Shown in pieces: positions 1 to 64,000 of a DNA stretch of 64,000 bases. The DNA is taken from assembly GCA_003225175.1 (NCBI GenBank), contig QIBA01000046.1, forward strand, positions 26,675 through 90,674, given 5' to 3'. This DNA comes from Acidobacteriota bacterium. GTDB lineage: Bacteria > Acidobacteriota > Terriglobia > Terriglobales > Acidobacteriaceae. Below the pieces are notes generated by a model. It saw only the letters and a list, made by a program, of their open reading frames with translations. It did not search any database and had not been told where the DNA came from. The position numbers were made by a program, and so were the translations under genes. Numbering within the stretch: position 1 is the first letter of the stretch; every line of letters starts with the position of its first letter.

Positions 1-76
1 AGTCGAACCTCGACGGCGCGAGGCTGGTCTTTTGGCGGTAACAACCGAATTAGAAACAACACCATAGGAGATACAA

Positions 77-367
77 ATGACGAAGTCAGTGAAGTTGGCA
101 ATCGCGAGTGCGGCTCTGGCGGGTCTGGTCACCGGGACAAGCGCTAGTCTGTTTGCGCAGGATGCAGGCAGCAGCACCACAACCGACAAATCAACCAAGA
201 AAGCCAGCAAGCACACGAAAGACAAACATGCTTGTAAAGGCCAAAACTCCTGTAAGGGCAAGGGTGGCTGCAAGAGTGGCGACAACGGCTGCAAGGCCCA
301 GAACTCCTGCAAGGGCAAGGGCGGCTGCCGCACCGATGGCAAGCCGATGGAGCAGGCACCGCAGTAG
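77..367 (+). CDS. bufA2: BufA2-type bufferin precursor peptide (Cys-rich, periplasmic metallophore)
   Basis: This is a 96-residue secreted peptide. Residues 1-27 form a Sec signal (basic start, hydrophobic core, cleavage expected after SLFA). The mature part is Lys-, Gly- and Cys-rich, with Cys at 53, 59, 65, 72, 78 and 84 arranged as two near-identical blocks of pattern CKxQNSCKGKGGC. Start ATG is preceded by AGGAG at good spacing. The next genes encode a DUF692 MNIO enzyme and a DUF2063 partner, the pair that converts cysteines of bufferin precursors into modified residues that bind copper-type metals. The identity as BufA2 rests on Cys pattern plus context. The actual metal and modified residues are inference. 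Confidence 0.85.
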   Translation: MTKSVKLAIASAALAGLVTGTSASLFAQDAGSSTTTDKSTKKASKHTKDKHACKGQNSCKGKGGCKSGDNGCKAQNSCKGKGGCRTDGKPMEQAPQ

Positions 368-382
368 TTCGGTATCCTGTTG

Positions 383-412
383 GGGCTGGGTCTAGATCGA
401 CTCAGCCCTTTT
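383..412 (+). terminator. Attenuator-like hairpin between precursor and enzyme genes
   Basis: A 10-bp stem (383-392 with 399-408, one G-T wobble) closes a 6-nt loop and is followed by TTTT. It lies 15 bases after the bufA2 stop and 26 bases before bufB. It looks like a leaky intrinsic terminator that would let the precursor be made in excess over its modifying enzymes, or a 3' stabiliser of the precursor mRNA. Confidence 0.6.
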
Positions 413-437
413 GCACTTATGAGGTTCAGACTTCCTA

Positions 438-1295
438 ATGCCGGCCAATCGCTTTAATGGATTCAAAAATCTCGGAGTCGGAATCGGCCTTCGCGTTCCT
501 CACTACAACCACATCCTTGAGAAAAAGCCGGTCGTCGGCTGGTTTGAAATCATCTCCGAAAATTACATGGTCGATGGCGGACGTCCGCTGCACATCCTTG
601 ACCAGATCCTCGACCAATACCAGGTAATTCAGCATGGCGTATCCATGTACTTCGGTTCGGCTGAGCCGCTGAATCGTGAGCATCTCAAAAGATTAAAGGC
701 ACTGGTGCGCCGCACGAAGACACCATGGCTCTCCGATCACCTTTGCTGGGGCAGCGTTGATGGAACCTACAGCCACGACCTGCTGCCGATGCCTTACACC
801 TTCGAGGCGGCGCGAGTGACAGCGCAGAAGATCAGAGAAGCGCAAGATTTTCTTGAAGTTCCCATTGCCGTAGAAAATGTCAGCAGCTATGCCGAGTTTC
901 ACGTATCGGAGATGACGGAGTGGGAGTTCCTGAATGAAGTTGTGGAACAAGCGGATTGCGGAATCCTGCTTGACGTAAACAACATTTACGTCTCCTCGCA
1001 AAACCATAATTTTGATCCGTTGACATATCTTGAGCGAGTGCCGATTGAGCGCGTAGCGCAGATCCACATCGCCGGCCATTCGAAATACGAGAAATACATT
1101 TTAGATACGCACGACCATCCTGTGATTGATCCGGTGTGGAAGCTATACGCGCGTGCCATCGAACTTGCCGGGCCTATGCCGACGCTGCTTGAGTGGGACG
1201 ATCACATTCCATCATTCGATGAAGTTCATGCCGAGGCGCTGAAAGCTAACCGCTTCGTTCCCTCGAATGTTCCCGAAATGGCGGTGGCAGAATGA
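438..1295 (+). CDS. bufB: DUF692 multinuclear non-heme iron oxidase (MNIO), bufferin maturase
   Basis: The 285-residue product is full length for the DUF692 / MbnB-like TIM-barrel family, which uses two or three iron ions to oxidise Cys in ribosomal peptides. Visible family motifs are GLRVPHY near residue 17, EIISENYM at 37-44, SDHLCW at 99-104, ENVSSY at 146-151, QIHIAGH at 208-214, DTHDHP at 223-228 and EWDDH at 252-256. These supply the expected His, Asp, Glu and Asn metal ligands. It sits between its probable substrate gene and a DUF2063 gene, and overlaps the latter by 4 bases (ATGA), so the two are translationally coupled. Substrate assignment to the upstream peptide is inference from position. 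Confidence 0.92.
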   Translation: MPANRFNGFKNLGVGIGLRVPHYNHILEKKPVVGWFEIISENYMVDGGRPLHILDQILDQYQVIQHGVSMYFGSAEPLNREHLKRLKALVRRTKTPWLSDHLCWGSVDGTYSHDLLPMPYTFEAARVTAQKIREAQDFLEVPIAVENVSSYAEFHVSEMTEWEFLNEVVEQADCGILLDVNNIYVSSQNHNFDPLTYLERVPIERVAQIHIAGHSKYEKYILDTHDHPVIDPVWKLYARAIELAGPMPTLLEWDDHIPSFDEVHAEALKANRFVPSNVPEMAVAE

Positions 1296-2212
1296 ATTTG
1301 CTGGAGCTCCAGCGCAAGTTCAACGAGGCGCTGGCTACGAAGCTGAATTCCCAAGAAGGAATTCGCGACCGCACCATGGCCGGCGAGTCCATGCATGAGT
1401 TGGTAGAAGGAATTGTCAAGCCGAATGACAGGCTAAGTTCGGTCGAGCGGCTCGAAATCTACAGCCGCTCCTATTGGTTCCGCATTCTGTCGAGTTTGAA
1501 TGAGGACTTCGTTGGTCTGCGCGCAGTCATGGGCGATGAGAAGTTCGACGCGCTCTGCGAAGCTTACCTGGCAGCGAATCCATCGCGCTCGTTTACGCTG
1601 CGCAACCTGGGATCGCGGCTGGAGAGTTGGCTGCGCGCCAATCCGCGATACACGCATCCGCATGAGCAGTTAGCGCTCGATATGGTTCGAATCGAATGGG
1701 CAGACATTGAATGCTTCGACGCTGCGGAAGAGCCCACGTTGAAACTCACCGAGATTCAGGAACTGGGCGAAGATCCTGGGTTGCGCCTGCAGCCGCACAT
1801 TCAGCTGCTCAATCTGCAGTTTCCGGTCGACAGTCTGCTGCTTCAGATCCGCGAAGAGAACGACGACGGGTCCGACGAGGCCAGCAATACGTTTTCGGAA
1901 CGGCGCAGCCGTTCGCGCGTGAAGAGCGTGCGCAAATCGAAGCCGAAGCCAACTTTCGTCGTAGTCCATCGCACCGATTATCTGGTCTACTTTAAGCGCG
2001 TTACACCTGAAGCATTCCGCCTGCTAAGCGCACTGCGCGAGGGCAAGAAGCTCTCGGAAACAATCGATTTAGCCTTCAATCCATCCACCTGGCCGGAAGC
2101 TAAGATCATGGAACTCGTGCAGGGCTGGTTCGCGGATTGGGCGGAGTGGGGCTGGTTTTCGGGGAGCAAGCTGGAATCGAACAGCTCTTCTGCTGATCCA
2201 TTGAGTAATTAG
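1292..2212 (+). CDS. bufC: DUF2063 (HvfC/BufC) RiPP-recognition partner of the MNIO enzyme
   Basis: The first ~110 residues match DUF2063: LLELQRKFNEAL at the start, then RLSSVERLEIYSRSYWFRI and an FVGLRAVMG segment. This domain forms the helical scaffold that presents the precursor peptide to MNIO enzymes. The 306-residue protein is longer than minimal members. A very basic, Ser/Arg/Lys-rich linker (about residues 190-215) leads to a C-terminal domain (FVVVHRTDYLVYFKRV...), the beta-rich half seen in many bufferin partners. The start overlaps bufB in ATGA. DNA binding, which early annotation of DUF2063 suggested, is unlikely in this context. Confidence 0.85.
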   Translation: MNLLELQRKFNEALATKLNSQEGIRDRTMAGESMHELVEGIVKPNDRLSSVERLEIYSRSYWFRILSSLNEDFVGLRAVMGDEKFDALCEAYLAANPSRSFTLRNLGSRLESWLRANPRYTHPHEQLALDMVRIEWADIECFDAAEEPTLKLTEIQELGEDPGLRLQPHIQLLNLQFPVDSLLLQIREENDDGSDEASNTFSERRSRSRVKSVRKSKPKPTFVVVHRTDYLVYFKRVTPEAFRLLSALREGKKLSETIDLAFNPSTWPEAKIMELVQGWFADWAEWGWFSGSKLESNSSSADPLSN

Positions 2213-2277
2213 TTGCTGTTTTCAAGCGGGCCTGCTGTTGCAACATCTGCTCGGGCTCCAACTGTAATCGAGCAACT

Positions 2278-2790
2278 ATGAGCATCGTTAACACGAGCAT
2301 TCACCTTTACCGCCGCCTTCTCAGAGTTCTCAATTTCCTCCAATGCCCTTTCCTATTGTTCGTGCGCGTCTACTGGGGATGGCAATTTTGGCAGACCGGC
2401 TGGGGAAAGCTGCAAGATATCTCCAAACCTATCGGTTTCTTTACCGAACTCGGCATTCCCTTTCCGGTATTCAACGCGTGGTTCGTTTCTATGCTGGAAT
2501 GTGTTGGAGGAATCCTGCTCATCTTAGGACTCGCTTCGCGATTGATCTCGATTCCGCTGGTTATCGACATGGCCGTCGCTTACATCGCCGCAGACCGGGA
2601 GGCGCTGAAGTCCATCTTCTCCGAGCCAGACAAGTTTTATGCCGCCTCACCGTATACCTTCCTCTTCGCTTCGCTCATAGTGCTACTGTTCGGTCCGGGA
2701 GCAATTTCTCTCGATTCCTTGATTGCGCGCTACGTCAGGAAGCGCCATCCCATCGAGACTCACTCAACGATAATCTCGCAGAAAGTCTGA
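2278..2790 (+). CDS. DoxX-family membrane protein of the bufferin operon
   Basis: The 170-residue protein has four predicted membrane helices and the DoxX signature: a first helix ending in YWGWQFWQTGWGKL, then FFTELGIPFP and a third segment LECVGGILLILGL. DoxX-like proteins are regular fourth members of DUF692/DUF2063 operons and may serve quinone-linked redox chemistry in the inner membrane. It follows bufC by 65 bases on the same strand with no terminator between, so co-transcription is likely. The electron donor or substrate cannot be read from the sequence. Confidence 0.85.
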   Translation: MSIVNTSIHLYRRLLRVLNFLQCPFLLFVRVYWGWQFWQTGWGKLQDISKPIGFFTELGIPFPVFNAWFVSMLECVGGILLILGLASRLISIPLVIDMAVAYIAADREALKSIFSEPDKFYAASPYTFLFASLIVLLFGPGAISLDSLIARYVRKRHPIETHSTIISQKV

Positions 2791-2846
2791 TAACCTCGTT
2801 TCGCGGGGCTCATCGAACTCCGTAAGGTGTTGAGGTGAGTTCTGCC

Positions 2847-3812
2847 ATGGTTGTCCGTTCCGTCTGTACACTTCTCATCGTGCTCAGCGCTGCCTTCACT
2901 CCACATCGCGACCCTTCTTTTGAGGTTGGGGGCGGCACGATTGATGTGAACCTCGATTCCGACCTCTCTCAATCTGCCCAGGACAACTTGATGAATTGGG
3001 TCCACACCGCGGCCAATTCCGTCGTTGCCTATTACGGACGCTTCCCGTTGGCAAGAACTTATCTCAACATCCGTAGCTTCGATGGTCGCGGAGTACATAA
3101 CGGCCACACCTTCGGATTGCATAACGGCGGACTCATCCGTATCTCGGTGGGGACTCAGACGACCCCTGAGGAGTTCAAAAAAGACTGGATGATGACGCAC
3201 GAGATGGTGCACCTGACGTTTCCATCGGTGCCGGAAGAGCACCACTGGATCGAGGAGGGGATCGCTGTCTACGTTGAGCCCCTCGCGCGACTCCGCGCCG
3301 GGAACATGAGCAAAGCCGAAGTGTGGGGCGAGATGGCGCGCGACATGCACCAGGGTCTGCCTGAAAATGGCGACGAAGGACTGGATCACACGCACACATG
3401 GGGCCGAACTTATTGGGGCGGTGCGATGTTTTGTCTGATTGCCGACGTCGAAATCCGGCAGCGCACCCACAATCAAAAGGGACTTGATGACGCTTTGCGC
3501 GCGGTGATGAATGACGGCGGCGTAATCACCGAAGACTGGGAGTTGTCACACGTCTTTGAAGTTGCTGATAAAGCCGTGGGCGTTCCCGTTTTGGAAGAAC
3601 TTTACACGAAGATGAAAGACAAGCCGGTTTCCGTGGATCTCGACCAGCTGTTCGCGCGGCTTGGCGTGACCCGCAATGGCGATGTGGCGAAGTTCGACGA
3701 CCGCGCTCCGCTGGTGGCGATTCGCGAAGCCATCTCAACCGGCAAACAGGGCAAAGCAGCTGCAATGAACGTTGCACTCGATAGCCTTATGTCCAGCGCG
3801 GCAGCTCACTAG
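2847..3812 (+). CDS. Secreted HExxH metallopeptidase-like protein
   Basis: The start ATG at 2847 is preferred over an in-frame GTG at 2835 because GAGG lies at suitable distance and the protein then begins with a clear signal peptide (VVRSVCTLLIVLSAAFT). The centre carries HEMVH followed 14 residues later by WIEEGIAVY, the arrangement of a gluzincin zinc site with Glu as third ligand. The region resembles peptidase MA-like proteins. The remainder (about 320 residues) is soluble and helical. It lies 56 bases after the DoxX gene and might be read through from the bufferin operon, but a link is not shown. Confidence 0.65.
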   Translation: MVVRSVCTLLIVLSAAFTPHRDPSFEVGGGTIDVNLDSDLSQSAQDNLMNWVHTAANSVVAYYGRFPLARTYLNIRSFDGRGVHNGHTFGLHNGGLIRISVGTQTTPEEFKKDWMMTHEMVHLTFPSVPEEHHWIEEGIAVYVEPLARLRAGNMSKAEVWGEMARDMHQGLPENGDEGLDHTHTWGRTYWGGAMFCLIADVEIRQRTHNQKGLDDALRAVMNDGGVITEDWELSHVFEVADKAVGVPVLEELYTKMKDKPVSVDLDQLFARLGVTRNGDVAKFDDRAPLVAIREAISTGKQGKAAAMNVALDSLMSSAAAH

Positions 3813-3872
3813 CCAACTCGCCGTTCATCGAATAGAATCCTGCGCGAGTGCCCGCTTCATCCGCGATCCACG

Positions 3873-4556
3873 ATGGCAAAGCGAAAAGTAAAGACATTTC
3901 GCGCTACCCTCGAGCGCTTGAGGTCCGACCTCGGATGGATCATTGTTCGGCTGCCTTTTGACGCAAAGAAGGTCTGGGGGAAGGGTCGGATAAAGGTCTT
4001 TGGCGAAGTGAACGGGGTTACTTTTCGCACTTCATTGTTTCCGCAAAAAGACGGTGGCCATTTCATTTTGGTAAACAACAAGGTTCAGAAGGCCGCCAAA
4101 GTCTTTCTGGGCAACACCGCGGAATTTCACCTTTCACACGATACCGAGCCGCGGGCCGTCGCGGTTCCAATTCAATTTGAATCAATTCTTAAGCAGAGCA
4201 AGAGAATGCGGGCTTTCTTCGACTCTCTAAGCTTTTCTTATCGGAACGCCGTCAGCGCGTGGATCTCTGAGCCGAAGAGCGTTGCCAGCCGTCGCCGTCG
4301 TGCCGAACAGATTGCTGAGCGCCTCATGGAGACCATGGAGGCGGAGCAGGAATTGCCGCCTCTAATCCGAACCGCCTTTGCGCGTAATCCGGTGGCTCGC
4401 GAAGGCTGGTCCCGCATGACGCCGCGGCAGCAGCGCGGGGAATTGATGGCGATCTTTTATTATCGGAATCCTGAGAGCCGTGCGCGGCGGTTGCAGAAAA
4501 CCTTGGAGTTTGCAAAGCGGGTCGGGGAGCGGCCCGTTCACGCTACGGAGCAATGA
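3873..4556 (+). CDS. DUF1905 / YdeI-type protein
   Basis: The N-terminal ~95 residues match DUF1905 (LGWIIVRLPFDAKKVWG, then RTSLFPQKDGGHFILVNNKV and AKVFLGNTAEFHL), a small beta-barrel domain. The following segment (SFSYRNAVSAWISEPKS... RRRRAEQIAERL) resembles the YdeI/OmpD-associated tail usually fused to it. The last ~70 residues, rich in Arg, are an extension I do not recognise. No signal or membrane segment is present, so it is cytosolic. The biochemical role of this family is not established; YdeI proteins have been tied to stress and peptide resistance in enterics. Confidence 0.75.
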   Translation: MAKRKVKTFRATLERLRSDLGWIIVRLPFDAKKVWGKGRIKVFGEVNGVTFRTSLFPQKDGGHFILVNNKVQKAAKVFLGNTAEFHLSHDTEPRAVAVPIQFESILKQSKRMRAFFDSLSFSYRNAVSAWISEPKSVASRRRRAEQIAERLMETMEAEQELPPLIRTAFARNPVAREGWSRMTPRQQRGELMAIFYYRNPESRARRLQKTLEFAKRVGERPVHATEQ

Positions 4557-4683
4557 GAGAGTAGCTCGTCGCTAATCCTTAGAAGCAGGAGGCCACCTTC
4601 TTGGTTGCTTCCGGGTGCTCACACCAAAGTCCAATGCATCTCGGTAATGCAGCGATTCCCATACTGGGAGCTTCTTATGCTGT

Positions 4684-5058
4684 ATGCCTGAGAAGCTGCT
4701 CTACGTTGATGATGACGCTCGTCGCCGGGAAGTAATGGAGGAGCGGTTGCGGCAACTTGGTTACCGGGTAGTCACGGCCAGCAACGGCACTGACGCACTG
4801 GTAACGTTCGAAGCTGAAGACTTCGACCTTGCGATTCTCGACTACTACATGCCGGGAATGTGCGGCGACCTGGTTGCCATGCAAATGAAGAGCAAAAAAC
4901 CGAACATTCCTGTCATTATCTTTTCGGGAACTTTTACTCTCTCAGAAATGGTGGTCGCATTCGTGGATGGCTTTATCTCAACTTCCGACGAACCGGACAC
5001 GCTGATGGACAAGATTGCCGAGGTCCTCGCGCCACGTCGATCACAGCGTGCGGGCTAA
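4684..5058 (+). CDS. Single-domain response regulator (receiver only)
   Basis: The 124 residues form one CheY-like receiver domain. The acidic cluster is DDD at 9-11, the phospho-acceptor is Asp53 in ILDYYMPG, and the Ser/Thr switch is Ser81 in IFSG. The usual Lys before the last loop is missing: the segment reads FISTSDEP, with Thr or Ser where Lys is expected, so phosphorylation signalling may be altered. No output domain and no kinase is adjacent. The stop codon directly abuts the 3' end of the tRNA-Ser gene on the other strand. Confidence 0.85.
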   Translation: MPEKLLYVDDDARRREVMEERLRQLGYRVVTASNGTDALVTFEAEDFDLAILDYYMPGMCGDLVAMQMKSKKPNIPVIIFSGTFTLSEMVVAFVDGFISTSDEPDTLMDKIAEVLAPRRSQRAG

Positions 5059-5148
5059 TGGCGGAGGGAGAGGGATTCGAACCCCCGATACCCTTTCGGG
5101 TATAGCGGTTTTCAAGACCGCCTGTTTCAACCGCTCACACATCCCTCC
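5059..5148 (-). tRNA. tRNA-Ser(UGA) with encoded CCA
   Basis: The reverse strand folds into a 90-nt class II tRNA. The acceptor stem GGAGGGA (5148-5142) pairs with TCCCTCC (5069-5063), followed by G73 and genomic CCA (5061-5059). The anticodon loop is CTTGAAA, giving anticodon UGA for codon UCA. The variable arm is a strong hairpin (TACCCGAAAGGGTA) and the T arm carries GGTTCGAATCC. It is not tRNA-Sec, whose anticodon would be UCA. Confidence 0.97.
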
Positions 5149-5326
5149 GCGTGAGCACTCCCAGCCAGTTTACCTTAGAGATGAAAAACAGCCGATGCGG
5201 TTCCCTGACTTCAAGCTACGCTCCTGATAATGCACACGAAAGCATCCCCTACAGACCGGCAACATTCACCTTCGTTCTTTCAAAGGGTATGATTCACTAG
5301 CTGGATTCGAGTCTGTCTACGAAACT

Positions 5327-6244
5327 ATGCGGGAATTGTCGAACGCTAAGCTGAGGCCACCCGCATTTCTGATTGCTATTCTTCTTCTCGCCCTGTCCGC
5401 TGTAGCCCTTTCCCAGGGAAATAATGATTCCCCAATCAGTGGGTCGAGTCCCACCGTAGTGCCGCTTTCTGCCAATCAAATTGTGCGTCGAGCCATGGAG
5501 CACGACGTGAGCAACTGGCAAAAGGAGACAAACTACACGTTCGTGCAGCGCATCGAGCAGCGTGAGTTGAATTCCGATGGCAGCACGAAGTCGACGAAAT
5601 CGGAGACTGAGGAGATCATCTTTCTCTACGGGCAGCCGTATGCTCACTTGATCAAACGCAACGATCAGCCGCTGTCTGAGTCCGAGGCGCGCAAAGCTGA
5701 GAAGAAGCTCAACGACACAATGGAAAAACGCCGGCAGGAGAGTCCAGCCGACCGGCACAAGCGGCTGGCCGATTTCGAGAAACGCCATCACGAAGAGCAC
5801 TCATTTCTTTTGGAGGTGCCGGAGGCTTATGATTTCCGTATTCTCCGCGAAGAAACCGTAAATGGGCGGCCTGCGTACGTAGTGGCGGGCGAACCTCGGC
5901 AGTCGTTTCGGCCGAGATTGAACGCGGCGCGAGTGCTGCCGAAGCTGCGTCCGAAATTGTGGATCGGCAAAGAGAATTTCGAATGGCTGAGGCTCGAAGC
6001 TGAAGTAATCGATACCATTACTTGGGGAGGGTTCCTCTTGCGCTTGCATCCCGGTTCCCATATTGAACTTGAGCAGACGTTTGTGAATAACGAAGCTTGG
6101 CTGCCGCGGCATGCACATATTGCCTTCGATGCGCGCATCGCGCTCCTGAAATCAATGCGGCTGGAGGTGGATGCTCAGTTCAGCGACTACAAGAAATTCC
6201 GCACGGACTCGAAGATCATCTCGGTTGAGGAGGCGCAACACTAG
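5327..6244 (+). CDS. Secreted protein, possible lipoprotein-sorting-like fold
   Basis: The 305-residue protein starts with a signal peptide (hydrophobic core FLIAILLLALSAVALS). The mature part begins with a polar linker, then a region with many alternating charged residues (EQRELNSDGSTKSTKSE), a Lys/Glu/Arg-rich helix near 120-165, and a C-terminal beta-rich part with KLWIGKENFEWLRLEAEVID and LRLEVDAQFSDYKKFRTDSKI. The last motif is typical of secreted acidobacterial proteins related to outer-membrane lipoprotein-sorting (LolA-like) domains. I do not recognise a characterised member. A membrane protein gene follows after 2 bases. Confidence 0.6.
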   Translation: MRELSNAKLRPPAFLIAILLLALSAVALSQGNNDSPISGSSPTVVPLSANQIVRRAMEHDVSNWQKETNYTFVQRIEQRELNSDGSTKSTKSETEEIIFLYGQPYAHLIKRNDQPLSESEARKAEKKLNDTMEKRRQESPADRHKRLADFEKRHHEEHSFLLEVPEAYDFRILREETVNGRPAYVVAGEPRQSFRPRLNAARVLPKLRPKLWIGKENFEWLRLEAEVIDTITWGGFLLRLHPGSHIELEQTFVNNEAWLPRHAHIAFDARIALLKSMRLEVDAQFSDYKKFRTDSKIISVEEAQH

Positions 6245-6246
6245 GC

Positions 6247-6708
6247 GTGAAACAACGTCCACTTGGCGTGAAGATGATCGCGGCTCTGTATTTCCTCGGC
6301 TCGGCGGGGTACACCGCGTTGCTCTTTGGGTGGCTCTTCGCTCGCGCCTCACTCATCTCATTGTTAGAAGACGCGACGCCATCAGCGTCATTGGGTCCCA
6401 CACTGCTGCTCGATGTGCCAGGAATTGTGACCACCTACTTCGTGGTAATGGCACTCCTTTGCTGCTGGATCGGGATTGCGCTGCAACGATTGCAGCGATG
6501 GGCATGGTTTGCCAGCTATGGATTCGCCGTCTTCTCCTTCATGCTCGACGTAGGACTCTTTGCCCAGATGTTCCGTTACCTTCCGGTCGCGCTCGCAATT
6601 CTCGGACTGTTGCGATTCGCGCTGCTGGCGTGGATCATCGTTTATCTGAGTCGAACCAGTATCCGCGCCGCTTTTGGTCTTTCCCGGGCGGGTGCAGCCC
6701 GAGCGTAG
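6247..6708 (+). CDS. Small integral membrane protein, unknown function
   Basis: The GTG start lies 2 bases after the preceding stop, which points to translational coupling. The 153 residues are almost all hydrophobic with four probable helices (MIAALYFLGSAGYTALLFGW; VPGIVTTYFVVMALLCCWIG; WAWFASYGFAVFSFMLDVG; VALAILGLLRFALLAWIIVYL). It has no catalytic or transport motif I recognise. The coding end is followed within 6 bases by a dispersed palindrome. Confidence 0.65.
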   Translation: MKQRPLGVKMIAALYFLGSAGYTALLFGWLFARASLISLLEDATPSASLGPTLLLDVPGIVTTYFVVMALLCCWIGIALQRLQRWAWFASYGFAVFSFMLDVGLFAQMFRYLPVALAILGLLRFALLAWIIVYLSRTSIRAAFGLSRAGAARA

Positions 6709-6713
6709 TCCTG

Positions 6714-6741
6714 GTAGAGAGGCAGCACGCTGCGTCTCTAC
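6714..6741. repeat. Dispersed palindrome, copy 1
   Basis: This 28-bp imperfect palindrome has arms GTAGAGAGGCAGC and GCTGCGTCTCTAC around a 2-base centre. Two related copies occur at 12180-12204 and 54966-54993. It sits between the 3' ends of two convergent genes, where it could act as a bidirectional transcription stop. Confidence 0.75.
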
Positions 6742-6759
6742 GATGCGCTTGAGCCCAAA

Positions 6760-7386
6760 TCAAATCAGGTTGAGCCCCGGACCGCCGCTCGTGGTTCCTG
6801 CCGTGTTCTTCTTCTTGGACTTACTCCCAACTTTGCCGTTGCTACCTGACTTGTTCATGGCGTCGTGAACTGCCTTTGCGTGGGTCAGGTGGTTATCCAG
6901 CGTAGGATAAGTGCGAGTCGCGAAGTCTTTGACATCGGAGTTGGCGGACGTGTTTGCAGCTTCCTTCTTGAACTCCGCCACATCCTTCACGTGATCCTTA
7001 ACCATCATTTGCATGTAAGCCCGATCAAAGGCAGCGCCGGATAGCTTTTCCAGCCGCTGCTGCTCAGCTTTTTGTTCGGCACCTACTTCTTTTGGGACCT
7101 GCAAATTGTTCTTTGACGCCACTCCTTCAAGCTCCTGCTCGGCCTTCGAGTGATCGTCGACCATCATCTGACCGAACTTCTTCACGTCATCGTTCTGTGA
7201 CTTCTCAGTTGCCATTTTTCCCAGCGCAACTTCAGCCATATTCCCTTGAGCAGCTTTGGTTACAAACTGAGAGTCGGAAACTGCGCCGGCCTTCGCCGTT
7301 GATTTTTGGGATTTCGATCCAGAGCTCTTCTCCTGCGCAACGGCAGACACACAGAGCGCCAAACATAGAATGGCCAGCAAACGCAT
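6760..7386 (-). CDS. DUF4142 secreted helical protein
   Basis: The 208-residue product has a signal peptide (LLAILCLALCVSAVAQ) and a DUF4142 domain from about residue 38 to 180. Landmarks are DSQFVTKAAQGNMAEVALGK, VKKFGQMMVDDHSKAEQEL, FDRAYMQMMVKDHVKDVAEF and a final TLDNHLTHAKAVHDAM. The paired His/Asp/Glu pattern suggests a ferritin-like four-helix bundle, and metal binding is possible but unproven. The C-terminal tail is low-complexity (Lys, Ser, Gly). DUF4142 proteins are very common in soil bacteria, often linked to envelope stress. Confidence 0.88.
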   Translation of the reverse strand: MRLLAILCLALCVSAVAQEKSSGSKSQKSTAKAGAVSDSQFVTKAAQGNMAEVALGKMATEKSQNDDVKKFGQMMVDDHSKAEQELEGVASKNNLQVPKEVGAEQKAEQQRLEKLSGAAFDRAYMQMMVKDHVKDVAEFKKEAANTSANSDVKDFATRTYPTLDNHLTHAKAVHDAMNKSGSNGKVGSKSKKKNTAGTTSGGPGLNLI

Positions 7387-7518
7387 ATAGCACCTCTCTT
7401 CGCCTTTCTTTGCTTAGAGTGTGGAAGAAGCGATGCAGTTTGCCGGATGCGATGCTGTGAACAGCCAACGAGAGCAGCAGGCACTTCATGGCGCTCGAGC
7501 TTCGTCGCGACTGAGCTG

Positions 7519-7800
7519 TTATCGTTCTGCGCTAACCATTTGGATCAGTGCCTGATGTAGCCGAAGCAATACGCAAAAGCCTGCGCCCTTGTTCATCGCC
7601 ATCGATCTTCGGCACGTGGCCGGGCATGAGCATACCGTCGTAGCCAACCTCTTATAGGTGCGGATCGCGCGGACAAAATCAATATCCTCGTTGTCGGGGA
7701 AGGCTTCCTGGAAATTTAAGGAAGCCACCTTTGATGTTGCGAAAATGCAGACTGAAGATTTTGCCGTGAGTTCCCATCAGAGTGCCGAAAGGCAGCACAG
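7519..7800 (-). pseudogene. Mannonate dehydratase (uxuA-like) C-terminal remnant
   Basis: Reading the minus strand in changing frames recovers the end of a UxuA protein. One frame gives HGKIFSLHFRNIKGGFL (from about 7768). After a shift near the TTAAATTT run a second gives NFQEAFPDNEDIDFVRAIRT. A third gives GYDGMLMPGHVPKIDGDE. Further shifts give AQAFAYCFGYIR and ALIQMVSAER before the stop at 7519. At least three frameshifts break it, and no upstream two-thirds of the gene is present. It is a decayed fragment of hexuronate catabolism. Recognition is from memory of the family. Confidence 0.75.
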
Positions 7801-7857
7801 GCGAATAGGCCCGAAAATTCCGCGTTTTTCCCGAGTGCCCTCCGGCCAGGGCAGGTT

Positions 7858-9408
7858 ATGCTCGGGGGTATGCCCTCAAACCAGGAACTGCTCAGCACCG
7901 GCAATGTCGTTGTCCGAGTGAAAGAGTTCCCGCCTTCAAGCACCGAAAATCGTCGGGCTAGGCGCTTCCAACCTGCAATCTCGATTGCTGCGCTCGGCAT
8001 CGTGTCGCTCATTTATGTCGCGTTGCGTTTGCGCCACCTCAGTACGTACTCGCTCTGGTGTGACGAGGCGTTTAGCGTTTTCGTCGCCAGGTCTAGATGG
8101 AGCGATCTCTTACGGCAGCTGGTTGTCGACAGGGTTCACCCGCCGCTTTACTACATGCTGCTCAAGCTCTGGATCTCCACGGTTGGGGCATCTGTTGCGA
8201 GCTTGCGGGGGTTTTCGGTTCTGTTTTCCGTTCTGACTGTGGCGCCGCTTTGGAGTTGCATGAAGCAGATCCGGCTCTCCACCTGGTTGAGAATTGCTTT
8301 GCTGCTCGCAATTGCGTGCAATCCTTTCCTGGTTCTCTATAGCCAGGAAGTACGGATGTACTCCCTGCTCTGCTTTCTTACGGTGTGGTCTTTGGATTTG
8401 TATCTGAAGCAGAAGAGCGATCGTTCCTCCCTACAGATCTTGTGGGGCCTCGTCAATTTGGCTTTGGTGATGGTGCACGTTGCCGGTCTCGCGGTCGTGG
8501 GATGCGAACTCGCGCATGCTGCGCTAGCGCGGAGACAATTCCGAAATCGATTGCTCACTTGCCTGCCTGCCCTGCTCGCACTTTTTGGCTGGGTCGTAGC
8601 AGTAAAGGTTTTTGCTCCCGCTCCGGCGCGAGTCATTCACAACATTTCATGGATTGCGAAACTGACGCCTGCAATCGAATGGAAGACGATCACCCATCTT
8701 CTTGGAAGCACTCTGGGAGCGATAGTGCTGAACCTGCCTATCGCAATAGCGATTTGGGCTCATCGCAAGGTTGAGCGTCGCTTCGCGAGTCTGTTTCTCA
8801 TGCTCTCAGTGGCCACGATCGGCTTCGTTTTTGCCTTCAGCATGATCGTTAAACCGATTTGGCAAGAGCGCTACCTGATCATCGCCGTCATTCCTTACTA
8901 CTTGCTTGCGGGGCACTCGATTCGGCGGATAAACCCAAAATGGGCATTGCGATTTACAGTGGCAGTCGCAGTGGTTGGAACCTTGTCGCTCGAGTATGAC
9001 CTCACGCACCGTCCCGATCGGCCAGTCTTTACCAGCTTCGTAATTCCTGCAGGAGAGCCGATCTTCGCCTCAGACGATCTCGCCGGCGCCCCGCTGGCGA
9101 TCCACCAGTCCTCCGGAGGCTTTCCCGTCCAGGTCATCAAAGCGGTGTTGCCAGCTAAGTCGGCAGGCCTGAGACTCACGGTGCGCGACGTCTCATACTC
9201 GATCGGGGAGCGCGAAGATATCATCGAGCACGGACACGACATCTACGAGCGCGAATTCCTCTACGCATACGATACGACTCCCGATCCTCTGAGCCCACCA
9301 GGATTGTTGCTTTCGAGCCTGGCGTCCTACGGCTGCTCCGAGAAAGAGATAGCTGAGACACGCGGTCAAGGTCGCAAGTTCGTTTTTTTCAAGGTAACGT
9401 GCACATAA
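7858..9408 (+). CDS. GT39-like membrane glycosyltransferase
   Basis: The 516-residue integral membrane protein has about ten helices. The first periplasmic loop carries the DE motif (YSLWCDEAF, Asp69-Glu70) followed by VHPPLYYMLLKLW, the hallmark of GT-C enzymes of family 39/ArnT type that use polyprenyl-phosphate sugars as donors. The C-terminal ~130 residues form a soluble periplasmic domain. The start could also be the ATG 12 bases downstream. There are no sugar-pathway genes nearby, so acceptor and donor are unknown. Confidence 0.8.
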   Translation: MLGGMPSNQELLSTGNVVVRVKEFPPSSTENRRARRFQPAISIAALGIVSLIYVALRLRHLSTYSLWCDEAFSVFVARSRWSDLLRQLVVDRVHPPLYYMLLKLWISTVGASVASLRGFSVLFSVLTVAPLWSCMKQIRLSTWLRIALLLAIACNPFLVLYSQEVRMYSLLCFLTVWSLDLYLKQKSDRSSLQILWGLVNLALVMVHVAGLAVVGCELAHAALARRQFRNRLLTCLPALLALFGWVVAVKVFAPAPARVIHNISWIAKLTPAIEWKTITHLLGSTLGAIVLNLPIAIAIWAHRKVERRFASLFLMLSVATIGFVFAFSMIVKPIWQERYLIIAVIPYYLLAGHSIRRINPKWALRFTVAVAVVGTLSLEYDLTHRPDRPVFTSFVIPAGEPIFASDDLAGAPLAIHQSSGGFPVQVIKAVLPAKSAGLRLTVRDVSYSIGEREDIIEHGHDIYEREFLYAYDTTPDPLSPPGLLLSSLASYGCSEKEIAETRGQGRKFVFFKVTCT

Positions 9409-9429
9409 CTTCTGTGCAGGCAGGCTCGT

Positions 9430-10062
9430 TTACGGAAGGTTCACCAAGCCATTGCGAATGGCGTAGACGACGAGTTCGGCGGTCTTATGCAGGCCAAGCG
9501 CATTCATGATATTCGCCCGATGCACTGCCACGGTGTTGACGCTCAGGTCGAGGTCGCTTGCGATCTCCTTGTTCGATTTGCCCATCGCAATCAGTTGAAG
9601 AACCTCAAGCTCGCGACTGGTGAGTCCGCCTGCGCGCTCTCCTCTTAACGTTTCAGTCCGTTTTAGCTGCGGGTCGAGCACGACATTTCCGTCAAGAACT
9701 CGGCGGATAGCGGCAGCCAGGTCGAGATCCGAAGCGTTCTTCAGAATGTAGCCACGGGCTCCGGCTTCGAGAGATTGGCGAACGAGCGTTTCTTCCGAAT
9801 GCATGCTTAGCATGAGAACCGCTGTGTCGGGTAACGCCTCGATGATCTTTCGCGTTGCTGTGATGCCGCTCTCGCCTTGCAAGGCGCAATCCATGAGGAT
9901 GACCTGCGGTCTGAGCTTTCCCGCAAGTTGCACGGCTTCCCCGCCACTGCTGGCCTCGCCAACGACTTGCATATCGCTCTCGTCTTCCAGCATACGTCGG
10001 AAGCCGCGACGGACAAGGCTATGATCGTCGACCAGAAGAACGGAGATCTTGTTTTTGGTCAT
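9430..10062 (-). CDS. NarL/FixJ-family response regulator
   Basis: The receiver domain spans residues ~6-120 with Asp12/Asp13, phospho-acceptor Asp58 (VILMDCAL), Ser86 and Lys108. A LuxR-type helix-turn-helix follows at ~145-205 (LTSRELEVLQLIAMGKSNKE, then LDLSVNTVAVHRANIMNALG). The length of 210 residues is typical. It lies 42 bases downstream of a histidine kinase gene on the same strand and is its probable partner, acting as a DNA-binding transcription regulator. Confidence 0.95.
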   Translation of the reverse strand: MTKNKISVLLVDDHSLVRRGFRRMLEDESDMQVVGEASSGGEAVQLAGKLRPQVILMDCALQGESGITATRKIIEALPDTAVLMLSMHSEETLVRQSLEAGARGYILKNASDLDLAAAIRRVLDGNVVLDPQLKRTETLRGERAGGLTSRELEVLQLIAMGKSNKEIASDLDLSVNTVAVHRANIMNALGLHKTAELVVYAIRNGLVNLP

Positions 10063-10104
10063 TCAGCTTCGAATTTGGGTTTGCTTCTCTGCGAGGCTCG
10101 CATT

Positions 10105-11463
10105 TTAGCCAACGTGCTCTGGCTCCTTATTGGCCTCGGCACTCGCAGTTCGTGGTACTCGCAGCTTTACCAGAGTCCCTCCTTCCGCAGGCTGCGTGAA
10201 GCTTAACTGCGCATCAATGAGCTGTGCGCGTTCTCGCATTCCTACGAGGCCTATACCGCGCGTCCCATTCGATCTGGCTAGTCCTCGACCGTGATCTTCA
10301 ATTTCGAGCTCGAGTGCATCGGCGAGAAAACGCAGACGCACCCACGCGCGCTGAGCTCCTGAGTGCCGCTTCACATTGTTCAGCGCTTCCTGTACGACCC
10401 GGTAAATGTGAACTCCGGCACTGCGGGGGACTTCAAATGCGCTCCCGGATTTTTCATAGGAGATGGCAATCCCGGTCTGACGCTCGACTGTAGGCAGATA
10501 CCAGTCGAGGCTTTGCTCGAGGCCGGCTTCGTCGAGCATCACGGGGTGCAACGCTTGCGAGAGCGTGCGTACTTTGTTCAGCGCCGATTGCGCGACGTCG
10601 CGAATTTCGCGCAAGCTCTCATTCAGTTCCGCATCGGGATTTCGCTTCGCGGCGCGCGTGAGCATGGCTCCGAGCGCAGTGAGTATCTGCCCGAATTCGT
10701 CGTGAAGTTCGCGGGAGACATAGCTGAGCGTCGACTCTTGGGTTGAGATCAATTTTTGGGCCAGGTCACTGCGTTGCTCGGAAAGCGTGGCCAGCCGGTG
10801 AAAAAGTTCGCGATTCGACCGGATCAGCAACACGCTGGTAAGCACGATGGCCGCGAGGGCTGCGATGAGAAACGTATATGCCTGTCTTTCAACTCTGCGA
10901 TAAATGTCGTTTACTCGCTCTGCGGCTTGCTTCTCGCTCTCATTGTTCTCTACCAGCAAGCGAGCTACGGCGATGCTCAGCGCCGCTTCGCGAGCTTGAA
11001 GCGACTGACTTATTTGCAGGCGAGCCTCCTCTTCCTTGCCGTTGCGCGACAGATCGAAGACGTGATCGAGAGCTTCCCAGAATTGTGCGACAGAACTTTC
11101 AAGGTACTGATGCTGCTCAGCAGTGCGCGTTGCGACGGAAACCGCTTGCTCCCGCTTCATTCCGTCTTCGAGATCGGTACGCAGCCGTTGGAATTGTCCC
11201 TGGAAGGCTTTTACGGGATAGTGCTCTGTGTTGTCGAGCACATCGCGCATTCCCAAAGCGATACTGTTCAGCGTGTTCTGAATTCGTAACAACTGCAGCG
11301 AGTCCATCCGATTTCGCTCAGTAATGGACGTTTGCAGCTCGCGCAAGCCAGAGATCTGCCGGGTCACATACCAGGAATATGCGACGACTACCGCCAGCGT
11401 GATAGCGAGTCCCACCAGTAGTCCGGCCGTAGCTGAGCGCGGGCTTGCGTAAGACTGAGCCAC
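10105..11463 (-). CDS. Membrane histidine kinase (HisKA_3 type)
   Basis: The 452-residue protein has one helix near residues 12-33, a ~160-residue extracytoplasmic sensor resembling a four-helix chemoreceptor-like bundle, and a second helix near 198-214. The dimerisation/phosphoacceptor box is SRELHDEFGQ with His254. The HATPase domain shows VVQEALNNVKRHS (N box) and DHGRGL with GIGLVGMRERA (G boxes). It starts with GTG directly after the TAA of the upstream lipoprotein gene, so the three genes form an operon ending with the regulator at 9430. The signal is unknown; the lipoprotein may feed it. Confidence 0.93.
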   Translation of the reverse strand: MAQSYASPRSATAGLLVGLAITLAVVVAYSWYVTRQISGLRELQTSITERNRMDSLQLLRIQNTLNSIALGMRDVLDNTEHYPVKAFQGQFQRLRTDLEDGMKREQAVSVATRTAEQHQYLESSVAQFWEALDHVFDLSRNGKEEEARLQISQSLQAREAALSIAVARLLVENNESEKQAAERVNDIYRRVERQAYTFLIAALAAIVLTSVLLIRSNRELFHRLATLSEQRSDLAQKLISTQESTLSYVSRELHDEFGQILTALGAMLTRAAKRNPDAELNESLREIRDVAQSALNKVRTLSQALHPVMLDEAGLEQSLDWYLPTVERQTGIAISYEKSGSAFEVPRSAGVHIYRVVQEALNNVKRHSGAQRAWVRLRFLADALELEIEDHGRGLARSNGTRGIGLVGMRERAQLIDAQLSFTQPAEGGTLVKLRVPRTASAEANKEPEHVG

Positions 11464-11985
11464 TTACCTGCCTGCGAGTGAAAGATAGTAAGGACCGACA
11501 TACAACCGGGCGGATCCATCAGCAGCCGAGATCACTTGCAGCGGCTTCACCGGGCGCAAGTTCTCCTGCTTCTCCGTGGGAAGCTCTGCCAGTTTCTCTC
11601 CACCAAGGTTGTAGACATATACCGTGACAGAGTCCCCATTCTTTTTTTGACCTATGGCGTAAGCTCCGGCGTCGAGATTCTTGTTGCCAAGCGTGAATCT
11701 GCTTTGCGAGAGCAGGACGCCGGCATACTTCTCTTGATACGCAGAGCTGTACCCGGCCGTGTCGATCAAACTCGCCAGCAGGATTTTTCCATTCGGGAGT
11801 TGAACCAGAGCTGCGTTGCGTTGCTGCGTGGGGACATTCTCACCGTCGATGAAAACCGTCGCGGGAAGCAGCTGCTGGAGCCGCTGTTCCGAAACCAGAA
11901 CGACGCCCGTGGTGCTTGCGTTCTGTGCTCCGCAAGCCGCAAGCAACACCACCATGCAAATTACAATTCTCTTCGCGTGTTTCAT
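11464..11985 (-). CDS. Predicted lipoprotein upstream of a two-component pair
   Basis: The start at 11985 is chosen because GAGGTGAG precedes that ATG and gives a short lipoprotein signal (KRIVICMVVLLAACG, lipobox LAAC). An in-frame start 7 codons upstream is possible. The mature ~155 residues are soluble, with a repeated theme of short beta segments (GKILLASLIDTAGYSS, ...GDSVTVYVYNL...). I know no named domain. The stop TAA is immediately followed by the GTG of the histidine kinase, so the proteins are coupled. It may be a sensory accessory in the envelope. Confidence 0.65.
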   Translation of the reverse strand: MKHAKRIVICMVVLLAACGAQNASTTGVVLVSEQRLQQLLPATVFIDGENVPTQQRNAALVQLPNGKILLASLIDTAGYSSAYQEKYAGVLLSQSRFTLGNKNLDAGAYAIGQKKNGDSVTVYVYNLGGEKLAELPTEKQENLRPVKPLQVISAADGSARLYVGPYYLSLAGR

Positions 11986-12142
11986 CTCACCTCGGCAACT
12001 GAACACCAGGACAAGCGCACTAGTCCGAACGAATCGGGCCAGCAGTATCTAATCGTTTTAAATTAGGGAGCACGATACTACAAAAACACTATGGAAGGGT
12101 CGCAGGCAAATCGCTAGATTGTAGTCACCCTATCGAATCGAT

Positions 12143-12168
12143 CCCGCCGCAAACGGCGGGAATTTTTT
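12143..12168 (+). terminator. Plus-strand intrinsic terminator between two minus-strand genes
   Basis: CCCGCCG (12143-12149) and CGGCGGG (12154-12160) form a 7-bp GC stem with a CAAA loop, followed on the + strand by AA and seven T. Both flanking genes are on the minus strand, so this terminator serves an unannotated + transcript, or read-through from the antisense of 9.4-12 kb. Confidence 0.75.
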
Positions 12169-12179
12169 TGTCCAGCCTG

Positions 12180-12204
12180 GAGATGCAGCATGCTGCGTCT
12201 CTAC
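12180..12204. repeat. Dispersed palindrome, copy 2
   Basis: GAGATGCAGCATGCTGCGTC and the trailing TCTAC match the palindrome at 54966 except for one base in the left arm and loss of the outermost left bases. It lies 3 bases beyond the 3' end of the TlpA-like gene. Confidence 0.75.
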
Positions 12205-12206
12205 CT

Positions 12207-12755
12207 TCAATACCTCTTCACCCGCTCCGTGGGCGCCGGACCGTTCTTCCCATTCAAAAGCCAATCCACGGCTTGTTTGACATCCTCTTCGTGGGCTTCG
12301 CCATTGATGGCGCGGACGATCTCCCCTTTGTCGTCGATGATCAGCGTTGCGGGGACCACGTTGGTGCCGGACAGTTGCTCAAGGAGATCGACGTCCGCTC
12401 CTACTAAAACTGGCAAGCTAAGCTTTTGTTGCGCCACAAAATCGCGAACTGCTTCGAGCTTCCTTTGCTCGTCAATGGATGCCAACACGAAGGCGACATT
12501 CTGCGCGGCATATTGATCAGCCATTTTCCCTAAACGTGGAAGTTCTTCCTTGCACGGCCCGCACCAGGTAGCCCAGAAATTCAGTACCACGATCCGTCCC
12601 TGGTAATCGCCAAGTCGGGCCTTGTTGCCCTGGAGATTTCGCAGCGTGAGCTTCCGAACGTTCTTTGCAGCGAAGGCAGAAGCAGCGAAAATCAGGAGCA
12701 GAGCGATTACATAAGCGGCGACTACGCGCCGAAGCCTGGATTGCATGGTTCCCAA
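12207..12755 (-). CDS. TlpA-like thioredoxin-fold thiol-disulfide oxidoreductase
   Basis: The 182-residue protein has an N-terminal signal or anchor (VVAAYVIALLLIFAASAFAA) and one thioredoxin domain. The active site is WATWCGPC (Cys65, Cys68), the cis-Pro loop is GTNVVPATLIID, and an insertion typical of TlpA/ResA proteins follows the active-site helix. It acts outside the membrane, reducing disulfides, for example in cytochrome c maturation or copper-centre assembly. No partner genes of those pathways are adjacent. An alternative start at the fourth codon (Met) is possible. Confidence 0.9.
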   Translation of the reverse strand: MGTMQSRLRRVVAAYVIALLLIFAASAFAAKNVRKLTLRNLQGNKARLGDYQGRIVVLNFWATWCGPCKEELPRLGKMADQYAAQNVAFVLASIDEQRKLEAVRDFVAQQKLSLPVLVGADVDLLEQLSGTNVVPATLIIDDKGEIVRAINGEAHEEDVKQAVDWLLNGKNGPAPTERVKRY

Positions 12756-12869
12756 TGTACAGGCAGTCCCAATAGTGCATTTGCATTATTGTTCGCGCCA
12801 GCTACATACGATGTACTTCCGCATCGCAGACTTGGGCTCAAGATCTGATTTCTGTAGTCCGGAGTTCTT

Positions 12870-13964
12870 ATGACGCGCGCCTTTGCTCGCCGCCTCCTGA
12901 AGGTTTTTGCGATTCTTGCTGGCTTGCTTCCGCTGTTGGCCTTCTCAACCATGGCTTTTGGACAAGGCTGCGTCGCGGCGCATACGGAACAGCCGCTGAT
13001 TTCTGGTCTGGACCCGACAAATCAGCAGCAGACCTTTCATGGACGCGACTGGGCAGACAGACTTCACAATTTGACGATAAGCGTCGGATTCCGCACTTAC
13101 AGCTCTTATGCGCACTACATTGGAACGGATTACCAAGTGCGTCGCGCCATCCTGCACAATCAGGTGCAGAATCACGTCAATCTGTACGATCTTTCCTTCA
13201 ATTACCAGTTCAGTCCGCGGTTCAGCATCATCGGCGACATTCCCGCTATGACCGGGACACGCCATCAGCAGGGCAACGTAAACGTCTCTCGCGTGGGCGG
13301 CATTGGCGACATATTTCTGGGCGTGCAGGGGTGGGTATTTCGTCCGCCGACAGAGAGTCACGGCAACGTAGCTATCTCTGCATCTCTCAAATTACCCACC
13401 GGCATCAACGATGCACAAGGGACCACGATTCTTTCCAACGGCACAACGCAGCTTCGGAATTTCGATCAATCCCTTCAGCCTGGCGATGGAAGTTGGGGAT
13501 TCACGCTGGCGACACAGGCATATCGCCAAACCTATTTCCATACAATGCTCTACTTCACCGGCTCGTGGCTGTTTAATCCACGCGACACCAATGGCGTGAA
13601 GACATTCCGCAGCGCTCCGCACGAAGACGTTATGTCGGTGAGCGATCAATACTTGTGGCGTGGAGGTTTTTCGCACAATGTGCCGAAGCTTCGCTATTTA
13701 GCGCTTAGTCTCGGCGGAAGGATGGAAGGAGTTCCGGTGCGCGATGCATTCGGAGCCAGCAATGGTTTCCGGCGTCCGGGATATGTGATTTCGATTGAGC
13801 CGGGCCTGGCGCTTTCATACCGGAACAATTCGTTAAACGTAAGCGCTCCCTGGGCGATGGAGAGAAATCGCAAGATCAGCACCTCCGATATCCAGAACCA
13901 CACGCACGGAGATGCTGCCTTCGCCGACTACACAATCATTGCCAGCTACTCACGTCATTTCTAG
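12870..13964 (+). CDS. Outer-membrane beta-barrel protein, unknown substrate
   Basis: The 364-residue product has a long signal peptide (LLKVFAILAGLLPLLAFSTMAFG). The mature chain is made of alternating amphipathic strands (LTISVGFRTYSSYAHYIG, LYDLSFNYQFSPRFSIIGDI, GNVAISASLKLPTG...) and ends in a terminal aromatic (YSRHF), as needed for Bam-dependent insertion. It resembles transporter-like barrels found next to metal or fatty-acid systems, but I cannot name a family. Its last 29 bases overlap the 3' end of the convergent regulator gene. Confidence 0.7.
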   Translation: MTRAFARRLLKVFAILAGLLPLLAFSTMAFGQGCVAAHTEQPLISGLDPTNQQQTFHGRDWADRLHNLTISVGFRTYSSYAHYIGTDYQVRRAILHNQVQNHVNLYDLSFNYQFSPRFSIIGDIPAMTGTRHQQGNVNVSRVGGIGDIFLGVQGWVFRPPTESHGNVAISASLKLPTGINDAQGTTILSNGTTQLRNFDQSLQPGDGSWGFTLATQAYRQTYFHTMLYFTGSWLFNPRDTNGVKTFRSAPHEDVMSVSDQYLWRGGFSHNVPKLRYLALSLGGRMEGVPVRDAFGASNGFRRPGYVISIEPGLALSYRNNSLNVSAPWAMERNRKISTSDIQNHTHGDAAFADYTIIASYSRHF

Positions 13965-14526
13965 GAGAGCCGCGACGCGCAGGTCCTTTGCGCTTGCGGG
14001 AGTAACTTCCGTATTGCCGCAGTTTGCGGTACAGCGTGGTTTTGCCGATCGAGAGCAGGCGGGCAGCTTTGACCTTGTCTCCTTCCGCCTGCGCCATGGC
14101 GTCTTCGATGGCTCGCCGCTCCAGCTGTTCTAATGTGGGAATCGACGGCTGGAATTTTAGAGATCTATCCAGTGCCTGCTCGATCGATTTCTGCAGCGCC
14201 TGCACATCCAGGGGCTTCTCGAGATAATCGAAAAATCCAGCTTTGATCGCGCGAACGGCCGCTGCGGTGCTGGCTTTTTCTTGCAATAGGATGACTTCAA
14301 TTCTGGCGGATTTAGCCTTGATTTGCGGAAGCAGGTCCGGAGGATCTGAAATCGTATTCGCATCCAGGAGTGCGACGGAAAATTCGCCACGCTGAATCAT
14401 CGAAAGAGCAGAATCGCGGCCGGATACAACAGCCAACTCGCAATGCAAATTTTCAGCGAGATCGCGGCAGAGCGTTCGAGTCCGTTCATCGGAGTCAGCA
14501 AGTAAGAGCTCGGGTTTGCGTTCCAC
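13936..14526 (-). CDS. Response regulator with Fis-type helix-turn-helix
   Basis: The 196 residues comprise a receiver-like domain (1-~120, Asp55 in VALLDANT, Lys104 in YLEKP) and a Fis/NtrC-type DNA-binding helix-turn-helix (LEQLERRAIEDAMAQAEG, then KVKAARLLSIGKTTLYRKL). The N-terminal acidic pair is reduced (LLLADSDE). There is no AAA+ domain, so it resembles PrrA/RegA-type or ActR-type regulators. The C-terminal tail is basic. It has no adjacent kinase. It diverges from the large structured non-coding region upstream, whose first inverted repeat lies ~150 bases from its start. Confidence 0.85.
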   Translation of the reverse strand: MERKPELLLADSDERTRTLCRDLAENLHCELAVVSGRDSALSMIQRGEFSVALLDANTISDPPDLLPQIKAKSARIEVILLQEKASTAAAVRAIKAGFFDYLEKPLDVQALQKSIEQALDRSLKFQPSIPTLEQLERRAIEDAMAQAEGDKVKAARLLSIGKTTLYRKLRQYGSYSRKRKGPARRGSPRNDVSSWQ

Positions 14527-14677
14527 GTGTTGGCTTCGTCCCGGATAAGCTTCGCGCCGCGCGCGGAGGAGTCTAGAAAATAGCTAGCTATCATCGCGTG
14601 GATTGAAGGGTTCTCTGCTTCGAAGGCAAGTTTGTTCGGAAAACCGTACAAAGAACATTTCCGGGAACTTGGGCCCC

Positions 14678-14749
14678 ATTTCCGCACAGCTTAGAGTGCA
14701 ATATCGAGGCGTAATATCGCCAAGATCGCACACTAAGCTGTGCAGAAAT
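14678..14749. repeat. Long imperfect inverted repeat upstream of the Fis-type regulator
   Basis: Arms 14678-14694 and 14733-14749 are complementary at 16 of 17 positions; the core GCACAGCTTAG/CTAAGCTGTGC is perfect. The loop holds a further GTGC/GCAC pairing and two AATATCG words. It could be an operator or hairpin for the regulator at 13936, the first domain of the large RNA that follows, or a small repeat element. Confidence 0.6.
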
Positions 14750-14833
14750 TCTCGCGCTCACGCCTTTTCCACCCGACTCCACAAGACGGACTACTTTTAA
14801 ACAGGAAACCCACAAAATCGGATCGTATTTCCC

Positions 14834-16382
14834 TTGCTCCCATCTGCGAAAGGAGTAAATTCCCTAACACGCGAGCGTGAGATGTCCTGAATCGCTCGAG
14901 CCTGAGTTTCAAAGTTGAGATCTCCGTCAGGGGATGGAAGTTTGAAACAGTCGGTTGAGGCCCGCAGTTTCGTCGGAGAGGAACAGGCCGTAAGGTCGGT
15001 TCTGACGCGAGACGGAGCCGAGAGTTTCAATCGAGCAAGGACTGGTCGCAAACAACGAAAGTTGGAAAGCGATCGGTTGCTGAAATCGAAGATGCAGATG
15101 GGTCAGCAAACGGCGGCAGCGAGAGCTGTCAGCGGGTGCAAGGAATCAGGCGGCGAATAACCGCTTGAGACCGGAAGCCAACGGAATCGCATTGCAGGCG
15201 CAGTTCAAAAGACTGCGAACACAACGCTAGGAAAGTCGAAGGCGCAAGTTTTCGATATCCGAAAGTTCCGGCAGGCTGAGAGCGGGTTGAGGCTTCGCGG
15301 CTTCAGCCTGCGAGAACAAGGCGGCGTAAGTCGGCGAGTTCGTCAGCTTGGAAGCATGAGGATCGGCGAAAGCTGAGCTTCATGTGGGAAAGCGCTAGAG
15401 GGCAACCGAAGTGCATTCCTCAAAGATTCTGCAGGCGTAAGAGATCAGCACTGTGAAAGGAAGCGTTGAATTAGGCGCAAGCTCAATTCAAGACTTCTGC
15501 ATCACAGCCAGGTTGCCGGTGCTGTCGGCGTAAGTGCGACGGCAGGTTGCAATAGTGCTGGAAACAGTCATTGCAACAGATTCGATGTTCCCGAAAGGGA
15601 ACACGCGAGTAGCAGCCCGCAAGGGCGAGTTGCATGAGCAGATTGCGGAAGCGTTCTGCTGATCACGGCAATCAAATCGCAACCCAGCGCATGGCGTAAG
15701 TCAAAGCGGGTTTTGCGGTTGTCAGTCGGCCGAAGGCATCCCGGCGCGCCCGGGACGAGGGCGGCGATTGATGACGGCTTCGCCGAAACTGAATCCAGGT
15801 TCGCCTGGAATCGGAAATTCAGGGACGAAGCTGTTCGAGAAGTCCAAGCATGAGGAACCATTTGGCGTGAGTCGAGTGCGGAATCATGCAGGCAAAAGCC
15901 CGGTTGACCTGAACAGCGTGGCGCAAGTCACGACGGACAATCGGCGAAAGACCAACTGTGATGCTGGGTGAGCGAAAGCTCATCTGCAATCCAGATGGCT
16001 TGCAAGACTGGGCGTCCTTCGGCGGCGAAAGCTGCTGGACAGATAGGCCAGCCTAGAGACCACAGAACACCGGAGATGAAAGTCTTCGGATCGTCTGTGG
16101 CCCTATCTCAAACCCGAGAGGGTGAGGGATAACAAAGAGCAGCAATCGGTGGACGGCCTGTCGAAATCAGGCAACAGGCTTCGCTCCTCGGGCACTCGCA
16201 GGAAGACGTCGCAAGGCGGGTTCCAGCGTAAAGCTTCCGGTAACGGAAGGGGGCACGATGGGTGACAAATTCACCAGATTGTGTGAGCAGCCGGTTTTGG
16301 CAACAGAGTCGGCCAGTTCCAAAGAGGACATCTCACCACCTTCCACGGCCTGCATTCGCAAGAATGCAGGCCGTGATTGTTT
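14834..16382 (+). ncRNA. Putative giant structured non-coding RNA (~1.5 kb), class unknown
   Basis: No protein-like reading frame exists here, but the + strand holds about twenty hairpins capped by GNRA loops. Examples by loop position: GTAA 14990, GAGA 15121, GCAA 15244, GAAA 15368, GCAA 15477, GAAA 15593, GGAA 15647, GCAA 15923, GAAA 15974, GAAA 16027, GAAA 16078, GTAA 16240; a TTCG loop sits at 15800. Several are nested in longer helices, such as 16041-16047 with 16102-16108 and 16060-16066 with 16094-16100. A perfect 12-bp helix joins 14877-14888 to 16325-16336, closing the whole molecule, and a 14-bp terminator follows 7 bases later. GNRA loops appear only on this strand, which sets the direction. 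The 5' end is uncertain (between ~14750 and 14877). I cannot match it to GOLLD, ROOL, OLE, RNase P or group II introns from memory. Confidence 0.82.
16344..16382 (+). terminator. Terminator of the giant RNA
   Basis: A perfect 14-bp stem (16344-16357 with 16362-16375) with a GCAA loop is followed by ATTGTTT. It lies 7 bases after the closing helix of the structured RNA. The stem is stronger than needed for intrinsic termination and shares the GNRA style of the RNA body. Confidence 0.8.
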
Positions 16383-16600
16383 AAGAACAGCAATAAGCGA
16401 TTAGCAATTAGCAATTAGCCAAAGCGCTGAAGCTGAGCACTTTGTTTCAAATTGGGATTCCCGACCTGCAGGCGAACACCCGGCCGCGGGTGGCCGCCAG
16501 GTTCTGAGTGTTTCGAGGAACTTTGGGATGGACGCGCGGTTTCGCGCGATTTCTGCATTGATGTCGAGCCTCAATTGGCCGAATGCCGACAGCCGAGGCT
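16373..16600. repeat. 228-bp tandem duplication, copy A
   Basis: This unit begins with GTGATTGTTTAAG, the tail of the RNA terminator, and repeats almost exactly at 16601 (period 228). It contains a run of GCAATTAGC-type words, a GC palindrome (CACCCGGCCGCGGGTG) and a short GGTTTCGCGCG segment. It ends in an ACAGC/GCTGT hairpin running into the next copy. No coding potential is seen. Confidence 0.9.
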
Positions 16601-16825
16601 GTGATTGTTTAAGGGCAGCAATAAGCGATTAGCAATAAGCAATTGGCCAAAGCGCTGAAGCTGAGCACTTTGTTTCAAAATGGGATTCTCGACCTGCAGG
16701 CGAACACCCGGCCGCGGGTGGCCGCAGGTTCTGAGTGTTTCGAGGAACTTTGGGATGGACGCGCGGTTTCGCGCGATTTCTCATTGATGTCGAGCTCAAT
16801 TGGCCGAATGCCGACAGCCGAGCGC
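16601..16825. repeat. 228-bp tandem duplication, copy B
   Basis: This is the second copy of the unit at 16373, differing by a few substitutions and single-base deletions (for example one C fewer in the GGCCGC run and a shorter ATTTCTCATTG). It ends ~30 bases before the start of the S4-domain gene, so it supplies that gene's upstream region. Confidence 0.9.
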
Positions 16826-16856
16826 CGACTGCCTGTTCCACGCGCTAGACTCTACG

Positions 16857-17255
16857 ATGACAACCATGACCGGCGTTCGCATCGACAAATGGCTGTGGGC
16901 TGCTCGATTCTTCAAGACACGTTCTCTGGCTACTCGCGCCTGTGAACTTGGTAGGATTGAATCCCACGGCCAGGCAGTTAAACCTGCCCGAGAGGTGCAC
17001 GTAGGCGACTTACTACAGATTCGAACCGAGGGTGGCCAGTTTCAGGTAAGGGTTCAGGATCTCAGCGAGGTTCGGGGCCCTGCATCGGTGGCTCAGACCC
17101 TGTATCGCGAAACAGAGGCAAGCCGCGAGCTTCGCGCGAAGTTTGCCGAAGAACAAAAAGCTATGAGAGGCTTTACTACAGCGCCTTCAACTCGACCATC
17201 GAAGCGGGATCGCCGAAGAATCGTTCAGTTCAGATCGCAACGCGAGAGCGGCTAG
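16857..17255 (+). CDS. hslR: S4-domain RNA-binding protein (Hsp15-like)
   Basis: The start at 16857 gives MTTMTGVRIDKWLWAARFFK, the canonical S4 beginning of Hsp15; a further ATG lies 9 bases on. The S4 domain covers residues ~5-70 (KTRSLATRACELGRI, then GDLLQIRTEGGQFQVRV). The basic C-terminal tail (STRPSKRDRRRI) is typical. Hsp15 rescues stalled 50S subunits carrying nascent chains after heat shock. At 132 residues it is full length. Its upstream region is the duplicated 228-bp unit, so its promoter may lie within the repeat. Confidence 0.88.
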   Translation: MTTMTGVRIDKWLWAARFFKTRSLATRACELGRIESHGQAVKPAREVHVGDLLQIRTEGGQFQVRVQDLSEVRGPASVAQTLYRETEASRELRAKFAEEQKAMRGFTTAPSTRPSKRDRRRIVQFRSQRESG

Positions 17256-17303
17256 GTCGCGCACCTCAACAACGACTAGAACAAGCATTCCTGTTTAGGC
17301 GCT

Positions 17304-17440
17304 CTAGAAAGAGTTGCCGCCGAACCAATTTTTGGTGAGCAAGATCCGGCCGTCTTCCTTTTCATGAGCCAACTCTGGAGTTACATGTCGGCATTCGTAA
17401 GCTGCTGAATGTAGGACGCTTAGATGTCCGTTGGCATGTT
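17304..17440 (-). pseudogene. Short unidentified coding remnant
   Basis: One minus-strand frame is open from a TAA near 17440 to TAG at 17304 without a start codon. It reads like the C-terminus of a real protein: ANGHLSVLHSAAYECRHVTP followed by ELAHEKEDGRILLTKNWFGG and NSF. Residue composition is protein-like. I do not recognise the family. The rest of the interval 17256-17592 shows nothing else. Confidence 0.35.
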
Positions 17441-17592
17441 ATCAGCCCACTAACATTACCGAAGTCGGGTATTACCGCATGGTCTATAGGACTCTTTTCG
17501 TGCACTGCTCTCCAGCTTATCTTTGCCGCTAACTACCCCGGGAAAAAATCAGCTCGAACAAATCTTTGTTCGCCACTGGAGGAAATCGGTCC

Positions 17593-18153
17593 ATGAGGAA
17601 AGCTCTGTTTGCAAGTTTCTTTGTGCTTGCCGCGAGCTTCTCGCTGTTTGCGCAGAAGTCGTCGTCGGACAAGTTGGACGTATTCGGCGGATATTCCTAT
17701 ACCCGCTTCAATCCCGGCCAGGGCGCAAGCGCTGTCAACCAGAACGGTTGGGAGAGCATGGCGACCTTCAGGCTCACGCCGACTTTTGGCATCTCGGCTG
17801 ACATGAACGGCAGCTATCACAGCGAGAACGGCGCCAACAACCACATCTATACCTATCTGTTTGGACCCGAGTTCAAGATGCCCAACGACAAGGGCGCAGT
17901 TTTCGTTCACGGCCTGTTCGGCTTCGCGCATGACAGCGTGAGCACCAGCGTGCTGGGAACCAATTTTTCGGTTTCAGACAACGCCTTTGCCACAGCTCTG
18001 GGTGGTGGTTATGACTGGCAGGCTTCGGACGTAATCTCTGTCCGCCTGTTCCAGTTCGACTACCTCATGACCCGCTTCAGCAGCCAGACGCAAAATAACA
18101 TCCGGCTGTCGTTCGGCGTCACCTTCCACCCGAAATTCGGGCGCGGATACTAA
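17593..18153 (+). CDS. Outer-membrane beta-barrel (porin-like/OmpA N-terminal type) protein
   Basis: ATG 17593 is chosen because GGAGG precedes it at ideal spacing and a signal peptide follows at once (KALFASFFVLAASFSLFA). The mature 166 residues begin KLDVFGGYSYTRFNPG, then alternate strands and turns typical of eight-stranded barrels (FGISADMNGSYHSENG, VFVHGLFGFAHDSV, VISVRLFQFDYLMTRF). They end in RLSFGVTFHPKFGRGY. The protein lies in the outer membrane. There is no periplasmic OmpA peptidoglycan domain. It is followed by a strong terminator. Confidence 0.82.
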   Translation: MRKALFASFFVLAASFSLFAQKSSSDKLDVFGGYSYTRFNPGQGASAVNQNGWESMATFRLTPTFGISADMNGSYHSENGANNHIYTYLFGPEFKMPNDKGAVFVHGLFGFAHDSVSTSVLGTNFSVSDNAFATALGGGYDWQASDVISVRLFQFDYLMTRFSSQTQNNIRLSFGVTFHPKFGRGY

Positions 18154-18201
18154 AAAAATTGCCTTGGGCGGATCCCCCATCCCCTTCCGCTCCATGACAG
18201 A

Positions 18202-18250
18202 TGCGTGCCTCATTCTGGACTCCTAGCCAGGCTGAGGCACGCAGTTTTTT
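18202..18250 (+). terminator. Intrinsic terminator of the porin-like gene
   Basis: TGCGTGCCTCA (18202-18212) and TGAGGCACGCA (18233-18243) form a perfect 11-bp stem. The loop contains an additional CTGG/CCAG pair, and GTTTTTT follows. Confidence 0.9.
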
Positions 18251-18296
18251 GTTGGGGAAAGCAACAGCAACCTCTCAGGGAATCAAGCAAGATGCT

Positions 18297-20567
18297 TCAC
18301 GATACCGTTGGCCGACGTTGGCGCCGCACCGCATCGTTCCGATAAGCGATTACCGGTATGCGGGCTTCAACTCGCGCTTTAACCCGGCTTCCGTCCACGC
18401 TGATCTGAAACTCCTCAGCGCCGTTCGCGCTTAACTTGGACGCACGAACTTCGCTGGCTTGCCAACCACGAGGCAAATTGGCCGTCAGCTCTTGAGCAGT
18501 GAGCGAGTAGAACGCGATTCGGTCTGTATCCAAGGGACAGAACGTGCCTGCCTCGGAACAAATCGGCGAACCGTCGAGTGAGGCGGTGTAGGCCTTGGCA
18601 TTCCAATCGATGTCGATCACCGCATTATCCTCCACCCCTATAACAGTTCTTTCTCCCTCGCGCCGGAACGACTCGATGTGGCGCGCGTGTAGTTGAAACC
18701 AGGGAACCATGATCAGATAGAAGGTATCGAGCGCGTCATTCAGATTCATGTCCGCGCGGACGATCGCATGCGAACAGCCGTTGTAGAACAACGTTTTCAT
18801 GATCCGTTCGGCAACCGTCGTGGTTCTGCCTGATTGTCCCCAGACCGCGCTCTTGCGATAGATGGTTGCTAGCAGCGGAATCGCGGTGCCGCCGAAGGGA
18901 CAGGTTCCCGGTCCCGTCATGTACCAGAAGGAACTGATCTTGCCGATGAATGCGTAGCGCAGCGCTTCGGAGCTTACGTCGACTCCGCGCTTGGCGAACT
19001 CGTGCAGGATCTTGTAGCGCCCATCGCGCAGGTTCTTGATCCCGCTTGCCGGATGTTCCGGATCCCAGTCGTTGCGGATCGAGAAATACGAGAGCACGTC
19101 CACGTGCGTAGTCTTCGGCAGCTTGTAACGCTCGCAGGTATAGCGAACGCGTTCCATTCCGGGACCGTCCATATACTTGGCCAGTCCGATGATGTAGGAG
19201 TTCTCCCCAGTCCAGTTACGGCTCTCCCAGAGCTCGCCATCGGGACGGCGCGCGATGATCTTCTCATCCCACGCCGGACTGCTGCGGTACGCATCATCGT
19301 AATTGTCGGAGAGCGTCGCGATGCAGTTGTAAGCTTTCGCCTTTTCCATCAACTTCATCATTCCGTCGTAGCCGCCGATGCGCTGGTTGACCTCCTGCAC
19401 TGCGGGATAGCCGGTGTCCTTGCCGCGATATTGCCAGCCCCAGAGATGGACGATCTGCGGAGAATAGTCAGTCAGCTCTGCGATTTGGTGGATGAGCTGT
19501 TCGCACTGCTCAAAGGTCGATGAAGCTTTGGGATAGCTGGGCTCATCGCAACGAATGCCATAGACAAACGCGTTGTCGTAAAGATGATTCGGGATCGGCG
19601 GCATGCGCTTGCGAACAAGCTTGGCCGCGTCGAACCAGGTCAGCGAAGTCTTGTCGCCCGGAGTACTGAGGAAGTCCAGACGACATTGTGACTCCTGTTC
19701 GATCAGTAAGTTGCGAGTCTGCCGATTTCCGCAATTCCGCGGAGTTCCCGGGCCCGTATTCATGTCATAGCAGAGCGTTCCGTTTACGCGATGGCATTTA
19801 ATGGTTCCGAGCGATGCGCGTCGCTTGCCCGGCTCGCCGCTTACAGCAAGTGTGGTGCCATCCATGAAAGCGGTAGTTTCCTGCACGCAGATCGCATGAT
19901 CCGTTCCAACCATTACCACTGGCAAAGTCGCCGACACATTTCCCCAAAAGGTATTCGGCGTCAGCAGTCCGGGGGATGCATCTTTGAGAGTGGCGAGCCA
20001 GCCGCCATCGTCGCCGTGGGCGAGCCATGATGCTCCATCTTCTTCTCGAACCGCAGCCAGTCGCGGCAGAGCTACTTCGATGAGCTCGTATCCGGGAGAT
20101 TCGCGAACTGCGTAGAGCACTACGCGAAGCGTAGCCGCTTCAACTATGTAGGCGATCACAAAACTTACAGCGGACTGCGAGCCGTCCTGAATCTGAAACA
20201 GCAGATCGGAATGCTCCTTCAGTTCAGAGTATTTCTGGACCGAAGCATTAGCATTTTTGATCGTTCCGGAAGACTTATCATAGAAAGTGACGGCGATCGG
20301 CTTGCCAAGGTCTTCGCCAAGCATCCGGCGGTTTCCACGCAGCAACCGATACTCATACGGCAGGCCATCATGCCGGTCGAGGACAACCTCCAGCTCCGCC
20401 GATCTGAGCACGATTGGATTCACGGGCGCGCTTCGGCTGGTGAGGGCTCCGGTATTTGCCGCTTCGGGAGTCTGGGGATAGACCTTGCTTCCGGCGAGTC
20501 CCACGGCAGCAGCGCCGCTGAGCTTAAGAAAAATTCGCCGATTGAGTTGTTCCATTTCCTCTTGCAT
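18297..20567 (-). CDS. Tat-exported glycoside hydrolase-like protein (GH101/DUF5696-like)
   Basis: The ~756-residue protein opens with a twin-arginine signal (LNRRIFLKLSGAAAVGLAGS). A beta-rich N-terminal region (to about 300) precedes a TIM-barrel-like region with LYDNAFVYGIRCDEPSY, IVHLWGWQYRGKD, TLSDNYDDAY, THVDVLSYF and GVDVSSEAL. The last two fit the nucleophile Asp and acid/base Glu positions of endo-alpha-N-acetylgalactosaminidases (GH101) and related DUF5696 enzymes. A C-terminal beta domain follows. Start choice: ATG at 20567; a second ATG at 20555 is equally possible. Assignment to a GH101-like clan is by motif impression, and substrate is unknown. Confidence 0.6.
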   Translation of the reverse strand: MQEEMEQLNRRIFLKLSGAAAVGLAGSKVYPQTPEAANTGALTSRSAPVNPIVLRSAELEVVLDRHDGLPYEYRLLRGNRRMLGEDLGKPIAVTFYDKSSGTIKNANASVQKYSELKEHSDLLFQIQDGSQSAVSFVIAYIVEAATLRVVLYAVRESPGYELIEVALPRLAAVREEDGASWLAHGDDGGWLATLKDASPGLLTPNTFWGNVSATLPVVMVGTDHAICVQETTAFMDGTTLAVSGEPGKRRASLGTIKCHRVNGTLCYDMNTGPGTPRNCGNRQTRNLLIEQESQCRLDFLSTPGDKTSLTWFDAAKLVRKRMPPIPNHLYDNAFVYGIRCDEPSYPKASSTFEQCEQLIHQIAELTDYSPQIVHLWGWQYRGKDTGYPAVQEVNQRIGGYDGMMKLMEKAKAYNCIATLSDNYDDAYRSSPAWDEKIIARRPDGELWESRNWTGENSYIIGLAKYMDGPGMERVRYTCERYKLPKTTHVDVLSYFSIRNDWDPEHPASGIKNLRDGRYKILHEFAKRGVDVSSEALRYAFIGKISSFWYMTGPGTCPFGGTAIPLLATIYRKSAVWGQSGRTTTVAERIMKTLFYNGCSHAIVRADMNLNDALDTFYLIMVPWFQLHARHIESFRREGERTVIGVEDNAVIDIDWNAKAYTASLDGSPICSEAGTFCPLDTDRIAFYSLTAQELTANLPRGWQASEVRASKLSANGAEEFQISVDGSRVKARVEARIPVIAYRNDAVRRQRRPTVS

Positions 20568-20760
20568 ATCTCGCAATCACAATCGTGGAGTGGGGTTCTG
20601 AGGCGCAATTTCACTGCTCGAAATGCACACTCGGCATCGTGCCCCGCAAGAGGATATCAAGAAGCAGAACGCCTGCGCGTCGTTATACTGGCTGCCTCAT
20701 GGATCGAAAAGCCTTTCTCAAGATGATTTCTCCAGCGGCTGGAGCTGCCTGGTCCGAAAC

Positions 20761-22467
20761 GTGACCCGCGTTCGAGCTGTATTGATCTTCTCTTCGCTAT
20801 TCGCCGCATTCGGAATGACTCAAGCTGCGAAGCAAACCGGACGCGTGCAAGAAAACGCTGCTGGGAACTTCGTCGACTTTGCGCGAACGAGCGGAATTAA
20901 GTTCGAATACCAGGCATCGCACACCTCCAAAAAATACTTACTTGAGACCATGGGGGCCGGAGTTGCGCTGTTTGACTACGACAATGACGGTCGGCTTGAT
21001 TTATTTCTCGTAAACGGCGCTCCCCTGAACGATCCGACGCCTAAAGGAACGATTCCGCAGAAGACCGGCCCGAAGTACTGGAATCGGCTGTATCACCAGA
21101 AGGCAGACGGCACCTTCGAGGACGTAACCGAAAGAGCGGGGTTGCAAGGCCAAGGCTACGGCATGGGAGTCGCGGTCGGCGACTATGACAATGACGGCTT
21201 CGAGGACCTTTTCGTCACTGCGTACGGCGGCAATCGCCTTTATCACAACAACGGCAATGGGACGTTCACTGATGTCACGGAGAAGGCCGGAGTCCGTGGC
21301 GGCGGGTGGTCAACAAGCGCCGCGTGGGTGGACCTCGACAATGACGGCCGCCTCGACCTCGTGGTGCTGCGCTATGTGGAGTGGGGCTTCAGCGATGTGT
21401 GGTGCGGCGAGCGCAAGAAAGGATATCGCGCGTACTGCCAGCCGGAAGTCTTTCCGCCGATCTCGCCGCTCGTCTATCACAATGACCGCAATGGCCACTT
21501 CACGGAAGTGTCGCAAAAGACGGGAATCTCGAAAGAGGGCAGAGGACTAGGCATCGCATTAGCCGACTACGATCGCGATGGTCGCGTCGATCTCTATGTG
21601 GCGAACGATTCCATGCGCGAATTTCTCTATCGCAACAAAGGAGACGGCAGTTTCGAGGAGGTCGGTCTGGTCTCCGAGGCGGCCGTCGATGGAGACGGTC
21701 ACACCTATGCGGGCATGGGAGTCGATTTCGCCGACTATGACAATGACGGGCTTCCCGATTTGGTAGTCACAGATCTGGCCAACCAGCGGTATGCGTTGTA
21801 TCAGAACAGAGGGGACGCCAGTTTTTCCTACACAAGCCTCAGTTCCGGGATGGGACGCATGACGGCGCTCCACTCCGGTTGGGGCGTGCGCTTCTTCGAC
21901 TACGACAACGATGGCTGGAAGGATTTACTGGTAACTCAGGGACATGATCTCGACACGATTGAGCTAACCTCTCCTAACCTCCGCTATCGCGAACCGATGT
22001 TGCTTGCGCACAACACCGGCAAGGATTTTGAAGACGTCTCGGCGTTCTCGGGACCTGGGCTCCAACAATCTTGGGTAGGCAGAGGCATGGCCATCGGCGA
22101 CATCGACAACGACGGTCGCCTGGACGCGGTTGTAACCACGAATGACGGCCCCATACACATGCTGATGAACAAGACGGTGAATCAGAATCATTGGCTCGCT
22201 TTGGAGCTTCTCGGACACACGAGCAACCGCGATGCGATCGGAGCGGAAGTAAAGCTGGTCACCAGATCGGGTTCACAATTTGCGACTGTGACTACGGCCA
22301 GCAGCTATCTTTCGTCCAGCGATAAGCGGGTGCACTTCGGTCTTGGTCCCGCAACTGAGGCCCAGAGCATCGAAATCAAATGGCCGAGTGGGATTATGCA
22401 AAGGATGGAGCATGTGCGAGGCGATCGGATTGTAAAGATCGACGAGCCGCCGCCCCAAACTCATTGA
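20761..22467 (+). CDS. CRTAC1-type FG-GAP repeat protein with ASPIC/UnbV domain
   Basis: The GTG at 20761 is favoured because it begins a signal-like segment (TRVRAVLIFSSLFAAFGMTQ). The secreted chain has at least six FG-GAP/VCBS-like calcium motifs of form DYDNDGRLDL (first at about residue 72 of this start), building a beta-propeller. An ASPIC/UnbV domain ends it (NHWLALELLGHTSNRDAIGA; HFGLGPATEAQSIEIKWPSG). Such proteins are abundant in Acidobacteriota, probably in carbohydrate or surface interactions. The gene converges on a large TPR gene with 28 bases between stops, a recurrent pairing of these two families. Confidence 0.9.
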   Translation: MTRVRAVLIFSSLFAAFGMTQAAKQTGRVQENAAGNFVDFARTSGIKFEYQASHTSKKYLLETMGAGVALFDYDNDGRLDLFLVNGAPLNDPTPKGTIPQKTGPKYWNRLYHQKADGTFEDVTERAGLQGQGYGMGVAVGDYDNDGFEDLFVTAYGGNRLYHNNGNGTFTDVTEKAGVRGGGWSTSAAWVDLDNDGRLDLVVLRYVEWGFSDVWCGERKKGYRAYCQPEVFPPISPLVYHNDRNGHFTEVSQKTGISKEGRGLGIALADYDRDGRVDLYVANDSMREFLYRNKGDGSFEEVGLVSEAAVDGDGHTYAGMGVDFADYDNDGLPDLVVTDLANQRYALYQNRGDASFSYTSLSSGMGRMTALHSGWGVRFFDYDNDGWKDLLVTQGHDLDTIELTSPNLRYREPMLLAHNTGKDFEDVSAFSGPGLQQSWVGRGMAIGDIDNDGRLDAVVTTNDGPIHMLMNKTVNQNHWLALELLGHTSNRDAIGAEVKLVTRSGSQFATVTTASSYLSSSDKRVHFGLGPATEAQSIEIKWPSGIMQRMEHVRGDRIVKIDEPPPQTH

Positions 22468-22495
22468 AATTGTCAAAGGGCGGACAGACGAACTC

Positions 22496-25141
22496 TCAAT
22501 GCGCCGAAGTAGCAGATGCCTGTAGCTGATCCAGGGCTTTTTTGGCAGCGATCAAGTCTGGCCCGTTCGGCAGCAGTTTCAACGCAATCTGTAGTTCCTC
22601 CCGTGCGTGTTCTGTGTCACCTTTTCGCGCATAAATGAGTCCCATATTTTTTCTCAGCACTCCGAGTTGAACGCATTGCCTGCAAAGATCAATTGCGTCC
22701 TGTAATTGACTAACTGCCTGGTCCCACCTTTGTTCTTCGGCAGCACGAAGTGCGAAGTTGTTCAGCTCTTTCACCCGTTCAATGGTCTGTTGCTTCTGCT
22801 GCAATGCCTGGAGGCGCGCGGCGTACTCTCCCGAATCGGAACTCTTCATTTGCGTCAGCACTCGAGTAAGGCTGGAGAGCGCGGGCAGATAATCGGGGTC
22901 TGCATCAACCGCCTTCTTCCATTGCGCAATTGCTTCATCTCTCTTCCCCTCCTGAAGCAGGCTGCGGCCGAGATAAAAACGCGCCTCAGCATTTGTGGGT
23001 TCGAGTTCAACGACACGTTGAAAGAGCTGGGTGGCGTAGGGAGAAGAATGCTCAAGGACTCCTAGCAGAAGGAGCGCGTCGATGTAATTTGGTGAGAGCT
23101 TCACAGCGGTTGCCAGCGCCTCGTGGGCCTCTTGGTTGCGATGCAGCGCGTAGAGAACTCTGCCGCGATTGTAGTGAGCCATTGCCGAATCTGGAGCGAG
23201 GCGAGCTGCCTCCGAGAATTGATTCAGCGCCCCCTGAAGGTCGTTGTTATCGCCAAGAGCGATTCCCAGATTCAGGTGGACGTCCGCTAACGTCGGATCT
23301 AATGCGACTACCTTGCGCAACGTTTCCACCGACTCGGCCCGACGGCCAGTCTTTCCCTGAAATATACCGAGAGCGGTTAGGGCATTCCTACTGCCGGGCT
23401 GGAGTCGCAACGCTGTCCGGAATTGCGCTTCGGCATCGCCGTACTTACCAGCCGAAGCGTACATAAGTCCCAGGTTGACATGACCCAGCGCAGATTGCGG
23501 ATCGATCTCAATTGCTCGGCGAAACAATCTCTCCGCATCTTCGTTTCTTGCCTGCCGGCCAAGCGCAGTGCCTAAATTGTTGAGAGCATCCGCAGACTGT
23601 GGATCGATGTCGAGCGCATTTGTGAATTCGCGCTCAGCATCAGAGAGACGGCCTTGAGAGAGGAGCAGCGCACCGAGTTGATTGTGGGCCGGAGCGAACC
23701 TGGCGTCGAGAGAAATGGATTTTTCCAGTTCGAGCTGCTCTGCTGACTTGTCTCCAATTTGGGAAAGTGCAACCGCAAGATTGTAGTGCAATCTTGCGTC
23801 GTTATTGTCAAGCAACACGGCTTTGCCATAGAGGTCCGCCGCTTCCCTAGCCCGTTTTTGCTCGAGCAAATCGTTGGCTTGATTGCTGAGAAAAGCAGCC
23901 TTTGCCTGCTGCTCTTCTTTCTGCTTGAGCTGGTCGAAAGCTGCGAATTGCTGCTTAGCGGCAGCCTCTTGCTTGTTTCTCGCCAGCAGACGAGCGAGTT
24001 GATATCTCGCCTCCGCACCGGCGGGTTTCAGTTTCACTGCCGTCTCCAACTCCCGAATGGCCTCATCCATACGGCCGGCACGGCCCAGAACGACTCCAAG
24101 ATCGTAATGAGCTTTATAGCTGGAGGGGTTCACTTTGAGTGCGCGCTTCAACACCGCTATTGCTTCATCCGGATGGTTAGAATCTTTCAGCGCGTCACCG
24201 AATATTTCCAGGCCTTCCGCATTCGCTGGATTGCGATGCGTATAGTCACTCAGATATGGAAGGGCCTCCTCGACAGCGCTTTGGTTCAGCAGTGCCTTGG
24301 CGAGCAGAAGCTGAGTGTCTGCCCTGCCTGGATCGAGTCGCAAGGTTTCTTTGTATTCCATCACCGCATCACGATAATTCCCGCGATGCGCGTACGCCGT
24401 AGCCAGATCGTAATGCAGCTCTGCTGTATTTGGGTTGGCTGCTACCGCCTCCTGCAAGAGAGGAATGGCGCTTGCATAATTGCCGAGTTGCGAGCGGGCA
24501 ACAGCTAGAGCCGTTTTCATCTGCAACGAGATTGGCGCCGCCGGTGAAGCAGCAAGCCCCTGCTCCAGGTAATACGCCGCCGCATTGTAGCTCCCTTGCC
24601 AACTCATCAGTTGAGCAAGGTCGTAATAGGCAAGCGCAAACTGCGGATTGATTGCAATGGCGCGGCGGAATTCTTGCGCGGCATCATCAGGTTTGCGCAA
24701 ATCCTGCAGCGCCAATCCACGCGCGTTGTGGGCGGTGAACGAGTTCGGCTGTTGCTGGATAACTGCGGCCAGTTCCTGAACGGCACGCTGCGGATTGTGA
24801 TTCTGGATCAGCGCGAGAGCGAGATCGTAGCGCGCCTGCGTTGCTGTGGGATCAATCGCGAGCGCAGTTTCAAATGCGCCCGTTGCGCAATCGTAGTTTC
24901 CCGTTCGGCCAAACTGCACGCCAAGCTCATCGTAAAGTGCTGCACTAGGCTCAAGAGCAAGTTTCTGTTGGAGTCCTGAGGCAACGCGATCGGTTGACCA
25001 GCACTCATCCGGAATTCGTGCAGCAGATGCAACCTGGCCAGAGTTTGGCGTACTCCTGTTTTCCTGGGCTGCCAGCAGCAAAGCCAGGAACAACAAGGCG
25101 AGCACAACAAGTGAATGGCGAAAACGCGCGGTTGCAGCCAT
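22496..25141 (-). CDS. Large periplasmic TPR-repeat protein
   Basis: The start at 25141 gives a signal peptide (FRHSLVVLALLFLALLLAAQ); an in-frame ATG 7 codons upstream is possible. The ~880 residues are nearly all tetratricopeptide repeats, roughly twenty 34-residue units with the W/L-G-Y-A-A-P pattern (for example AHYDLGVVLGRAGRMDEAIR). A coiled, Gln/Lys-rich break occurs near residues 390-430 (AARLLARNKQEAAAKQQF region). TPR arrays are protein-interaction scaffolds, and this one probably acts in the periplasm. It converges with the UnbV-domain gene, suggesting a functional pair. Confidence 0.9.
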   Translation of the reverse strand: MAATARFRHSLVVLALLFLALLLAAQENRSTPNSGQVASAARIPDECWSTDRVASGLQQKLALEPSAALYDELGVQFGRTGNYDCATGAFETALAIDPTATQARYDLALALIQNHNPQRAVQELAAVIQQQPNSFTAHNARGLALQDLRKPDDAAQEFRRAIAINPQFALAYYDLAQLMSWQGSYNAAAYYLEQGLAASPAAPISLQMKTALAVARSQLGNYASAIPLLQEAVAANPNTAELHYDLATAYAHRGNYRDAVMEYKETLRLDPGRADTQLLLAKALLNQSAVEEALPYLSDYTHRNPANAEGLEIFGDALKDSNHPDEAIAVLKRALKVNPSSYKAHYDLGVVLGRAGRMDEAIRELETAVKLKPAGAEARYQLARLLARNKQEAAAKQQFAAFDQLKQKEEQQAKAAFLSNQANDLLEQKRAREAADLYGKAVLLDNNDARLHYNLAVALSQIGDKSAEQLELEKSISLDARFAPAHNQLGALLLSQGRLSDAEREFTNALDIDPQSADALNNLGTALGRQARNEDAERLFRRAIEIDPQSALGHVNLGLMYASAGKYGDAEAQFRTALRLQPGSRNALTALGIFQGKTGRRAESVETLRKVVALDPTLADVHLNLGIALGDNNDLQGALNQFSEAARLAPDSAMAHYNRGRVLYALHRNQEAHEALATAVKLSPNYIDALLLLGVLEHSSPYATQLFQRVVELEPTNAEARFYLGRSLLQEGKRDEAIAQWKKAVDADPDYLPALSSLTRVLTQMKSSDSGEYAARLQALQQKQQTIERVKELNNFALRAAEEQRWDQAVSQLQDAIDLCRQCVQLGVLRKNMGLIYARKGDTEHAREELQIALKLLPNGPDLIAAKKALDQLQASATSAH

Positions 25142-25232
25142 TGATGAACCTAAACTTATCATTCACGGCTGCAGGACGGCGGATCAGCCCGAAGTTGCGG
25201 CTTGGCGTGGGCGTCTGCAACTTCAAAGTAGA

Positions 25233-25256
25233 AACGCCCCACCAATGCGGGGCGTT
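25233..25256 (-). terminator. Terminator of the DUF1059 gene
   Basis: AACGCCCC (25233-25240) pairs with GGGGCGTT (25249-25256). On the minus strand the stem is followed by TCTACTTTG, a weak T-rich tail. It lies 19 bases after the DUF1059 stop. Confidence 0.6.
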
Positions 25257-25275
25257 CTAAAAGTTAGACGCATTG

Positions 25276-25515
25276 CTAGGCTGCTTGCCGGCGGATTGCT
25301 CCTCGCACTTTTGAGCGGGTGTTTTCGTCCATATTCATGTGATGGACTTCTCGAGCATGCTGCTCGATCTTGGGAAAAATTTCGTCTTCACTCTTTCCCT
25401 TTGTCTGCCAATCGCAGCTGCTCTGACCCACGTCTGCACAGCGGAATGTGAGGTTTTGATTGCCTTGGTTGACGTTGCGTTCCGACGACGGACCTTTCGA
25501 GACATCTTGTGCCAT
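25276..25515 (-). CDS. DUF1059 small protein
   Basis: The 79-residue product matches DUF1059. The core is LTFRCADVGQSSCDW near residue 22, then DEIFPKIEQHAREVHHM and a closing RSKVRGAIR helix. Cys26, Cys34 and the His pair make it a likely small metal- or redox-binding protein, but no function is established. The N-terminal 20 residues (polar, Asn/Gln-rich) are an extension compared with typical ~57-residue members, so an internal start is conceivable. It is cytosolic and ends at a hairpin terminator. Confidence 0.85.
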   Translation of the reverse strand: MAQDVSKGPSSERNVNQGNQNLTFRCADVGQSSCDWQTKGKSEDEIFPKIEQHAREVHHMNMDENTRSKVRGAIRRQAA

Positions 25516-25758
25516 TCTCGTTTACCTCTTGGCAATTCTCCCGCAAATCCAGAGCAGCGGCGGGAAAATCGAGAGCTGGTCCACACGGAGCTGCGCGCTC
25601 CGTTCAGAGGTTTGCGCTACTCCGTCCTCAGCACGCATATGGATTGAAGTCACGACGGCGAATCCTGCGGGAATATCGCGGTGATAAACACGCAGATGGT
25701 TTATAACCAGCGGTTTCCAGGAAAGAGAATAAAAGCCACTATCCGATAATGCTCAATT

Positions 25759-26493
25759 TTATCGACGGCGGTAATGAATTGCGAATTCGTATCCGGGATT
25801 CGGCGGAAATAATTCCGCGCACTTGCGCAGGCGTTCGCCAAGCGGTCCAGGAGCTAAGAGAGGGTAATCGCGTTCGCGCAGATCATAGTAGTCGACATCT
25901 ACCGCGAGCGATAGCAGATACACGGCGATGGCGTCGGCAAAGGTTGCGTTCAGATATTCGTGGCGTGCCTTTTCGCGATCGCCGGAGTTGCCGGTAGCGA
26001 GTTTGCGCAATTCGAAGGCATCCATGCTGCTTTCGCCACGGACATTGCTTTCGGCTTGTCTCCACACGATTTCAGCGAACTCTTCGGACACTCCTGCTTT
26101 CTCCACGAAGGCATGGCCTACATTAATAAAGAACTCAAAGGCCACCGAGAACCGGTCGTCCATCACGCGCGTTGAGATAAAAACACATTGCGAGCCGCTT
26201 ACGGTGTAGTTGCGATGGCAAACGGCATGGTCGCTCAGCTCGCTGTCGTAGCGCTCGGCGATGCGGGTATCGTCACCTTCACCCACTGTGAGTGGGACGA
26301 AATAGTACGCCTTGCGTTGTAATGCCGCGGCAATTGCCGGTGGCACCGCTCCCACTGCGCGCTCAACGTCCTGCGCGCTGATGGTGTTCTCGCCGACTAA
26401 GGCGTAGCAGACGCCGTTAGGTGCCTGCGCCACGTGAGCCGTACGCACAACTTCGGCGGCTGGGCGCGTCTCTGCCTGGGCGGTTTGGGACAT
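25759..26493 (-). CDS. Conserved-looking cytosolic protein, unknown function
   Basis: The 244-residue protein has no signal or membrane segment. Visible features: SAQDVERAVGAVPPAIAAAL near residue 40, an acidic turn (LTVGEGDDTRIAERYDSELS), VAFEFFINVGHAFVEKAGVS around 120, and a Tyr-rich end (AVDVDYYDLRERDYPLLAPG). Composition and codon use match the neighbours, so it is a real gene. I do not recognise the family. It is divergently placed from the M28 peptidase gene with 256 bases between, a stretch in which I see no further gene. Confidence 0.6.
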   Translation of the reverse strand: MSQTAQAETRPAAEVVRTAHVAQAPNGVCYALVGENTISAQDVERAVGAVPPAIAAALQRKAYYFVPLTVGEGDDTRIAERYDSELSDHAVCHRNYTVSGSQCVFISTRVMDDRFSVAFEFFINVGHAFVEKAGVSEEFAEIVWRQAESNVRGESSMDAFELRKLATGNSGDREKARHEYLNATFADAIAVYLLSLAVDVDYYDLRERDYPLLAPGPLGERLRKCAELFPPNPGYEFAIHYRRR

Positions 26494-26749
26494 CTATCCG
26501 GAATTTTACAGTATGGTTCCTAGGGCGTAGCCCCCCAGAAATGGAGCGTCCGGCGCCCGCCTGGCGAAGATGGGAGTCGTCAACAATTTCGTGCGCCGGG
26601 GGAAAGCTGCCGGCCACTGGTTGGTTGCTGCGCCATGCCCGCTCGTCCCACGCGGTGCTGATAGTATTCCTTGCTGCACCTGTGGGCTGCAGAGTGCCGG
26701 GTGAGCGTCAACAGGCAGGCGCGAGCCCAAGATCCCGAAAAATTGAATC

Positions 26750-28420
26750 ATGGTTGGAGGTCATCGTTTGAAATTCGCGACCCGCCGTCTGCTGGTTTGC
26801 TCACTTCCCTTTCTATCCGTGCTTGCCTTTGCACAAACTCAGGAAAAAGTCGATCTCGATATGGTGACGAAGATCCGTTATGAGGGTTTTCGTAATTCGA
26901 AGATCAAGGAGATTGCCGAAGGGCTCATCGAAAACATCGGTCCGCGGCTCACGGGTTCACCGAACATGAAGCGCGCGAATGAGTGGACTCGCGATCAGCT
27001 AACGAAATTCGGTCTGGTCAATGCTCACCTCGAAGCCTGGGGACCGTTCGGACGCGGCTGGTGGAATGAGTATGTCAATGTGCGCATGCTGTCGCCGGAT
27101 ACGCAAACGGTTATCGCTTATCCGAAGGCGTGGACTCCCGGAACCGACGGTGCAATTCACGGCGATTGCGTTCGCGCCAACATCAGGACCAAGCAGGATT
27201 TTGAAAAGTACAAGGGCAAGCTGGCCGGGAAGATTGCGATCCTCGGTGAGCTGGTGGACGTGAAGCCCATTGTGGAACCGCCATACGAGCGCTACACGGA
27301 AAAGTCGTTGGCAGACGTCGGGAATTACGAACTGCCAAGCGAGAGGCCGGCGTTTAGTCCGCAAGAGCAGCAGAGACGCCAGCAGTTTCAGCGGGATCTG
27401 AATCAGTTCTTTGCTGACGAAAAGCCGCTGGCGGTGATCGACCGCAGTCGCGGAGCCGCGGGCGGAGGAACTGTCTTCGTGCAGGGTGGTGGTGCATATC
27501 GCAAGAGCGAGCCCCAGGCTGCGGTACCACAATTGACGCTGGCGATTGAGCAGTGGGATCGCGTGGCACGCCTGCTGGAGCAGAAGACACCGGTGCAGCT
27601 CGAGATCAATGTAAAGAACAACTGGTCCGACGCTGACGAGCAGTACGACACGATCGCTGAGATCCCTGGCGCCGACAAGAGAGATGAGGTCGTGATGCTC
27701 GGAGCGCATCTCGATTCATGGCATACAGGCACAGGCGCAACTGACAACGGTGCGGGCAGCATCGTGATGATGGAGGCAGTGAGGATTCTGCAATCGTTGG
27801 GAGTGAAGCCGCGGCGGACGATTCGCATTGGGCTGTGGAGCGGCGAAGAGGAGGGCTTGCTGGGCTCTCAATGGTACGTGCAGCACCATTTTGGATCGCG
27901 TCCACCAATGGATACTCCTGCAATGCAAGGTATGCCAACGCTTCGGCGTCGAGAAGCCGGAGCGGTAACGGTGAAGGCGGAGCAGGCGAAGGTGTCGGTT
28001 TACTTCAACATCGATAATGGGACAGGAAAGATCCGCGGCGTGTACATGCAGGAGAACGCTGGAGTGCAGCCGATCTTCGAAGCCTGGATGCATCCGTTCA
28101 AAGATCTCGGCATGGATACGCTCACGATGCGTTCCACGGGGGGCACCGACCATCTCTCGTTCGATGCGGTCGGCATTCCAGGATTCCAGTTCATCCAGGA
28201 TCCAATTGAGTACGACACCCGAACGCACCACTCCAATATGGACGTCTATGACCGTTTGCAGTTCGACGATCTGCGGCAGATCGCGGTGATTGTCGCGGAC
28301 TTCGTCTATAACGCCGCGATGCGTGATCAGATGTTTCCGCGCAAGCCGATTGAGAAGGAACTGCCGAGGCGTCCGGAGAAGCCGGAGGATGAGGATCAGG
28401 CGCCTCCGTCAGGAATGTAA
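26750..28420 (+). CDS. M28-family zinc aminopeptidase, secreted
   Basis: The 556-residue protein has a signal peptide (LKFATRRLLVCSLPFLSVLAFA) and two parts: a protease-associated-type N-terminal segment and a C-terminal M28 catalytic domain. Zinc and catalytic motifs are GAHLDSWHTGTGATDNGAG (His, bridging Asp), WSGEEEGLLGS (catalytic and ligand Glu) and a late RSTGGTDHLSF plus TRTHHSNMDVYD (final His). All expected ligands are visible. It cleaves N-terminal residues from peptides outside the cell or in the periplasm. It is monocistronic, with a Pro/Glu-rich C-terminal tail. Confidence 0.92.
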   Translation: MVGGHRLKFATRRLLVCSLPFLSVLAFAQTQEKVDLDMVTKIRYEGFRNSKIKEIAEGLIENIGPRLTGSPNMKRANEWTRDQLTKFGLVNAHLEAWGPFGRGWWNEYVNVRMLSPDTQTVIAYPKAWTPGTDGAIHGDCVRANIRTKQDFEKYKGKLAGKIAILGELVDVKPIVEPPYERYTEKSLADVGNYELPSERPAFSPQEQQRRQQFQRDLNQFFADEKPLAVIDRSRGAAGGGTVFVQGGGAYRKSEPQAAVPQLTLAIEQWDRVARLLEQKTPVQLEINVKNNWSDADEQYDTIAEIPGADKRDEVVMLGAHLDSWHTGTGATDNGAGSIVMMEAVRILQSLGVKPRRTIRIGLWSGEEEGLLGSQWYVQHHFGSRPPMDTPAMQGMPTLRRREAGAVTVKAEQAKVSVYFNIDNGTGKIRGVYMQENAGVQPIFEAWMHPFKDLGMDTLTMRSTGGTDHLSFDAVGIPGFQFIQDPIEYDTRTHHSNMDVYDRLQFDDLRQIAVIVADFVYNAAMRDQMFPRKPIEKELPRRPEKPEDEDQAPPSGM

Positions 28421-28562
28421 GCTGAAGCAAAACGTGTCTCCGGCCGGGCGGGCCCCGTTTTGATTCTCATCTCGCGTGACTCGTGAAGTAGACGACCATC
28501 GCAAACTCGCAGGACCACGACATCCTAAGCAAAACACCCGGCCGAGGGCGGACGGATCCACG

Positions 28563-30347
28563 TTATTTTGGCGGAGCATTAGACAGCAGAACATCGATCG
28601 TTCCTACTTGTTGGCTAAGACGATCCACAGCGCCAACTCTGACGCGATACGCGCTGGGCTTCACGGTAACCTCCTGCGATGCCTGCAGTCCGGTGCGAAG
28701 AACTTTGAGATACTCGGCCTGCGTGAGGGTTGCGTCGATTGTGTCGGCCGAATGCCCTACATCCTTCCCATTTCGGTCCCAAGCCACGGCCAGCAGATCG
28801 AGGAATGCGTGTTTCCGGCCTTCGGCAGCATCCGTAAAAGTGATTTGCTGCGGATTAATCAGATACGTGATTCGAACTGAGTGATGGTCAGTATCGGGCG
28901 GTAGCACTTGTGCTTTAAAGTAGAGAGCGGTCGAGTCCGGCATGTCAGGACGCATCGCCGCCGCCAGTTTGATAGTCGACTCTTGGGGCGTGTGTTCCGG
29001 TTCAGGAAACGCGTAATAGCCACGCCGATATTGCAGCGTTGCTCCGGGGCGCTCTGTCTTGAGGCTGATGCGACGAAACTTGCCGTTCCAATCCTGGTTT
29101 TGGGGCTCATAGGCAATTGTGTAGTAGCAGGATGTCTGGTCAACGCTGCGCTGCATCGCCGTCTTCAGGCCATTGGTTCCGTAGAAGGCTTTTCCGCCGG
29201 TCTGCTCTGCGATCTCGTCCATTGTGGTTTGTGCGTCGCTTTCTTCCTGCATCTGGCGCGCGAATCCTGCATTCATGCGCGGCATCTGCGTGCTGGAGTC
29301 AAAGCCGGTCATGCTTTCGCCGGTATTAGTCAGATCGACGCCATGAGTGTGAAGGCCTGTGGCGTCGATGGGGTACACCGCCACTTGCGCCGCCGATAAC
29401 AGCGAAGTGGCTTGATGGACAGCAATGTCGAAATTGCTGCGGTCATGTTGCTCGGAACGTACGAATGGATTTGGACCAAAACTGAACGGAAAAGTTCCTG
29501 AGAGCCAAAGCAGGTTCTTTCGTCCGGGATAGCCTTGCAACATCGCCGCCAGCTCCACCAGTGAACTCAGGGTGATTCCAACTCTCTGAGTAATCTGGTA
29601 CTGCTCTTGTGTTGTAAGAGCATCGCGCAACCTCGCCGTTGTTCCCGCCAGGAGATCTGAGTCCTGCGGCGCTTGTGGGGCCGCACCCGAGCCTGGTCCG
29701 GTCACCGTCGGAGTGGTCATCCGCTCGCGGTAAATGAGGTCATCCTCATTTCGTTGATGTTCCTTTTCAGTAGTGAGCAGAGGAGATTGGCTCGACAGAA
29801 TCCTTTGTGCGGCAGCAAGCAGAACATCCGATTGTCCGGTAAAGCTCTGAACCATTCGCAGACGCGTGCCGAGGGTGAACAATGCAGTTTGTTGGCCGCG
29901 CGGCAGCTCGTTTAGAAATTCGATGAGATGACGACGCGCCGCGGACTGGTCGAGCGTTGGAGTATTGAGTGTGTCGAAGAGTATGACTGTGAGAGGACCG
30001 CGAGGTTCGTCTACAGGGACGTTCGTATATTGGTGCGGTGGCAGATGGAATGGTTCTTGCGGCTGCGCCGTCAGCTTTGTTTCATGCGCGTCAAATGAGC
30101 GTACCTGCTGAGGTTTGCCATCCTCGAAGATCTTGAAATCGTTTTGCGCCAGCCCGCGAATCGGACGGCCATTTCCGTCGAGCACGATGACATCGAACTG
30201 TACGAGCCTCGAGTTCGCACGAAAGGTCGGCGTTGCTGAAGTGGTCGATCTCGCGGTCGGCGGCGCTTGGGCGGATAGTAATGAGCTCAAGATGAACAAC
30301 AGAAACGCTGAGTGAAATATGCACGGCATTGAGCGTCTGCGAACCAT
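28563..30347 (-). CDS. VWFA-related acidobacterial-type secreted protein
   Basis: The 594-residue product has a signal peptide (FHSAFLLFILSSLLSAQ). It shows the lead-in typical of acidobacterial VWFA-related proteins: SRLVQFDVIVLDGNGRPIRG, then LAQNDFKIFEDGKPQQV. The VWA-like fold follows; its metal site reads LTVILFDTLNT, where DxLNT replaces the classical DxSxS, a frequent variant in this family. Residues ~400-430 include GKAFYGTNGLKTAMQRSV. The C-terminal ~150 residues form a beta domain. It probably mediates surface protein interactions. An in-frame ATG 6 codons downstream is an alternative start. Confidence 0.87.
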   Translation of the reverse strand: MVRRRSMPCIFHSAFLLFILSSLLSAQAPPTARSTTSATPTFRANSRLVQFDVIVLDGNGRPIRGLAQNDFKIFEDGKPQQVRSFDAHETKLTAQPQEPFHLPPHQYTNVPVDEPRGPLTVILFDTLNTPTLDQSAARRHLIEFLNELPRGQQTALFTLGTRLRMVQSFTGQSDVLLAAAQRILSSQSPLLTTEKEHQRNEDDLIYRERMTTPTVTGPGSGAAPQAPQDSDLLAGTTARLRDALTTQEQYQITQRVGITLSSLVELAAMLQGYPGRKNLLWLSGTFPFSFGPNPFVRSEQHDRSNFDIAVHQATSLLSAAQVAVYPIDATGLHTHGVDLTNTGESMTGFDSSTQMPRMNAGFARQMQEESDAQTTMDEIAEQTGGKAFYGTNGLKTAMQRSVDQTSCYYTIAYEPQNQDWNGKFRRISLKTERPGATLQYRRGYYAFPEPEHTPQESTIKLAAAMRPDMPDSTALYFKAQVLPPDTDHHSVRITYLINPQQITFTDAAEGRKHAFLDLLAVAWDRNGKDVGHSADTIDATLTQAEYLKVLRTGLQASQEVTVKPSAYRVRVGAVDRLSQQVGTIDVLLSNAPPK

Positions 30348-30417
30348 GGCAGTTGCAGCGTTCCATTATCGTGCTTTGCGGTCGAGAAATGCGAGACAAC
30401 GTTTTGCAACGGCTGAT

Positions 30418-30840
30418 TCACGCCGCTTTGCGCTGTCCATCTCCAGTCTTTTGTCTTACTTCGTGCTCTTCGCCTTTGATTTCTACGCGCTCGCGCTTGA
30501 TGTCGAGCCGCAGGCGGTCGAATATCGAGATGTATTGGTTCGCGATCCAGACCAGGGCGAAGAAGCCGAGGACCGATCCGCGCCAATCCTGATAGACCAG
30601 ACGGAAGTGGGTGATTAGTTGGAAAATGAATGCCACCCAGTGACTGAAGCAGTATTCGCAGGTAAAGAGGTAGAAGAACTTGCGTTGCAGCAGATGTGGA
30701 GCCTGCTTGCTGCAGCGTATGCAGAACTCACGAGGCTCGCGGAAGATCTCTTCGTGGGTAATAGTCCAACTCACGCTGGCAATGGGAATTGCGATCAACA
30801 GTAATTGAATGATTTGAACGCCAAGCTCGCCTGCGGTCAT
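30418..30840 (-). CDS. Small membrane protein with paired cysteines
   Basis: The ATG at 30840 (MTAGELGVQIIQLLLIAIPI) is preferred to upstream in-frame codons because those would overlap the thiE start. The ~140 residues have two or three membrane helices (IIQLLLIAIPIASVSWTI; HWVAFIFQLITHF; VLGFFALVWIANQYISI). A loop contains CIRCSKQAP and CEYCFSHW, two CxxC-like pairs that could bind zinc or be redox active. A basic tail follows. It resembles DUF1360-type proteins (short, Cys-containing, membrane), but I am not certain. It is transcribed divergently from thiE with 69 bases between starts. Confidence 0.6.
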   Translation of the reverse strand: MTAGELGVQIIQLLLIAIPIASVSWTITHEEIFREPREFCIRCSKQAPHLLQRKFFYLFTCEYCFSHWVAFIFQLITHFRLVYQDWRGSVLGFFALVWIANQYISIFDRLRLDIKRERVEIKGEEHEVRQKTGDGQRKAA

Positions 30841-30909
30841 CTCATCAGAGAGGCCGAATTGCCCTGGCGCGTTGCATCGCAGGCGCGCCCGTTCTGCTAA
30901 GGTCAATGA

Positions 30910-31587
30910 TTGTTTCTCTATTACATAACCGATCGTAGCCAGCTTTCCGCTAAGCATGAGGAAGCAATTCGGTTATTGCTCGAGCGTATAGCAGAGGCTG
31001 CGAGCGCTGGTGTTGATGCCATTCAGCTGCGGGAAAAAGACCTCAACGCGCGAGAGCTTGCCGAATTGGGAACTCGCGCGGTGGACATTGTCCGTGGCGT
31101 CTCGATCGGCGCGTCGAACGTGCGCACCAGGTTGCTGATCAATTCTCGGCTAGATGTAGCAATTGCATGCGGCGCAGATGGAGTGCATCTTCGGTCCGAT
31201 GATGTCTCCGCGGCAGAGGCGCGTGTGATCTTCGCGCAGGTTGGAATTTCTTCTCCGTTCATCGGTGTTTCCTGCCACACAGTTCAAGAGGTATCACTTG
31301 CGGAAGGACAGGGGGCGGACTTTGCGGTGTTTGGCCCGGTATTCGAAAAGGCACGGGACAAAGGCGCTCCGACTGCGGTACGCGCAGTGAAGGAAGCGTG
31401 CGATAAGCGTAAGGCAGCCCACCAGCCTATGCCAGTCTTCGTACTCGGGGGAGTCACCCTCTCGAATGCAGCAAACTGCCTCAAGGCCGGTGCACGCGGT
31501 GTGGCAGGAATTCGGGTATTCCAGAATGGAAATATGTCCGAGACAGTGGCTCGGCTGCGCAAGCTGGGGGAGGAGCTGCACTCCTAA
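30910..31587 (+). CDS. thiE: Thiamine-phosphate synthase
   Basis: The product joins HMP-pyrophosphate and thiazole phosphate to make thiamine phosphate. Start is TTG (30910), giving LFLYYITDRSQL, the normal beginning of the family; no better ATG exists in frame. The TIM barrel shows AIQLREKDL (near residue 37), LLINSRLDVAIACGADGVHL, a VGVSCHT-type segment (FIGVSCHTVQE), DFAVFGPVFEKARDKG and FVLGGVTLSNAANCLKAGARG for phosphate binding. Length (225) is normal. No other thiamine genes are in the window. The gene is followed by a VOC protein after ~90 bases. Confidence 0.93.
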   Translation: MFLYYITDRSQLSAKHEEAIRLLLERIAEAASAGVDAIQLREKDLNARELAELGTRAVDIVRGVSIGASNVRTRLLINSRLDVAIACGADGVHLRSDDVSAAEARVIFAQVGISSPFIGVSCHTVQEVSLAEGQGADFAVFGPVFEKARDKGAPTAVRAVKEACDKRKAAHQPMPVFVLGGVTLSNAANCLKAGARGVAGIRVFQNGNMSETVARLRKLGEELHS

Positions 31588-31677
31588 TCCTCGCTACTTG
31601 GCGTTTCGTCCCACATGCTCCGGAGTAAGAAAGTTTTTAACGCTTCGCTAACGCGCGCAGGATTATACTTTCGCGCC

Positions 31678-32475
31678 ATGACAACGACAGCCACATTCAA
31701 ACCAGGTTCTTTCTGCTGGATGGAACTCGGAACTACCGACCAGAAAGCCGCTAAGAAGTTCTACATGCACCTTTTCGGCTGGACCGTCGATGACGCGCCC
31801 ATGGGGCCAGACGAATTCTATTCAATGTTTAAACTCGATGGAAAAGATGCCGCCGCTGCCTACACGCTGCGCAAAGATCAGCGCGAACACGGCGTCCCAC
31901 CGCATTGGATGATCTACATTGCCTCAGATAACGTGGACGAATCTGCCCAGCGCGCGAGCGCCTTGGGCGGAAAAGTCATCGCGCAGCCATTTGATGTCAT
32001 GGACGTCGGGCGGATGGCGGTGGTGCAGGATCCAACTGGCGCCACGTTCTGCATCTGGCAAGACAAAAGACCCCGTCCCGCGGGCGCCAGAAACACCAAC
32101 GGCGCATTCTGCTGGGCCGACCTCAACACTCCTGACGTAGCACGCGCCAGTGAGTTCTACACCAAGCTGTTCGGATGGAAGCTGGAGAAGGATGAAAAAG
32201 ATCCTTCCGGCTATCTGCATATCAAAAATGGTGAGGATTACATCGGTGGAATTCCACCTGCGGAACACAGCAATCCGAATGTTCCGCCGCACTGGCTTCT
32301 CTACTTTGAGACCACCAACTGCGATGCCACTGTCGACAAAGCAAAGCAGACCGGCGCTAATGTGCTTTTCGGTCCGGTTTCAATGGAGAACGTAGGAAGA
32401 TTTGCAGTGCTCACGGATCCACAGGGCGCAGCATTCTCAGTATTCCAGAGTGCGCGCAAAGCTAAGGTTGCGTGA
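31678..32475 (+). CDS. VOC-superfamily protein with two glyoxalase-like domains
   Basis: The start at 31678 begins TTTATFKPGSFCWMELGTTD; upstream in-frame codons are not protein-like. Two homologous VOC domains follow each other: GSFCWMELGTTDQKAAKKFY (about 9) and GAFCWADLNTPDVARASEFY (about 142). Each is followed by PPHWMIYI or PPHWLLYF and by a DPTGATFCIWQ or DPQGAAFSVFQ end. The 265-residue tandem form is common in hydroxylase- or bleomycin-resistance-like VOC proteins of unknown substrate. It is followed by a strong terminator. Confidence 0.9.
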   Translation: MTTTATFKPGSFCWMELGTTDQKAAKKFYMHLFGWTVDDAPMGPDEFYSMFKLDGKDAAAAYTLRKDQREHGVPPHWMIYIASDNVDESAQRASALGGKVIAQPFDVMDVGRMAVVQDPTGATFCIWQDKRPRPAGARNTNGAFCWADLNTPDVARASEFYTKLFGWKLEKDEKDPSGYLHIKNGEDYIGGIPPAEHSNPNVPPHWLLYFETTNCDATVDKAKQTGANVLFGPVSMENVGRFAVLTDPQGAAFSVFQSARKAKVA

Positions 32476-32499
32476 GGCGCTAGTTTCAGAATGGGAAGA

Positions 32500-32525
32500 G
32501 CGGCCGAAAGGCCGCCCTTTTTTAT
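32500..32525 (+). terminator. Terminator after the VOC gene
   Basis: GCGGCC (32500-32505), loop GAAA, GGCCGC (32510-32515), followed by CCTTTTTTTATTTTT. This is a classical intrinsic terminator. Confidence 0.92.
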
Positions 32526-32560
32526 TTTTGCGCTTGGGCGGGACCTACCTTATCGCTTTT

Positions 32561-32719
32561 ATCCTGAGGCCCTCTTTTGGCCGAAGGATCTCCCGGAATG
32601 CTTCACACTTGAGTGGCCTTGGTTTGGCTTTTGGCCCGAACTCTCGTGAAAAGCCAGGAGGGAGCGATTAAGTCTGAAACATGGCGGGAGGTCCTTCGGC
32701 CAAAAGAAGGCCTCAGGAT
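32561..32719. repeat. MITE-like element with 35-bp terminal inverted repeats
   Basis: The segment 32561-32595 and the reverse complement of 32685-32719 match at 33 of 35 positions and enclose 89 bases without coding potential. The arms contain the internal near-palindrome TTTTGGCCGAAGGA. It lies between two convergent gene ends. It is either a non-autonomous inverted-repeat element or two oppositely oriented copies of a dispersed repeat. Confidence 0.75.
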
Positions 32720-32755
32720 CACAAATTGTGCTATGCGCTGATTGTGATCGTTGTT

Positions 32756-33586
32756 TTAAGACGGGCTGTCTGCCGAAACTTCCAAGCTACCAGCTTCCGG
32801 AGACGCTGCTGCAGCCTGCGTTTCGGCTGTGACTTTCGCCTTCTTTGTCTTTTTCTTGTCAGGCTCAGGCGGAGGCGGTTCGTGGGCTGGATCGTAAAAA
32901 AGGATTCGTCCGCAGCTGTCGCAGGTCAGGATTTCGGTTCCCGCCTTTATCTCATTCCATTTTTGCGGACGCAGTAGAACGTAACATGCAGTGCAACGCT
33001 GTTCACGAGCTTCGGCAAGGGCGGTCTTGCGAGCTTTGAGAACCCGATCGTAAAGCGATAATAAATCTTCGTTGACGCCAGACCGAAGTCCGCCGCGCTC
33101 GCCCTGGAGCTCCTTCAGCCGCGCCTCATCCTTCGAGGTGAGCGCTCGCGCTTCTTCCTTTTCTCTGTCAACCTGCGCAGACTGGGTTTTCAGTTCCGTT
33201 TCCGAAGCTTTCACCTGGCGATCGAACAGCTCGCCGCCTTCCATGATCTCGAGGACCTTGTCTTCAGCTTTGCGGATCTCCGCTTGCGCGAATTCGATCT
33301 CGTGCATCAGGGCTTTATATTGCTCGTTGGTTTTTACGTCGAGCGACTGGTCGCGAAATTTGCCGATCTTTTGCTGGTACGACTGGATGTCAGACTCCAG
33401 GCTGCGCCGCTTTTGCTCCTGAGATTTCATCGCGGTCTTTGCCTGTTCGACCTTGGCTTTTGCGTCAGAGAGCTGGTGTTCGATGTCGGCAACTCGTTTG
33501 GGAAGCGCGGCCACTTCGGCGGACAGGCGTCCTATCTCGCGATCTACCTGCTCAAGTTTTATAAGCCTTTCAAGATCGGCATTCAT
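32756..33586 (-). CDS. Coiled-coil protein with C4 zinc ribbon (DUF164/CdsZ-like)
   Basis: The first ~180 of 276 residues are continuous coiled coil (IKLEQVDREIGRLSAEVAAL; VEQAKTAMKSQEQKRRSLE). A C4 zinc ribbon follows: CTACYVLL and ILTCDSCGRILFYDP. The family is widespread; characterised members bind RNA or help ribosome-linked processes. The C-terminal 50 residues are a Pro/Lys/Ala-rich tail that looks disordered. Start ATG is well placed. It is the last gene before the inverted-repeat element. Confidence 0.88.
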   Translation of the reverse strand: MNADLERLIKLEQVDREIGRLSAEVAALPKRVADIEHQLSDAKAKVEQAKTAMKSQEQKRRSLESDIQSYQQKIGKFRDQSLDVKTNEQYKALMHEIEFAQAEIRKAEDKVLEIMEGGELFDRQVKASETELKTQSAQVDREKEEARALTSKDEARLKELQGERGGLRSGVNEDLLSLYDRVLKARKTALAEAREQRCTACYVLLRPQKWNEIKAGTEILTCDSCGRILFYDPAHEPPPPEPDKKKTKKAKVTAETQAAAASPEAGSLEVSADSPS

Positions 33587-33631
33587 GAATGGATAATTTG
33601 ATTCTAACAGGCTGGCAGCGGATTCTGCGAC

Positions 33632-34930
33632 CTAGAACAATGCGTAACGCATGTAGATCAATCCAGCGGCGGCGGTGCCGCCAGCGGCGGCTCCCAGCCA
33701 GAAGTTCTGCCAGCGGTTGTTCACCGTGCGCATGATTCGGCGATCGTTTGAAATCAGCAGGATAAAGATGAGGGTGGGAATCAGGAGCACCCCTGCCAGC
33801 ACCATCGACCAATAGAGCGCTGTGACTGGGTTTATACGCAGAAAATTTGCCCCCGCGGCTAAAAAGACGGCGGCCGAAATCAGAACGTAAAAGCGCTTCG
33901 CCTCCCATGGCTTGTCACTCAATCCTGCCTTCCATCCCACAGCCTGCGCCAGATCGAAGCACATAGACGCCGTCAATACAGGGAGCGCGACCATTCCCGA
34001 TCCGATAATGCCGATCGCAAAGACAATCGCGCCCCAATCTCCGACGGCAGGTCGCAGAGCCTCTGCAGCCTGGCGCGTGGTCATGTCAGGCGCATGATTG
34101 AACTGCAGTACAGCGCTGGTGGCCACAATAATGGAGCACGCCAGCACAAACGTAACGGCCGTCGAGATGATGGAGTCCGCGCCATGGTGCTCATGATTAG
34201 GGTCGCTTCGCGAACTCGTTTGCCAAATGATGATGTAAGGCGTAAGGAACGAGCCGAACAACGCCACGATGTTCTCCGCGTACTCGGAGCTCGCCTGCAT
34301 TCGTGGCACGAAGATGTCGTGCAATAGCGTGGAAATATGCGGATGCGTGAATATCGCTGCGGCCACGTACAGGTATAACGGCAGTGAAAATAGAACCAGC
34401 GCGCGAGTGATCTTCTGATAGTCCTGGAAGACAAGGATGTACCACACGAAAAACGCAGTGGCTGCAATGAAGAACATGCGCGAGAGTCCGGTAAGAATCG
34501 ACATCGCGTCGGACACGGCCATGATGTCCGCAATCACCACAACGAAATTCGTCAGCATGGTGAAGGCGGCGCCTGCGAGTGCGAATCCACGGCCGTAGTG
34601 CTCGCGCACCAGATCGAGCAGTCCCAATCCAGTCTCAACGCCGATTCGACTTGTGACCGAGAAAATCGCAAGTAGAAATGGAACCACGAGAATAACGACC
34701 CAAAGCAGCGAGTGGGCGAAGGCCGCTCCCGCAATCGTCGCCGTCACAACGGCGGAGGGATCAAGGTTCGCCGAGCCAGTTACTATCCCGGGCCCCAGAC
34801 GCCAAAAACCCCATCCTTCGCGTGAAGCGGACTCTGCCGGCGTAGCGATAGGGAACTTCACCACTCGACCGCGGTCGGCGGATGATCCTCGGCGTTTTTT
34901 GTTTTCAGGGAATCTTGGGAAGTTCACTAC
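33632..34930 (-). CDS. Nramp-superfamily divalent metal transporter, atypical metal site
   Basis: The GTG at 34930 is chosen as start because GAGAGAG precedes it; it overlaps the end of the upstream gene by 26 bases. After a ~45-residue basic N-terminus come eleven membrane helices of the Nramp fold. Helix 1 reads GPGIVTGSANLDPSAVVTAT: the DPGN metal motif of canonical Mn/Fe transporters is DPSA here. Helix 6 reads GSGMVALPVLTASMCFDLAQ, lacking the usual metal-contact Met-Pro-His. These changes are typical of divergent Nramp-related transporters with other cation preference (for example Mg or Al), so 'manganese transporter' should not be assumed. It is coupled to a small membrane protein gene. 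Confidence 0.85.
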   Translation of the reverse strand, partial: VVNFPRFPENKKRRGSSADRGRVVKFPIATPAESASREGWGFWRLGPGIVTGSANLDPSAVVTATIAGAAFAHSLLWVVILVVPFLLAIFSVTSRIGVETGLGLLDLVREHYGRGFALAGAAFTMLTNFVVVIADIMAVSDAMSILTGLSRMFFIAATAFFVWYILVFQDYQKITRALVLFSLPLYLYVAAAIFTHPHISTLLHDIFVPRMQASSEYAENIVALFGSFLTPYIIIWQTSSRSDPNHEHHGADSIISTAVTFVLACSIIVATSAVLQFNHAPDMTTRQAAEALRPAVGDWGAIVFAIGIIGSGMVALPVLTASMCFDLAQAVGWKAGLSDKPWEAKRFYVLISAAVFLAAGANFLRINPVTALYWSMVLAGVLLIPTLIFILLISNDRRIMRTVNNRWQNFWLGAAAGGTAAAGLIYMRYALF

Positions 34931-35273
34931 GTAGGTCTCTCTCGATCTTACGTTCGTGCCAAAGCCGCAGCGGACGGCTATAGGTAATGGCTCCAAATGC
35001 GGCAATGGCTGCGAGTAAGAGCGTGTTGCTGGCCCACAGCAGGATGCGCGCGATCTTAGTATGCGAAATCCGCGTCAGAATGGCGGCGTTCTGAGGCGTG
35101 AGAAGCAAAGCTAGCGCGAGCGTCATCAGGCCGACACCGGCCAGAAGGCTCGTCACATTCTTCGCCCACTTGCCCTTGGAGTGATACTCGGCAAAGAGCC
35201 GAAAACCGTAGACAGTGAGCGCCGCAATGAGCACGAAGTTGACGATTACTGCAATTGCCTCGCGAAGGTGCAT
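34905..35273 (-). CDS. Small four-helix membrane protein coupled to the Nramp-like gene
   Basis: ATG 35273 gives MHLREAIAVIVNFVLIAALT. The 122 residues hold about three helices (AVIVNFVLIAALTVYGFRLF; NVTSLLAGVGLMTLALALLL; ILLWASNTLLLAAIAAFGAI) and a basic C-terminus. Upstream in-frame codons are polar and unlikely to be translated. It overlaps the start of the transporter gene by 26 bases, so the two are co-translated. I do not recognise a family. Confidence 0.6.
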   Translation of the reverse strand: MHLREAIAVIVNFVLIAALTVYGFRLFAEYHSKGKWAKNVTSLLAGVGLMTLALALLLTPQNAAILTRISHTKIARILLWASNTLLLAAIAAFGAITYSRPLRLWHERKIERDLRSELPKIP

Positions 35274-35432
35274 CTCTGGTTGTTGAGACGCTACGTAGTT
35301 ATGCGGGGTTGGAATCCAGAGTAGATGTTTTCGGCTTAGTACTTTGCTTTGTGCAATTTTGGTAAGAGGCCAAGGTCTACTGCGGGCCTGGTGCACCTGG
35401 TTCGAAGAGTTAACTCGAAGATTACTAACCAG

Positions 35433-36815
35433 TTACTCCCCAGCTACGGTCATTCCTTCAATACGCAAAGTGGGGGCTGCGATTGAGCTACGGAACTCGA
35501 GGTCATTTCCGATGGCGGAGACGTTGCGGAACATTTCTTTCAAGTTACCCGCCACGGTGATCTCTTCCACTGGAAAGCTGAACTCACCATTCTCGATCCA
35601 TAGGCCGGAGGCCCCGCGAGAGAAATCTCCGGTGACCAGGTTCACCCCGAATCCTAAAAACTCGGTCACATATAGGCCGCTGCGAATATCGCGCAAAATG
35701 TCCTTCGGGCTTTTGTCACCAGGCTGCAGATAGAAATTTCCCGAGCCGATACCAGGATTGCCGGTCAGTCCGCGAGCGGCATTACCGGTGGTTTGCAGCT
35801 TCAGCTTTCGGGCCGTGTACGTATTCAGCAGATAACTCTTCAGAACTCCGCGCTCCACGACTACTGTACGGCGCGTGGGCACGCCTTCACCGTCGAACGG
35901 AGAAGAGCCGAAGCCCCCAATCATCGTGCCATCGTCAACGATCGTAATGTTCTCCCCTGCGATCTGCTCTCCCAGCTTACCGGTCAGGTAAGAGGAATGA
36001 CGATAGATGGCATCCCCGTTCACGGCGTCGAAGATGTGATCGATCAGGCCGCGCGAGACCATCGGATCGAAGACCACGGGAACCTTCTGCGTGGGGACTT
36101 TGCGAGCGCCTACGCGACGCAAAGTGCGCTCTGCTGCCTTTCGACCAACGGATTCAGGCGATTCCAGTTTCTGCAGAGTGCGGCAGGCCGAGTACCAGTA
36201 GTCGCGCTGCATGGCTGAGCCTTCCGCCTGTGCGATGGGAACCGCAGAGACCGAGCAGTACGAGCGGCGATAATCACCAACAAATCCCAGCGAGTTAGCC
36301 AGGACCTTGTACCCCGTGGCCGCGTCGAAAGAACCACCGTCGGAATTCGTGATGCGGGGATCGGCCGCCATTGCCGCCGCCTCTGCGCGACGCGCGTAGT
36401 CAATCCTGTCGGCGGCCGAGAGCGAGTAGACATCGTCGTAATAAAGATCCAGGTCCTGCTTGAGCGATCCTAGAGCAGCTGCATCGGGTAAGCCGGCGAT
36501 CGGATCTTCGGAAGTCGCTCGCGCCAGCGTCATCGCGCTCGAGACTAGGCGCTCAACTCCTTCGTGGGAAAAGTCGCTGGTATGAGTTGCGGCAGCGCGC
36601 GCGCCCACAAATACTCGCAATCCCAGCGCTCGCGCGCCGGACTCCTTAAGGGTTTCAACTTCACCCAGCCGAACCAGCGTCGAGAACTCATTACCATCGC
36701 GCGCAATGGCGTCGGCTGAAGTAGCTCCCGATTTCATCGCGCGTTCCACTACTTCAACTGCGATCTCCTTGAGTCCTGCTCCGAGTTCGATTCTTTCCTG
36801 AGTTTCAATTGGCAT
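35433..36815 (-). CDS. pmbA: TldE/PmbA metalloprotease-like subunit
   Basis: The 460-residue protein has the N-terminal TldD/TldE helical-sheet domain (DAIARDGNEFSTLVRLGEVE; GARALGLRVFVGARAAATHT) and the C-terminal domain (VVFDPMVSRGLIDHIFDAVN; PFDGEGVPTRRTVVVERGVL). TldE forms a heterodimer with TldD; the zinc site lies in TldD, and this protein lacks HExxxH as expected. The complex degrades unfolded peptides and matures some RiPPs. The partner tldD lies just upstream at 37019-38446 with ~200 bases between, in the same direction. Confidence 0.95.
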   Translation of the reverse strand: MPIETQERIELGAGLKEIAVEVVERAMKSGATSADAIARDGNEFSTLVRLGEVETLKESGARALGLRVFVGARAAATHTSDFSHEGVERLVSSAMTLARATSEDPIAGLPDAAALGSLKQDLDLYYDDVYSLSAADRIDYARRAEAAAMAADPRITNSDGGSFDAATGYKVLANSLGFVGDYRRSYCSVSAVPIAQAEGSAMQRDYWYSACRTLQKLESPESVGRKAAERTLRRVGARKVPTQKVPVVFDPMVSRGLIDHIFDAVNGDAIYRHSSYLTGKLGEQIAGENITIVDDGTMIGGFGSSPFDGEGVPTRRTVVVERGVLKSYLLNTYTARKLKLQTTGNAARGLTGNPGIGSGNFYLQPGDKSPKDILRDIRSGLYVTEFLGFGVNLVTGDFSRGASGLWIENGEFSFPVEEITVAGNLKEMFRNVSAIGNDLEFRSSIAAPTLRIEGMTVAGE

Positions 36816-37018
36816 TAAGTTTTAATCGCATCTAATACAACGGCCACTAGTGCGTTTTTGTTCCATATTGGAATATCGTGTTGAGCTCTCACCGAAAAGC
36901 GCGACCCACCAGCCGCGCAGCAAGAGTGCCGCGCCCACGGCGCTCAATTTGTTTTTTCAGACCCCCAGGGCTTACGCCGCGGGACTACGAGAATGCCGCG
37001 CTCCGGCTTTGCAGAAGA

Positions 37019-38446
37019 TTATCCCGTTCCTCCGACCGTCAACCGATCCACCTTGATCGTGGGCATTCCTACGCCCACCGGCACGGACTGTCCGTCCTTG
37101 CCACACGTGCCCACACCTTCATCGAGCTGAAGATCATTGCCCACCATGGAAACGCGTGTAAGCACATCCGGACCGTTGCCGATCAGCGTGGCATTCTTTA
37201 CCGGTGTGGTGATCTCGCCATCTTCGATCAGATACGCCTCGGAAGTTGAGAATACGAACTTACCGTTCGTGATATCCACTTGACCACCACCGAAATTCAC
37301 GGCGAAGAGCCCGCGCTTTACTGACTTGATGATGTCCTGAGGATCGTCCTGGCCGGCAAGCATGTAAGTGTTCGTCATGCGAGGCATGGGAATGTGCTCG
37401 TAGCTCTCGCGGCGTCCATTGCCGGTGTTCGCGATGCCCATCAGGCGCGCTGATAGCTTGTCGCTGATGTAGCCCTTGAGAATTCCGTTTTCGATTAGCG
37501 TTGTGTGCTGCGTGGGAGAACCTTCATCGTCGACGTTGATTGAGCCACGCTTCGATGGCATCGTGCCGTGGTCAACCACCGTGACCTTCTCGCTCGCGAC
37601 TCGCTTGCCAACGAGTCCGGCAAACGCCGAAGTTTTTTTGCGGTTGAAATCAGCTTCGAGTCCATGGCCCACGGCTTCGTGGAGCAGAACACCGGGCCAT
37701 CCGGGACCGAGCACAACTTCCATCTCTCCCGCGGGAGTCTCTCGCGCATCGAGTTGAATGATCGCTTGTCGCGCCGCTTCGTGAGCGAAGTACTCAGGAG
37801 TTTTCTCGGTCTGGAAATACTCGATGCCAACACGCCCACCTCCACCGGAGTTGCCACGTGCGGAGTTCGGACCGTCTTTGGCGATGCAGAAGATGCTCAT
37901 GCGTGCCAGAGGCTGCGAGTCGGAGGCAATTACGCCGTCGGATCCGACTACGAGAATCCGGCGCAGTTCATCGGCGTAGCTGGCACGAACCTGAACGATT
38001 CGGGAATCATGGTTGCGACTGTGCCGGTCTGCGCGCTGAAGTAGCTCGACCTTTGCTGCAACCTCGGCATCAACGGAGGGTGAGGCGACGGCGTACAGAG
38101 TATGGCCGCCTGTCGGGTCCTTAAGATTTACGACCGGCTGCTTGTTCGGGCCGCTGGCGATCAGCGCCGCAGTCCGGGCAGCCCGCAGAATGCGCTCCGG
38201 GGAGAGATCGTCTGTGTAGGCGTATCCGGTACGTTCGCCCGAGATCACGCGGACGCCGCAACCCGCCGAAATGCCTTGAGTTGCCGACTTGATTAGTGAC
38301 TCATCGAGGCTTAGCGAAGTTGAAGTGTGATACTCGAAGTAGAGATCAGCATAGTCGCCGCCCGCCGACAAAGCCTCTCCCAGATACCGTTCCAGATCCC
38401 GGTTCGTGAGACCGAACTTTTGAAAGAAAAATGCGCGATGGTCCAT
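37019..38446 (-). CDS. tldD: TldD zinc metalloprotease subunit
   Basis: The 475 residues include the zinc motif HEAVGH (within LLHEAVGHGLEADFNRKKTS) and the downstream AFAGLVGKRVASEKVTVVDH. The substrate-channel region has GSINVDDEGSPTQHTTLIEN. The later AGQDDPQDIIKSVKRGLFAV and GGQVDITNGKFVFSTSEAYL match the C-terminal barrel. It pairs with TldE downstream. TldD/E is known to cleave leader peptides of microcin B17-type RiPPs and to remove unfolded peptides. A bufferin operon lies elsewhere in the window, but a link is speculative. Confidence 0.96.
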   Translation of the reverse strand: MDHRAFFFQKFGLTNRDLERYLGEALSAGGDYADLYFEYHTSTSLSLDESLIKSATQGISAGCGVRVISGERTGYAYTDDLSPERILRAARTAALIASGPNKQPVVNLKDPTGGHTLYAVASPSVDAEVAAKVELLQRADRHSRNHDSRIVQVRASYADELRRILVVGSDGVIASDSQPLARMSIFCIAKDGPNSARGNSGGGGRVGIEYFQTEKTPEYFAHEAARQAIIQLDARETPAGEMEVVLGPGWPGVLLHEAVGHGLEADFNRKKTSAFAGLVGKRVASEKVTVVDHGTMPSKRGSINVDDEGSPTQHTTLIENGILKGYISDKLSARLMGIANTGNGRRESYEHIPMPRMTNTYMLAGQDDPQDIIKSVKRGLFAVNFGGGQVDITNGKFVFSTSEAYLIEDGEITTPVKNATLIGNGPDVLTRVSMVGNDLQLDEGVGTCGKDGQSVPVGVGMPTIKVDRLTVGGTG

Positions 38447-38744
38447 GAAAAACCAGCTTCTAAGCGGCTAAGCTCCTGAGCTGCTAGCCTGCCTCCATCA
38501 GATTAACACCGAGCTTTTCCAGCAGCACGACGAAGCCGGATTTGATGGCCTCCGGCTTATTTCCCAGCAGTCTGCTGCTCTTCGATTTAGGTACCAATTT
38601 TGTCTCAGATTTTCCATTCCCTTAGCTCAGAAGATTAAGAGATTAGCGGCTTAGGAGCTTACCTGGCGCATTCTGGCATATCATCCAGCTACTCTGGATT
38701 TCAGTGGCGCGCAGCTTAGGTCACGGTGACAATGGATACTCGGC

Positions 38745-39950
38745 ATGACGCACGGCGCCGATCCATTTCTGCTACAGCTCCTGGTGATCTTCCTTTGGGC
38801 GAAGATCTTCGGCGAACTCTTTGAGCAGCTCTCATTGCCTGCGGTGCTGGGAGAGATCCTCTCAGGCGTTGTGCTCGGTCCTTATCTCACCGGTTTCATC
38901 ATTCCCAGCCAAGCCACCACCTCAATCGGCGAACTCGGCGCGATCTTCCTTCTTTTTACTGTAGGTCTTGAGACGAGGCCCAAGGAACTGATTCGCATCG
39001 GCGCATCCGCATTGGGAGTCGCTCTTGCCGGCGTTGCCTTGCCGTTCCTGATGGGACTCACCTTCCTCCTCATTCGACATCATCCCGGTCACGAAGCCGT
39101 CTTCATCGCAGCTGCTATGGTGGCAACCAGCGTCGGCATTACCGCGCGCGTCCTGGAGGACCTCGGCGTACTGCAGACACGCCCTGCAAAGATCATTTTG
39201 GGAGCCGCGGTTTTCGACGACATTCTCGGCATGGTGCTGCTTGCGGTGGTGGTGGGCTTCGTCTCCTCCGGCTCGATCGCCTGGATCCAGCTGAGCGTGC
39301 TACTGGCGGAAGCGGTCGGATTCGCGCTGATCATGATCTTCTTCGCGCCACGCGTGATTCAGCGCATGCGTCCCGGATTGGAACGGATGGAAACGCACAA
39401 TGCCCCACTCGTTCTGGCTCTGGCCATTTGTCTCGCGCTCTCTGTAGGAGCGGAAAAGATCGGTATGGCCGCAATCATCGGCGCCTTCTTCGCGGGATTG
39501 GCTTTCGCCGAATACGCCCCGGAATGGCACCTGATGCCGCGCGTCGCCGGCATCAACGAATTCCTGGCTCCGTTCTTCTTCTTCGTGATGGGAGCCAAGC
39601 TCAACCTGAGCGTCTTCAACGGATCGTTATGGCTCGCGGCCAGTGTAATTGCGGTTCTCGCGATTGTTTCCAAACTTGTTGGTTGCGGACTTCCGGTTCT
39701 GCGCGAAGGCAGGGATACTGCATTGAAAGTCGGAGTAGGCATGACACCGCGCGGAGAGGTTGGGCTGATCATTGCCCTGCTTGGTCTGCAGATGAAGATG
39801 ATCTCCGACGCCGCTTACGCAATCGTTGTTTTCATGACCGGAGCGACTACAATCTTCGCACCGATCGCGCTGCGATTCCTGTATCGCAAGCAGGAGCGCA
39901 AGGACGTGGTTCCACAATACGACACGGGAGAGACTGTCGAGAGGGTTTGA
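38745..39950 (+). CDS. CPA2-type cation:proton antiporter
   Basis: The 401-residue protein has about 12 membrane helices and the Na+/H+ exchanger fold: LSLPAVLGEILSGVVLGPYL (helix 2), IFLLFTVGLETRPKELIRIG, an AAAMVATSVGITARVLEDLG ion-site region and ILGAAVFDDILGMVLLAVVV with the DD motif expected for electrogenic exchange. No TrkA-N regulatory domain is attached; the C-terminal 25 residues are soluble. It exchanges Na+ or K+ for protons at the inner membrane. The gene stands alone. The upstream 298 bases hold only short AT-rich repeats of the type GATTAGCGGCTTAGGAGC. Confidence 0.9.
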   Translation: MTHGADPFLLQLLVIFLWAKIFGELFEQLSLPAVLGEILSGVVLGPYLTGFIIPSQATTSIGELGAIFLLFTVGLETRPKELIRIGASALGVALAGVALPFLMGLTFLLIRHHPGHEAVFIAAAMVATSVGITARVLEDLGVLQTRPAKIILGAAVFDDILGMVLLAVVVGFVSSGSIAWIQLSVLLAEAVGFALIMIFFAPRVIQRMRPGLERMETHNAPLVLALAICLALSVGAEKIGMAAIIGAFFAGLAFAEYAPEWHLMPRVAGINEFLAPFFFFVMGAKLNLSVFNGSLWLAASVIAVLAIVSKLVGCGLPVLREGRDTALKVGVGMTPRGEVGLIIALLGLQMKMISDAAYAIVVFMTGATTIFAPIALRFLYRKQERKDVVPQYDTGETVERV

Positions 39951-39991
39951 AACTGAACGCCTGCATGTTGCATCTCCAGCTTCGAATCATG

Positions 39992-41260
39992 CTACTTAGC
40001 TGCTAAGGCCTTCAACAAGTCCGCCTCGCTTGTATCTTGACCCATATCCCAGAACATAAGGCCAGCGAGGCCGTGCTGTCGTACGTATTGCCGCTTTGCC
40101 TGCAGTGCCTCGGGACAGTCATAGCTGAAGAACTCTCCCTTGTTCCAAATTGAACACGTGGCGCTCTTTGGATAGAACTGCCGGTCAGCGCTGCCCGGCC
40201 ACGCCTTCAGGTTGCGATATTCGGGGGATGACTTTGACGCCTCCTTTGCAGGCTGGTAGAGGCCGTGATTTGCGTTGCCAACGCCAGTCCATCCCTTGCC
40301 GTAAAAAGGCACTCCCAGCATGATTTTTCGTGCCGGCACTCCTGTGTGTAAGAAATCTTGTACTGCATGCGCGCCGAAGTGCGTGTCTTCGGGCGGCTTC
40401 GACGGGTCAGCTGGATCATGAAAGAGCGCGCTGTGCAGGTTCGTGACCTTCTCGCCGTTCCAGTGCATGTCGTACGCCATGATGTTGATGTAGTTCATAT
40501 ATCGGCCAAGCGTTCTCAGGTCGTAGTGCTTGTAGTCTTCTTGCGTCGCGGGAATTGCCGCAGTGAGCAGCAGTCCTGGACGAACGGCGTCGAGTTGGCG
40601 CCGGAACTCGGCGGCCATCACGTTCAGATTCTTGGTGTCTTCTGGGCGCCCGGGAATCAGGCCGCCGTCAACAGGATATTCCCAGTCGATGTCAACTCCA
40701 TCGAAGATCCCGGGCGCGTGAATTCCGGAGGCGAAGTTGCCGTGGACATACATGTCAATACAGGAACGCACAAAGGCACGGACATTTGCAGGATGCGCCG
40801 CATCGGAAAAGCCCTCAGAGTTGATCCAACCGCCCAACGAGATGAGGATTTTCAATTTGGGAAACTGCTTCTTGAGTTCCTGAAGTTGATGAAAGGTGCC
40901 GCGCAGTTGATTCGGGTCTGTCGAGTCGGCTGCGCCGTCAACGCTGTCGCTTGCCGAGTATGCGCGCTTCAACTCCAAATTGGCATCCAGAAGCTGGCAT
41001 CGGCTCTGTGAAATCTTTCCGAAGGCGTAGTTGAGCTGCGTGAGCAAGCCGGCCGCGCCGTTCGTCGCAAGCTGCTTCAGGGGATAGTCGCCGTTGGATG
41101 CGTGGCGTTCGGCGTAGTAGCCGACGAGTTGTGGGTGGGCAGCTTGAGCCGAAGCCAGAGTGGGAAGGAGCAGGACGATTAAGGCTGCCAGCCTTGACGT
41201 GGATCTGGGCGCTCCTGCGCGGATGTTGACTTCTCTTTCGGAGGGATCGAGCCGCTGCAT
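39992..41260 (-). CDS. Secreted GH18 chitinase-like glycoside hydrolase
   Basis: The 422 residues begin with a signal peptide (SRLAALIVLLLPTLASAQA). The single GH18 barrel shows QLVGYYAERHASNGDYPLKQ, ILISLGGWINSEGFS and the catalytic DxxDxDxE as FDGVDIDWEYP (Asp187, Asp190, Asp192, Glu194). Later signatures are NIMAYDMHWNG and GVPFYGKGW and a closing GLAGLMFWDMGQD. All catalytic residues for retaining substrate-assisted cleavage of beta-1,4-GlcNAc chains are present. No carbohydrate-binding module is attached. It converges with the antiporter gene. Confidence 0.94.
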   Translation of the reverse strand: MQRLDPSEREVNIRAGAPRSTSRLAALIVLLLPTLASAQAAHPQLVGYYAERHASNGDYPLKQLATNGAAGLLTQLNYAFGKISQSRCQLLDANLELKRAYSASDSVDGAADSTDPNQLRGTFHQLQELKKQFPKLKILISLGGWINSEGFSDAAHPANVRAFVRSCIDMYVHGNFASGIHAPGIFDGVDIDWEYPVDGGLIPGRPEDTKNLNVMAAEFRRQLDAVRPGLLLTAAIPATQEDYKHYDLRTLGRYMNYINIMAYDMHWNGEKVTNLHSALFHDPADPSKPPEDTHFGAHAVQDFLHTGVPARKIMLGVPFYGKGWTGVGNANHGLYQPAKEASKSSPEYRNLKAWPGSADRQFYPKSATCSIWNKGEFFSYDCPEALQAKRQYVRQHGLAGLMFWDMGQDTSEADLLKALAAK

Positions 41261-41464
41261 TCCCTAACTGTAAAGCAGGTCTATGTCTTCCACCGGCTCA
41301 GGCGGCCGGAACCGCGCAAGCAAGACCCTGCTATTTCGGAATGACAGAATGTCGAAGAACGGCTCATACTTCACCTGATGACGCGATTACCCGGTTCTTC
41401 GCGAGCGCCAAACGCGCGCGCTAACCCAGATCTTCTGCAGAGAGACACGAGCGAGGACTCAACA

Positions 41465-41566
41465 ATGCTTTCGTCCCATTTAAGTGGCGAAGGCATCTAC
41501 CCCGTGTTATCGTCTGTGACTATTATTAGCCTGATTTTGGCTTGTTTTGTGTACATTGCCCTGTGA
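41465..41566 (+). CDS. Possible 33-residue membrane peptide
   Basis: An ATG preceded by GAGGA at 8-9 bases starts a 33-codon frame whose second half is one membrane helix (VTIISLILACFVYIAL). It is followed by the tonB-like gene after ~115 bases. Small single-helix proteins of this kind are real in many bacteria, but there is no independent support here, and the longer in-frame version from 41378 looks non-coding at its N-terminus. Confidence 0.35.
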   Translation: MLSSHLSGEGIYPVLSSVTIISLILACFVYIAL

Positions 41567-41681
41567 ATCCTGACAGGACCTGGCGGACGTACTAGAGAGT
41601 ATTAAGAAAATTCCTGCCTTGCTAGCGCAAGGTCTTGGAACTTTTTGGTGCGAAGACGGTCTATACTACGGAGTACGACTG

Positions 41682-42581
41682 ATGGCTACCTCGGCCCAAC
41701 CGGCACCTCGACTTCCCGGCTCGGGAGGTGTCGCTCCGCCTAAAGAACCGACCGACATTCTGCCAACACTGTTTGGCGAAGGGTACGGCACTTATGCCGT
41801 GCAGTCGCGAAATTTCTATACATCGATTCTTATCCACACAGTTGCGTTGGCATTGCTGCTCTATGTCACGCATCAGGTAGTCACGCATCGCGTGCAAATC
41901 GCTCAGGCGCTCGGTCCAGTCGTCGATATTGGCGCTTACATTCCTATGCCTTCTGCGGCAAAACAAGTCGGCGGCGGTGGTGGTGGTGGAGATCGCGACA
42001 AGCTCGAAGCCAGCAAAGGCGTTCCGCCAAAATTCAGCATGCAGCAGATCACGCCTCCGACTGTTGTAATTCGCAACGATCATCCAAAGCTGGCGGTTGA
42101 ACAGACCGTGATGGTTCCACCGCAAGTGAGGATCAATCAGGTAGGACCGATTGGATCTCTGACCAGCGTGCTGAGTGTGCCCTCAAACGGCACAGGATAT
42201 GGTTCCGGTGTCGGAGAATCGTGCTGTGGCGGTGTAGGCAATGGGAATGGACGCGGAGTGGGACCTGGCGACACGGCGGGGATTGGCGGTGGAGTGTTTC
42301 AGGTTGGCGGCGGCGTAGCCCCTCCGCGAATTAAGTACCAGACCGAACCGGAATTCTCAGAAGAAGCCCGCAAAGCCAAGCATCAGGGAACAGTCGTGGT
42401 GCGAGCGACGGTCGGTCAGGACGGGAAAATCCACAATCCTCACGTGGTTCGTTCCCTTGGTCTGGGACTGGACGAAAAAGCTATCGAAGCAGTCAATCAG
42501 TGGCTCTTTGAGCCTGCGATTAAGGACGGACGCAAGGTAGCGGTTTACGTCGATATTGAAGTGAACTTCCGGTTGTATTAG
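41682..42581 (+). CDS. TonB-family energy transducer
   Basis: The start at 41682 (MATSAQPAPRLPGSGG) is chosen since the preceding in-frame codons are poor. A cytoplasmic Pro-rich segment is followed by one membrane helix (YTSILIHTVALALLLYVTHQ), a Gly-rich periplasmic spacer with GGGGGGGD and a CC pair, and a C-terminal TonB domain (PPRIKYQTEPEFSEEARKAK; GTVVVRATVGQDGKIHNPHV; AIEAVNQWLFEPAIKDGRKV). It couples proton-motive force to outer-membrane receptors, but no ExbB/ExbD lies beside it. Acidobacteria have many such orphan TonB proteins. Confidence 0.9.
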   Translation: MATSAQPAPRLPGSGGVAPPKEPTDILPTLFGEGYGTYAVQSRNFYTSILIHTVALALLLYVTHQVVTHRVQIAQALGPVVDIGAYIPMPSAAKQVGGGGGGGDRDKLEASKGVPPKFSMQQITPPTVVIRNDHPKLAVEQTVMVPPQVRINQVGPIGSLTSVLSVPSNGTGYGSGVGESCCGGVGNGNGRGVGPGDTAGIGGGVFQVGGGVAPPRIKYQTEPEFSEEARKAKHQGTVVVRATVGQDGKIHNPHVVRSLGLGLDEKAIEAVNQWLFEPAIKDGRKVAVYVDIEVNFRLY

Positions 42582-42668
42582 TCCCGTTCTGTGAGCCCCA
42601 AAAACAGTTCTGATTTCTACCCTCTTGGTGAGCTCCCCGAATGCTGCGACTTCGGCGCTCAGTGAGAG

Positions 42669-43250
42669 CTACTTCTTAGTCGGTGTCCTCTCAAGTCCCA
42701 CGTCCCTGACAAGTTTTTTCACCACTTCATCGACGTGGTTGTCGGCTTCCAGGAACGCGGCGGCGACTTCCAGTCGCTTGTGATCTTCGTGCTTCTCAAG
42801 CAGAACCACCACATGAGCGATCGCGGCTTTCTCGGTTCCCATACCTTCAGGAGTCTTAGCCTTCACGCCGACATCTTCCCGTGAGATCTCCAGAAGCTGC
42901 GCAATACTTTCTCGAATGCGGTCTGCGACAGGCCCGATCTTGGGAGCATCGAGGATTAACGTGGAATCCACATTGCAAACTTCCCATCCCGCTTCACGAA
43001 CCTTCGTCAAGGCTTGCAGCACAAAGGTAGAGGAGTCGGCCCCCTTCCATTGCGGATCAGAAGGAGGAAAATAGCTTCCAATATCGCCCGCGGCGATCGC
43101 GCCGAGCAAAGCATCGGTGAGCGCATGCAGCAGCACGTCGCCGTCGGAGTGCCCCGCGAGTCCATGCGTATGCTTTAGCTCGACGCCGCCAATCCGGAGC
43201 GGCACGCCTTTTTTGAATTCGTGCGAATCCCAACCGTAGCCAATGCGCAT
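42669..43250 (-). CDS. ispF: 2-C-methyl-D-erythritol 2,4-cyclodiphosphate synthase
   Basis: The product closes CDP-ME-2-phosphate to MEcPP in the MEP isoprenoid pathway. Metal ligands are visible in GYGWDSHEFK (Asp8, His10) and HSDGDVLLHALTD (His42). The substrate loops GDIGSYFPPSD and KTPEGMGTEKAAIAH are intact. The enzyme proper ends near residue 155. A ~38-residue C-terminal extension (VVLLEKHEDHKRLEVAAAFL...) is unusual for IspF and may be helical. ispD lies upstream in the same direction, 218 bases away rather than fused or overlapping. Confidence 0.96.
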   Translation of the reverse strand: MRIGYGWDSHEFKKGVPLRIGGVELKHTHGLAGHSDGDVLLHALTDALLGAIAAGDIGSYFPPSDPQWKGADSSTFVLQALTKVREAGWEVCNVDSTLILDAPKIGPVADRIRESIAQLLEISREDVGVKAKTPEGMGTEKAAIAHVVVLLEKHEDHKRLEVAAAFLEADNHVDEVVKKLVRDVGLERTPTKK

Positions 43251-43468
43251 TTAGTTCTTATCCGGAAAACCTATGATGACGTGGGGATCAACGATACACA
43301 AAGAGCCGGAATATCGGGAGATGCCATCCGGTGATCGGATGCAGTAAGAACAACACGATCGGGGCATTCGGCGTTCTGCCAGTAGGCGATTTTGTGATTA
43401 TTAAGCAGGCCTACAGACACAAAGCCGACAGCTAATGGACCATGTCTTTACTTCGCCCGATGGTCCGA

Positions 43469-44218
43469 TCACCTGATCACCCGATTCTTCCTGTCTCCGT
43501 GGTGAAGTTGCTTTGCATAAAACTCTGCCAGTTCCATATCCGACGGCGTCGTGATCTTGATATTCCTGGGCGATCCCATCACTACCGCTACGTCATATCC
43601 CGCTCGTTCAACCAGTGATGCCTCGTCGGTGCCGATGAATCCGTCTTGCGCCGCATCGTCGAAGACTCGCTTCAGCAAGTCGTAGCGAAATCCTTGAGGG
43701 GTCTGCGCCATCACTACCCGCTCGCGGGGAACTGTTGACGTAATAATTGCGCCCTCGGCGGTGCGCTCGACTTGTTTGATGGTATCAACCGCCGGCAGCC
43801 CGGCAATTGCGGCGCCATGTTTGGCTGCAGCTTCGATCACATTCTCGATGATTTCCGAGTCGACGAACGGGCGAACCGCGTCGTGAACCAACACTACATC
43901 GTGCGCGTCGGCCTTCACCGTGGCTAGCGCATTCGCTACCGAATGCTGGCGGTGATCACCACCTACAAGTACGTGCATCTTCGGACGAAGGCGCTGCCCT
44001 GCCAGGAAATCGCGCAGGCGCTCGGCTTCGTTCTCCCGGACGGCAATGTAAATGTCGCTTACCTCCGAAACCTGCGAGAACTTCTCCAGCGTGTGCAGCA
44101 GAATCGGCTTGCCCGCGATCTCGGCGAACTGCTTCGTGGTCTGCCCCGGACGAACGCCGGACTGCGCAGCCATGCGCGTTCCCAATCCCGCCGCGGGAAT
44201 GATGACCACCACTCTCAT
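43469..44218 (-). CDS. ispD: 2-C-methyl-D-erythritol 4-phosphate cytidylyltransferase
   Basis: ATG 44218 gives MRVVVIIPAAGLGTRMAAQS, the standard nucleotide-binding start; codons farther upstream are not family-like. Further signatures are PILLHTLEKF, HDAVRPFVDSE (metal and substrate) and VPRERVVMAQTPQGFRYDLL plus TDEASLVERAGYDVAVVMGS. It transfers CMP to MEP in isoprenoid synthesis. It lies upstream of ispF. The 218-base gap between them contains no gene, only GATCACC-type short repeats near 43466-43490. Confidence 0.95.
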   Translation of the reverse strand: MRVVVIIPAAGLGTRMAAQSGVRPGQTTKQFAEIAGKPILLHTLEKFSQVSEVSDIYIAVRENEAERLRDFLAGQRLRPKMHVLVGGDHRQHSVANALATVKADAHDVVLVHDAVRPFVDSEIIENVIEAAAKHGAAIAGLPAVDTIKQVERTAEGAIITSTVPRERVVMAQTPQGFRYDLLKRVFDDAAQDGFIGTDEASLVERAGYDVAVVMGSPRNIKITTPSDMELAEFYAKQLHHGDRKNRVIR

Positions 44219-44461
44219 GGGAAGCGAAGTATAAGCTTCGCAGTCCCACCTAACAAACCGTGATTTCGCCGGGCAGGCGAAAGGCAAGACTGAACACCGA
44301 GGACACGGATGGACAGGTGGTTCGTGCTCGGTTCGTCGGTAGTGCTCATTTCGGGAGCGAAGTTACAGATACTTGCTCTTCCTACGTTCCCTCTCCGACC
44401 CGTGTTCCGCTTTTGCTTTGTCCGTGACACCATGTCCCGGTGGTGAAAAAATAATTCTGTG

Positions 44462-45889
44462 ATGACCTTGTCGCAGCGCGTGGCCGAGTACATTCAGGCA
44501 CACGCCCTCATGCGTGCGGGAGAGCGCGTGGCTATTGCTGTTTCCGGCGGCGCGGATTCGGTTGCGCTGTTGCGAGTTCTGCTTCAACTTCGTGATGGGT
44601 TGGGAATCGTGATCTCAGTTGCGCATTTTCACCATGGCATTCGTGGAGCTGAAGCAGATGCAGACGAAGCTTTTGTTGCGGACCTTGCCGGCACTCACAA
44701 TCTCGAATTTCATGTCGACCGCGGCGAGGTTCCGGCACACGCCAGGAACAGCAACGTCAGCCTCGAGACTGCGGCTCGCAATCTGCGTTATGAGTTCTTT
44801 GCGAGAGTTCTGCGGGAACAGCGGACAGATTGCATTGCTACTGCGCACAGCCTGGACGATCAGGCGGAGACGGTTCTCATGAAAGCGTTACGAGGTGCAG
44901 GCAGCCGCGGACTCTCTGGGATTTTCCCTGAGCATCGTCTCGATATGGGAAAGATTGTGCGTCCGTTGCTGGGCGTTAACCGGGGGGAGCTGCGCGATTA
45001 CTTGCGGACGCTCAACCAGGAATGGCGGGAAGATGCAACCAACAAAGATTTGAGTCTTGCTCGCAATCGTCTTCGTGATCGTGTCCTGCCGATGCTGCGC
45101 GAAGAGGTGAATCCTTCAGTTGATCAGGCGCTGGCTCATTTGGCCGAGATCGCGCGAGGTGAAGAGCAGTATTGGAATGAGCAAATCTCCCGGCTTCTGC
45201 CTTTGCTCGTCGTGCCGGGAGAGCCTGCGCGTGGCGGCGGGCGTCGACAGACCGCATCCGCAAGCATCGCCATTGACATCCAGAAGCTCTGTCAACATCC
45301 TTTAGCAGTTCAACGCAGACTGTTGCGCACCGCCGCGGAAAAGATGGGACGCAGCATGGAGTTTGAGCAAGTCCAGGAGGTACTCCAGCTCATCACACAA
45401 CGCGCAGAACGAGGCACGCAGAGCAAAGTAGTCGAGATCGGCGGTGGGTGGAGGGTGCGCCTGTTGTTCAGGGAATTGCGTTTTGAGATGGCAAAGCCGC
45501 AAGCACCGAATTCGGGTTATGCGCTTCCATTGCTTGTTCCGGGAGAGGTCCGTGTTGAGGCGATCGGAACAACCATTCGCGCGCGCATCTCAGAAGACAA
45601 TGGAAACGCAAAGAATGCATCGTATAATCCGCACTCAGTTCGACTCCCCAGAATCACAGAACTAATCGTACGCAACTGGAAGGCTGGAGACCGCTTCCGG
45701 CCTGCGCGTCACAATTCCGAGAAGCGGGTTAAGGAGCTGCTCTATCCGTTGCATTTGAGCGAGGAGGAGAAGCAGCTTTGGCCGGTAGTTGCAGCCGGGG
45801 ATCGGATCGTTTGGGTGCGTAGCATCGAGTCGCCAGAATTGCGCACTGAGACCGGGAAACGGCTCTCGATCGAGGAGAGCGCCGAGTAA
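44462..45889 (+). CDS. tilS: tRNA(Ile)-lysidine synthetase
   Basis: The N-terminal ATPase domain carries the P-loop VAIAVSGGADSVALLRVLLQ and the substrate regions VAHFHHGIRGAEADADEAFV and CIATAHSLDDQAETVLMKAL. A middle domain (VDQALAHLAEIARGEEQYWN) and the C-terminal TilS domain (VRNWKAGDRFRPARHNSEKR; KELLYPLHLSEEEKQLWPVV) follow. It makes lysidine at C34 of the tRNA-Ile that reads AUA. GTG at 44459 directly precedes the ATG and could also start. It heads a tilS-hpt-ftsH cluster, 49 bases before hpt. Confidence 0.95.
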   Translation: MTLSQRVAEYIQAHALMRAGERVAIAVSGGADSVALLRVLLQLRDGLGIVISVAHFHHGIRGAEADADEAFVADLAGTHNLEFHVDRGEVPAHARNSNVSLETAARNLRYEFFARVLREQRTDCIATAHSLDDQAETVLMKALRGAGSRGLSGIFPEHRLDMGKIVRPLLGVNRGELRDYLRTLNQEWREDATNKDLSLARNRLRDRVLPMLREEVNPSVDQALAHLAEIARGEEQYWNEQISRLLPLLVVPGEPARGGGRRQTASASIAIDIQKLCQHPLAVQRRLLRTAAEKMGRSMEFEQVQEVLQLITQRAERGTQSKVVEIGGGWRVRLLFRELRFEMAKPQAPNSGYALPLLVPGEVRVEAIGTTIRARISEDNGNAKNASYNPHSVRLPRITELIVRNWKAGDRFRPARHNSEKRVKELLYPLHLSEEEKQLWPVVAAGDRIVWVRSIESPELRTETGKRLSIEESAE

Positions 45890-45938
45890 GCCCTGGAGTT
45901 CGGGGCGCCAGATCTGAGGGACTGGAACCCAACGACCA

Positions 45939-46451
45939 ATGGCACCGAAAATCCTGCTCACCGCCGAGCAGATTCAGCGACGTGTAAAGGAAATCGGGCA
46001 GCAGATCTCCCGCGACTATGCGGGTAAGAATCTGATGTTGGTGTGCGTCCTTCCTAATGGCTTCGTATTTGCCGCGGATCTGCTCCGAGCGATCGATATT
46101 CCGGTAAGCTGCCAGTTCGTGCAGCCTCATAAGCAGTCCACTCCGGGTGACAGCTCACACGTCAACATTCATTATGGGTCGGCATTTGATGTGAAGGGGA
46201 AGAATGTCGTGCTGGTGGAAGGCCTGATCCAGTCGGGCCACACGACTGAATTCCTTCTTCGCACAGTTCTCAGCTGGAATGCCGCCTCGGCCAAGCTGGT
46301 GGCGCTGATCGATAAGCAAAGCGCCCGCCGCGTACCGGTCCAGGCCGACTATATGGGATTCATTCTGGAAGAGACTTTCGTGGTCGGCTACGGCATGGGT
46401 GATCCAGAATACGGGCGCAACTTGCCCTATATTCAGGGCGAGGCAAGGTAG
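45939..46451 (+). CDS. hpt: Hypoxanthine phosphoribosyltransferase-like protein, altered PRPP loop
   Basis: The 170-residue protein aligns with bacterial Hpt: LTAEQIQRRVKEIGQQIS, LVCVLPNGFVFAADLLRAID, and a late YMGFILEETFVVGYGMGDPE matching the usual purine-site region. The PRPP-binding loop, normally VLIVEDIIDTGxT, reads VVLVEGLIQSGHTTEF. The second acidic residue is Gly and the catalytic Asp is Gln. The VLKG motif is VLPN. Placement between tilS and ftsH is the conserved context for hpt. Catalysis may be lost or changed, or the protein may be regulatory. Confidence 0.85.
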   Translation: MAPKILLTAEQIQRRVKEIGQQISRDYAGKNLMLVCVLPNGFVFAADLLRAIDIPVSCQFVQPHKQSTPGDSSHVNIHYGSAFDVKGKNVVLVEGLIQSGHTTEFLLRTVLSWNAASAKLVALIDKQSARRVPVQADYMGFILEETFVVGYGMGDPEYGRNLPYIQGEAR

Positions 46452-46849
46452 TTTTCGTGCCGAATCCAGTGTTTTCCTGCTAAAACAACCCATTTCTTTG
46501 CCCCCGTTATCCCATAAGCCCGCAATCCGTCTAAATCGGTAAACCGTTCCCGAAATATACCGAAGGCCGAGTGCCGAAGCCGACGGTTCTTTCGCGCCTT
46601 AGCCCGAACCACGGTGTCTAATGGATAGGAACCAAAGTTGTAATGGCTTATTTTCGAGCCAGCTTTCTTGGCGGAAACCAGATACAATTTCGCTGGGAAG
46701 TTGCTTCGAAAGCCCCTCTGGGGCATCTAAGCAGTGAGAACTCCGCAGGGTTAGCAAGCCAGCCCACCGGGGATTTGTAAGTCTGTAGCTGGGGCATGAC
46801 TTGCGCCAGCGTTACGGGCTCGTGAGGGGTAGGTTTAGGAGCATTGAAA
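46452..46849. other. 398-base intergenic region before ftsH
   Basis: No protein gene is seen. A short hairpin GCCCC/GGGGC (46712-46724) and a Shine-Dalgarno AGGAG at 46837-46841 are the only clear elements. A long 5' untranslated leader or a promoter for ftsH is likely, as the gap interrupts the otherwise tight cluster. Confidence 0.5.
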
Positions 46850-48754
46850 TTGAACTCAACCGTTAAGACCGTGGCCTTCTGGCTGGTGATCCTGCTTTCT
46901 GGGGTGTTGCTCTGGCAGGTGGTGAAGGCTGGTGGCAGTGCTAACAAGGAATCCGAGATCACGTTCTCGAAGTTTCTGCAGGATGTCGATCGCGGAGACG
47001 TTAACGATGTCACCATCGTCGGAACCAGTGAGGTGCACGGCAGGTACAAGAGCGGCGGAGCCGGCTTTCGTACCACTGCATATGCCAATTACCCGGAGAT
47101 GATCAAGAACCTTCGCGACAAGGGCGTGAACATCACGGTGAAGGATAACTCGGGCAATGGTTGGCCGACTTACCTGTTGAATCTCTCCCCACTCATTCTC
47201 TTCGCCGCCTTGTGGTTCGTGATGATCCGCCAAATGCAGACTGGCGGAAATAAAGCGCTTTCCTTCGGCAAGAGCCGCGCCCGGCTGCTCTCGATGCAGC
47301 AAAAGAAGGTCACATTCAAGGATGTGGCAGGCGTTGATGAAGCCAAGGAAGAGCTGAAAGAGATTATCGAGTTCCTGCGCGAAGCGCAGAAGTTCCAGAA
47401 GCTTGGTGGACGCATTCCCAAGGGAGTGCTGCTCGTTGGACCTCCCGGAACTGGTAAGACTTTGCTTGCCCGCGCAGTTGCCGGCGAGGCGAATGTTCCA
47501 TTCTTCTCCATCTCCGGTTCGGATTTCGTCGAGATGTTTGTCGGAGTTGGAGCGAGCCGTGTGCGCGACCTGTTCGAACAGGGCAAGAAGAACGCTCCCT
47601 GCATCATCTTCATCGACGAAATCGATGCTGTGGGACGTCATCGCGGCGCTGGCCTTGGTGGCGGACACGATGAACGTGAACAGACTCTGAACCAGCTGCT
47701 CGTTGAAATGGACGGCTTCGAGTCGAACGAAGGCGTGATTCTGATCGCTGCCACCAACCGTCCGGACGTTCTCGATCCGGCGCTTCTGCGTCCCGGTCGC
47801 TTCGACCGTCGCGTCGTGGTTGCGCGACCTGACGTTCGCGGACGTGAAGAGATTCTGCGCGTACACACCCGCAAGATTCCCATCGGGGACGATGTCGATC
47901 TCTCGATCCTTGCTCGGGGCACACCAGGATTCTCAGGCGCCGATTTAGCCAATATGGTGAATGAGGCAGCACTAAACGCAGCTCGACAAAACCGCAAAGC
48001 GGTTTACATGTACGATTTCGAGCTGGCGAAGGACAAAGTTCTCATGGGCGCAGAGCGCAAGTCGATGCTGCTCTCCGATCACGAGAAGAAGGTTACGGCT
48101 TACCATGAGGCTGGACACGCGTTGGTCGCAGCTATGCGCGACCATGCTGATCCGCTGCACAAGGTGACGATCATCCCGCGCGGAATGGCGCTCGGCGTCA
48201 CAATGCAACTACCGATCGATGATAAGCACACCTATACGAAGGAATATCTCGAAACTCGTCTGGCCATCATGATGGGCGGACGCGTTGCTGAAGAGATCTT
48301 CCTGCAGCAGATGACTACCGGTGCCGGCAATGATATCGAGCAAGCGTCTGATCTCGCTCGCCGCATGGTCTGTGAATTCGGAATGAGTTCGCTCGGCCCG
48401 ATCACTTTCGGCAAGAAAGATGAACAGATCTTCCTCGGTCGCGAGATCAATCAGCATCGCGACTTCAGCGAGGAGACTGCGAAACAGATCGACAAGGAAG
48501 TGCGTCAGCTGGTGGACGCAGGATACCAGGGTGCGACGCTGATTCTGTCGAACAACAAGGAGGTCATGCACCGTATGTCCGCAGCCCTCCTTGAGCGCGA
48601 AGTACTTGATGCCAACGAAATCAAGATGATTATCGAAGGCAGAGAACTTCCTCCCATCAAGATGCCTTCCAGTGGCGATGGCGTGCAGCAGGTGCTCAAG
48701 CCTGAACCGGCTCGCAGTCCCGGTTTGGCTCCAGGACATCCGTCCCCGGCATAA
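46850..48754 (+). CDS. ftsH: ATP-dependent zinc metalloprotease FtsH
   Basis: The TTG at 46850 is preferred over the TTG at 46844 because AGGAG then lies 8 bases upstream. Two N-terminal helices ([38 protein letters not shown]) flank a periplasmic domain. The AAA domain shows Walker A GPPGTGKT, Walker [12 protein letters not shown] and the second-region motif [15 protein letters not shown]. The protease zinc site is [11 protein letters not shown], with the third ligand in ASDLARRMV region. It degrades membrane and short-lived cytosolic proteins. Length (~634) is normal, and a terminator follows. Confidence 0.97.
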
Positions 48755-48775
48755 CACATACAACAGCTAAAATCG

Positions 48776-48808
48776 CGGGCAGCCGAACATGGCTGCCCGT
48801 TCTGTTTG
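48776..48808 (+). terminator. Terminator of ftsH
   Basis: CGGGCAGCC (48776-48784) and GGCTGCCCG (48791-48799) form a perfect 9-bp stem with loop GAACAT, followed by TTCTGTTTG. Confidence 0.88.
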
Positions 48809-48819
48809 TGGTACCCCCC

Positions 48820-49527
48820 TCAATCCCGTGGGGTCACTTGCCTTCTGATCCTCTTGGACCTCGTCCGACTAAATTCGTTTATGTCTATGTTGTCCAGCAC
48901 CGCAAGGCCAAAGTTGTCGGGTGCGGTGTCCTGTCCTTCGTCAAAAACGATGCTTATGCTTCGGACCGAACTGGTAATCGGCGGGAAGGCCTGCGCCGCA
49001 GTCCAGCGCAGCCGAATCCAAAATCCAGTACTCGTCTGCAGAGGTGGCGGGGAAGCGCAGCCGACGAAATGGGTGACATTATCCTCGGTCACAACGTTGA
49101 ACCTGGGTGCGCCGGCGCCGCAATGCGAACCCCTTGGATCAACAAATGCATCCGGTTTTCGAATGTCATAGCCCAGTTCGGTTAAAGTGATGCCCCTAAC
49201 ACCTGTAATCAGGGCGCCGGCTGAAGCGTTATTTGCCGTAGGTCCAGTCTTTGCCAATAAGAGTCCCTCGACCGCTTTGTCTCGATCATCTCCCGTCGGA
49301 CAGCCTGGTTCCTGGTAGGTAATCGTCGGCGACGTAGAAGGGTAGACAGCGATTGGTGCTGACGTAGGGCATCCAGTGCCGGATCTCCATTCCGCCGCTA
49401 CAAGCTGTGAGCCGGCGGGATCGAACTGAAACGGTACAACGTTGAACGTTCCGGAATTATCTTCGCCGGACTGTGCCGCCGCGACGGTGCACAGACCTGC
49501 AAGGGCCAAAATTATCGCAATCTTCAT
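48820..49527 (-). CDS. Secreted protein of unknown function
   Basis: The 235 residues begin with a signal peptide (KIAIILALAGLCTVAAAQ). The mature chain is beta-rich with many small residues and five Cys (for instance GTGCPTSAPI, QEPGCPTGDDRD, SHCGAGAPRF, VGCASPPP). This looks like an extracytoplasmic carbohydrate-binding or lectin-like fold with disulfides, but I know no domain name. The central part (DNFGLAVLDNIDINEFSRT) resembles the end of PEP-CTERM-type or choice-of-anchor secreted domains. The C-terminus is very basic rather than an anchor. It converges with ftsH. Confidence 0.6.
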   Translation of the reverse strand: MKIAIILALAGLCTVAAAQSGEDNSGTFNVVPFQFDPAGSQLVAAEWRSGTGCPTSAPIAVYPSTSPTITYQEPGCPTGDDRDKAVEGLLLAKTGPTANNASAGALITGVRGITLTELGYDIRKPDAFVDPRGSHCGAGAPRFNVVTEDNVTHFVGCASPPPLQTSTGFWIRLRWTAAQAFPPITSSVRSISIVFDEGQDTAPDNFGLAVLDNIDINEFSRTRSKRIRRQVTPRD

Positions 49528-49799
49528 GGCGAACCTCCCGTTAGGGTTAAATTTGGGTGGTTTTAGGTTGAAGAGAGAGCGTGCATGGAACGATGAGGCT
49601 ATCCATGTCTAGCTTGGGACTAATTCCTGAATTGCATCCCGGCTGGATGCATTGACCTAGAAGCACTGGAAGAGCGGTCTGGTTGCCCAAAGGCGAGCGA
49701 AATTGAAATTCCATGCCAGGTCATATGGCGGAAATGCCAAAATGGGAAAATTGAGGTTTCCCAGACCATTACCCCCTGTTTCAAGGAACCGAGATCCAG

Positions 49800-50765
49800 C
49801 TAAGCGCTGGCAGATTGGGTAACGGCGATCTTTTCCACCGGAAAGCCGCGCGAAATCCATCCATCGAGCCCACCTTCCACTGGACGGACGCGGGTAATGC
49901 CTCGCCTCTTCAGTTTCAGCGCCACCCGGGCGCTGGTCGCTTCGTTTGGTCAGGTGCAGTAGAGGATGATGTCGCGATCGCGCGGTATCTCCCCGTGCCG
50001 TTCCTCCAACTCCTCCGGCGTGAGACGCAGCGCGCCGGGAATCTGCACCGAATCTTCGTCAAGTGTGAACTCGTTGCGCAGATCGACCACAATCGCGCGC
50101 CCGCTCTCGAGTTCTTCTCTCAATTCCTCAGGCCCGATCCGGGAAACGCGCAGCTTGCGGATAAATCGTTTGCGCTGGATGTGCTTGAAAGTGATCCACG
50201 CCGTCGCTGCCAGAAGAACAATCAGCAGCATCGGTAGTCCCGAGTGACGCAGGAGGGAAAGAATGTCCTCCACTTCCCGATGAAAGATCCTTCCGGTCAG
50301 CAAAACCGCGCCTGCCCAAAAAAGCGTTCCGCAAATGTCATAGGCGAGAAATTTGAGCCAGGACAATCGAACGATGCCGGCCATTGGCTGAGCCACGATA
50401 TTCAATCCGGGCAAAAACTTGGATATCAACAGTGAGTTCGCCCCGCGCTTCATGAACAAATTTTCTGTGTTCCTGACGCAGGAATCGGGTTCAAGAGAAA
50501 TGCGGCACAGGAGGCTGAGAATCTTCCCCCCTTTTGCCCGGCCAAGCTGGAACCACATCAGATCGCTCAGGAAAGCGCCACAGAAGGTCAGCAGCCAAAG
50601 AATGTGAAAGCTGATCTTACCCTCCGCGCTGAGCGCCCCCGCAGTTAGCAGCAAGGGCGCGGAAGGCAGAGGCATGCCAGCCTGCTCCGCCAGCACCCAG
50701 AAGAAGATCACTGAGTACCCGTGGTGGATCAGGAAACGTGTCAGTTCTGCAGTTTCGTGGCCCAT
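49800..50765 (-). CDS. DedA membrane protein fused to rhodanese, candidate selenoprotein
   Basis: The DedA/SNARE-associated domain (residues ~1-190) has the family marks EQAGMPLPSAPLLLTAGAL, SDLMWFQLGRAKGGKI and SKFLPGLNIVAQPMAGI. A rhodanese domain follows from ~205 (VVDLRNEFTLDEDSVQIPGA). The frame meets TGA at 49950 right after ILYCT, but the same frame continues without a stop for 49 more codons as PNEATSARVALKLKRRGITR, then VRPVEGGLDGWISRGFPVEK, to TAG at 49800. Homologues have Cys at this place (CTCPNEATSA), so TGA replaces a conserved Cys in a CxC motif. A SECIS-like hairpin follows. The full protein would be 321 residues with Sec272. The alternative is a nonsense mutation of a Cys codon. 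Confidence 0.8.
49917..49935 (-). promoter_or_regulatory. SECIS-like hairpin downstream of in-frame UGA
   Basis: On the minus strand CAGCGCC (49935-49929) pairs perfectly with GGCGCTG (49923-49917) around loop CGGGT. The loop starts 21 bases after the UGA. Bacterial SECIS elements are stem-loops inside the coding region at about this distance with G residues early in the apical loop, as in E. coli fdhF. This element fits by shape and spacing. Confidence 0.65.
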
Positions 50766-51037
50766 TGATGTGAGGTTTAAGGCAAGCTTCCGGCGTTAAT
50801 CGCGCTGTCGCGCTCTGTTGTTAGAGTATTCGGGATTGCCTTGGGAGACAAAACCTTTCTCAGCGCGCTGTCTCCCAGGACTAAAAACAGTCGCGTCCTC
50901 CAAAGAGCCTGCCCCTGAATGAAATGGCAGACGCGAAGGAGCCCCATCTCTCCCCGCGCGACATTCTTTCACGTGACAGCTTTCGCTTGCGTTCATTCCT
51001 GGCAGCCATCCAGCGACTGATATGCTGTTCGCCGCGA

Positions 51038-51805
51038 ATGCAAAACAGCGAGCACATCCTAACCGATACACCTCCACTGGCTGACGCGCGGTTGCGCTAC
51101 GGCAACGATGAATATCAATTCGGCGATCTGCGCCTTCCCCAAGGTAATGGGCCATTTCCCGCGGCGATGTTCGTTCATGGCGGGTTCTGGCGTGCCCGCT
51201 ACGATCTCAAGCATGCGAGTTTCCCTTGCGCGGCGCTCACGAAAGCTGGCTTCGTTAGTTGGAATGTTGAGTACCGCCGTGTCGGAAATCCCGGCGGAGG
51301 CTGGCCCGGAAGCTTTGAAGACGTAACCGCCGGATATCAATTCCTGCGGCAACTGGCCGGCAGATACCCGATTGATACCAGGCGCCTGATCGTTCTCGGA
51401 CATTCCGCCGGCGGGCAGTTGGCGCTCGCGCTGGCCGCACATCACAACTCCATGCGTGCGGTAGTCTCGCTGGCCGGAGTCGTGAATCTGCGTCGAGCGT
51501 GGGATCTGCACCTGAGCCACGACGCCGTCGCTGAATTTCTGGGCGGCGATCCACAGCGCGTTCCGGAACACTATCACGAAGCGTCACCCGCCGAACTCGA
51601 CATTCACTGCGAGCAGCTCCTGATTCATGGAGCTGACGACGATACGGTTCCCGCACAGATGAGCCGCGACTATGCGAGGCAGAAACTTCGGAAACGGGAG
51701 AACGTCAAGCTACTCGCGATTCCTAAAACAGGACACTTTGAAATTGTGGATCCGGAATCCAGGGTGTGGAGTGACGTACAGACGGCTCTGCGGGCTCTGA
51801 TCTAG
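51038..51805 (+). CDS. Alpha/beta hydrolase (esterase/kynurenine-formamidase-like)
   Basis: The start is probably ATG 51038 (MQNSEHILTDTPPLADARLR); a longer in-frame version from 50924 adds an unlikely basic leader. The catalytic core shows the oxyanion motif FVHGGFWRARYD, nucleophile elbow LIVLGHSAGGQLALALAAHH, acid in LLIHGADDDTVP and catalytic His in IPKTGHFEIVDP. The HGGFW loop is typical of formamidase/BD-FAE-like cytosolic esterases. No signal peptide is seen. Substrate is not predictable; there are no tryptophan-degradation genes nearby. Confidence 0.88.
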   Translation: MQNSEHILTDTPPLADARLRYGNDEYQFGDLRLPQGNGPFPAAMFVHGGFWRARYDLKHASFPCAALTKAGFVSWNVEYRRVGNPGGGWPGSFEDVTAGYQFLRQLAGRYPIDTRRLIVLGHSAGGQLALALAAHHNSMRAVVSLAGVVNLRRAWDLHLSHDAVAEFLGGDPQRVPEHYHEASPAELDIHCEQLLIHGADDDTVPAQMSRDYARQKLRKRENVKLLAIPKTGHFEIVDPESRVWSDVQTALRALI

Positions 51806-51939
51806 CTGCTATAGGCCGGCGCATCAGGAGAGCCGTTCATCGAATTGATGAACTTTCGTCCCCGCCTTCTGACGAGCTGACTTCCCACTTGCCGATCACA
51901 TCTTGACAATCATAATGAGCAAGACTAATGTTTTGACCG

Positions 51940-52275
51940 ATGGACGAAACCAACACCGATGTCATCCAGGGAACGCTCGACATGCTCATCCTCAAGACGC
52001 TCAGCCTCGAGCCGATGCACGGCTTCGGAATCGCGCGTCGTGTTGAGCAGATATCGCGAGGAGTGTTCAAAGTGAATCCAGGATCGCTGCTTACAGCATT
52101 ACAGCGGCTGGAACGCGCCGGATGGCTCGATTCCGAGTGGCGGCAAACTGAGAACTCACGCCACGCCAAGTTCTATGCACTCACGCGCGCAGGGAAAAAG
52201 CAGTTGGAGCTCGAGACCGCGGACTGGAACCGGCGTGCGTCGGCGATCGCACGATTGTTGAAAGCTGAGGTCTGA
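51940..52275 (+). CDS. PadR-family transcriptional regulator
   Basis: The 111-residue protein is a compact PadR winged helix: DVIQGTLDMLILKTLSLEPM, then HGFGIARRVEQISRGVFKVN, the wing LLTALQRLERAGWLDSEWRQ and a C-terminal dimer helix. The stop is 4 bases before the large permease gene, so it is the first gene of a two-gene operon, the standard arrangement for acidobacterial MacB-like permeases. It probably represses that operon until an inducer is bound. Confidence 0.95.
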   Translation: MDETNTDVIQGTLDMLILKTLSLEPMHGFGIARRVEQISRGVFKVNPGSLLTALQRLERAGWLDSEWRQTENSRHAKFYALTRAGKKQLELETADWNRRASAIARLLKAEV

Positions 52276-52279
52276 CGGC

Positions 52280-54958
52280 ATGTCTCTTTGGCGACAACTA
52301 ACGCGCGGCCTGCGCGTGCTCACGAACCGCGTTGCAGCCGATTGCGAACTTGCTGAGGAGCTGAAAGACTACTTCGAGCAGGCGACCGCGAGTTTCGAAG
52401 CAAGCGGGCTCACGGCAGAGGAGGCCCGCCGCGCCGCACGGCTCGAAATCGGGAATGCCATGCTCGTCCGCGAGCAGGTCCGCGCCTATGGATGGGAGAA
52501 CCGGATAGAGACGTTGCTGGCTGATTTGCGCTACGCCGCTCGTCAATTGCGTAACAACCCAAGCTTTGCGGCAACGGCTATGCTGATTCTCGGTCTCGGC
52601 ATTGGTGCTACGACCGCGATCTTCAGCGCGGTAAGTCCAATTCTGTTTCAGCCCCTGCCATACCCGCACTCCGATCGAGTAATGATGATCTTCGAGCAGC
52701 GCGACGGCGGCTCACGCCTGCCAAGTTTCGGCACCTATGAAGGGCTCTCCGAGCGCAGCCACTCGTTCGATGCAATGGCTGTGATGAAGCCCTGGCAGCC
52801 GGCGATGGTGGGAATCGGCGAGCCAGAGCTGTTTGAAGGACAGCGGGTGAGCGCAGCGTACTTTCGTGCCCTTGGAGTGTTCCCCGCTCTCGGACGCGAT
52901 TTCCAGGCTGCAGATGATCTGGTGAACGGACCGAATGTCGTAATCCTGAGCAACCGGCTATGGCATCGCCGTTTTGCTGCCGATTCACAAATTGTCGGAC
53001 GCCACATCACGCTCGAGAACAGCAGCAGCCAGCTCGCACCCAGCAACAGTTTTACCGTGATCGGGGTAATGCCCCGGGACTTCGAGAATGTGCTTGCTCC
53101 CTCGGCCGAACTCTGGGCGCCCTTGCAGTACGATCCATCCCTTCCTCCGGACTCAAGAGAATGGGGACATCATTTGCGCATGGTTACGCGCCTGCAACCC
53201 GGCGTAACGAAGGAACAGGCAAAAAGTGAACTCGATGCGCTCCTGCCGCCGTTCGGAAAGGCGCACGCGAAGGGATTCGAAAGCGCCGGAGGAATTCCTA
53301 CTGGCGTAATCGTGACTTCCCTGCATGATCACATAACCGGCGATGTGAAGCCGGCGCTGCTGGCGATCCTCGGAGCGGTGATTCTGGTGCTCCTCATCGC
53401 GTCGGTCAACGTTACGAACCTTCTGCTGGCTCGCGGCGCACAGCGCCGCGGAGAGTTTGCTGTACGCGCGGCACTCGGCGCCGGACAAAAGCGCCTGCTG
53501 CGCCAGCTCGTCACTGAAAGCCTGCTACTTGCCATGCTGGGCGGGACCTTCGGAATTGCGGTTGCCATGTTGGGAGTTCGCGCACTGGTAGCACTCAGTC
53601 CACCAGGACTGCCAAGAGTTGACGCGATCCGTGTGGACGGCGCAATGCTCATCTTTGCGCTGGGAATTACTACTTGTATCGGATTACTTGTCGCACTTAC
53701 GCCTGCCCTTCATGCTTCGCGCAACGATCCGCATGAAGGACTTCAACAAAGCTCTCGCCGAAGCAGCCGCGAGCATCAGCTTGTCCGGCGTTCTCTCGTC
53801 GTTTCTGAAGTTGCTCTCGCACTGGTGCTGCTGGTGAGCGCAGGGCTGCTGCTGCGCAGCCTCGAACGTCTATTCTCTGTCGATCCCGGCTTTGATGCCT
53901 CACATATTGTCACTATGCAAGTGCAGGAATCGGGCAATCGATACGCACACGACGATGCCCGCGCCCGTTTCTTCGAACAGACTTTGGAAAAGGTTCGTCA
54001 TCTTCCCGGTATTACTTCGGCAGCATTCGTCAGTCAGTTGCCGCTGAGCGGCGACTATGAAGTTTATGGAATTGAATTTGAAGCCTACCCACATGACGAC
54101 GAGGCTGCCTTTCGTTATGCCGTCAGTCCCGATTACTTCAAGACGATGCGAATTCCTCTTCGCCGAGGGCGGCTGCTCGATGAAGAAGACCGATCCGGAG
54201 CCCCGGTCGCCGTCCTGATAAGCGAGTCCCTGGCCAAACGCAAGTTCCACGATCGCGACCCCATCGGACAACGCGTGCGCATGGGTCCCAATATGGGCCA
54301 CGCAGATAAACCTTGGGCGACCATCGTCGGTGTGGTCGGCGACGTGAAGCAGTTGTCGTTGGCCGTCAATGACGCGGAAGCCTTCTACACCACGCCTGGG
54401 CAATGGGAGTGGGTGGACAATACGCAATCGGTAGTCGTGCGGGCAAAAGGGAACGCCGCCTCGCTTGCTTCGTGGGTGAGGGACGCGATCTGGTCTGTGG
54501 ATAAGGATCTGCCGGTCGTGCGCATCGCCACAATGCATAGCCTTCTCGCCCAAACAGAGGCCCAACGACGCTTCGCACTGATCATCTTTGAGGCATTCGC
54601 GCTGGTTGCACTGGTGCTTGCAGCGACTGGCATTTACGGCGTGCTGTCAGGCAGCGTCACGGAGCGCATGCGCGAGATCGGTGTGCGCGCCGCCTTGGGA
54701 GCATCGCGCGAGAGCATCGTCAGACTCGTGGTGCGCCAGGGCATGACGCTCACCACATGTGGCGTGGCAATCGGTTTGCTCGGGGCTGCCGCAGCCAGTC
54801 AGGCGATTGTCGCGATGCTGTTCGGAGTCTCACCGCTAGATCCTATGACCTACGGCGGCGTCATTGTTTTGCTTGGAGGTGTGTCACTTCTAGCCTGTGC
54901 CATTCCCGCGTGGCGGGCATCCCAGGTGGATCCGGCAATCACTTTGCGCGCGGAGTAG
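52280..54958 (+). CDS. ABC-type MacB-like permease, acidobacterial duplicated orphan permease
   Basis: The 892 residues contain a ~85-residue N-terminal helical domain (ELAEELKDYFEQATASFEAS), then two MacB-type halves. Each has a periplasmic core domain and FtsX-type helices (PALLAILGAVILVLLIASVN and RREGEFAVRAALGA-like RGAQRRGEFAVRAALGAGQK; later EAFALVALVLAATGIYGVLS with VTERMREIGVRAALGASRES). No ATP-binding domain is attached or adjacent, hence 'orphan'. Such proteins are expanded in Acidobacteriota and Planctomycetes, and their energy source and cargo are unknown. Its partner is the PadR gene 4 bases upstream. Confidence 0.94.
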   Translation: MSLWRQLTRGLRVLTNRVAADCELAEELKDYFEQATASFEASGLTAEEARRAARLEIGNAMLVREQVRAYGWENRIETLLADLRYAARQLRNNPSFAATAMLILGLGIGATTAIFSAVSPILFQPLPYPHSDRVMMIFEQRDGGSRLPSFGTYEGLSERSHSFDAMAVMKPWQPAMVGIGEPELFEGQRVSAAYFRALGVFPALGRDFQAADDLVNGPNVVILSNRLWHRRFAADSQIVGRHITLENSSSQLAPSNSFTVIGVMPRDFENVLAPSAELWAPLQYDPSLPPDSREWGHHLRMVTRLQPGVTKEQAKSELDALLPPFGKAHAKGFESAGGIPTGVIVTSLHDHITGDVKPALLAILGAVILVLLIASVNVTNLLLARGAQRRGEFAVRAALGAGQKRLLRQLVTESLLLAMLGGTFGIAVAMLGVRALVALSPPGLPRVDAIRVDGAMLIFALGITTCIGLLVALTPALHASRNDPHEGLQQSSRRSSREHQLVRRSLVVSEVALALVLLVSAGLLLRSLERLFSVDPGFDASHIVTMQVQESGNRYAHDDARARFFEQTLEKVRHLPGITSAAFVSQLPLSGDYEVYGIEFEAYPHDDEAAFRYAVSPDYFKTMRIPLRRGRLLDEEDRSGAPVAVLISESLAKRKFHDRDPIGQRVRMGPNMGHADKPWATIVGVVGDVKQLSLAVNDAEAFYTTPGQWEWVDNTQSVVVRAKGNAASLASWVRDAIWSVDKDLPVVRIATMHSLLAQTEAQRRFALIIFEAFALVALVLAATGIYGVLSGSVTERMREIGVRAALGASRESIVRLVVRQGMTLTTCGVAIGLLGAAAASQAIVAMLFGVSPLDPMTYGGVIVLLGGVSLLACAIPAWRASQVDPAITLRAE

Positions 54959-54965
54959 ATCTCCC

Positions 54966-54993
54966 GTAGAGACGCAGCATGCTGCGTCTCTCC
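54966..54993. repeat. Dispersed palindrome, copy 3
   Basis: This is the best-preserved copy: arms GTAGAGACGCAGC and GCTGCGTCTCTCC around a 2-base centre. It starts 8 bases after the permease stop and covers the only ATG that could start rsmI in frame (54979). Confidence 0.8.
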
Positions 54994-56001
54994 TTTGGGC
55001 GCACGCCGAACTGCTACACTGCCCTCGCCTTGCCCAATTCACGCGATGATGAATTCCCGAATGATCTCCCGCCACTCGCCCCCGGACTCTACATTGTTGC
55101 TACACCAATCGGGAATCTCGAGGACATTACATTGCGCGCTCTGCGTGTCCTTCGCCAGGCAAATCTGATCGCTTGCGAAGATACGCGGCACACGCAAAAG
55201 CTGCTGAATCATTTCGATATCAAGACGCCGACGCAGAGTTATCACCAGCACAACGAAGCAGCGCGAGCGCAGGAACTCGTAAAACGCATCGCGTCAGGAG
55301 AGCGGGTTGCGCTCGTTTCCGATGCGGGAATGCCGGGAATCTCCGATCCCGGTGAGCGGCTGATTCGAGTTGCGATCGAACGCGGGCTAAACGTTGTCGC
55401 GATCCCAGGGGCCTCAGCGCTGGTAACTGCACTCGTCGCGAGCGGACTGCCAGCCGACAAATTTCGCTTCATTGGGTTCTTGCCTGCTCGATCTGGCGAG
55501 CGTCGCAGCGTGCTCGAGAGTCTTGCGAGCTTTACTGAGACGCTCGTCTTCTATGAGGCTCCTCACCGCATCTCCGACATGCTTCACGATCTCGAAACCA
55601 CATTCGGCCCCGATCGCCGAGTAGTAATCGCGCGCGAGCTTACCAAGATGCATGAGGAGTTCCTGCGAGGAAACGTGTCGGAGGTCTCCGCCGAACTTAC
55701 CCGACGCGCTGCAAACAAGGGAGAAATAACTGTCATCGTTGCCGCCAAGCCCGAGACCCAGGAAACGCAACGCCCAGAACGAAGTCTAGCGCAACGCATG
55801 CACCAATTGATGACTACCGAGTCCCTGGCAGAAAAGAATGCACTCAAGCAAGCAGCCCGCGAGTTCGGACTCTCGAAAAGCGAAGCCTACCGCGAATGGC
55901 AGAGAGGGAAAAAGCAGGGGACAGGTTACGGGGGAAACAAGCGGACAGGTTACAGGGAACAGGGAATAGGGAACCGAGAACCGAAAAAAAAGGAAATGTA
56001 A
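54979..56001 (+). CDS. rsmI: 16S rRNA (cytidine-1402-2'-O)-methyltransferase
   Basis: The SAM-dependent core shows GLYIVATPIGNLEDITLRAL, ACEDTRHTQKLLNHF, LVSDAGMPGISDPGERLIR, IPGASALVTALVASGLPADK and FYEAPHRISDML, all diagnostic of RsmI. It methylates C1402 of 16S rRNA. The start is uncertain: ATG 54979 falls within a palindromic repeat, and TTG 55030, four codons before RDDEF, is the other option. The C-terminal ~27 residues (from KKQGTGYGG) are encoded by a GGGAACAGGGAA-type repeat and are not part of the family. Confidence 0.93.
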   Translation: MLRLSFGRTPNCYTALALPNSRDDEFPNDLPPLAPGLYIVATPIGNLEDITLRALRVLRQANLIACEDTRHTQKLLNHFDIKTPTQSYHQHNEAARAQELVKRIASGERVALVSDAGMPGISDPGERLIRVAIERGLNVVAIPGASALVTALVASGLPADKFRFIGFLPARSGERRSVLESLASFTETLVFYEAPHRISDMLHDLETTFGPDRRVVIARELTKMHEEFLRGNVSEVSAELTRRAANKGEITVIVAAKPETQETQRPERSLAQRMHQLMTTESLAEKNALKQAAREFGLSKSEAYREWQRGKKQGTGYGGNKRTGYREQGIGNREPKKKEM

Positions 56002-56044
56002 GAAGAATGCAGTTGTTGGTTTTTCCCTGTTCCCTGTAACCTGT
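55945..56044. repeat. Perfect 22-bp inverted repeat ending rsmI
   Basis: ACAGGTTACAGGGAACAGGG plus AA (55945-55966) is exactly complementary to 56023-56044; the 56-base spacer contains the rsmI stop and an A-rich run. Nearby partial copies (ACAGGTTACGGGGG at 55921; CCTGTCCCCTGTCCCC after 56055) suggest repeat expansion. Confidence 0.85.
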
Positions 56045-56331
56045 GCCCTCGCTTTTTGCCTGTCCCCTGTCCCCTTGCTCTTGTGTCCTCTGCTTTTCCC
56101 AATGTGAGCACCGCGATGCTCATCATGGCTTTCGAGAGTCCTAAGGCGAAAAAAAGTTATACCTCTGAGCTCTCGTATTTTCAGCAGTTTGCATCAGACA
56201 GTAGGTGGGTGTCGTTGGAAGCAAAACTGCTGCTCACTAGCTGAGAGTATTGGTGTGCCGCCCGGCAAGCACGATCAGCAGAGTTGCGTCCACCCCTCAT
56301 CTTCTTGAAACCCTACGGCCCGGGAGTCTGA
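56045..56331. other. Intergenic region without recognised gene
   Basis: After the inverted repeat, this stretch holds further CCCTGT repeats to about 56085. A 62-codon frame begins at 56056, but its composition is not convincing. I see no promoter or RNA element that I can support. Confidence 0.4.
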
Positions 56332-57351
56332 ATGGCAGAGCATGTTCTGGACCAGATCGTTGCCGATCTTCGACAGCGCGCAACGACTCTATATCCAAAT
56401 CGTGGTGAGTTGCGAAATATCCGAATCGTAGGACACACGCCCAAGAGCGATCACTTCATCTATGACCTTGTAGCTGATTTCGCCAATGGCGCCGAGCGCA
56501 TGGCGCTCAAGGTGTACCGTTCCGGGAAGAACTTGCCACAGGCAGCCCGCAATCACGCAGATACCGAGTATACCAATTTGGAACGCGTGTACAAGGCTTT
56601 CACAGAACATGAGCTGCCCGGTGTCCCGCGTCCGCTAGGGAACTTCAGCGCGCTGAATGCGGTAGTGAGCGAGAAGATCCAGGGCGTACCGCTGCAATCG
56701 ATGATGATGAAGGCCGCCCTCCTCCCCGGCTATGACGACAATCGATCGTTACGAGAAGCCGCAGTCAAGGCCGGCGAGTGGCTCCGCAACTTCCACCAAC
56801 TTACGGCCGGACCAACCCAGGTGTTTGACCCCCAGCAACTGCTGGCAGAACTCCAAACCCTGTGCCTGAACTGCCGCGGCGAAGGACTCGACAATGAAGC
56901 GATCCAGATGATCCTCACCGGAGCCCAGAACTCGCTCGCAAAATCCCGGAAATCGATTTCTACCTCTGCCGTCCTGAAAGATTTCACGCCGCTCAGCATC
57001 GTCGTCACCGAAAATGGGGTGGGAGTCTCTGATTACGGCAAGATGTCCGATCAGGGAATTTCCTTCAACGATGCCGCCACATTCCTGGCATCGGTCGAGG
57101 CGCTGGAGAAGTATCCGTTCTGCAACCGCGATATCACGGGACGGGTACAGGAAAGCTTCCTGCAAGCCTACGGCGCAAGCGGAGCCGACCAGGCGATTCT
57201 GCGCGTGCTCAAGATGCGCGCGCTACTGTCGATGTTCGCCCAGGGCCGCGGCGTGAAGGAGAGCGCTGTGCGTAAGAAGGTAATGTGGGCAACAGTGATG
57301 AAGCGGTTCATCCAGCAAGCCGCCAGCCGATCTCTGGCTCCAGCCGCATAA
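56332..57351 (+). CDS. Phosphotransferase (APH)-fold protein with degenerate catalytic site
   Basis: The 339-residue protein reads as an aminoglycoside-phosphotransferase-like fold. The N-lobe has MALKVYRSGKN with the Lys expected for ATP and VVSEKIQGVPLQSMM at the hinge. A helix WLRNFHQLTAG follows, then VLKDFTPLSIVVTENGVGVS and DYGKMSDQGIS at the catalytic and metal sites. The canonical HGDxxxxN is LKDFTPLS here: the Asp remains but His and Asn are lost. It is cytosolic and stands alone on its strand. It may be a pseudokinase or may phosphorylate an unusual small molecule. Confidence 0.65.
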   Translation: MAEHVLDQIVADLRQRATTLYPNRGELRNIRIVGHTPKSDHFIYDLVADFANGAERMALKVYRSGKNLPQAARNHADTEYTNLERVYKAFTEHELPGVPRPLGNFSALNAVVSEKIQGVPLQSMMMKAALLPGYDDNRSLREAAVKAGEWLRNFHQLTAGPTQVFDPQQLLAELQTLCLNCRGEGLDNEAIQMILTGAQNSLAKSRKSISTSAVLKDFTPLSIVVTENGVGVSDYGKMSDQGISFNDAATFLASVEALEKYPFCNRDITGRVQESFLQAYGASGADQAILRVLKMRALLSMFAQGRGVKESAVRKKVMWATVMKRFIQQAASRSLAPAA

Positions 57352-57536
57352 CTTTTCCAGCTTCTCATTCCTGTGGCACAGGCGCTTGTCTGTGCCCTTT
57401 GTTTTGGCGAAAGAGAGATGCCTTTCCCAGGTCGAAGCCTTACTCATCTATAGGCAGGCTTGCAGCACGGCTGGCAATTAATGCCCCTTGAAGGGCAAAT
57501 CATTTAACATCGCGCACAGAAGCGAATTGCAGCCCG

Positions 57537-58421
57537 ATGAACATTCACCTGGTCGACGGCACCTACGAGCTCTTCCGCTACTTCTTCGCGGTGCCATCCG
57601 CAACCGACCGCGATGGGCAGGAGATTGGGGCCACGCGCGGCGTGCTCGGTACTGTTTTATCGATGATCGAAAAGGGCGCAACCCACATTGGTGTTGCAAC
57701 CGATCATGTGGTGGAATCATTTCGCAACGAACTTTATTCTGGTTACAAGACCAGCGAGGGCGTGCCTCCCGAACTTCTCTCGCAGTTTCCCATTCTGGAA
57801 GAGGCACTCGATGCCATGGGGGTGTTGGTCTGGCCAATGGTCGAATTTGAGGCCGATGATGCTCTGGCCTCCGCAGCCTTTAATGCCGCGCAAGACGAGC
57901 GCGTCAGCCAGGTGGTGATCTGCACTCCGGACAAGGATCTGGCGCAATGCGTCGTCGGGACGCGAGTCGTTCAATGCGATCGCCGACGTGAGATCGTCCG
58001 CGATGAAGCTGGAATCATCGAGAAGTTCGGCGTGCGGCCGCAGTCGATTCCGGACTACCTGGCGGTCGTCGGAGACAGCGCTGATGGCTATCCCGGCCTC
58101 CCTGGATGGGGCACCAAAGCCGCGGCTCTCACGTTCTCGCGATACTTGCATCTGGAAGATGTCCCCAAAGACTGGCGCGAATGGCATCCCTCAATTCGCA
58201 AAGCCCGCCCATTGTCGGAGTCATTGTTCCATGCATGGACCGATGCCCTGCTGTTTCGCACCCTCGCGACGCTGCGGCTTGATGTGGCGGTGTTCGCCTC
58301 TGTCGATGATCTCCGTTGGAAGGGGCCACGAGCCGGCTTTGAGGAGTATTGCCGCAGGATGAACGCGTCCGCTTTATTTGATCGGGCTGTTTCGGCGGTA
58401 CCAGTCAAGTCTCTGGCTTGA
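57537..58421 (+). CDS. 5'-3' exonuclease / flap endonuclease-like protein
   Basis: The 294 residues match the stand-alone N-terminal domain of DNA polymerase I (FEN family): IHLVDGTYELFRYFFAVPS, HIGVATDHVVESFRNELYSG YKT segment, the acidic metal region FEADDALASAAF and ICTPDKDLAQCV, then DYLAVVGDSADGYPGLPGWG with the helix-hairpin-helix. Acidic residues of both metal sites are present. No polymerase is fused. It probably processes flaps or RNA primers, or acts in repair, as a second nuclease besides PolI. Confidence 0.9.
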   Translation: MNIHLVDGTYELFRYFFAVPSATDRDGQEIGATRGVLGTVLSMIEKGATHIGVATDHVVESFRNELYSGYKTSEGVPPELLSQFPILEEALDAMGVLVWPMVEFEADDALASAAFNAAQDERVSQVVICTPDKDLAQCVVGTRVVQCDRRREIVRDEAGIIEKFGVRPQSIPDYLAVVGDSADGYPGLPGWGTKAAALTFSRYLHLEDVPKDWREWHPSIRKARPLSESLFHAWTDALLFRTLATLRLDVAVFASVDDLRWKGPRAGFEEYCRRMNASALFDRAVSAVPVKSLA

Positions 58422-58458
58422 GCTGTTGGATTATCTCTCGTGGAGAATTGAGCCCAAC

Positions 58459-59145
58459 ATGGACCATCTGCGCACGCGCAAGAATGCCTTCACTTCGGCT
58501 CTGGTTATATGTGGTGCGTTACTGCTTGCTGCTACTGCAGCCGCACAGGAAGCGAGGCTAGCCGGCGTGCCCGCAAGACTCACCTGGAAGAATTCGCCTT
58601 CTGCGTGGCACATCGATTCTGGACGCGAATTGAAGATCTCCGCAGACAAGAAGACCGACTGGTTCGTCGATCCTTTTGACGGAAGGGTGGACAACACTGC
58701 TCCCATTCTCTTCTTCGTGCCTGGTCCGGATTACGTTCTAAATGGCAAGGTGAACGTCAGCTTTCGTTCCAAGTGGGATGCCGGGGCATTGATGGTCTGG
58801 GCTGATGATCATCATTGGTCGAAGCTTTCCTTCGAACTGTCTCCGGAGAAGCAGCCTACGATGGTAACTGTGGTCACGCGTGGGTTGTCAGACGATTGCA
58901 ACTCGATTCCCGTTGCCGGAAACGAGGTGTATCTGCAGATAGCCCGCACTGGAAATACTTACGTGTTCTATTCTTCTACCAATGGTCGCGACTGGAAGAT
59001 TCTGCGTACCTTCAGCCTCGATAGCGATTTGCAGCAGATGGTCGGATTCGAAGCGCAGTCCCCGGCAGGATCCGGCGCAAACGTCACCTTCTCGGAAATT
59101 CACTATAGTCCGGCCAAGATCAAAAACATCTACACCGGACAGTAG
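58459..59145 (+). CDS. Secreted DUF1349 protein (concanavalin-like fold)
   Basis: ATG 58459 begins a signal peptide (MDHLRTRKNAFTSALVICGA ... ATAAAQ). The mature ~200 residues match DUF1349: an opening SPSAWHIDSGRELKISADKK, DFFVDPFDGRVDNTAP-like WFVDPFDGRVDNTAPILFF, a central DAGALMVWADDHHWSKLSFE, and a closing YVFYSSTNGRDWKILRTFSL. This is a jelly-roll similar to carbohydrate-binding lectin domains. It likely binds or acts on glycans outside the membrane. The start overlaps nothing once the poor upstream codons are excluded. Confidence 0.85.
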   Translation: MDHLRTRKNAFTSALVICGALLLAATAAAQEARLAGVPARLTWKNSPSAWHIDSGRELKISADKKTDWFVDPFDGRVDNTAPILFFVPGPDYVLNGKVNVSFRSKWDAGALMVWADDHHWSKLSFELSPEKQPTMVTVVTRGLSDDCNSIPVAGNEVYLQIARTGNTYVFYSSTNGRDWKILRTFSLDSDLQQMVGFEAQSPAGSGANVTFSEIHYSPAKIKNIYTGQ

Positions 59146-59164
59146 GCAGTGCTAATAGAGTCGA

Positions 59165-59440
59165 TCAGTGCACTTCCACTGGCTTGATTTTGCTTCCACT
59201 CGGCGATCTCCAAACCACCGACCCGTTCTCATCGTAAAGTTCAATGCTCGATTGGTCATGATTCATCCCGAGCCGTGCACGGACGTGCCCGCTGTTGTCC
59301 TTCAAAATGAATTCCTGCGCCTCTATCCTCCTCATCGACTGCTCAGTCTGTGCGTGAGCGCCGAGAAAGATCAGGCTTGCCAGAAGCATTAGCAGGAACC
59401 AGCTGGCGATCCTCCAGTGGTTCACATTTCCAGCTGACAT
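59165..59440 (-). CDS. Small exported protein with C-terminal beta motif
   Basis: ATG 59440 gives MSAGNVNHWRIASWFLLMLL, a signal or anchor helix to about residue 31. The remaining ~60 residues read RRIEAQEFILKDNSGHVRAR and LGMNHDQSSIELYDENGSVV, a short repeat-like beta motif found in many acidobacterial proteins of unknown function, often in tandem. This is a single-unit example. It is convergent with the DUF1349 gene. Function unknown. Confidence 0.65.
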   Translation of the reverse strand: MSAGNVNHWRIASWFLLMLLASLIFLGAHAQTEQSMRRIEAQEFILKDNSGHVRARLGMNHDQSSIELYDENGSVVWRSPSGSKIKPVEVH

Positions 59441-59712
59441 TTTGTCCTCCCGGTTCTGAGTCGGCTGGGCACACGACAACGCAGCCGCTGCAGCAAGAAT
59501 GCGGCGCAGCCGAGCCCTTGCAGGTTTTGTGCAGAGCTTCCGGTCCCCTCGGTCTTGGTTTCTGATTCGCGCTTTAGCGCCTGTGCCAGCGTGGCTGATG
59601 ACGAAACTCTTAGCTCAGCGGCTAAAGCATAACGGGAGACTTTGACCGCACGGATGAATCCGTGCCCTGGCGCGAATTTTCATTTTCCGCAGCCTGTGCG
59701 AGCGGGTGGACC

Positions 59713-60120
59713 CTAATGTGGAACACACTCCTGAAGCTTGTTCAGGACTTGTTTCGGTTGTCCGGCACTAATTGCGCAATCCACTCCTGGCGGCGCTTCT
59801 TGTCCATTCAGTGAGCCGCGCACGAGCAGCACGATCGTTATCTTCGGAGCGACAGCTTTCAATGATTGCGCCACCGTCCATGCCTCCCCTTCCGCGAAGA
59901 AGCCCTGATCGATAATGGCGGCGGGAATTCGATTGTGCAGGCAAACGGCTACAGCCTGGTCGGAGGTGACGGGCGCAACGACCAGATAACCCTTGCGTTG
60001 CAGGAGACGCTCCAGCTCAACATGGCGTGCTTGCGCCAATATGAGGATAAGCTTGCTGCGACGCTTCGCAGCTCGCTCCTTATCCCCATCCAATTTACTT
60101 ACTAGTCGAGAAATCGCCAT
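59713..60120 (-). CDS. Receiver-like (pseudo-receiver) protein
   Basis: The 135-residue protein has a basic N-terminus (residues 1-23) and then a CheY-like fold: KLILILAQARHVELERLLQR, then IPAAIIDQGFFAEGEAW, where Asp71 could be the phospho-acceptor, and ITIVLLVRGS. The usual N-terminal acidic pair is absent (AQA instead of DD) and the late Lys is not in place, so it is probably a pseudo-receiver. No output domain. It stands alone on its strand. Confidence 0.65.
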   Translation of the reverse strand: MAISRLVSKLDGDKERAAKRRSKLILILAQARHVELERLLQRKGYLVVAPVTSDQAVAVCLHNRIPAAIIDQGFFAEGEAWTVAQSLKAVAPKITIVLLVRGSLNGQEAPPGVDCAISAGQPKQVLNKLQECVPH

Positions 60121-60382
60121 AGACGCAGATAGCGCGCAGGCGAAGTGGGCACTGAATTATGTCATATTCGTGATGTCAGGTCGAAGACAGGAGGCCACAC
60201 TCCGACTAGGATCATTGGCGCGACTGCCGAGCAAAATTCCCAAAGCCGCAATCTCGCACGCAGATGTCTCCCTGAATCAGCCCTGCAGATCTTCAGAGAC
60301 GCAAAGCAGGACGCTTGTAACACCGGTGTCTACGTACTTTTCTTGCCGCAACTAACAAGAAACTTCTGGCATCATTTTGTGC

Positions 60383-60634
60383 ATGGCTGATCAGGAATTC
60401 CCCCCTTCCGCGCCGGAAAATACTGTCGGTGATGAGGCCACCTCCCCGCAAGTTGAGACTTGGCATCCGCACCCGCGGCATCAGCCCACCCCGCCTTACC
60501 AGATGCTGCGTAATTCGAGCGTCGAGCGCCGCCGTCCGGAAAATGCCGGCATCCGCCGTTGGATGGACTTGGCCGACAAGGCATTGAGTTCCAATCCGGA
60601 TTCCGAGGCGGAAGAAGATCCCAGACCCGCGTGA
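60383..60634 (+). CDS. Small hydrophilic protein, unknown function
   Basis: The start at 60383 (ATGGCTGATC) gives an 83-residue acidic and Pro-rich N-terminal half with HPHPRHQPTPPYQMLRNSS, and a helix RRPENAGIRRWMDLADKALS. The composition suggests disorder with one interaction helix. There are no membrane segments. The opposite strand has longer frames, but their composition is not protein-like. It may be co-expressed with the small protein at 60727. I do not recognise a family. Confidence 0.5.
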   Translation: MADQEFPPSAPENTVGDEATSPQVETWHPHPRHQPTPPYQMLRNSSVERRRPENAGIRRWMDLADKALSSNPDSEAEEDPRPA

Positions 60635-60726
60635 TGGAACTTTCGTCCCCGCGCTCTGTGAGTTTTCCACAAGCTAGTCACGCACTGTGACAACGTAAGT
60701 TGCTGGTTCGAGCATCTTAGGCGCCC

Positions 60727-60885
60727 ATGTACGTGCACGACGACATCACATGGGAGCAGTTTGAGCAGAAGTTCCGCGAAGCCTTCAGCAGAGAGATGAC
60801 CCACGACGAACACCGCTGGTTTCACACCATCTGGACCACGGTACATTCTCAAAAAAAAGAAAAAAGCAGCGCCGCCGCAGCCTGA
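60727..60885 (+). CDS. 52-residue hydrophilic small protein
   Basis: This short frame starts at ATG 60727 and reads MYVHDDITWEQFEQKFREAF followed by SREMTHDEHRWFHTIWTTVH and a Lys/Ala tail. Residue use is protein-like, with two amphipathic helices rich in Trp, His and Phe. A T-W-E-Q-F-E pattern at the start of small proteins is familiar in soil bacteria, but I cannot name a family. The upstream sequence has no strong Shine-Dalgarno. An A-run (60850-60858) near its end overlaps the tail. Confidence 0.5.
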   Translation: MYVHDDITWEQFEQKFREAFSREMTHDEHRWFHTIWTTVHSQKKEKSSAAAA

Positions 60886-60985
60886 TTCGGAGGCCGTCCT
60901 CCGACCCAGAAAGCATGGATCAGTAACAGCCTGTCCGTTACTCGCCTTTGTCTTCGAGGGCGGACGAGAATGGCGTCATGCTGAG

Positions 60986-61489
60986 CTAGCACATCGACTG
61001 TCTCCGCGTCGCTAGACGGTACAAACCCTGCAGGGCGCGGCGATACGTCCGGCTGCAAGGCAGTTCTTTGCCATCCTGCAGCAAGACGATGAATTCGCCA
61101 CTGTTGCAGGGCTGCAATTCCCGGATGCGGCTGACGTTCACGATAAAAGAACGGTGAATCCGAATGAATCGCGTGCTGTCGAGTTGTGCCGCGATTTTGC
61201 TGATCTGCTGGCGGAATAAGTGTGATTCCCCCTGAAACAGATGCAGCCGTATGTAATTTGCGTGAGCCTGGATCCAGTTGATTTCGTCGATCGGCACAAA
61301 GATCACGCGCCCGCCAGACTTGATAATCAGGCGATTGTTCGCTGGCTGCCTGTTCTCGGAAAAATCGGCGTTTACTGCGGTTCCCATCCACACGGTGTTC
61401 CCATACCTCCGGATTATTGCGAAAGCAAAGTTTCGCGGCGAATCAACTCTCATAGGCTCCACTAAAGAGTGGTTTGTCACAATAGCCAC
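60986..61489 (-). CDS. LytTR-family DNA-binding regulator
   Basis: The C-terminal ~105 residues are a LytTR domain: NNRLIIKSGGRVIFVPIDEI, INWIQAHANYIRLHL, DSTRFIRIHRSFIVNVSRIR and GEFIVLLQDGKELPCSRTYR. This beta-type domain binds promoter DNA, usually as response-regulator output. The N-terminal 55 residues are not a receiver, so this is a stand-alone regulator. The start may be residue 13 (MRVDSPRNFA, 61453). It is divergent from a broken MocR-type regulator remnant. Confidence 0.9.
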   Translation of the reverse strand: MAIVTNHSLVEPMRVDSPRNFAFAIIRRYGNTVWMGTAVNADFSENRQPANNRLIIKSGGRVIFVPIDEINWIQAHANYIRLHLFQGESHLFRQQISKIAAQLDSTRFIRIHRSFIVNVSRIRELQPCNSGEFIVLLQDGKELPCSRTYRRALQGLYRLATRRQSMC

Positions 61490-61527
61490 TTGAGAGAAAT
61501 TTCATATAGCCATCATGATTTTCCGGA

Positions 61528-61914
61528 ATGAAGAAGATGTCTTCCGGAATTTCACCGCTCATCGCGATTGACCGGGACGGTCCGGTGGCGCTGCATCAGC
61601 AGATTTATGACACGCATGCGACTACTCTACGCTGAGCGCCGCAACCTTCTGATGGAGAGCATTCGCAAATACCTGGGATTCGCGGCAAACATCATCGGCG
61701 AGCAGGCCAGAATGCATCTATGTGTGACCGAGGGATCAACGATCGCGAGATCGCGGAACGCGCCGCAGGCCAGCATCTCTGGCTGCTGCCGCTCTCGTCC
61801 TCTTATCTGCGCAAGCCCGCATTTCACGGATTCATTTTGGGCTTCGGCAGCACGAAAGCGGAAGAAATACCTACTTGCGTACGCAAGCTTGCTGCTCTAT
61901 TAAAAACGAATTGA
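61528..61914 (+). pseudogene. MocR/PdxR-type regulator remnant with internal deletion
   Basis: The frame from ATG 61528 reads SPLIAIDRDGPVALHQQIYD, the beginning of a MocR (GntR-HTH plus aminotransferase) protein. It then passes directly, with a frameshift, into MRLLYAERRNLLMESIRKYL, which belongs near the C-terminus of the same family. After another shift come GINDREIAERAAGQHLWLLP and FILGFGSTKAEEIPTCVRKL to the stop. The whole DNA-binding and most of the PLP domain are missing, so about 350 residues were deleted and the rest is frameshifted. Confidence 0.8.
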
Positions 61915-62093
61915 GGAACAACTCATCGGGTCAACGGTTTGATTCCGTGGTTCCGGCCGCCCCCGGCGTGTAGAAGGCGCGCGAATCGCACGCGGTGAGA
62001 TTGCTCATTGTGCTTGCAGGACACGCATGGCTAAAAGTTTGCGGCTATATGCCGATCATCTCGATACAGCGTTCGTTGTTTTCATGCCGGGAT

Positions 62094-62543
62094 TCAAGCT
62101 CCGCTTCCAGCGGCACTCGTGTTTGCGACATCATTGATCGTCGTGCTGGCAAATGAAATGCCTGCAATTCCCATTTCTGTGCATCTCGCAGCCCAGGCCT
62201 CTCGGGAAATCGCGCCGTCTGAAAGTTGCTGGATCAGCTTGTGCGGGTTAAGTTGTTCGTCACCTCGGCTGAGATAAAACTCTCCAGGGCGGGAATGCAG
62301 TGTCCATCCATGGTTGATCAAGGTGAGCCCCAAAGCTGTAGCCAGAAGAGAGCGCGCCCGCTCAACCCGTTGCTCAGGTCTCAAGAGCATCCCCTCCGGA
62401 TCACGGATTTTGCGTGCGATCTGCGGAACTTTCCCCAAAGCTTCAAAAAGCTTGTCAGCGGCGATCTCTTGCAGGAGCGAGGAATATTCGCTTACCCAGT
62501 TCGCCCAGGCCGGGATCAGCACCTTATTTCTCCCACGAGACAC
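62094..62543 (-). CDS. Protein coupled to an M48 protease, unknown function
   Basis: The 149-residue product starts inside the last 20 bases of the protease gene, so it is translationally coupled. It is soluble, with WANWVSEYSSLLQEIAADKL at the start and a helical middle (PEQRVERARSLLATALGLTL). The C-terminal part (LSDGAISREAWAARCTEMGI) ends in a Ser/Thr/Ala tail. I do not recognise a domain. Gene coupling suggests it modulates or is a partner of the protease. Confidence 0.65.
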   Translation of the reverse strand: MSRGRNKVLIPAWANWVSEYSSLLQEIAADKLFEALGKVPQIARKIRDPEGMLLRPEQRVERARSLLATALGLTLINHGWTLHSRPGEFYLSRGDEQLNPHKLIQQLSDGAISREAWAARCTEMGIAGISFASTTINDVANTSAAGSGA

Positions 62544-63657
62544 GCTTCAGCGCGTTCTTCGGCAAGCCGGGATTCGCACATTCCAGAAAGCGCAGTTCCT
62601 CCGAACCGGGATCGTTCAGCAGCCCTAAGGCTGGGGTTAGATCTCCAGATGGAGACTGGATGGCCAGCCGCTCGGCCGCAGTGAGGCGATCCCGAAGCGG
62701 GGGATGGGTATCGAAACTATCCTTCTTCCCTTCTCGAATTTCGCTCTCGATGCCCAATTGAACCTGCTTCGCAATATCCGGCGCTGCCAGAAACTGCGAG
62801 AAGCCGGCGCCGATCGCAGGCAGGCAACCGAGATTGAGCATGGGGAGGACTTCGGTTTGCCAGTACGTCGGCCAGGCCAGCGCTGTTCCATGCACAACCC
62901 GCAGGCCGCCGCTCAACCATTCCGGCCCAGCCACGATCGCCGCAAGCTCGTCCGCCCGATATTCCTGACGCCGTGAGACGAAATTCACGGCGCGCAGAAA
63001 TACGAGCCAGTACCATTTCAGGATTCCAAACACAACCATGTACAGCACCGCAACGATGCCTGGCAAGCGGTGTTCTCCCATCGAACCGATCGCGCGGAAG
63101 GTGCGGATCATGAACATCTGTGTCCGGTGAACCCATGGCCCGAGGCTGGTATCCCCGCCGTAGTAATGCGCAAATTCATGGGCCAGGATCGCCCTGAATT
63201 GGGAAATGTTGAGCGCGGCGAGTAAGGGCAGCCCCAATCCCATGACTCGCCTGCTGCCGAATCCCATGAGACCGCCACGATCCGCCACCCACGCGTTGGG
63301 ATCACTAATAAGATAAATCTCCCGTGGAACAGGCTCTCGCAGGGACGCAGCAATGTTCTCGATTTCTGCAAAGAGACGTGGGTGCGACGCGAGCTGCAGC
63401 AAAACCCCGGGCGCTTCAAATTTGTCGGGCCGCGGTACCAAAGACCAGAACATCACTCCGGCAACTACGATCCCGCCCAGCAACAACGCAAACGTCTGAA
63501 AGTTGGGAAGGTTAGAGACGGCCAACCATGGCAGATACACACATGCGACAGCCAGCAGCAAAGTAAATAAATAGGAAAAGACCACCATAACGATCGCCAG
63601 CATCGCGAACAAAAGCAGCGAACGGCGTTGCGGAATACTGCCTACAGGAAGCGACAT
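62524..63657 (-). CDS. M48-family membrane zinc metalloprotease
   Basis: ATG 63657 (MSLPVGSIPQRRSLLLFAML) is preferred over ATG 63720. Two helices (LLLFAMLAIVMVVFSYLFTL; FQTFALLLGGIVVAGVMFW) precede the catalytic domain. The zinc motif is ILAHEFAHYYGGDT, the third ligand is in RRQEYRADELAAIVAG (Glu), and further helices lie between them (GIVAVLYMVVFGILKWYWLV). This is an Ste24/HtpX-like arrangement with the active site at the cytosolic face. The C-terminal ~130 residues resemble the M48 accessory region (DTHPPLRDRLTAAER). A small gene overlaps its 3' end by 20 bases. Confidence 0.88.
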   Translation of the reverse strand: MSLPVGSIPQRRSLLLFAMLAIVMVVFSYLFTLLLAVACVYLPWLAVSNLPNFQTFALLLGGIVVAGVMFWSLVPRPDKFEAPGVLLQLASHPRLFAEIENIAASLREPVPREIYLISDPNAWVADRGGLMGFGSRRVMGLGLPLLAALNISQFRAILAHEFAHYYGGDTSLGPWVHRTQMFMIRTFRAIGSMGEHRLPGIVAVLYMVVFGILKWYWLVFLRAVNFVSRRQEYRADELAAIVAGPEWLSGGLRVVHGTALAWPTYWQTEVLPMLNLGCLPAIGAGFSQFLAAPDIAKQVQLGIESEIREGKKDSFDTHPPLRDRLTAAERLAIQSPSGDLTPALGLLNDPGSEELRFLECANPGLPKNALKRVSWEK

Positions 63658-63990
63658 GACTGATGAAAGAGCCCGACTAAAGAAGTAAGTCCGGCTCTGG
63701 AACTTGAACCGACGCAACATACCACACTCGCTCTCTCCGATTCGTGAAATTCCGAAAGCTCGACAACCATGGGAACGTTTGCTACGTGAGTTGAGTGGAC
63801 TATGTGGAGGCCGGATGCGCTACCCGGTTTTCCGCCTAGACCGACGGTTTTTGATCATTCTGTGGCATTTTTGCCACTTCCTTTGTGGCCGCAATTCGTG
63901 GTAGCACAGCAGTAGGAATGTCGAAGTTCGGTGCTAATTCGGGAACTAAGCGGTTGCGGGCTGGCTACTGTCTGTCGAGAGGCGAGAAGT

Positions 63991-64000
63991 ATGGCCAATG
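63991..64000 (+). CDS. Possible start of a gene cut by the window end
   Basis: ATGGCCAATG at the very end is preceded by GAGAGGCGAGAAGT, a plausible Shine-Dalgarno at 6-9 bases. Only three codons are visible, so nothing can be said about the product. The rest of 63658-63990 shows no gene I can support. Confidence 0.25.

Follow-up and report, generated by a model that had tools for sequence, protein, structure and literature searches.

A giant ornate noncoding RNA outside every known class is supported for an intergenic region of an acidobacterial genome, at positions 14868–16378 (plus strand) of the 64,000-nucleotide stretch of DNA that was analysed (the window, whose coordinates are used throughout). 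This region is likely a stand-alone RNA gene of ∼1.5 kb. Its homologues, 1.3–1.55 kb in length, carry many compensatory changes and no Rfam family matches at its gathering score, which bears out the proposal of such an RNA made from a reading of the sequence alone. I infer transcription from its own promoter, as well as both RNA ends, from elements at its borders. Upstream lie a −35-like hexamer TTGCTC (14834–14839, plus strand), of which TTG is kept in the window and in all eight relatives holding the region, and, 16 nt past it, a −10-like hexamer TAAATT (14856–14861, plus strand), preceded by GAG in every row and reading TACATT in the genomes G012, G028 and G168 and TAGATT in G004. A threshold scan of the promoter region for the sigma-70 consensus returned no site; as the two hexamers fall below this threshold, the promoter assignment rests on their conservation. 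At the other end is a terminator-like hairpin of 14 bp with a GCAA loop (16344–16375, plus strand), seven bases 3′ of the helix that closes the molecule, whose T-rich tail is weak in the window (ATTGTTTAAG) and stronger in G028 and G012. The sequence-only reading had taken 14834–16382 as structured RNA with such a terminator at this distance. The plus-strand structured RNA and the hairpin were found, with the weak tail just described, but the start has to be moved, since 14834 is the first base of the conserved −35-like hexamer and the RNA probably begins near 14868. The promoter-like and terminator-like ends are retained while the flanking genes differ among relatives.

The predicted fold is very stable, with a minimum free energy (MFE) of −694 kcal/mol compared to −548 ± 8 in 12 dinucleotide shuffles (z of about −19, from these 12 shuffles only), and six relatives give MFE z-scores between −10.9 and −16.8. 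The energy per base is −0.46 kcal/mol, against −0.39 in the 16S rRNA of the same genome. In the MFE fold of the plus strand, 24 of 32 hairpins carry a GNRA tetraloop, whereas none of the 33 on the reverse strand do, the 12 dinucleotide shuffles average 1.3 and do not exceed 4, and the same-genome 16S rRNA, of nearly equal length, has 11 on 36 hairpins. The two distant relatives, G028 and G012, show the same pattern (20 of 28 and 23 of 31 hairpins, respectively). Counting GNRA loops by pattern on uninterrupted stems of at least 4 bp gives 22 on the plus strand and 0 on the minus strand, in agreement with the twenty or so hairpins, on one strand only, that had been noticed from the sequence alone. 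For stems of at least 5 bp the count is 12, whereas other 1511-base stretches of the window, on both strands, average 0.54 and never exceed 3. Past the likely start, the consensus has 31 hairpins. GNRA caps 25 of them in most rows and 20 without exception, and in 16 of the latter 20 the loops vary at the free positions of the motif and stay GNRA. From these alignments, the GNRA loops appear to be under selection. The one classical GNRA receptor half that was looked for, CCTAAG, is absent from L001, and a search for internal duplication within the RNA yielded one weak 17-nt repeat only.

Judged from its homologues, the family is real, and confined to one Acidobacteriota family as far as searched. 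The RNA is carried by nine genomes, namely that of the window, five others of its genus, and three belonging to two further genera. A DNA search of 100 genomes identified eight carriers, comprising the window's own genome, all five others of the genus and 2 of 54 from other genera of the family, with no match in 14 genomes of another family of the order or in 26 further genomes of the class. Two covariance models were also used, R1 for positions 15945–16142 and R2 for positions 14850–15080; the genome samples overlap, and the large searches employed strict filters, with which weak matches are lost. R1 retrieved the eight carriers of the DNA search among 398 genomes of the family, in 3 of 79 genera (6 of 6, 1 of 5 and 1 of 1 genomes per genus), the identical eight in 397 genomes of the order, and the window's own genome only in 396 genomes of the phylum. 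R2 retrieved nine carriers among 290 genomes of the family, and three matches, all already known, in 399 genomes of the class. Both models find one copy per genome. In the ninth carrier, G168 (L051 and L057, G168/G438), a contig end cuts the RNA after ∼130–140 bases, so that R1 undercounts its genus; a search of that assembly with the G028 RNA failed to recover the remainder. With 8 of 398 genomes of the family by R1 and 9 of 290 by R2, the distribution is patchy, and most relatives do without the RNA.

A scan for the 5′ element, with one genome per species from a list that lacks the window's own genome, G001 and G003 and may omit near relatives, returned 23 stretches. Six are true members by their flanks, all from records labelled Acidobacteria or Acidobacteriales (for example isolates AA112 and RYN_6) or, for L037, Acidobacteriota. 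The other 17 were rejected as chance matches: 16 are not from Acidobacteria, L045 is from Acidobacteria and lacks the flanks, and none matches R1. There was no match in 50,697 phage records or in 72,556 plasmid records. Five pattern matches in viral contigs were rejected, as none has the conserved flanks and none matches R1, and a 3′ pattern gave no match in the viral contigs.

Conservation of the fold itself was assessed on a genus alignment of five full-length rows and two pieces of a sixth, with the consensus fold derived from the five rows, and with shuffles and slid pairing partners as controls. The consensus comprises 59 helices with a total of 522 pairs, of which three lie upstream of the likely start, and 94.1% of the cells pair. 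Within the genus, 123 of the 522 pairs have changed on both sides, compared to 48.3 in shuffles, where none of 500 reached this value, and 15–31 when the partners are slid out of register, a comparison in which the true register has the advantage that the fold was derived from five of its own rows. The consensus energy is −976 in the sense direction, −760 for the reverse complement, and −583 to −624 in eight column shuffles. The corresponding consensus folds contain 128, 105 and 40–69 double-changed pairs, the high antisense value being expected because most pairs survive reverse complementing. Covariation extends across genera, in alignments of eight rows, both in the 5′ part (14850–15080; 29 of 64 pairs double-changed, compared to 12.2 in shuffles) and in the 3′ core (15945–16142; 21 of 63, compared to 9.6). 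Between a 5′ domain (14906–15080, plus strand) that is alignable across genera and a 3′ core (15945–16263, plus strand) with long invariant stretches, including CCCGAGAGGG at 16113–16122, lies a variable middle (15081–15850, plus strand) that is shorter and not reliably alignable in G028 and G012, and is GNRA-rich there too. Compensatory changes in homologues had been put forward as the test of the closing helix and of the GNRA stems; they are numerous in the fold, but the closing helix is almost invariant and is thus conserved without covariation support of its own.

This helix involves a 5′ element (14869–14907, plus strand) that hardly varies: across the seven full-length rows, which represent the window and six relatives, 37 of its 39 positions never change, and G002 has one base inserted. 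The element contains one strand of the closing helix, together with several alternative partners. The closing helix pairs 14877–14888 with 16325–16336 (both plus strand) in a perfect 12 bp, exactly as the sequence-only reading had it. Its middle seven pairs (14881–14887 with 16326–16332) are kept in all seven full-length rows, while its outer part shows a misfit by eye in G028 and G012. The same 5′ element could form an early hairpin (14872–14898, plus strand), with CGAGCG at 14872–14877 and CGCUCG at 14893–14898, invariant in all eight rows. The loop of this hairpin contains the 5′ strand of the closing helix, and the two are therefore probably mutually exclusive. A possible pseudoknot joins GAGCCUG (14898–14904, plus strand) to CAGGCUU (16175–16181) through 7 bp, including one G-U, in all seven full-length rows; it shows no covariation, because nothing varies. 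CAGGCU (16175–16180) may alternatively pair with GGCCUG (16155–16160). As the competing 5′ and 3′ segments hardly vary, the data cannot choose among these pairings. The arrangement suggests that the 5′ end may fold on itself first, and pair with the finished 3′ end later. The longest match of the 5′ element as a complement of the genome's own 16S rRNA is at most 9 nt.

GNRA loops are common A-minor docking modules. With 25 of the 31 consensus hairpins mostly GNRA, the RNA seems suited to A-minor docking rather than to kissing; such loops are also simply stable, and some may not dock. The reading that I favour, and consider rather better than an even bet, is that of a stand-alone ∼1.5-kb RNA, likely with its own promoter and with a conserved fold, that most likely forms a compact particle through GNRA docking. 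The tetraloops would dock into the RNA's own helices; the nearly invariant 5′ element would form a local hairpin during transcription and would then pair with 3′ sequences, closing the molecule. The resulting particle, a monomer or small oligomer, may act in trans by offering proteins or other RNAs a scaffold or platform. A more specific proposal, put forward here as speculation, is that of a new giant class forming an RNA-only particle assembled almost wholly by GNRA docking and not by kissing, in which the 5′ element would serve as a timer hairpin until the 3′ end is made, and would then open, close the molecule and let the particle assemble.

The most serious competitor to the compact, GNRA-docked particle is a homo-oligomeric, RNA-only assembly, in which copies would be joined intermolecularly as in the GOLLD and ROOL nanocages or the OLE dimer; I give it roughly one chance in four. 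GOLLD is encoded by phages and prophages, often near tRNA islands, and forms a 14-mer cage, ROOL forms an 8-mer bridged by kissing loops, and OLE forms a dimer and binds partner proteins. The size, ornate fold and unsettled function of the present RNA are all in this style. GOLLD, ROOL and OLE have been shown to assemble into homo-oligomers made of RNA only, with kissing loops and A-minor contacts as bridges, while raiA is a monomer (PMC12286853). An invariant palindrome, GCUCGAGC, lies at 14894–14901 in the 5′ element and might mediate such a contact, but at eight nucleotides it may be due to chance. The known cages need kissing loops too, and only six of the consensus loops here are not GNRA. 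Three of these (15153, 15205 and 16163) show fair conservation within the genus, 15799 is UUCG, and 15294 and 15744 vary; 15153 and 15205 sit in the middle part that cannot be aligned in G028 and G012, and the palindromes flagged in loops 15294, 15744 and 16163 are not retained across rows. One loop does make a kissing contact possible, at 16163–16172, where all eight rows share a CAGG that could pair with GCCUG (14900–14904) of the same or another copy, with one misfit in G012. That few loops are able to kiss is a mild argument against a cage of the GOLLD or ROOL type. The multimer that the sequence-only reading had raised as a possibility thus goes further than the present evidence.

GOLLD is a large ornate bacterial RNA of unsettled function, with a conserved and a less conserved part, and its solved form has 833 residues (PMC12286853). 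The RNA described here similarly combines conserved and less conserved parts, but is nearly twice as long, is chromosomal in Acidobacteriota, and has two conserved ends around a variable middle and GNRA on most of its hairpin loops. The phage or tRNA-island setting of GOLLD was not encountered either, as there is neither a match in the phage records nor a true member in viral contigs, and the sole tRNA of the window is ∼10 kb away. ROOL is likewise a large ornate bacterial RNA, from which this one differs in having no Rfam match, few loops able to kiss, and no occurrence in phage or plasmid records. OLE resembles it as a large ornate RNA retained in a defined set of bacteria, but is reported as ∼600 nt long, mostly found in Bacillota and of unsettled function (PMC12054373), unlike the ∼1.5-kb RNA without Rfam match found here.

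In the window, G001 and G004, the RNA is preceded by the gene of a Fis-type response regulator and followed by that of an S4-domain protein. The other loci differ: G002 has the regulator upstream as in the window, and an ornithine cyclodeaminase-like gene downstream; in G003 a glycosyltransferase is encoded by the nearest upstream gene that matches Pfam, and a DUF4142 protein is encoded downstream; in G005 the downstream protein is DUF4142-like, and the upstream gene reads by eye as an ABC-transporter permease; in G028 the RNA is flanked by DUF6526 upstream and DnaB downstream. A DUF6526-like gene upstream and DnaB downstream were also recognised by eye in G012, where a GNAT acetyltransferase gene separates the former from the RNA. 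As there is no constant partner gene, the RNA looks like a gene of its own and not a leader, and the relatives' neighbourhoods hold no conserved partner that would point to a pathway. S4 domains bind RNA, and the S4-domain gene downstream in three genomes could thus hint at a protein-dependent RNP or regulatory RNA, with a fold completed by a bound protein in the manner of HEARO, as could the conservation of the 39-nt 5′ element beyond the needs of base-pairing. I consider this improbable: no relative of the S4 gene was found near the RNA in the stretches examined of G002, G003, G005, G028 and G012 (the G012 contig ends ∼0.7 kb past the RNA), and the predicted fold is very stable without a protein.

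The surroundings of the RNA hold some further features. Genes for DUF4142 or DUF4142-like proteins are located at 6763–7413 in the window and at L017:7541–8191, L013:6917–7621 and L018:166–813. Such a gene is next downstream of the RNA in G003 and G005, is separated from it by two intervening genes in G002, and in the window lies ∼7.5 kb upstream, which suggests that a neighbourhood inherited from a common ancestor was rearranged. Between the regulator gene and the promoter-like element of the window is an imperfect inverted repeat (14684–14743), made of GCACAGCTTAGAGTGC and its near complement, whose core GCACAGCTTAG occurs in 3 of the 67 loci examined, all three in the window's own genome. 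Just 3′ of the terminator-like hairpin, at 16388–16830, two similar stretches of ∼200 bases follow each other, as judged by eye, both with a run like AATAAGCGATTAGCAAT and a common GC-rich part. Further on, the 759-residue protein encoded at 18297–20576 matches Glyco_hydro_101 and DUF5696 and is probably a glycoside hydrolase.

Scans against Rfam at gathering thresholds, for the window and four relative loci, found no family over the RNA. With E-values up to 10, positions 14600–16600 gave three weak matches far below gathering scores, with no intron or rRNA family among them (the comparison that had been suggested as a check on the initial reading), and the two distant relatives gave only matches far below gathering, again with no intron family. 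The match with the lowest E-value, to tfoR, covers L015 7206–7301 (E 0.0009; 25.6 bits, where gathering requires 70). It spans the 3′-terminal part of the G012 RNA, terminator-like hairpin included, and was rejected as a chance match to a strong terminator. Profiles for GOLLD, ROOL and OLE are included in Rfam, as stated in PMC12286853, and these models matched neither the window and four relatives at gathering scores, nor 14600–16600 and the two distant relatives at E-values up to 10.

Group II introns start with a GUGAG-like motif, are of similar size, and combine GNRA loops with a closed multi-helix architecture. The RNA has the same architecture and loops at ∼1.5 kb, and a GUGAG at its 5′ side (14877–14881; GUGCG in G028 and G012) resembles such a start, yet a ribozyme or intron, for instance an ORF-less group II intron, is even less probable than an RNP. 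No intron family was matched in the window or the two distant relatives, and instead of being inserted in a host gene or element the RNA is intergenic, with conserved promoter-like and terminator-like ends that travel with it. In the loose sense of a long noncoding RNA with a covariation-supported secondary structure, it belongs with the large ornate structured RNAs. The lack of an Rfam family at gathering score, together with the conserved structure and ends, indicates that it forms, on present sequence evidence, a large structured RNA class that is new and exceeds GOLLD, ROOL and OLE in length; that it is longer than most such RNAs, and that its length and context correspond to no known one, had also been surmised beforehand. 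A literature search by titles and openings of abstracts, with most subscription papers outside it, found no report of this RNA among the records listed, and in the main text of a 2024 survey of 50 genomes the strings Acidobacteri and GNRA are absent (PMC11109978).

Protein coding was rejected, on the grounds that each of the six frames contains at least five stops in the window and in six relatives, and that gaps between the window and a relative are mostly not multiples of three (from 13 of 14 in G001 to 36 of 43 in G012). The longest open stretches, measured stop-to-stop, range from 119 codons in the window up to 210 codons in G012. I see next to no chance that the locus is a mere chance fold, a decayed coding region or the long untranslated leader of a downstream gene: its position, with the regulator gene on one side divergent and the S4 gene on the other co-directional, and the 100–210-codon open stretches in some frames of some rows, could be read in this way, but the covariation, the strand asymmetry, the column-shuffle controls, the stops and the frame-breaking gaps all oppose it, as do, for a leader, the varying downstream genes and the terminator-like hairpin in between.

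Few bacterial RNAs of comparable size and complexity are known beyond ribosomal RNA. GOLLD, ROOL and OLE, the best-known large ornate RNAs, are without settled function (PMC12286853; PMC12054373). By its style the acidobacterial RNA joins these large ornate RNAs, while by family it stands alone, with no Rfam match, and it is made distinctive by a length nearly twice that of the solved GOLLD and by GNRA on most of its hairpins. Since nine genomes carry it, one of them as a truncated copy, its fold, its assembly state and the effect of its deletion would be directly testable, which may offer a way to address these questions for giant RNAs.
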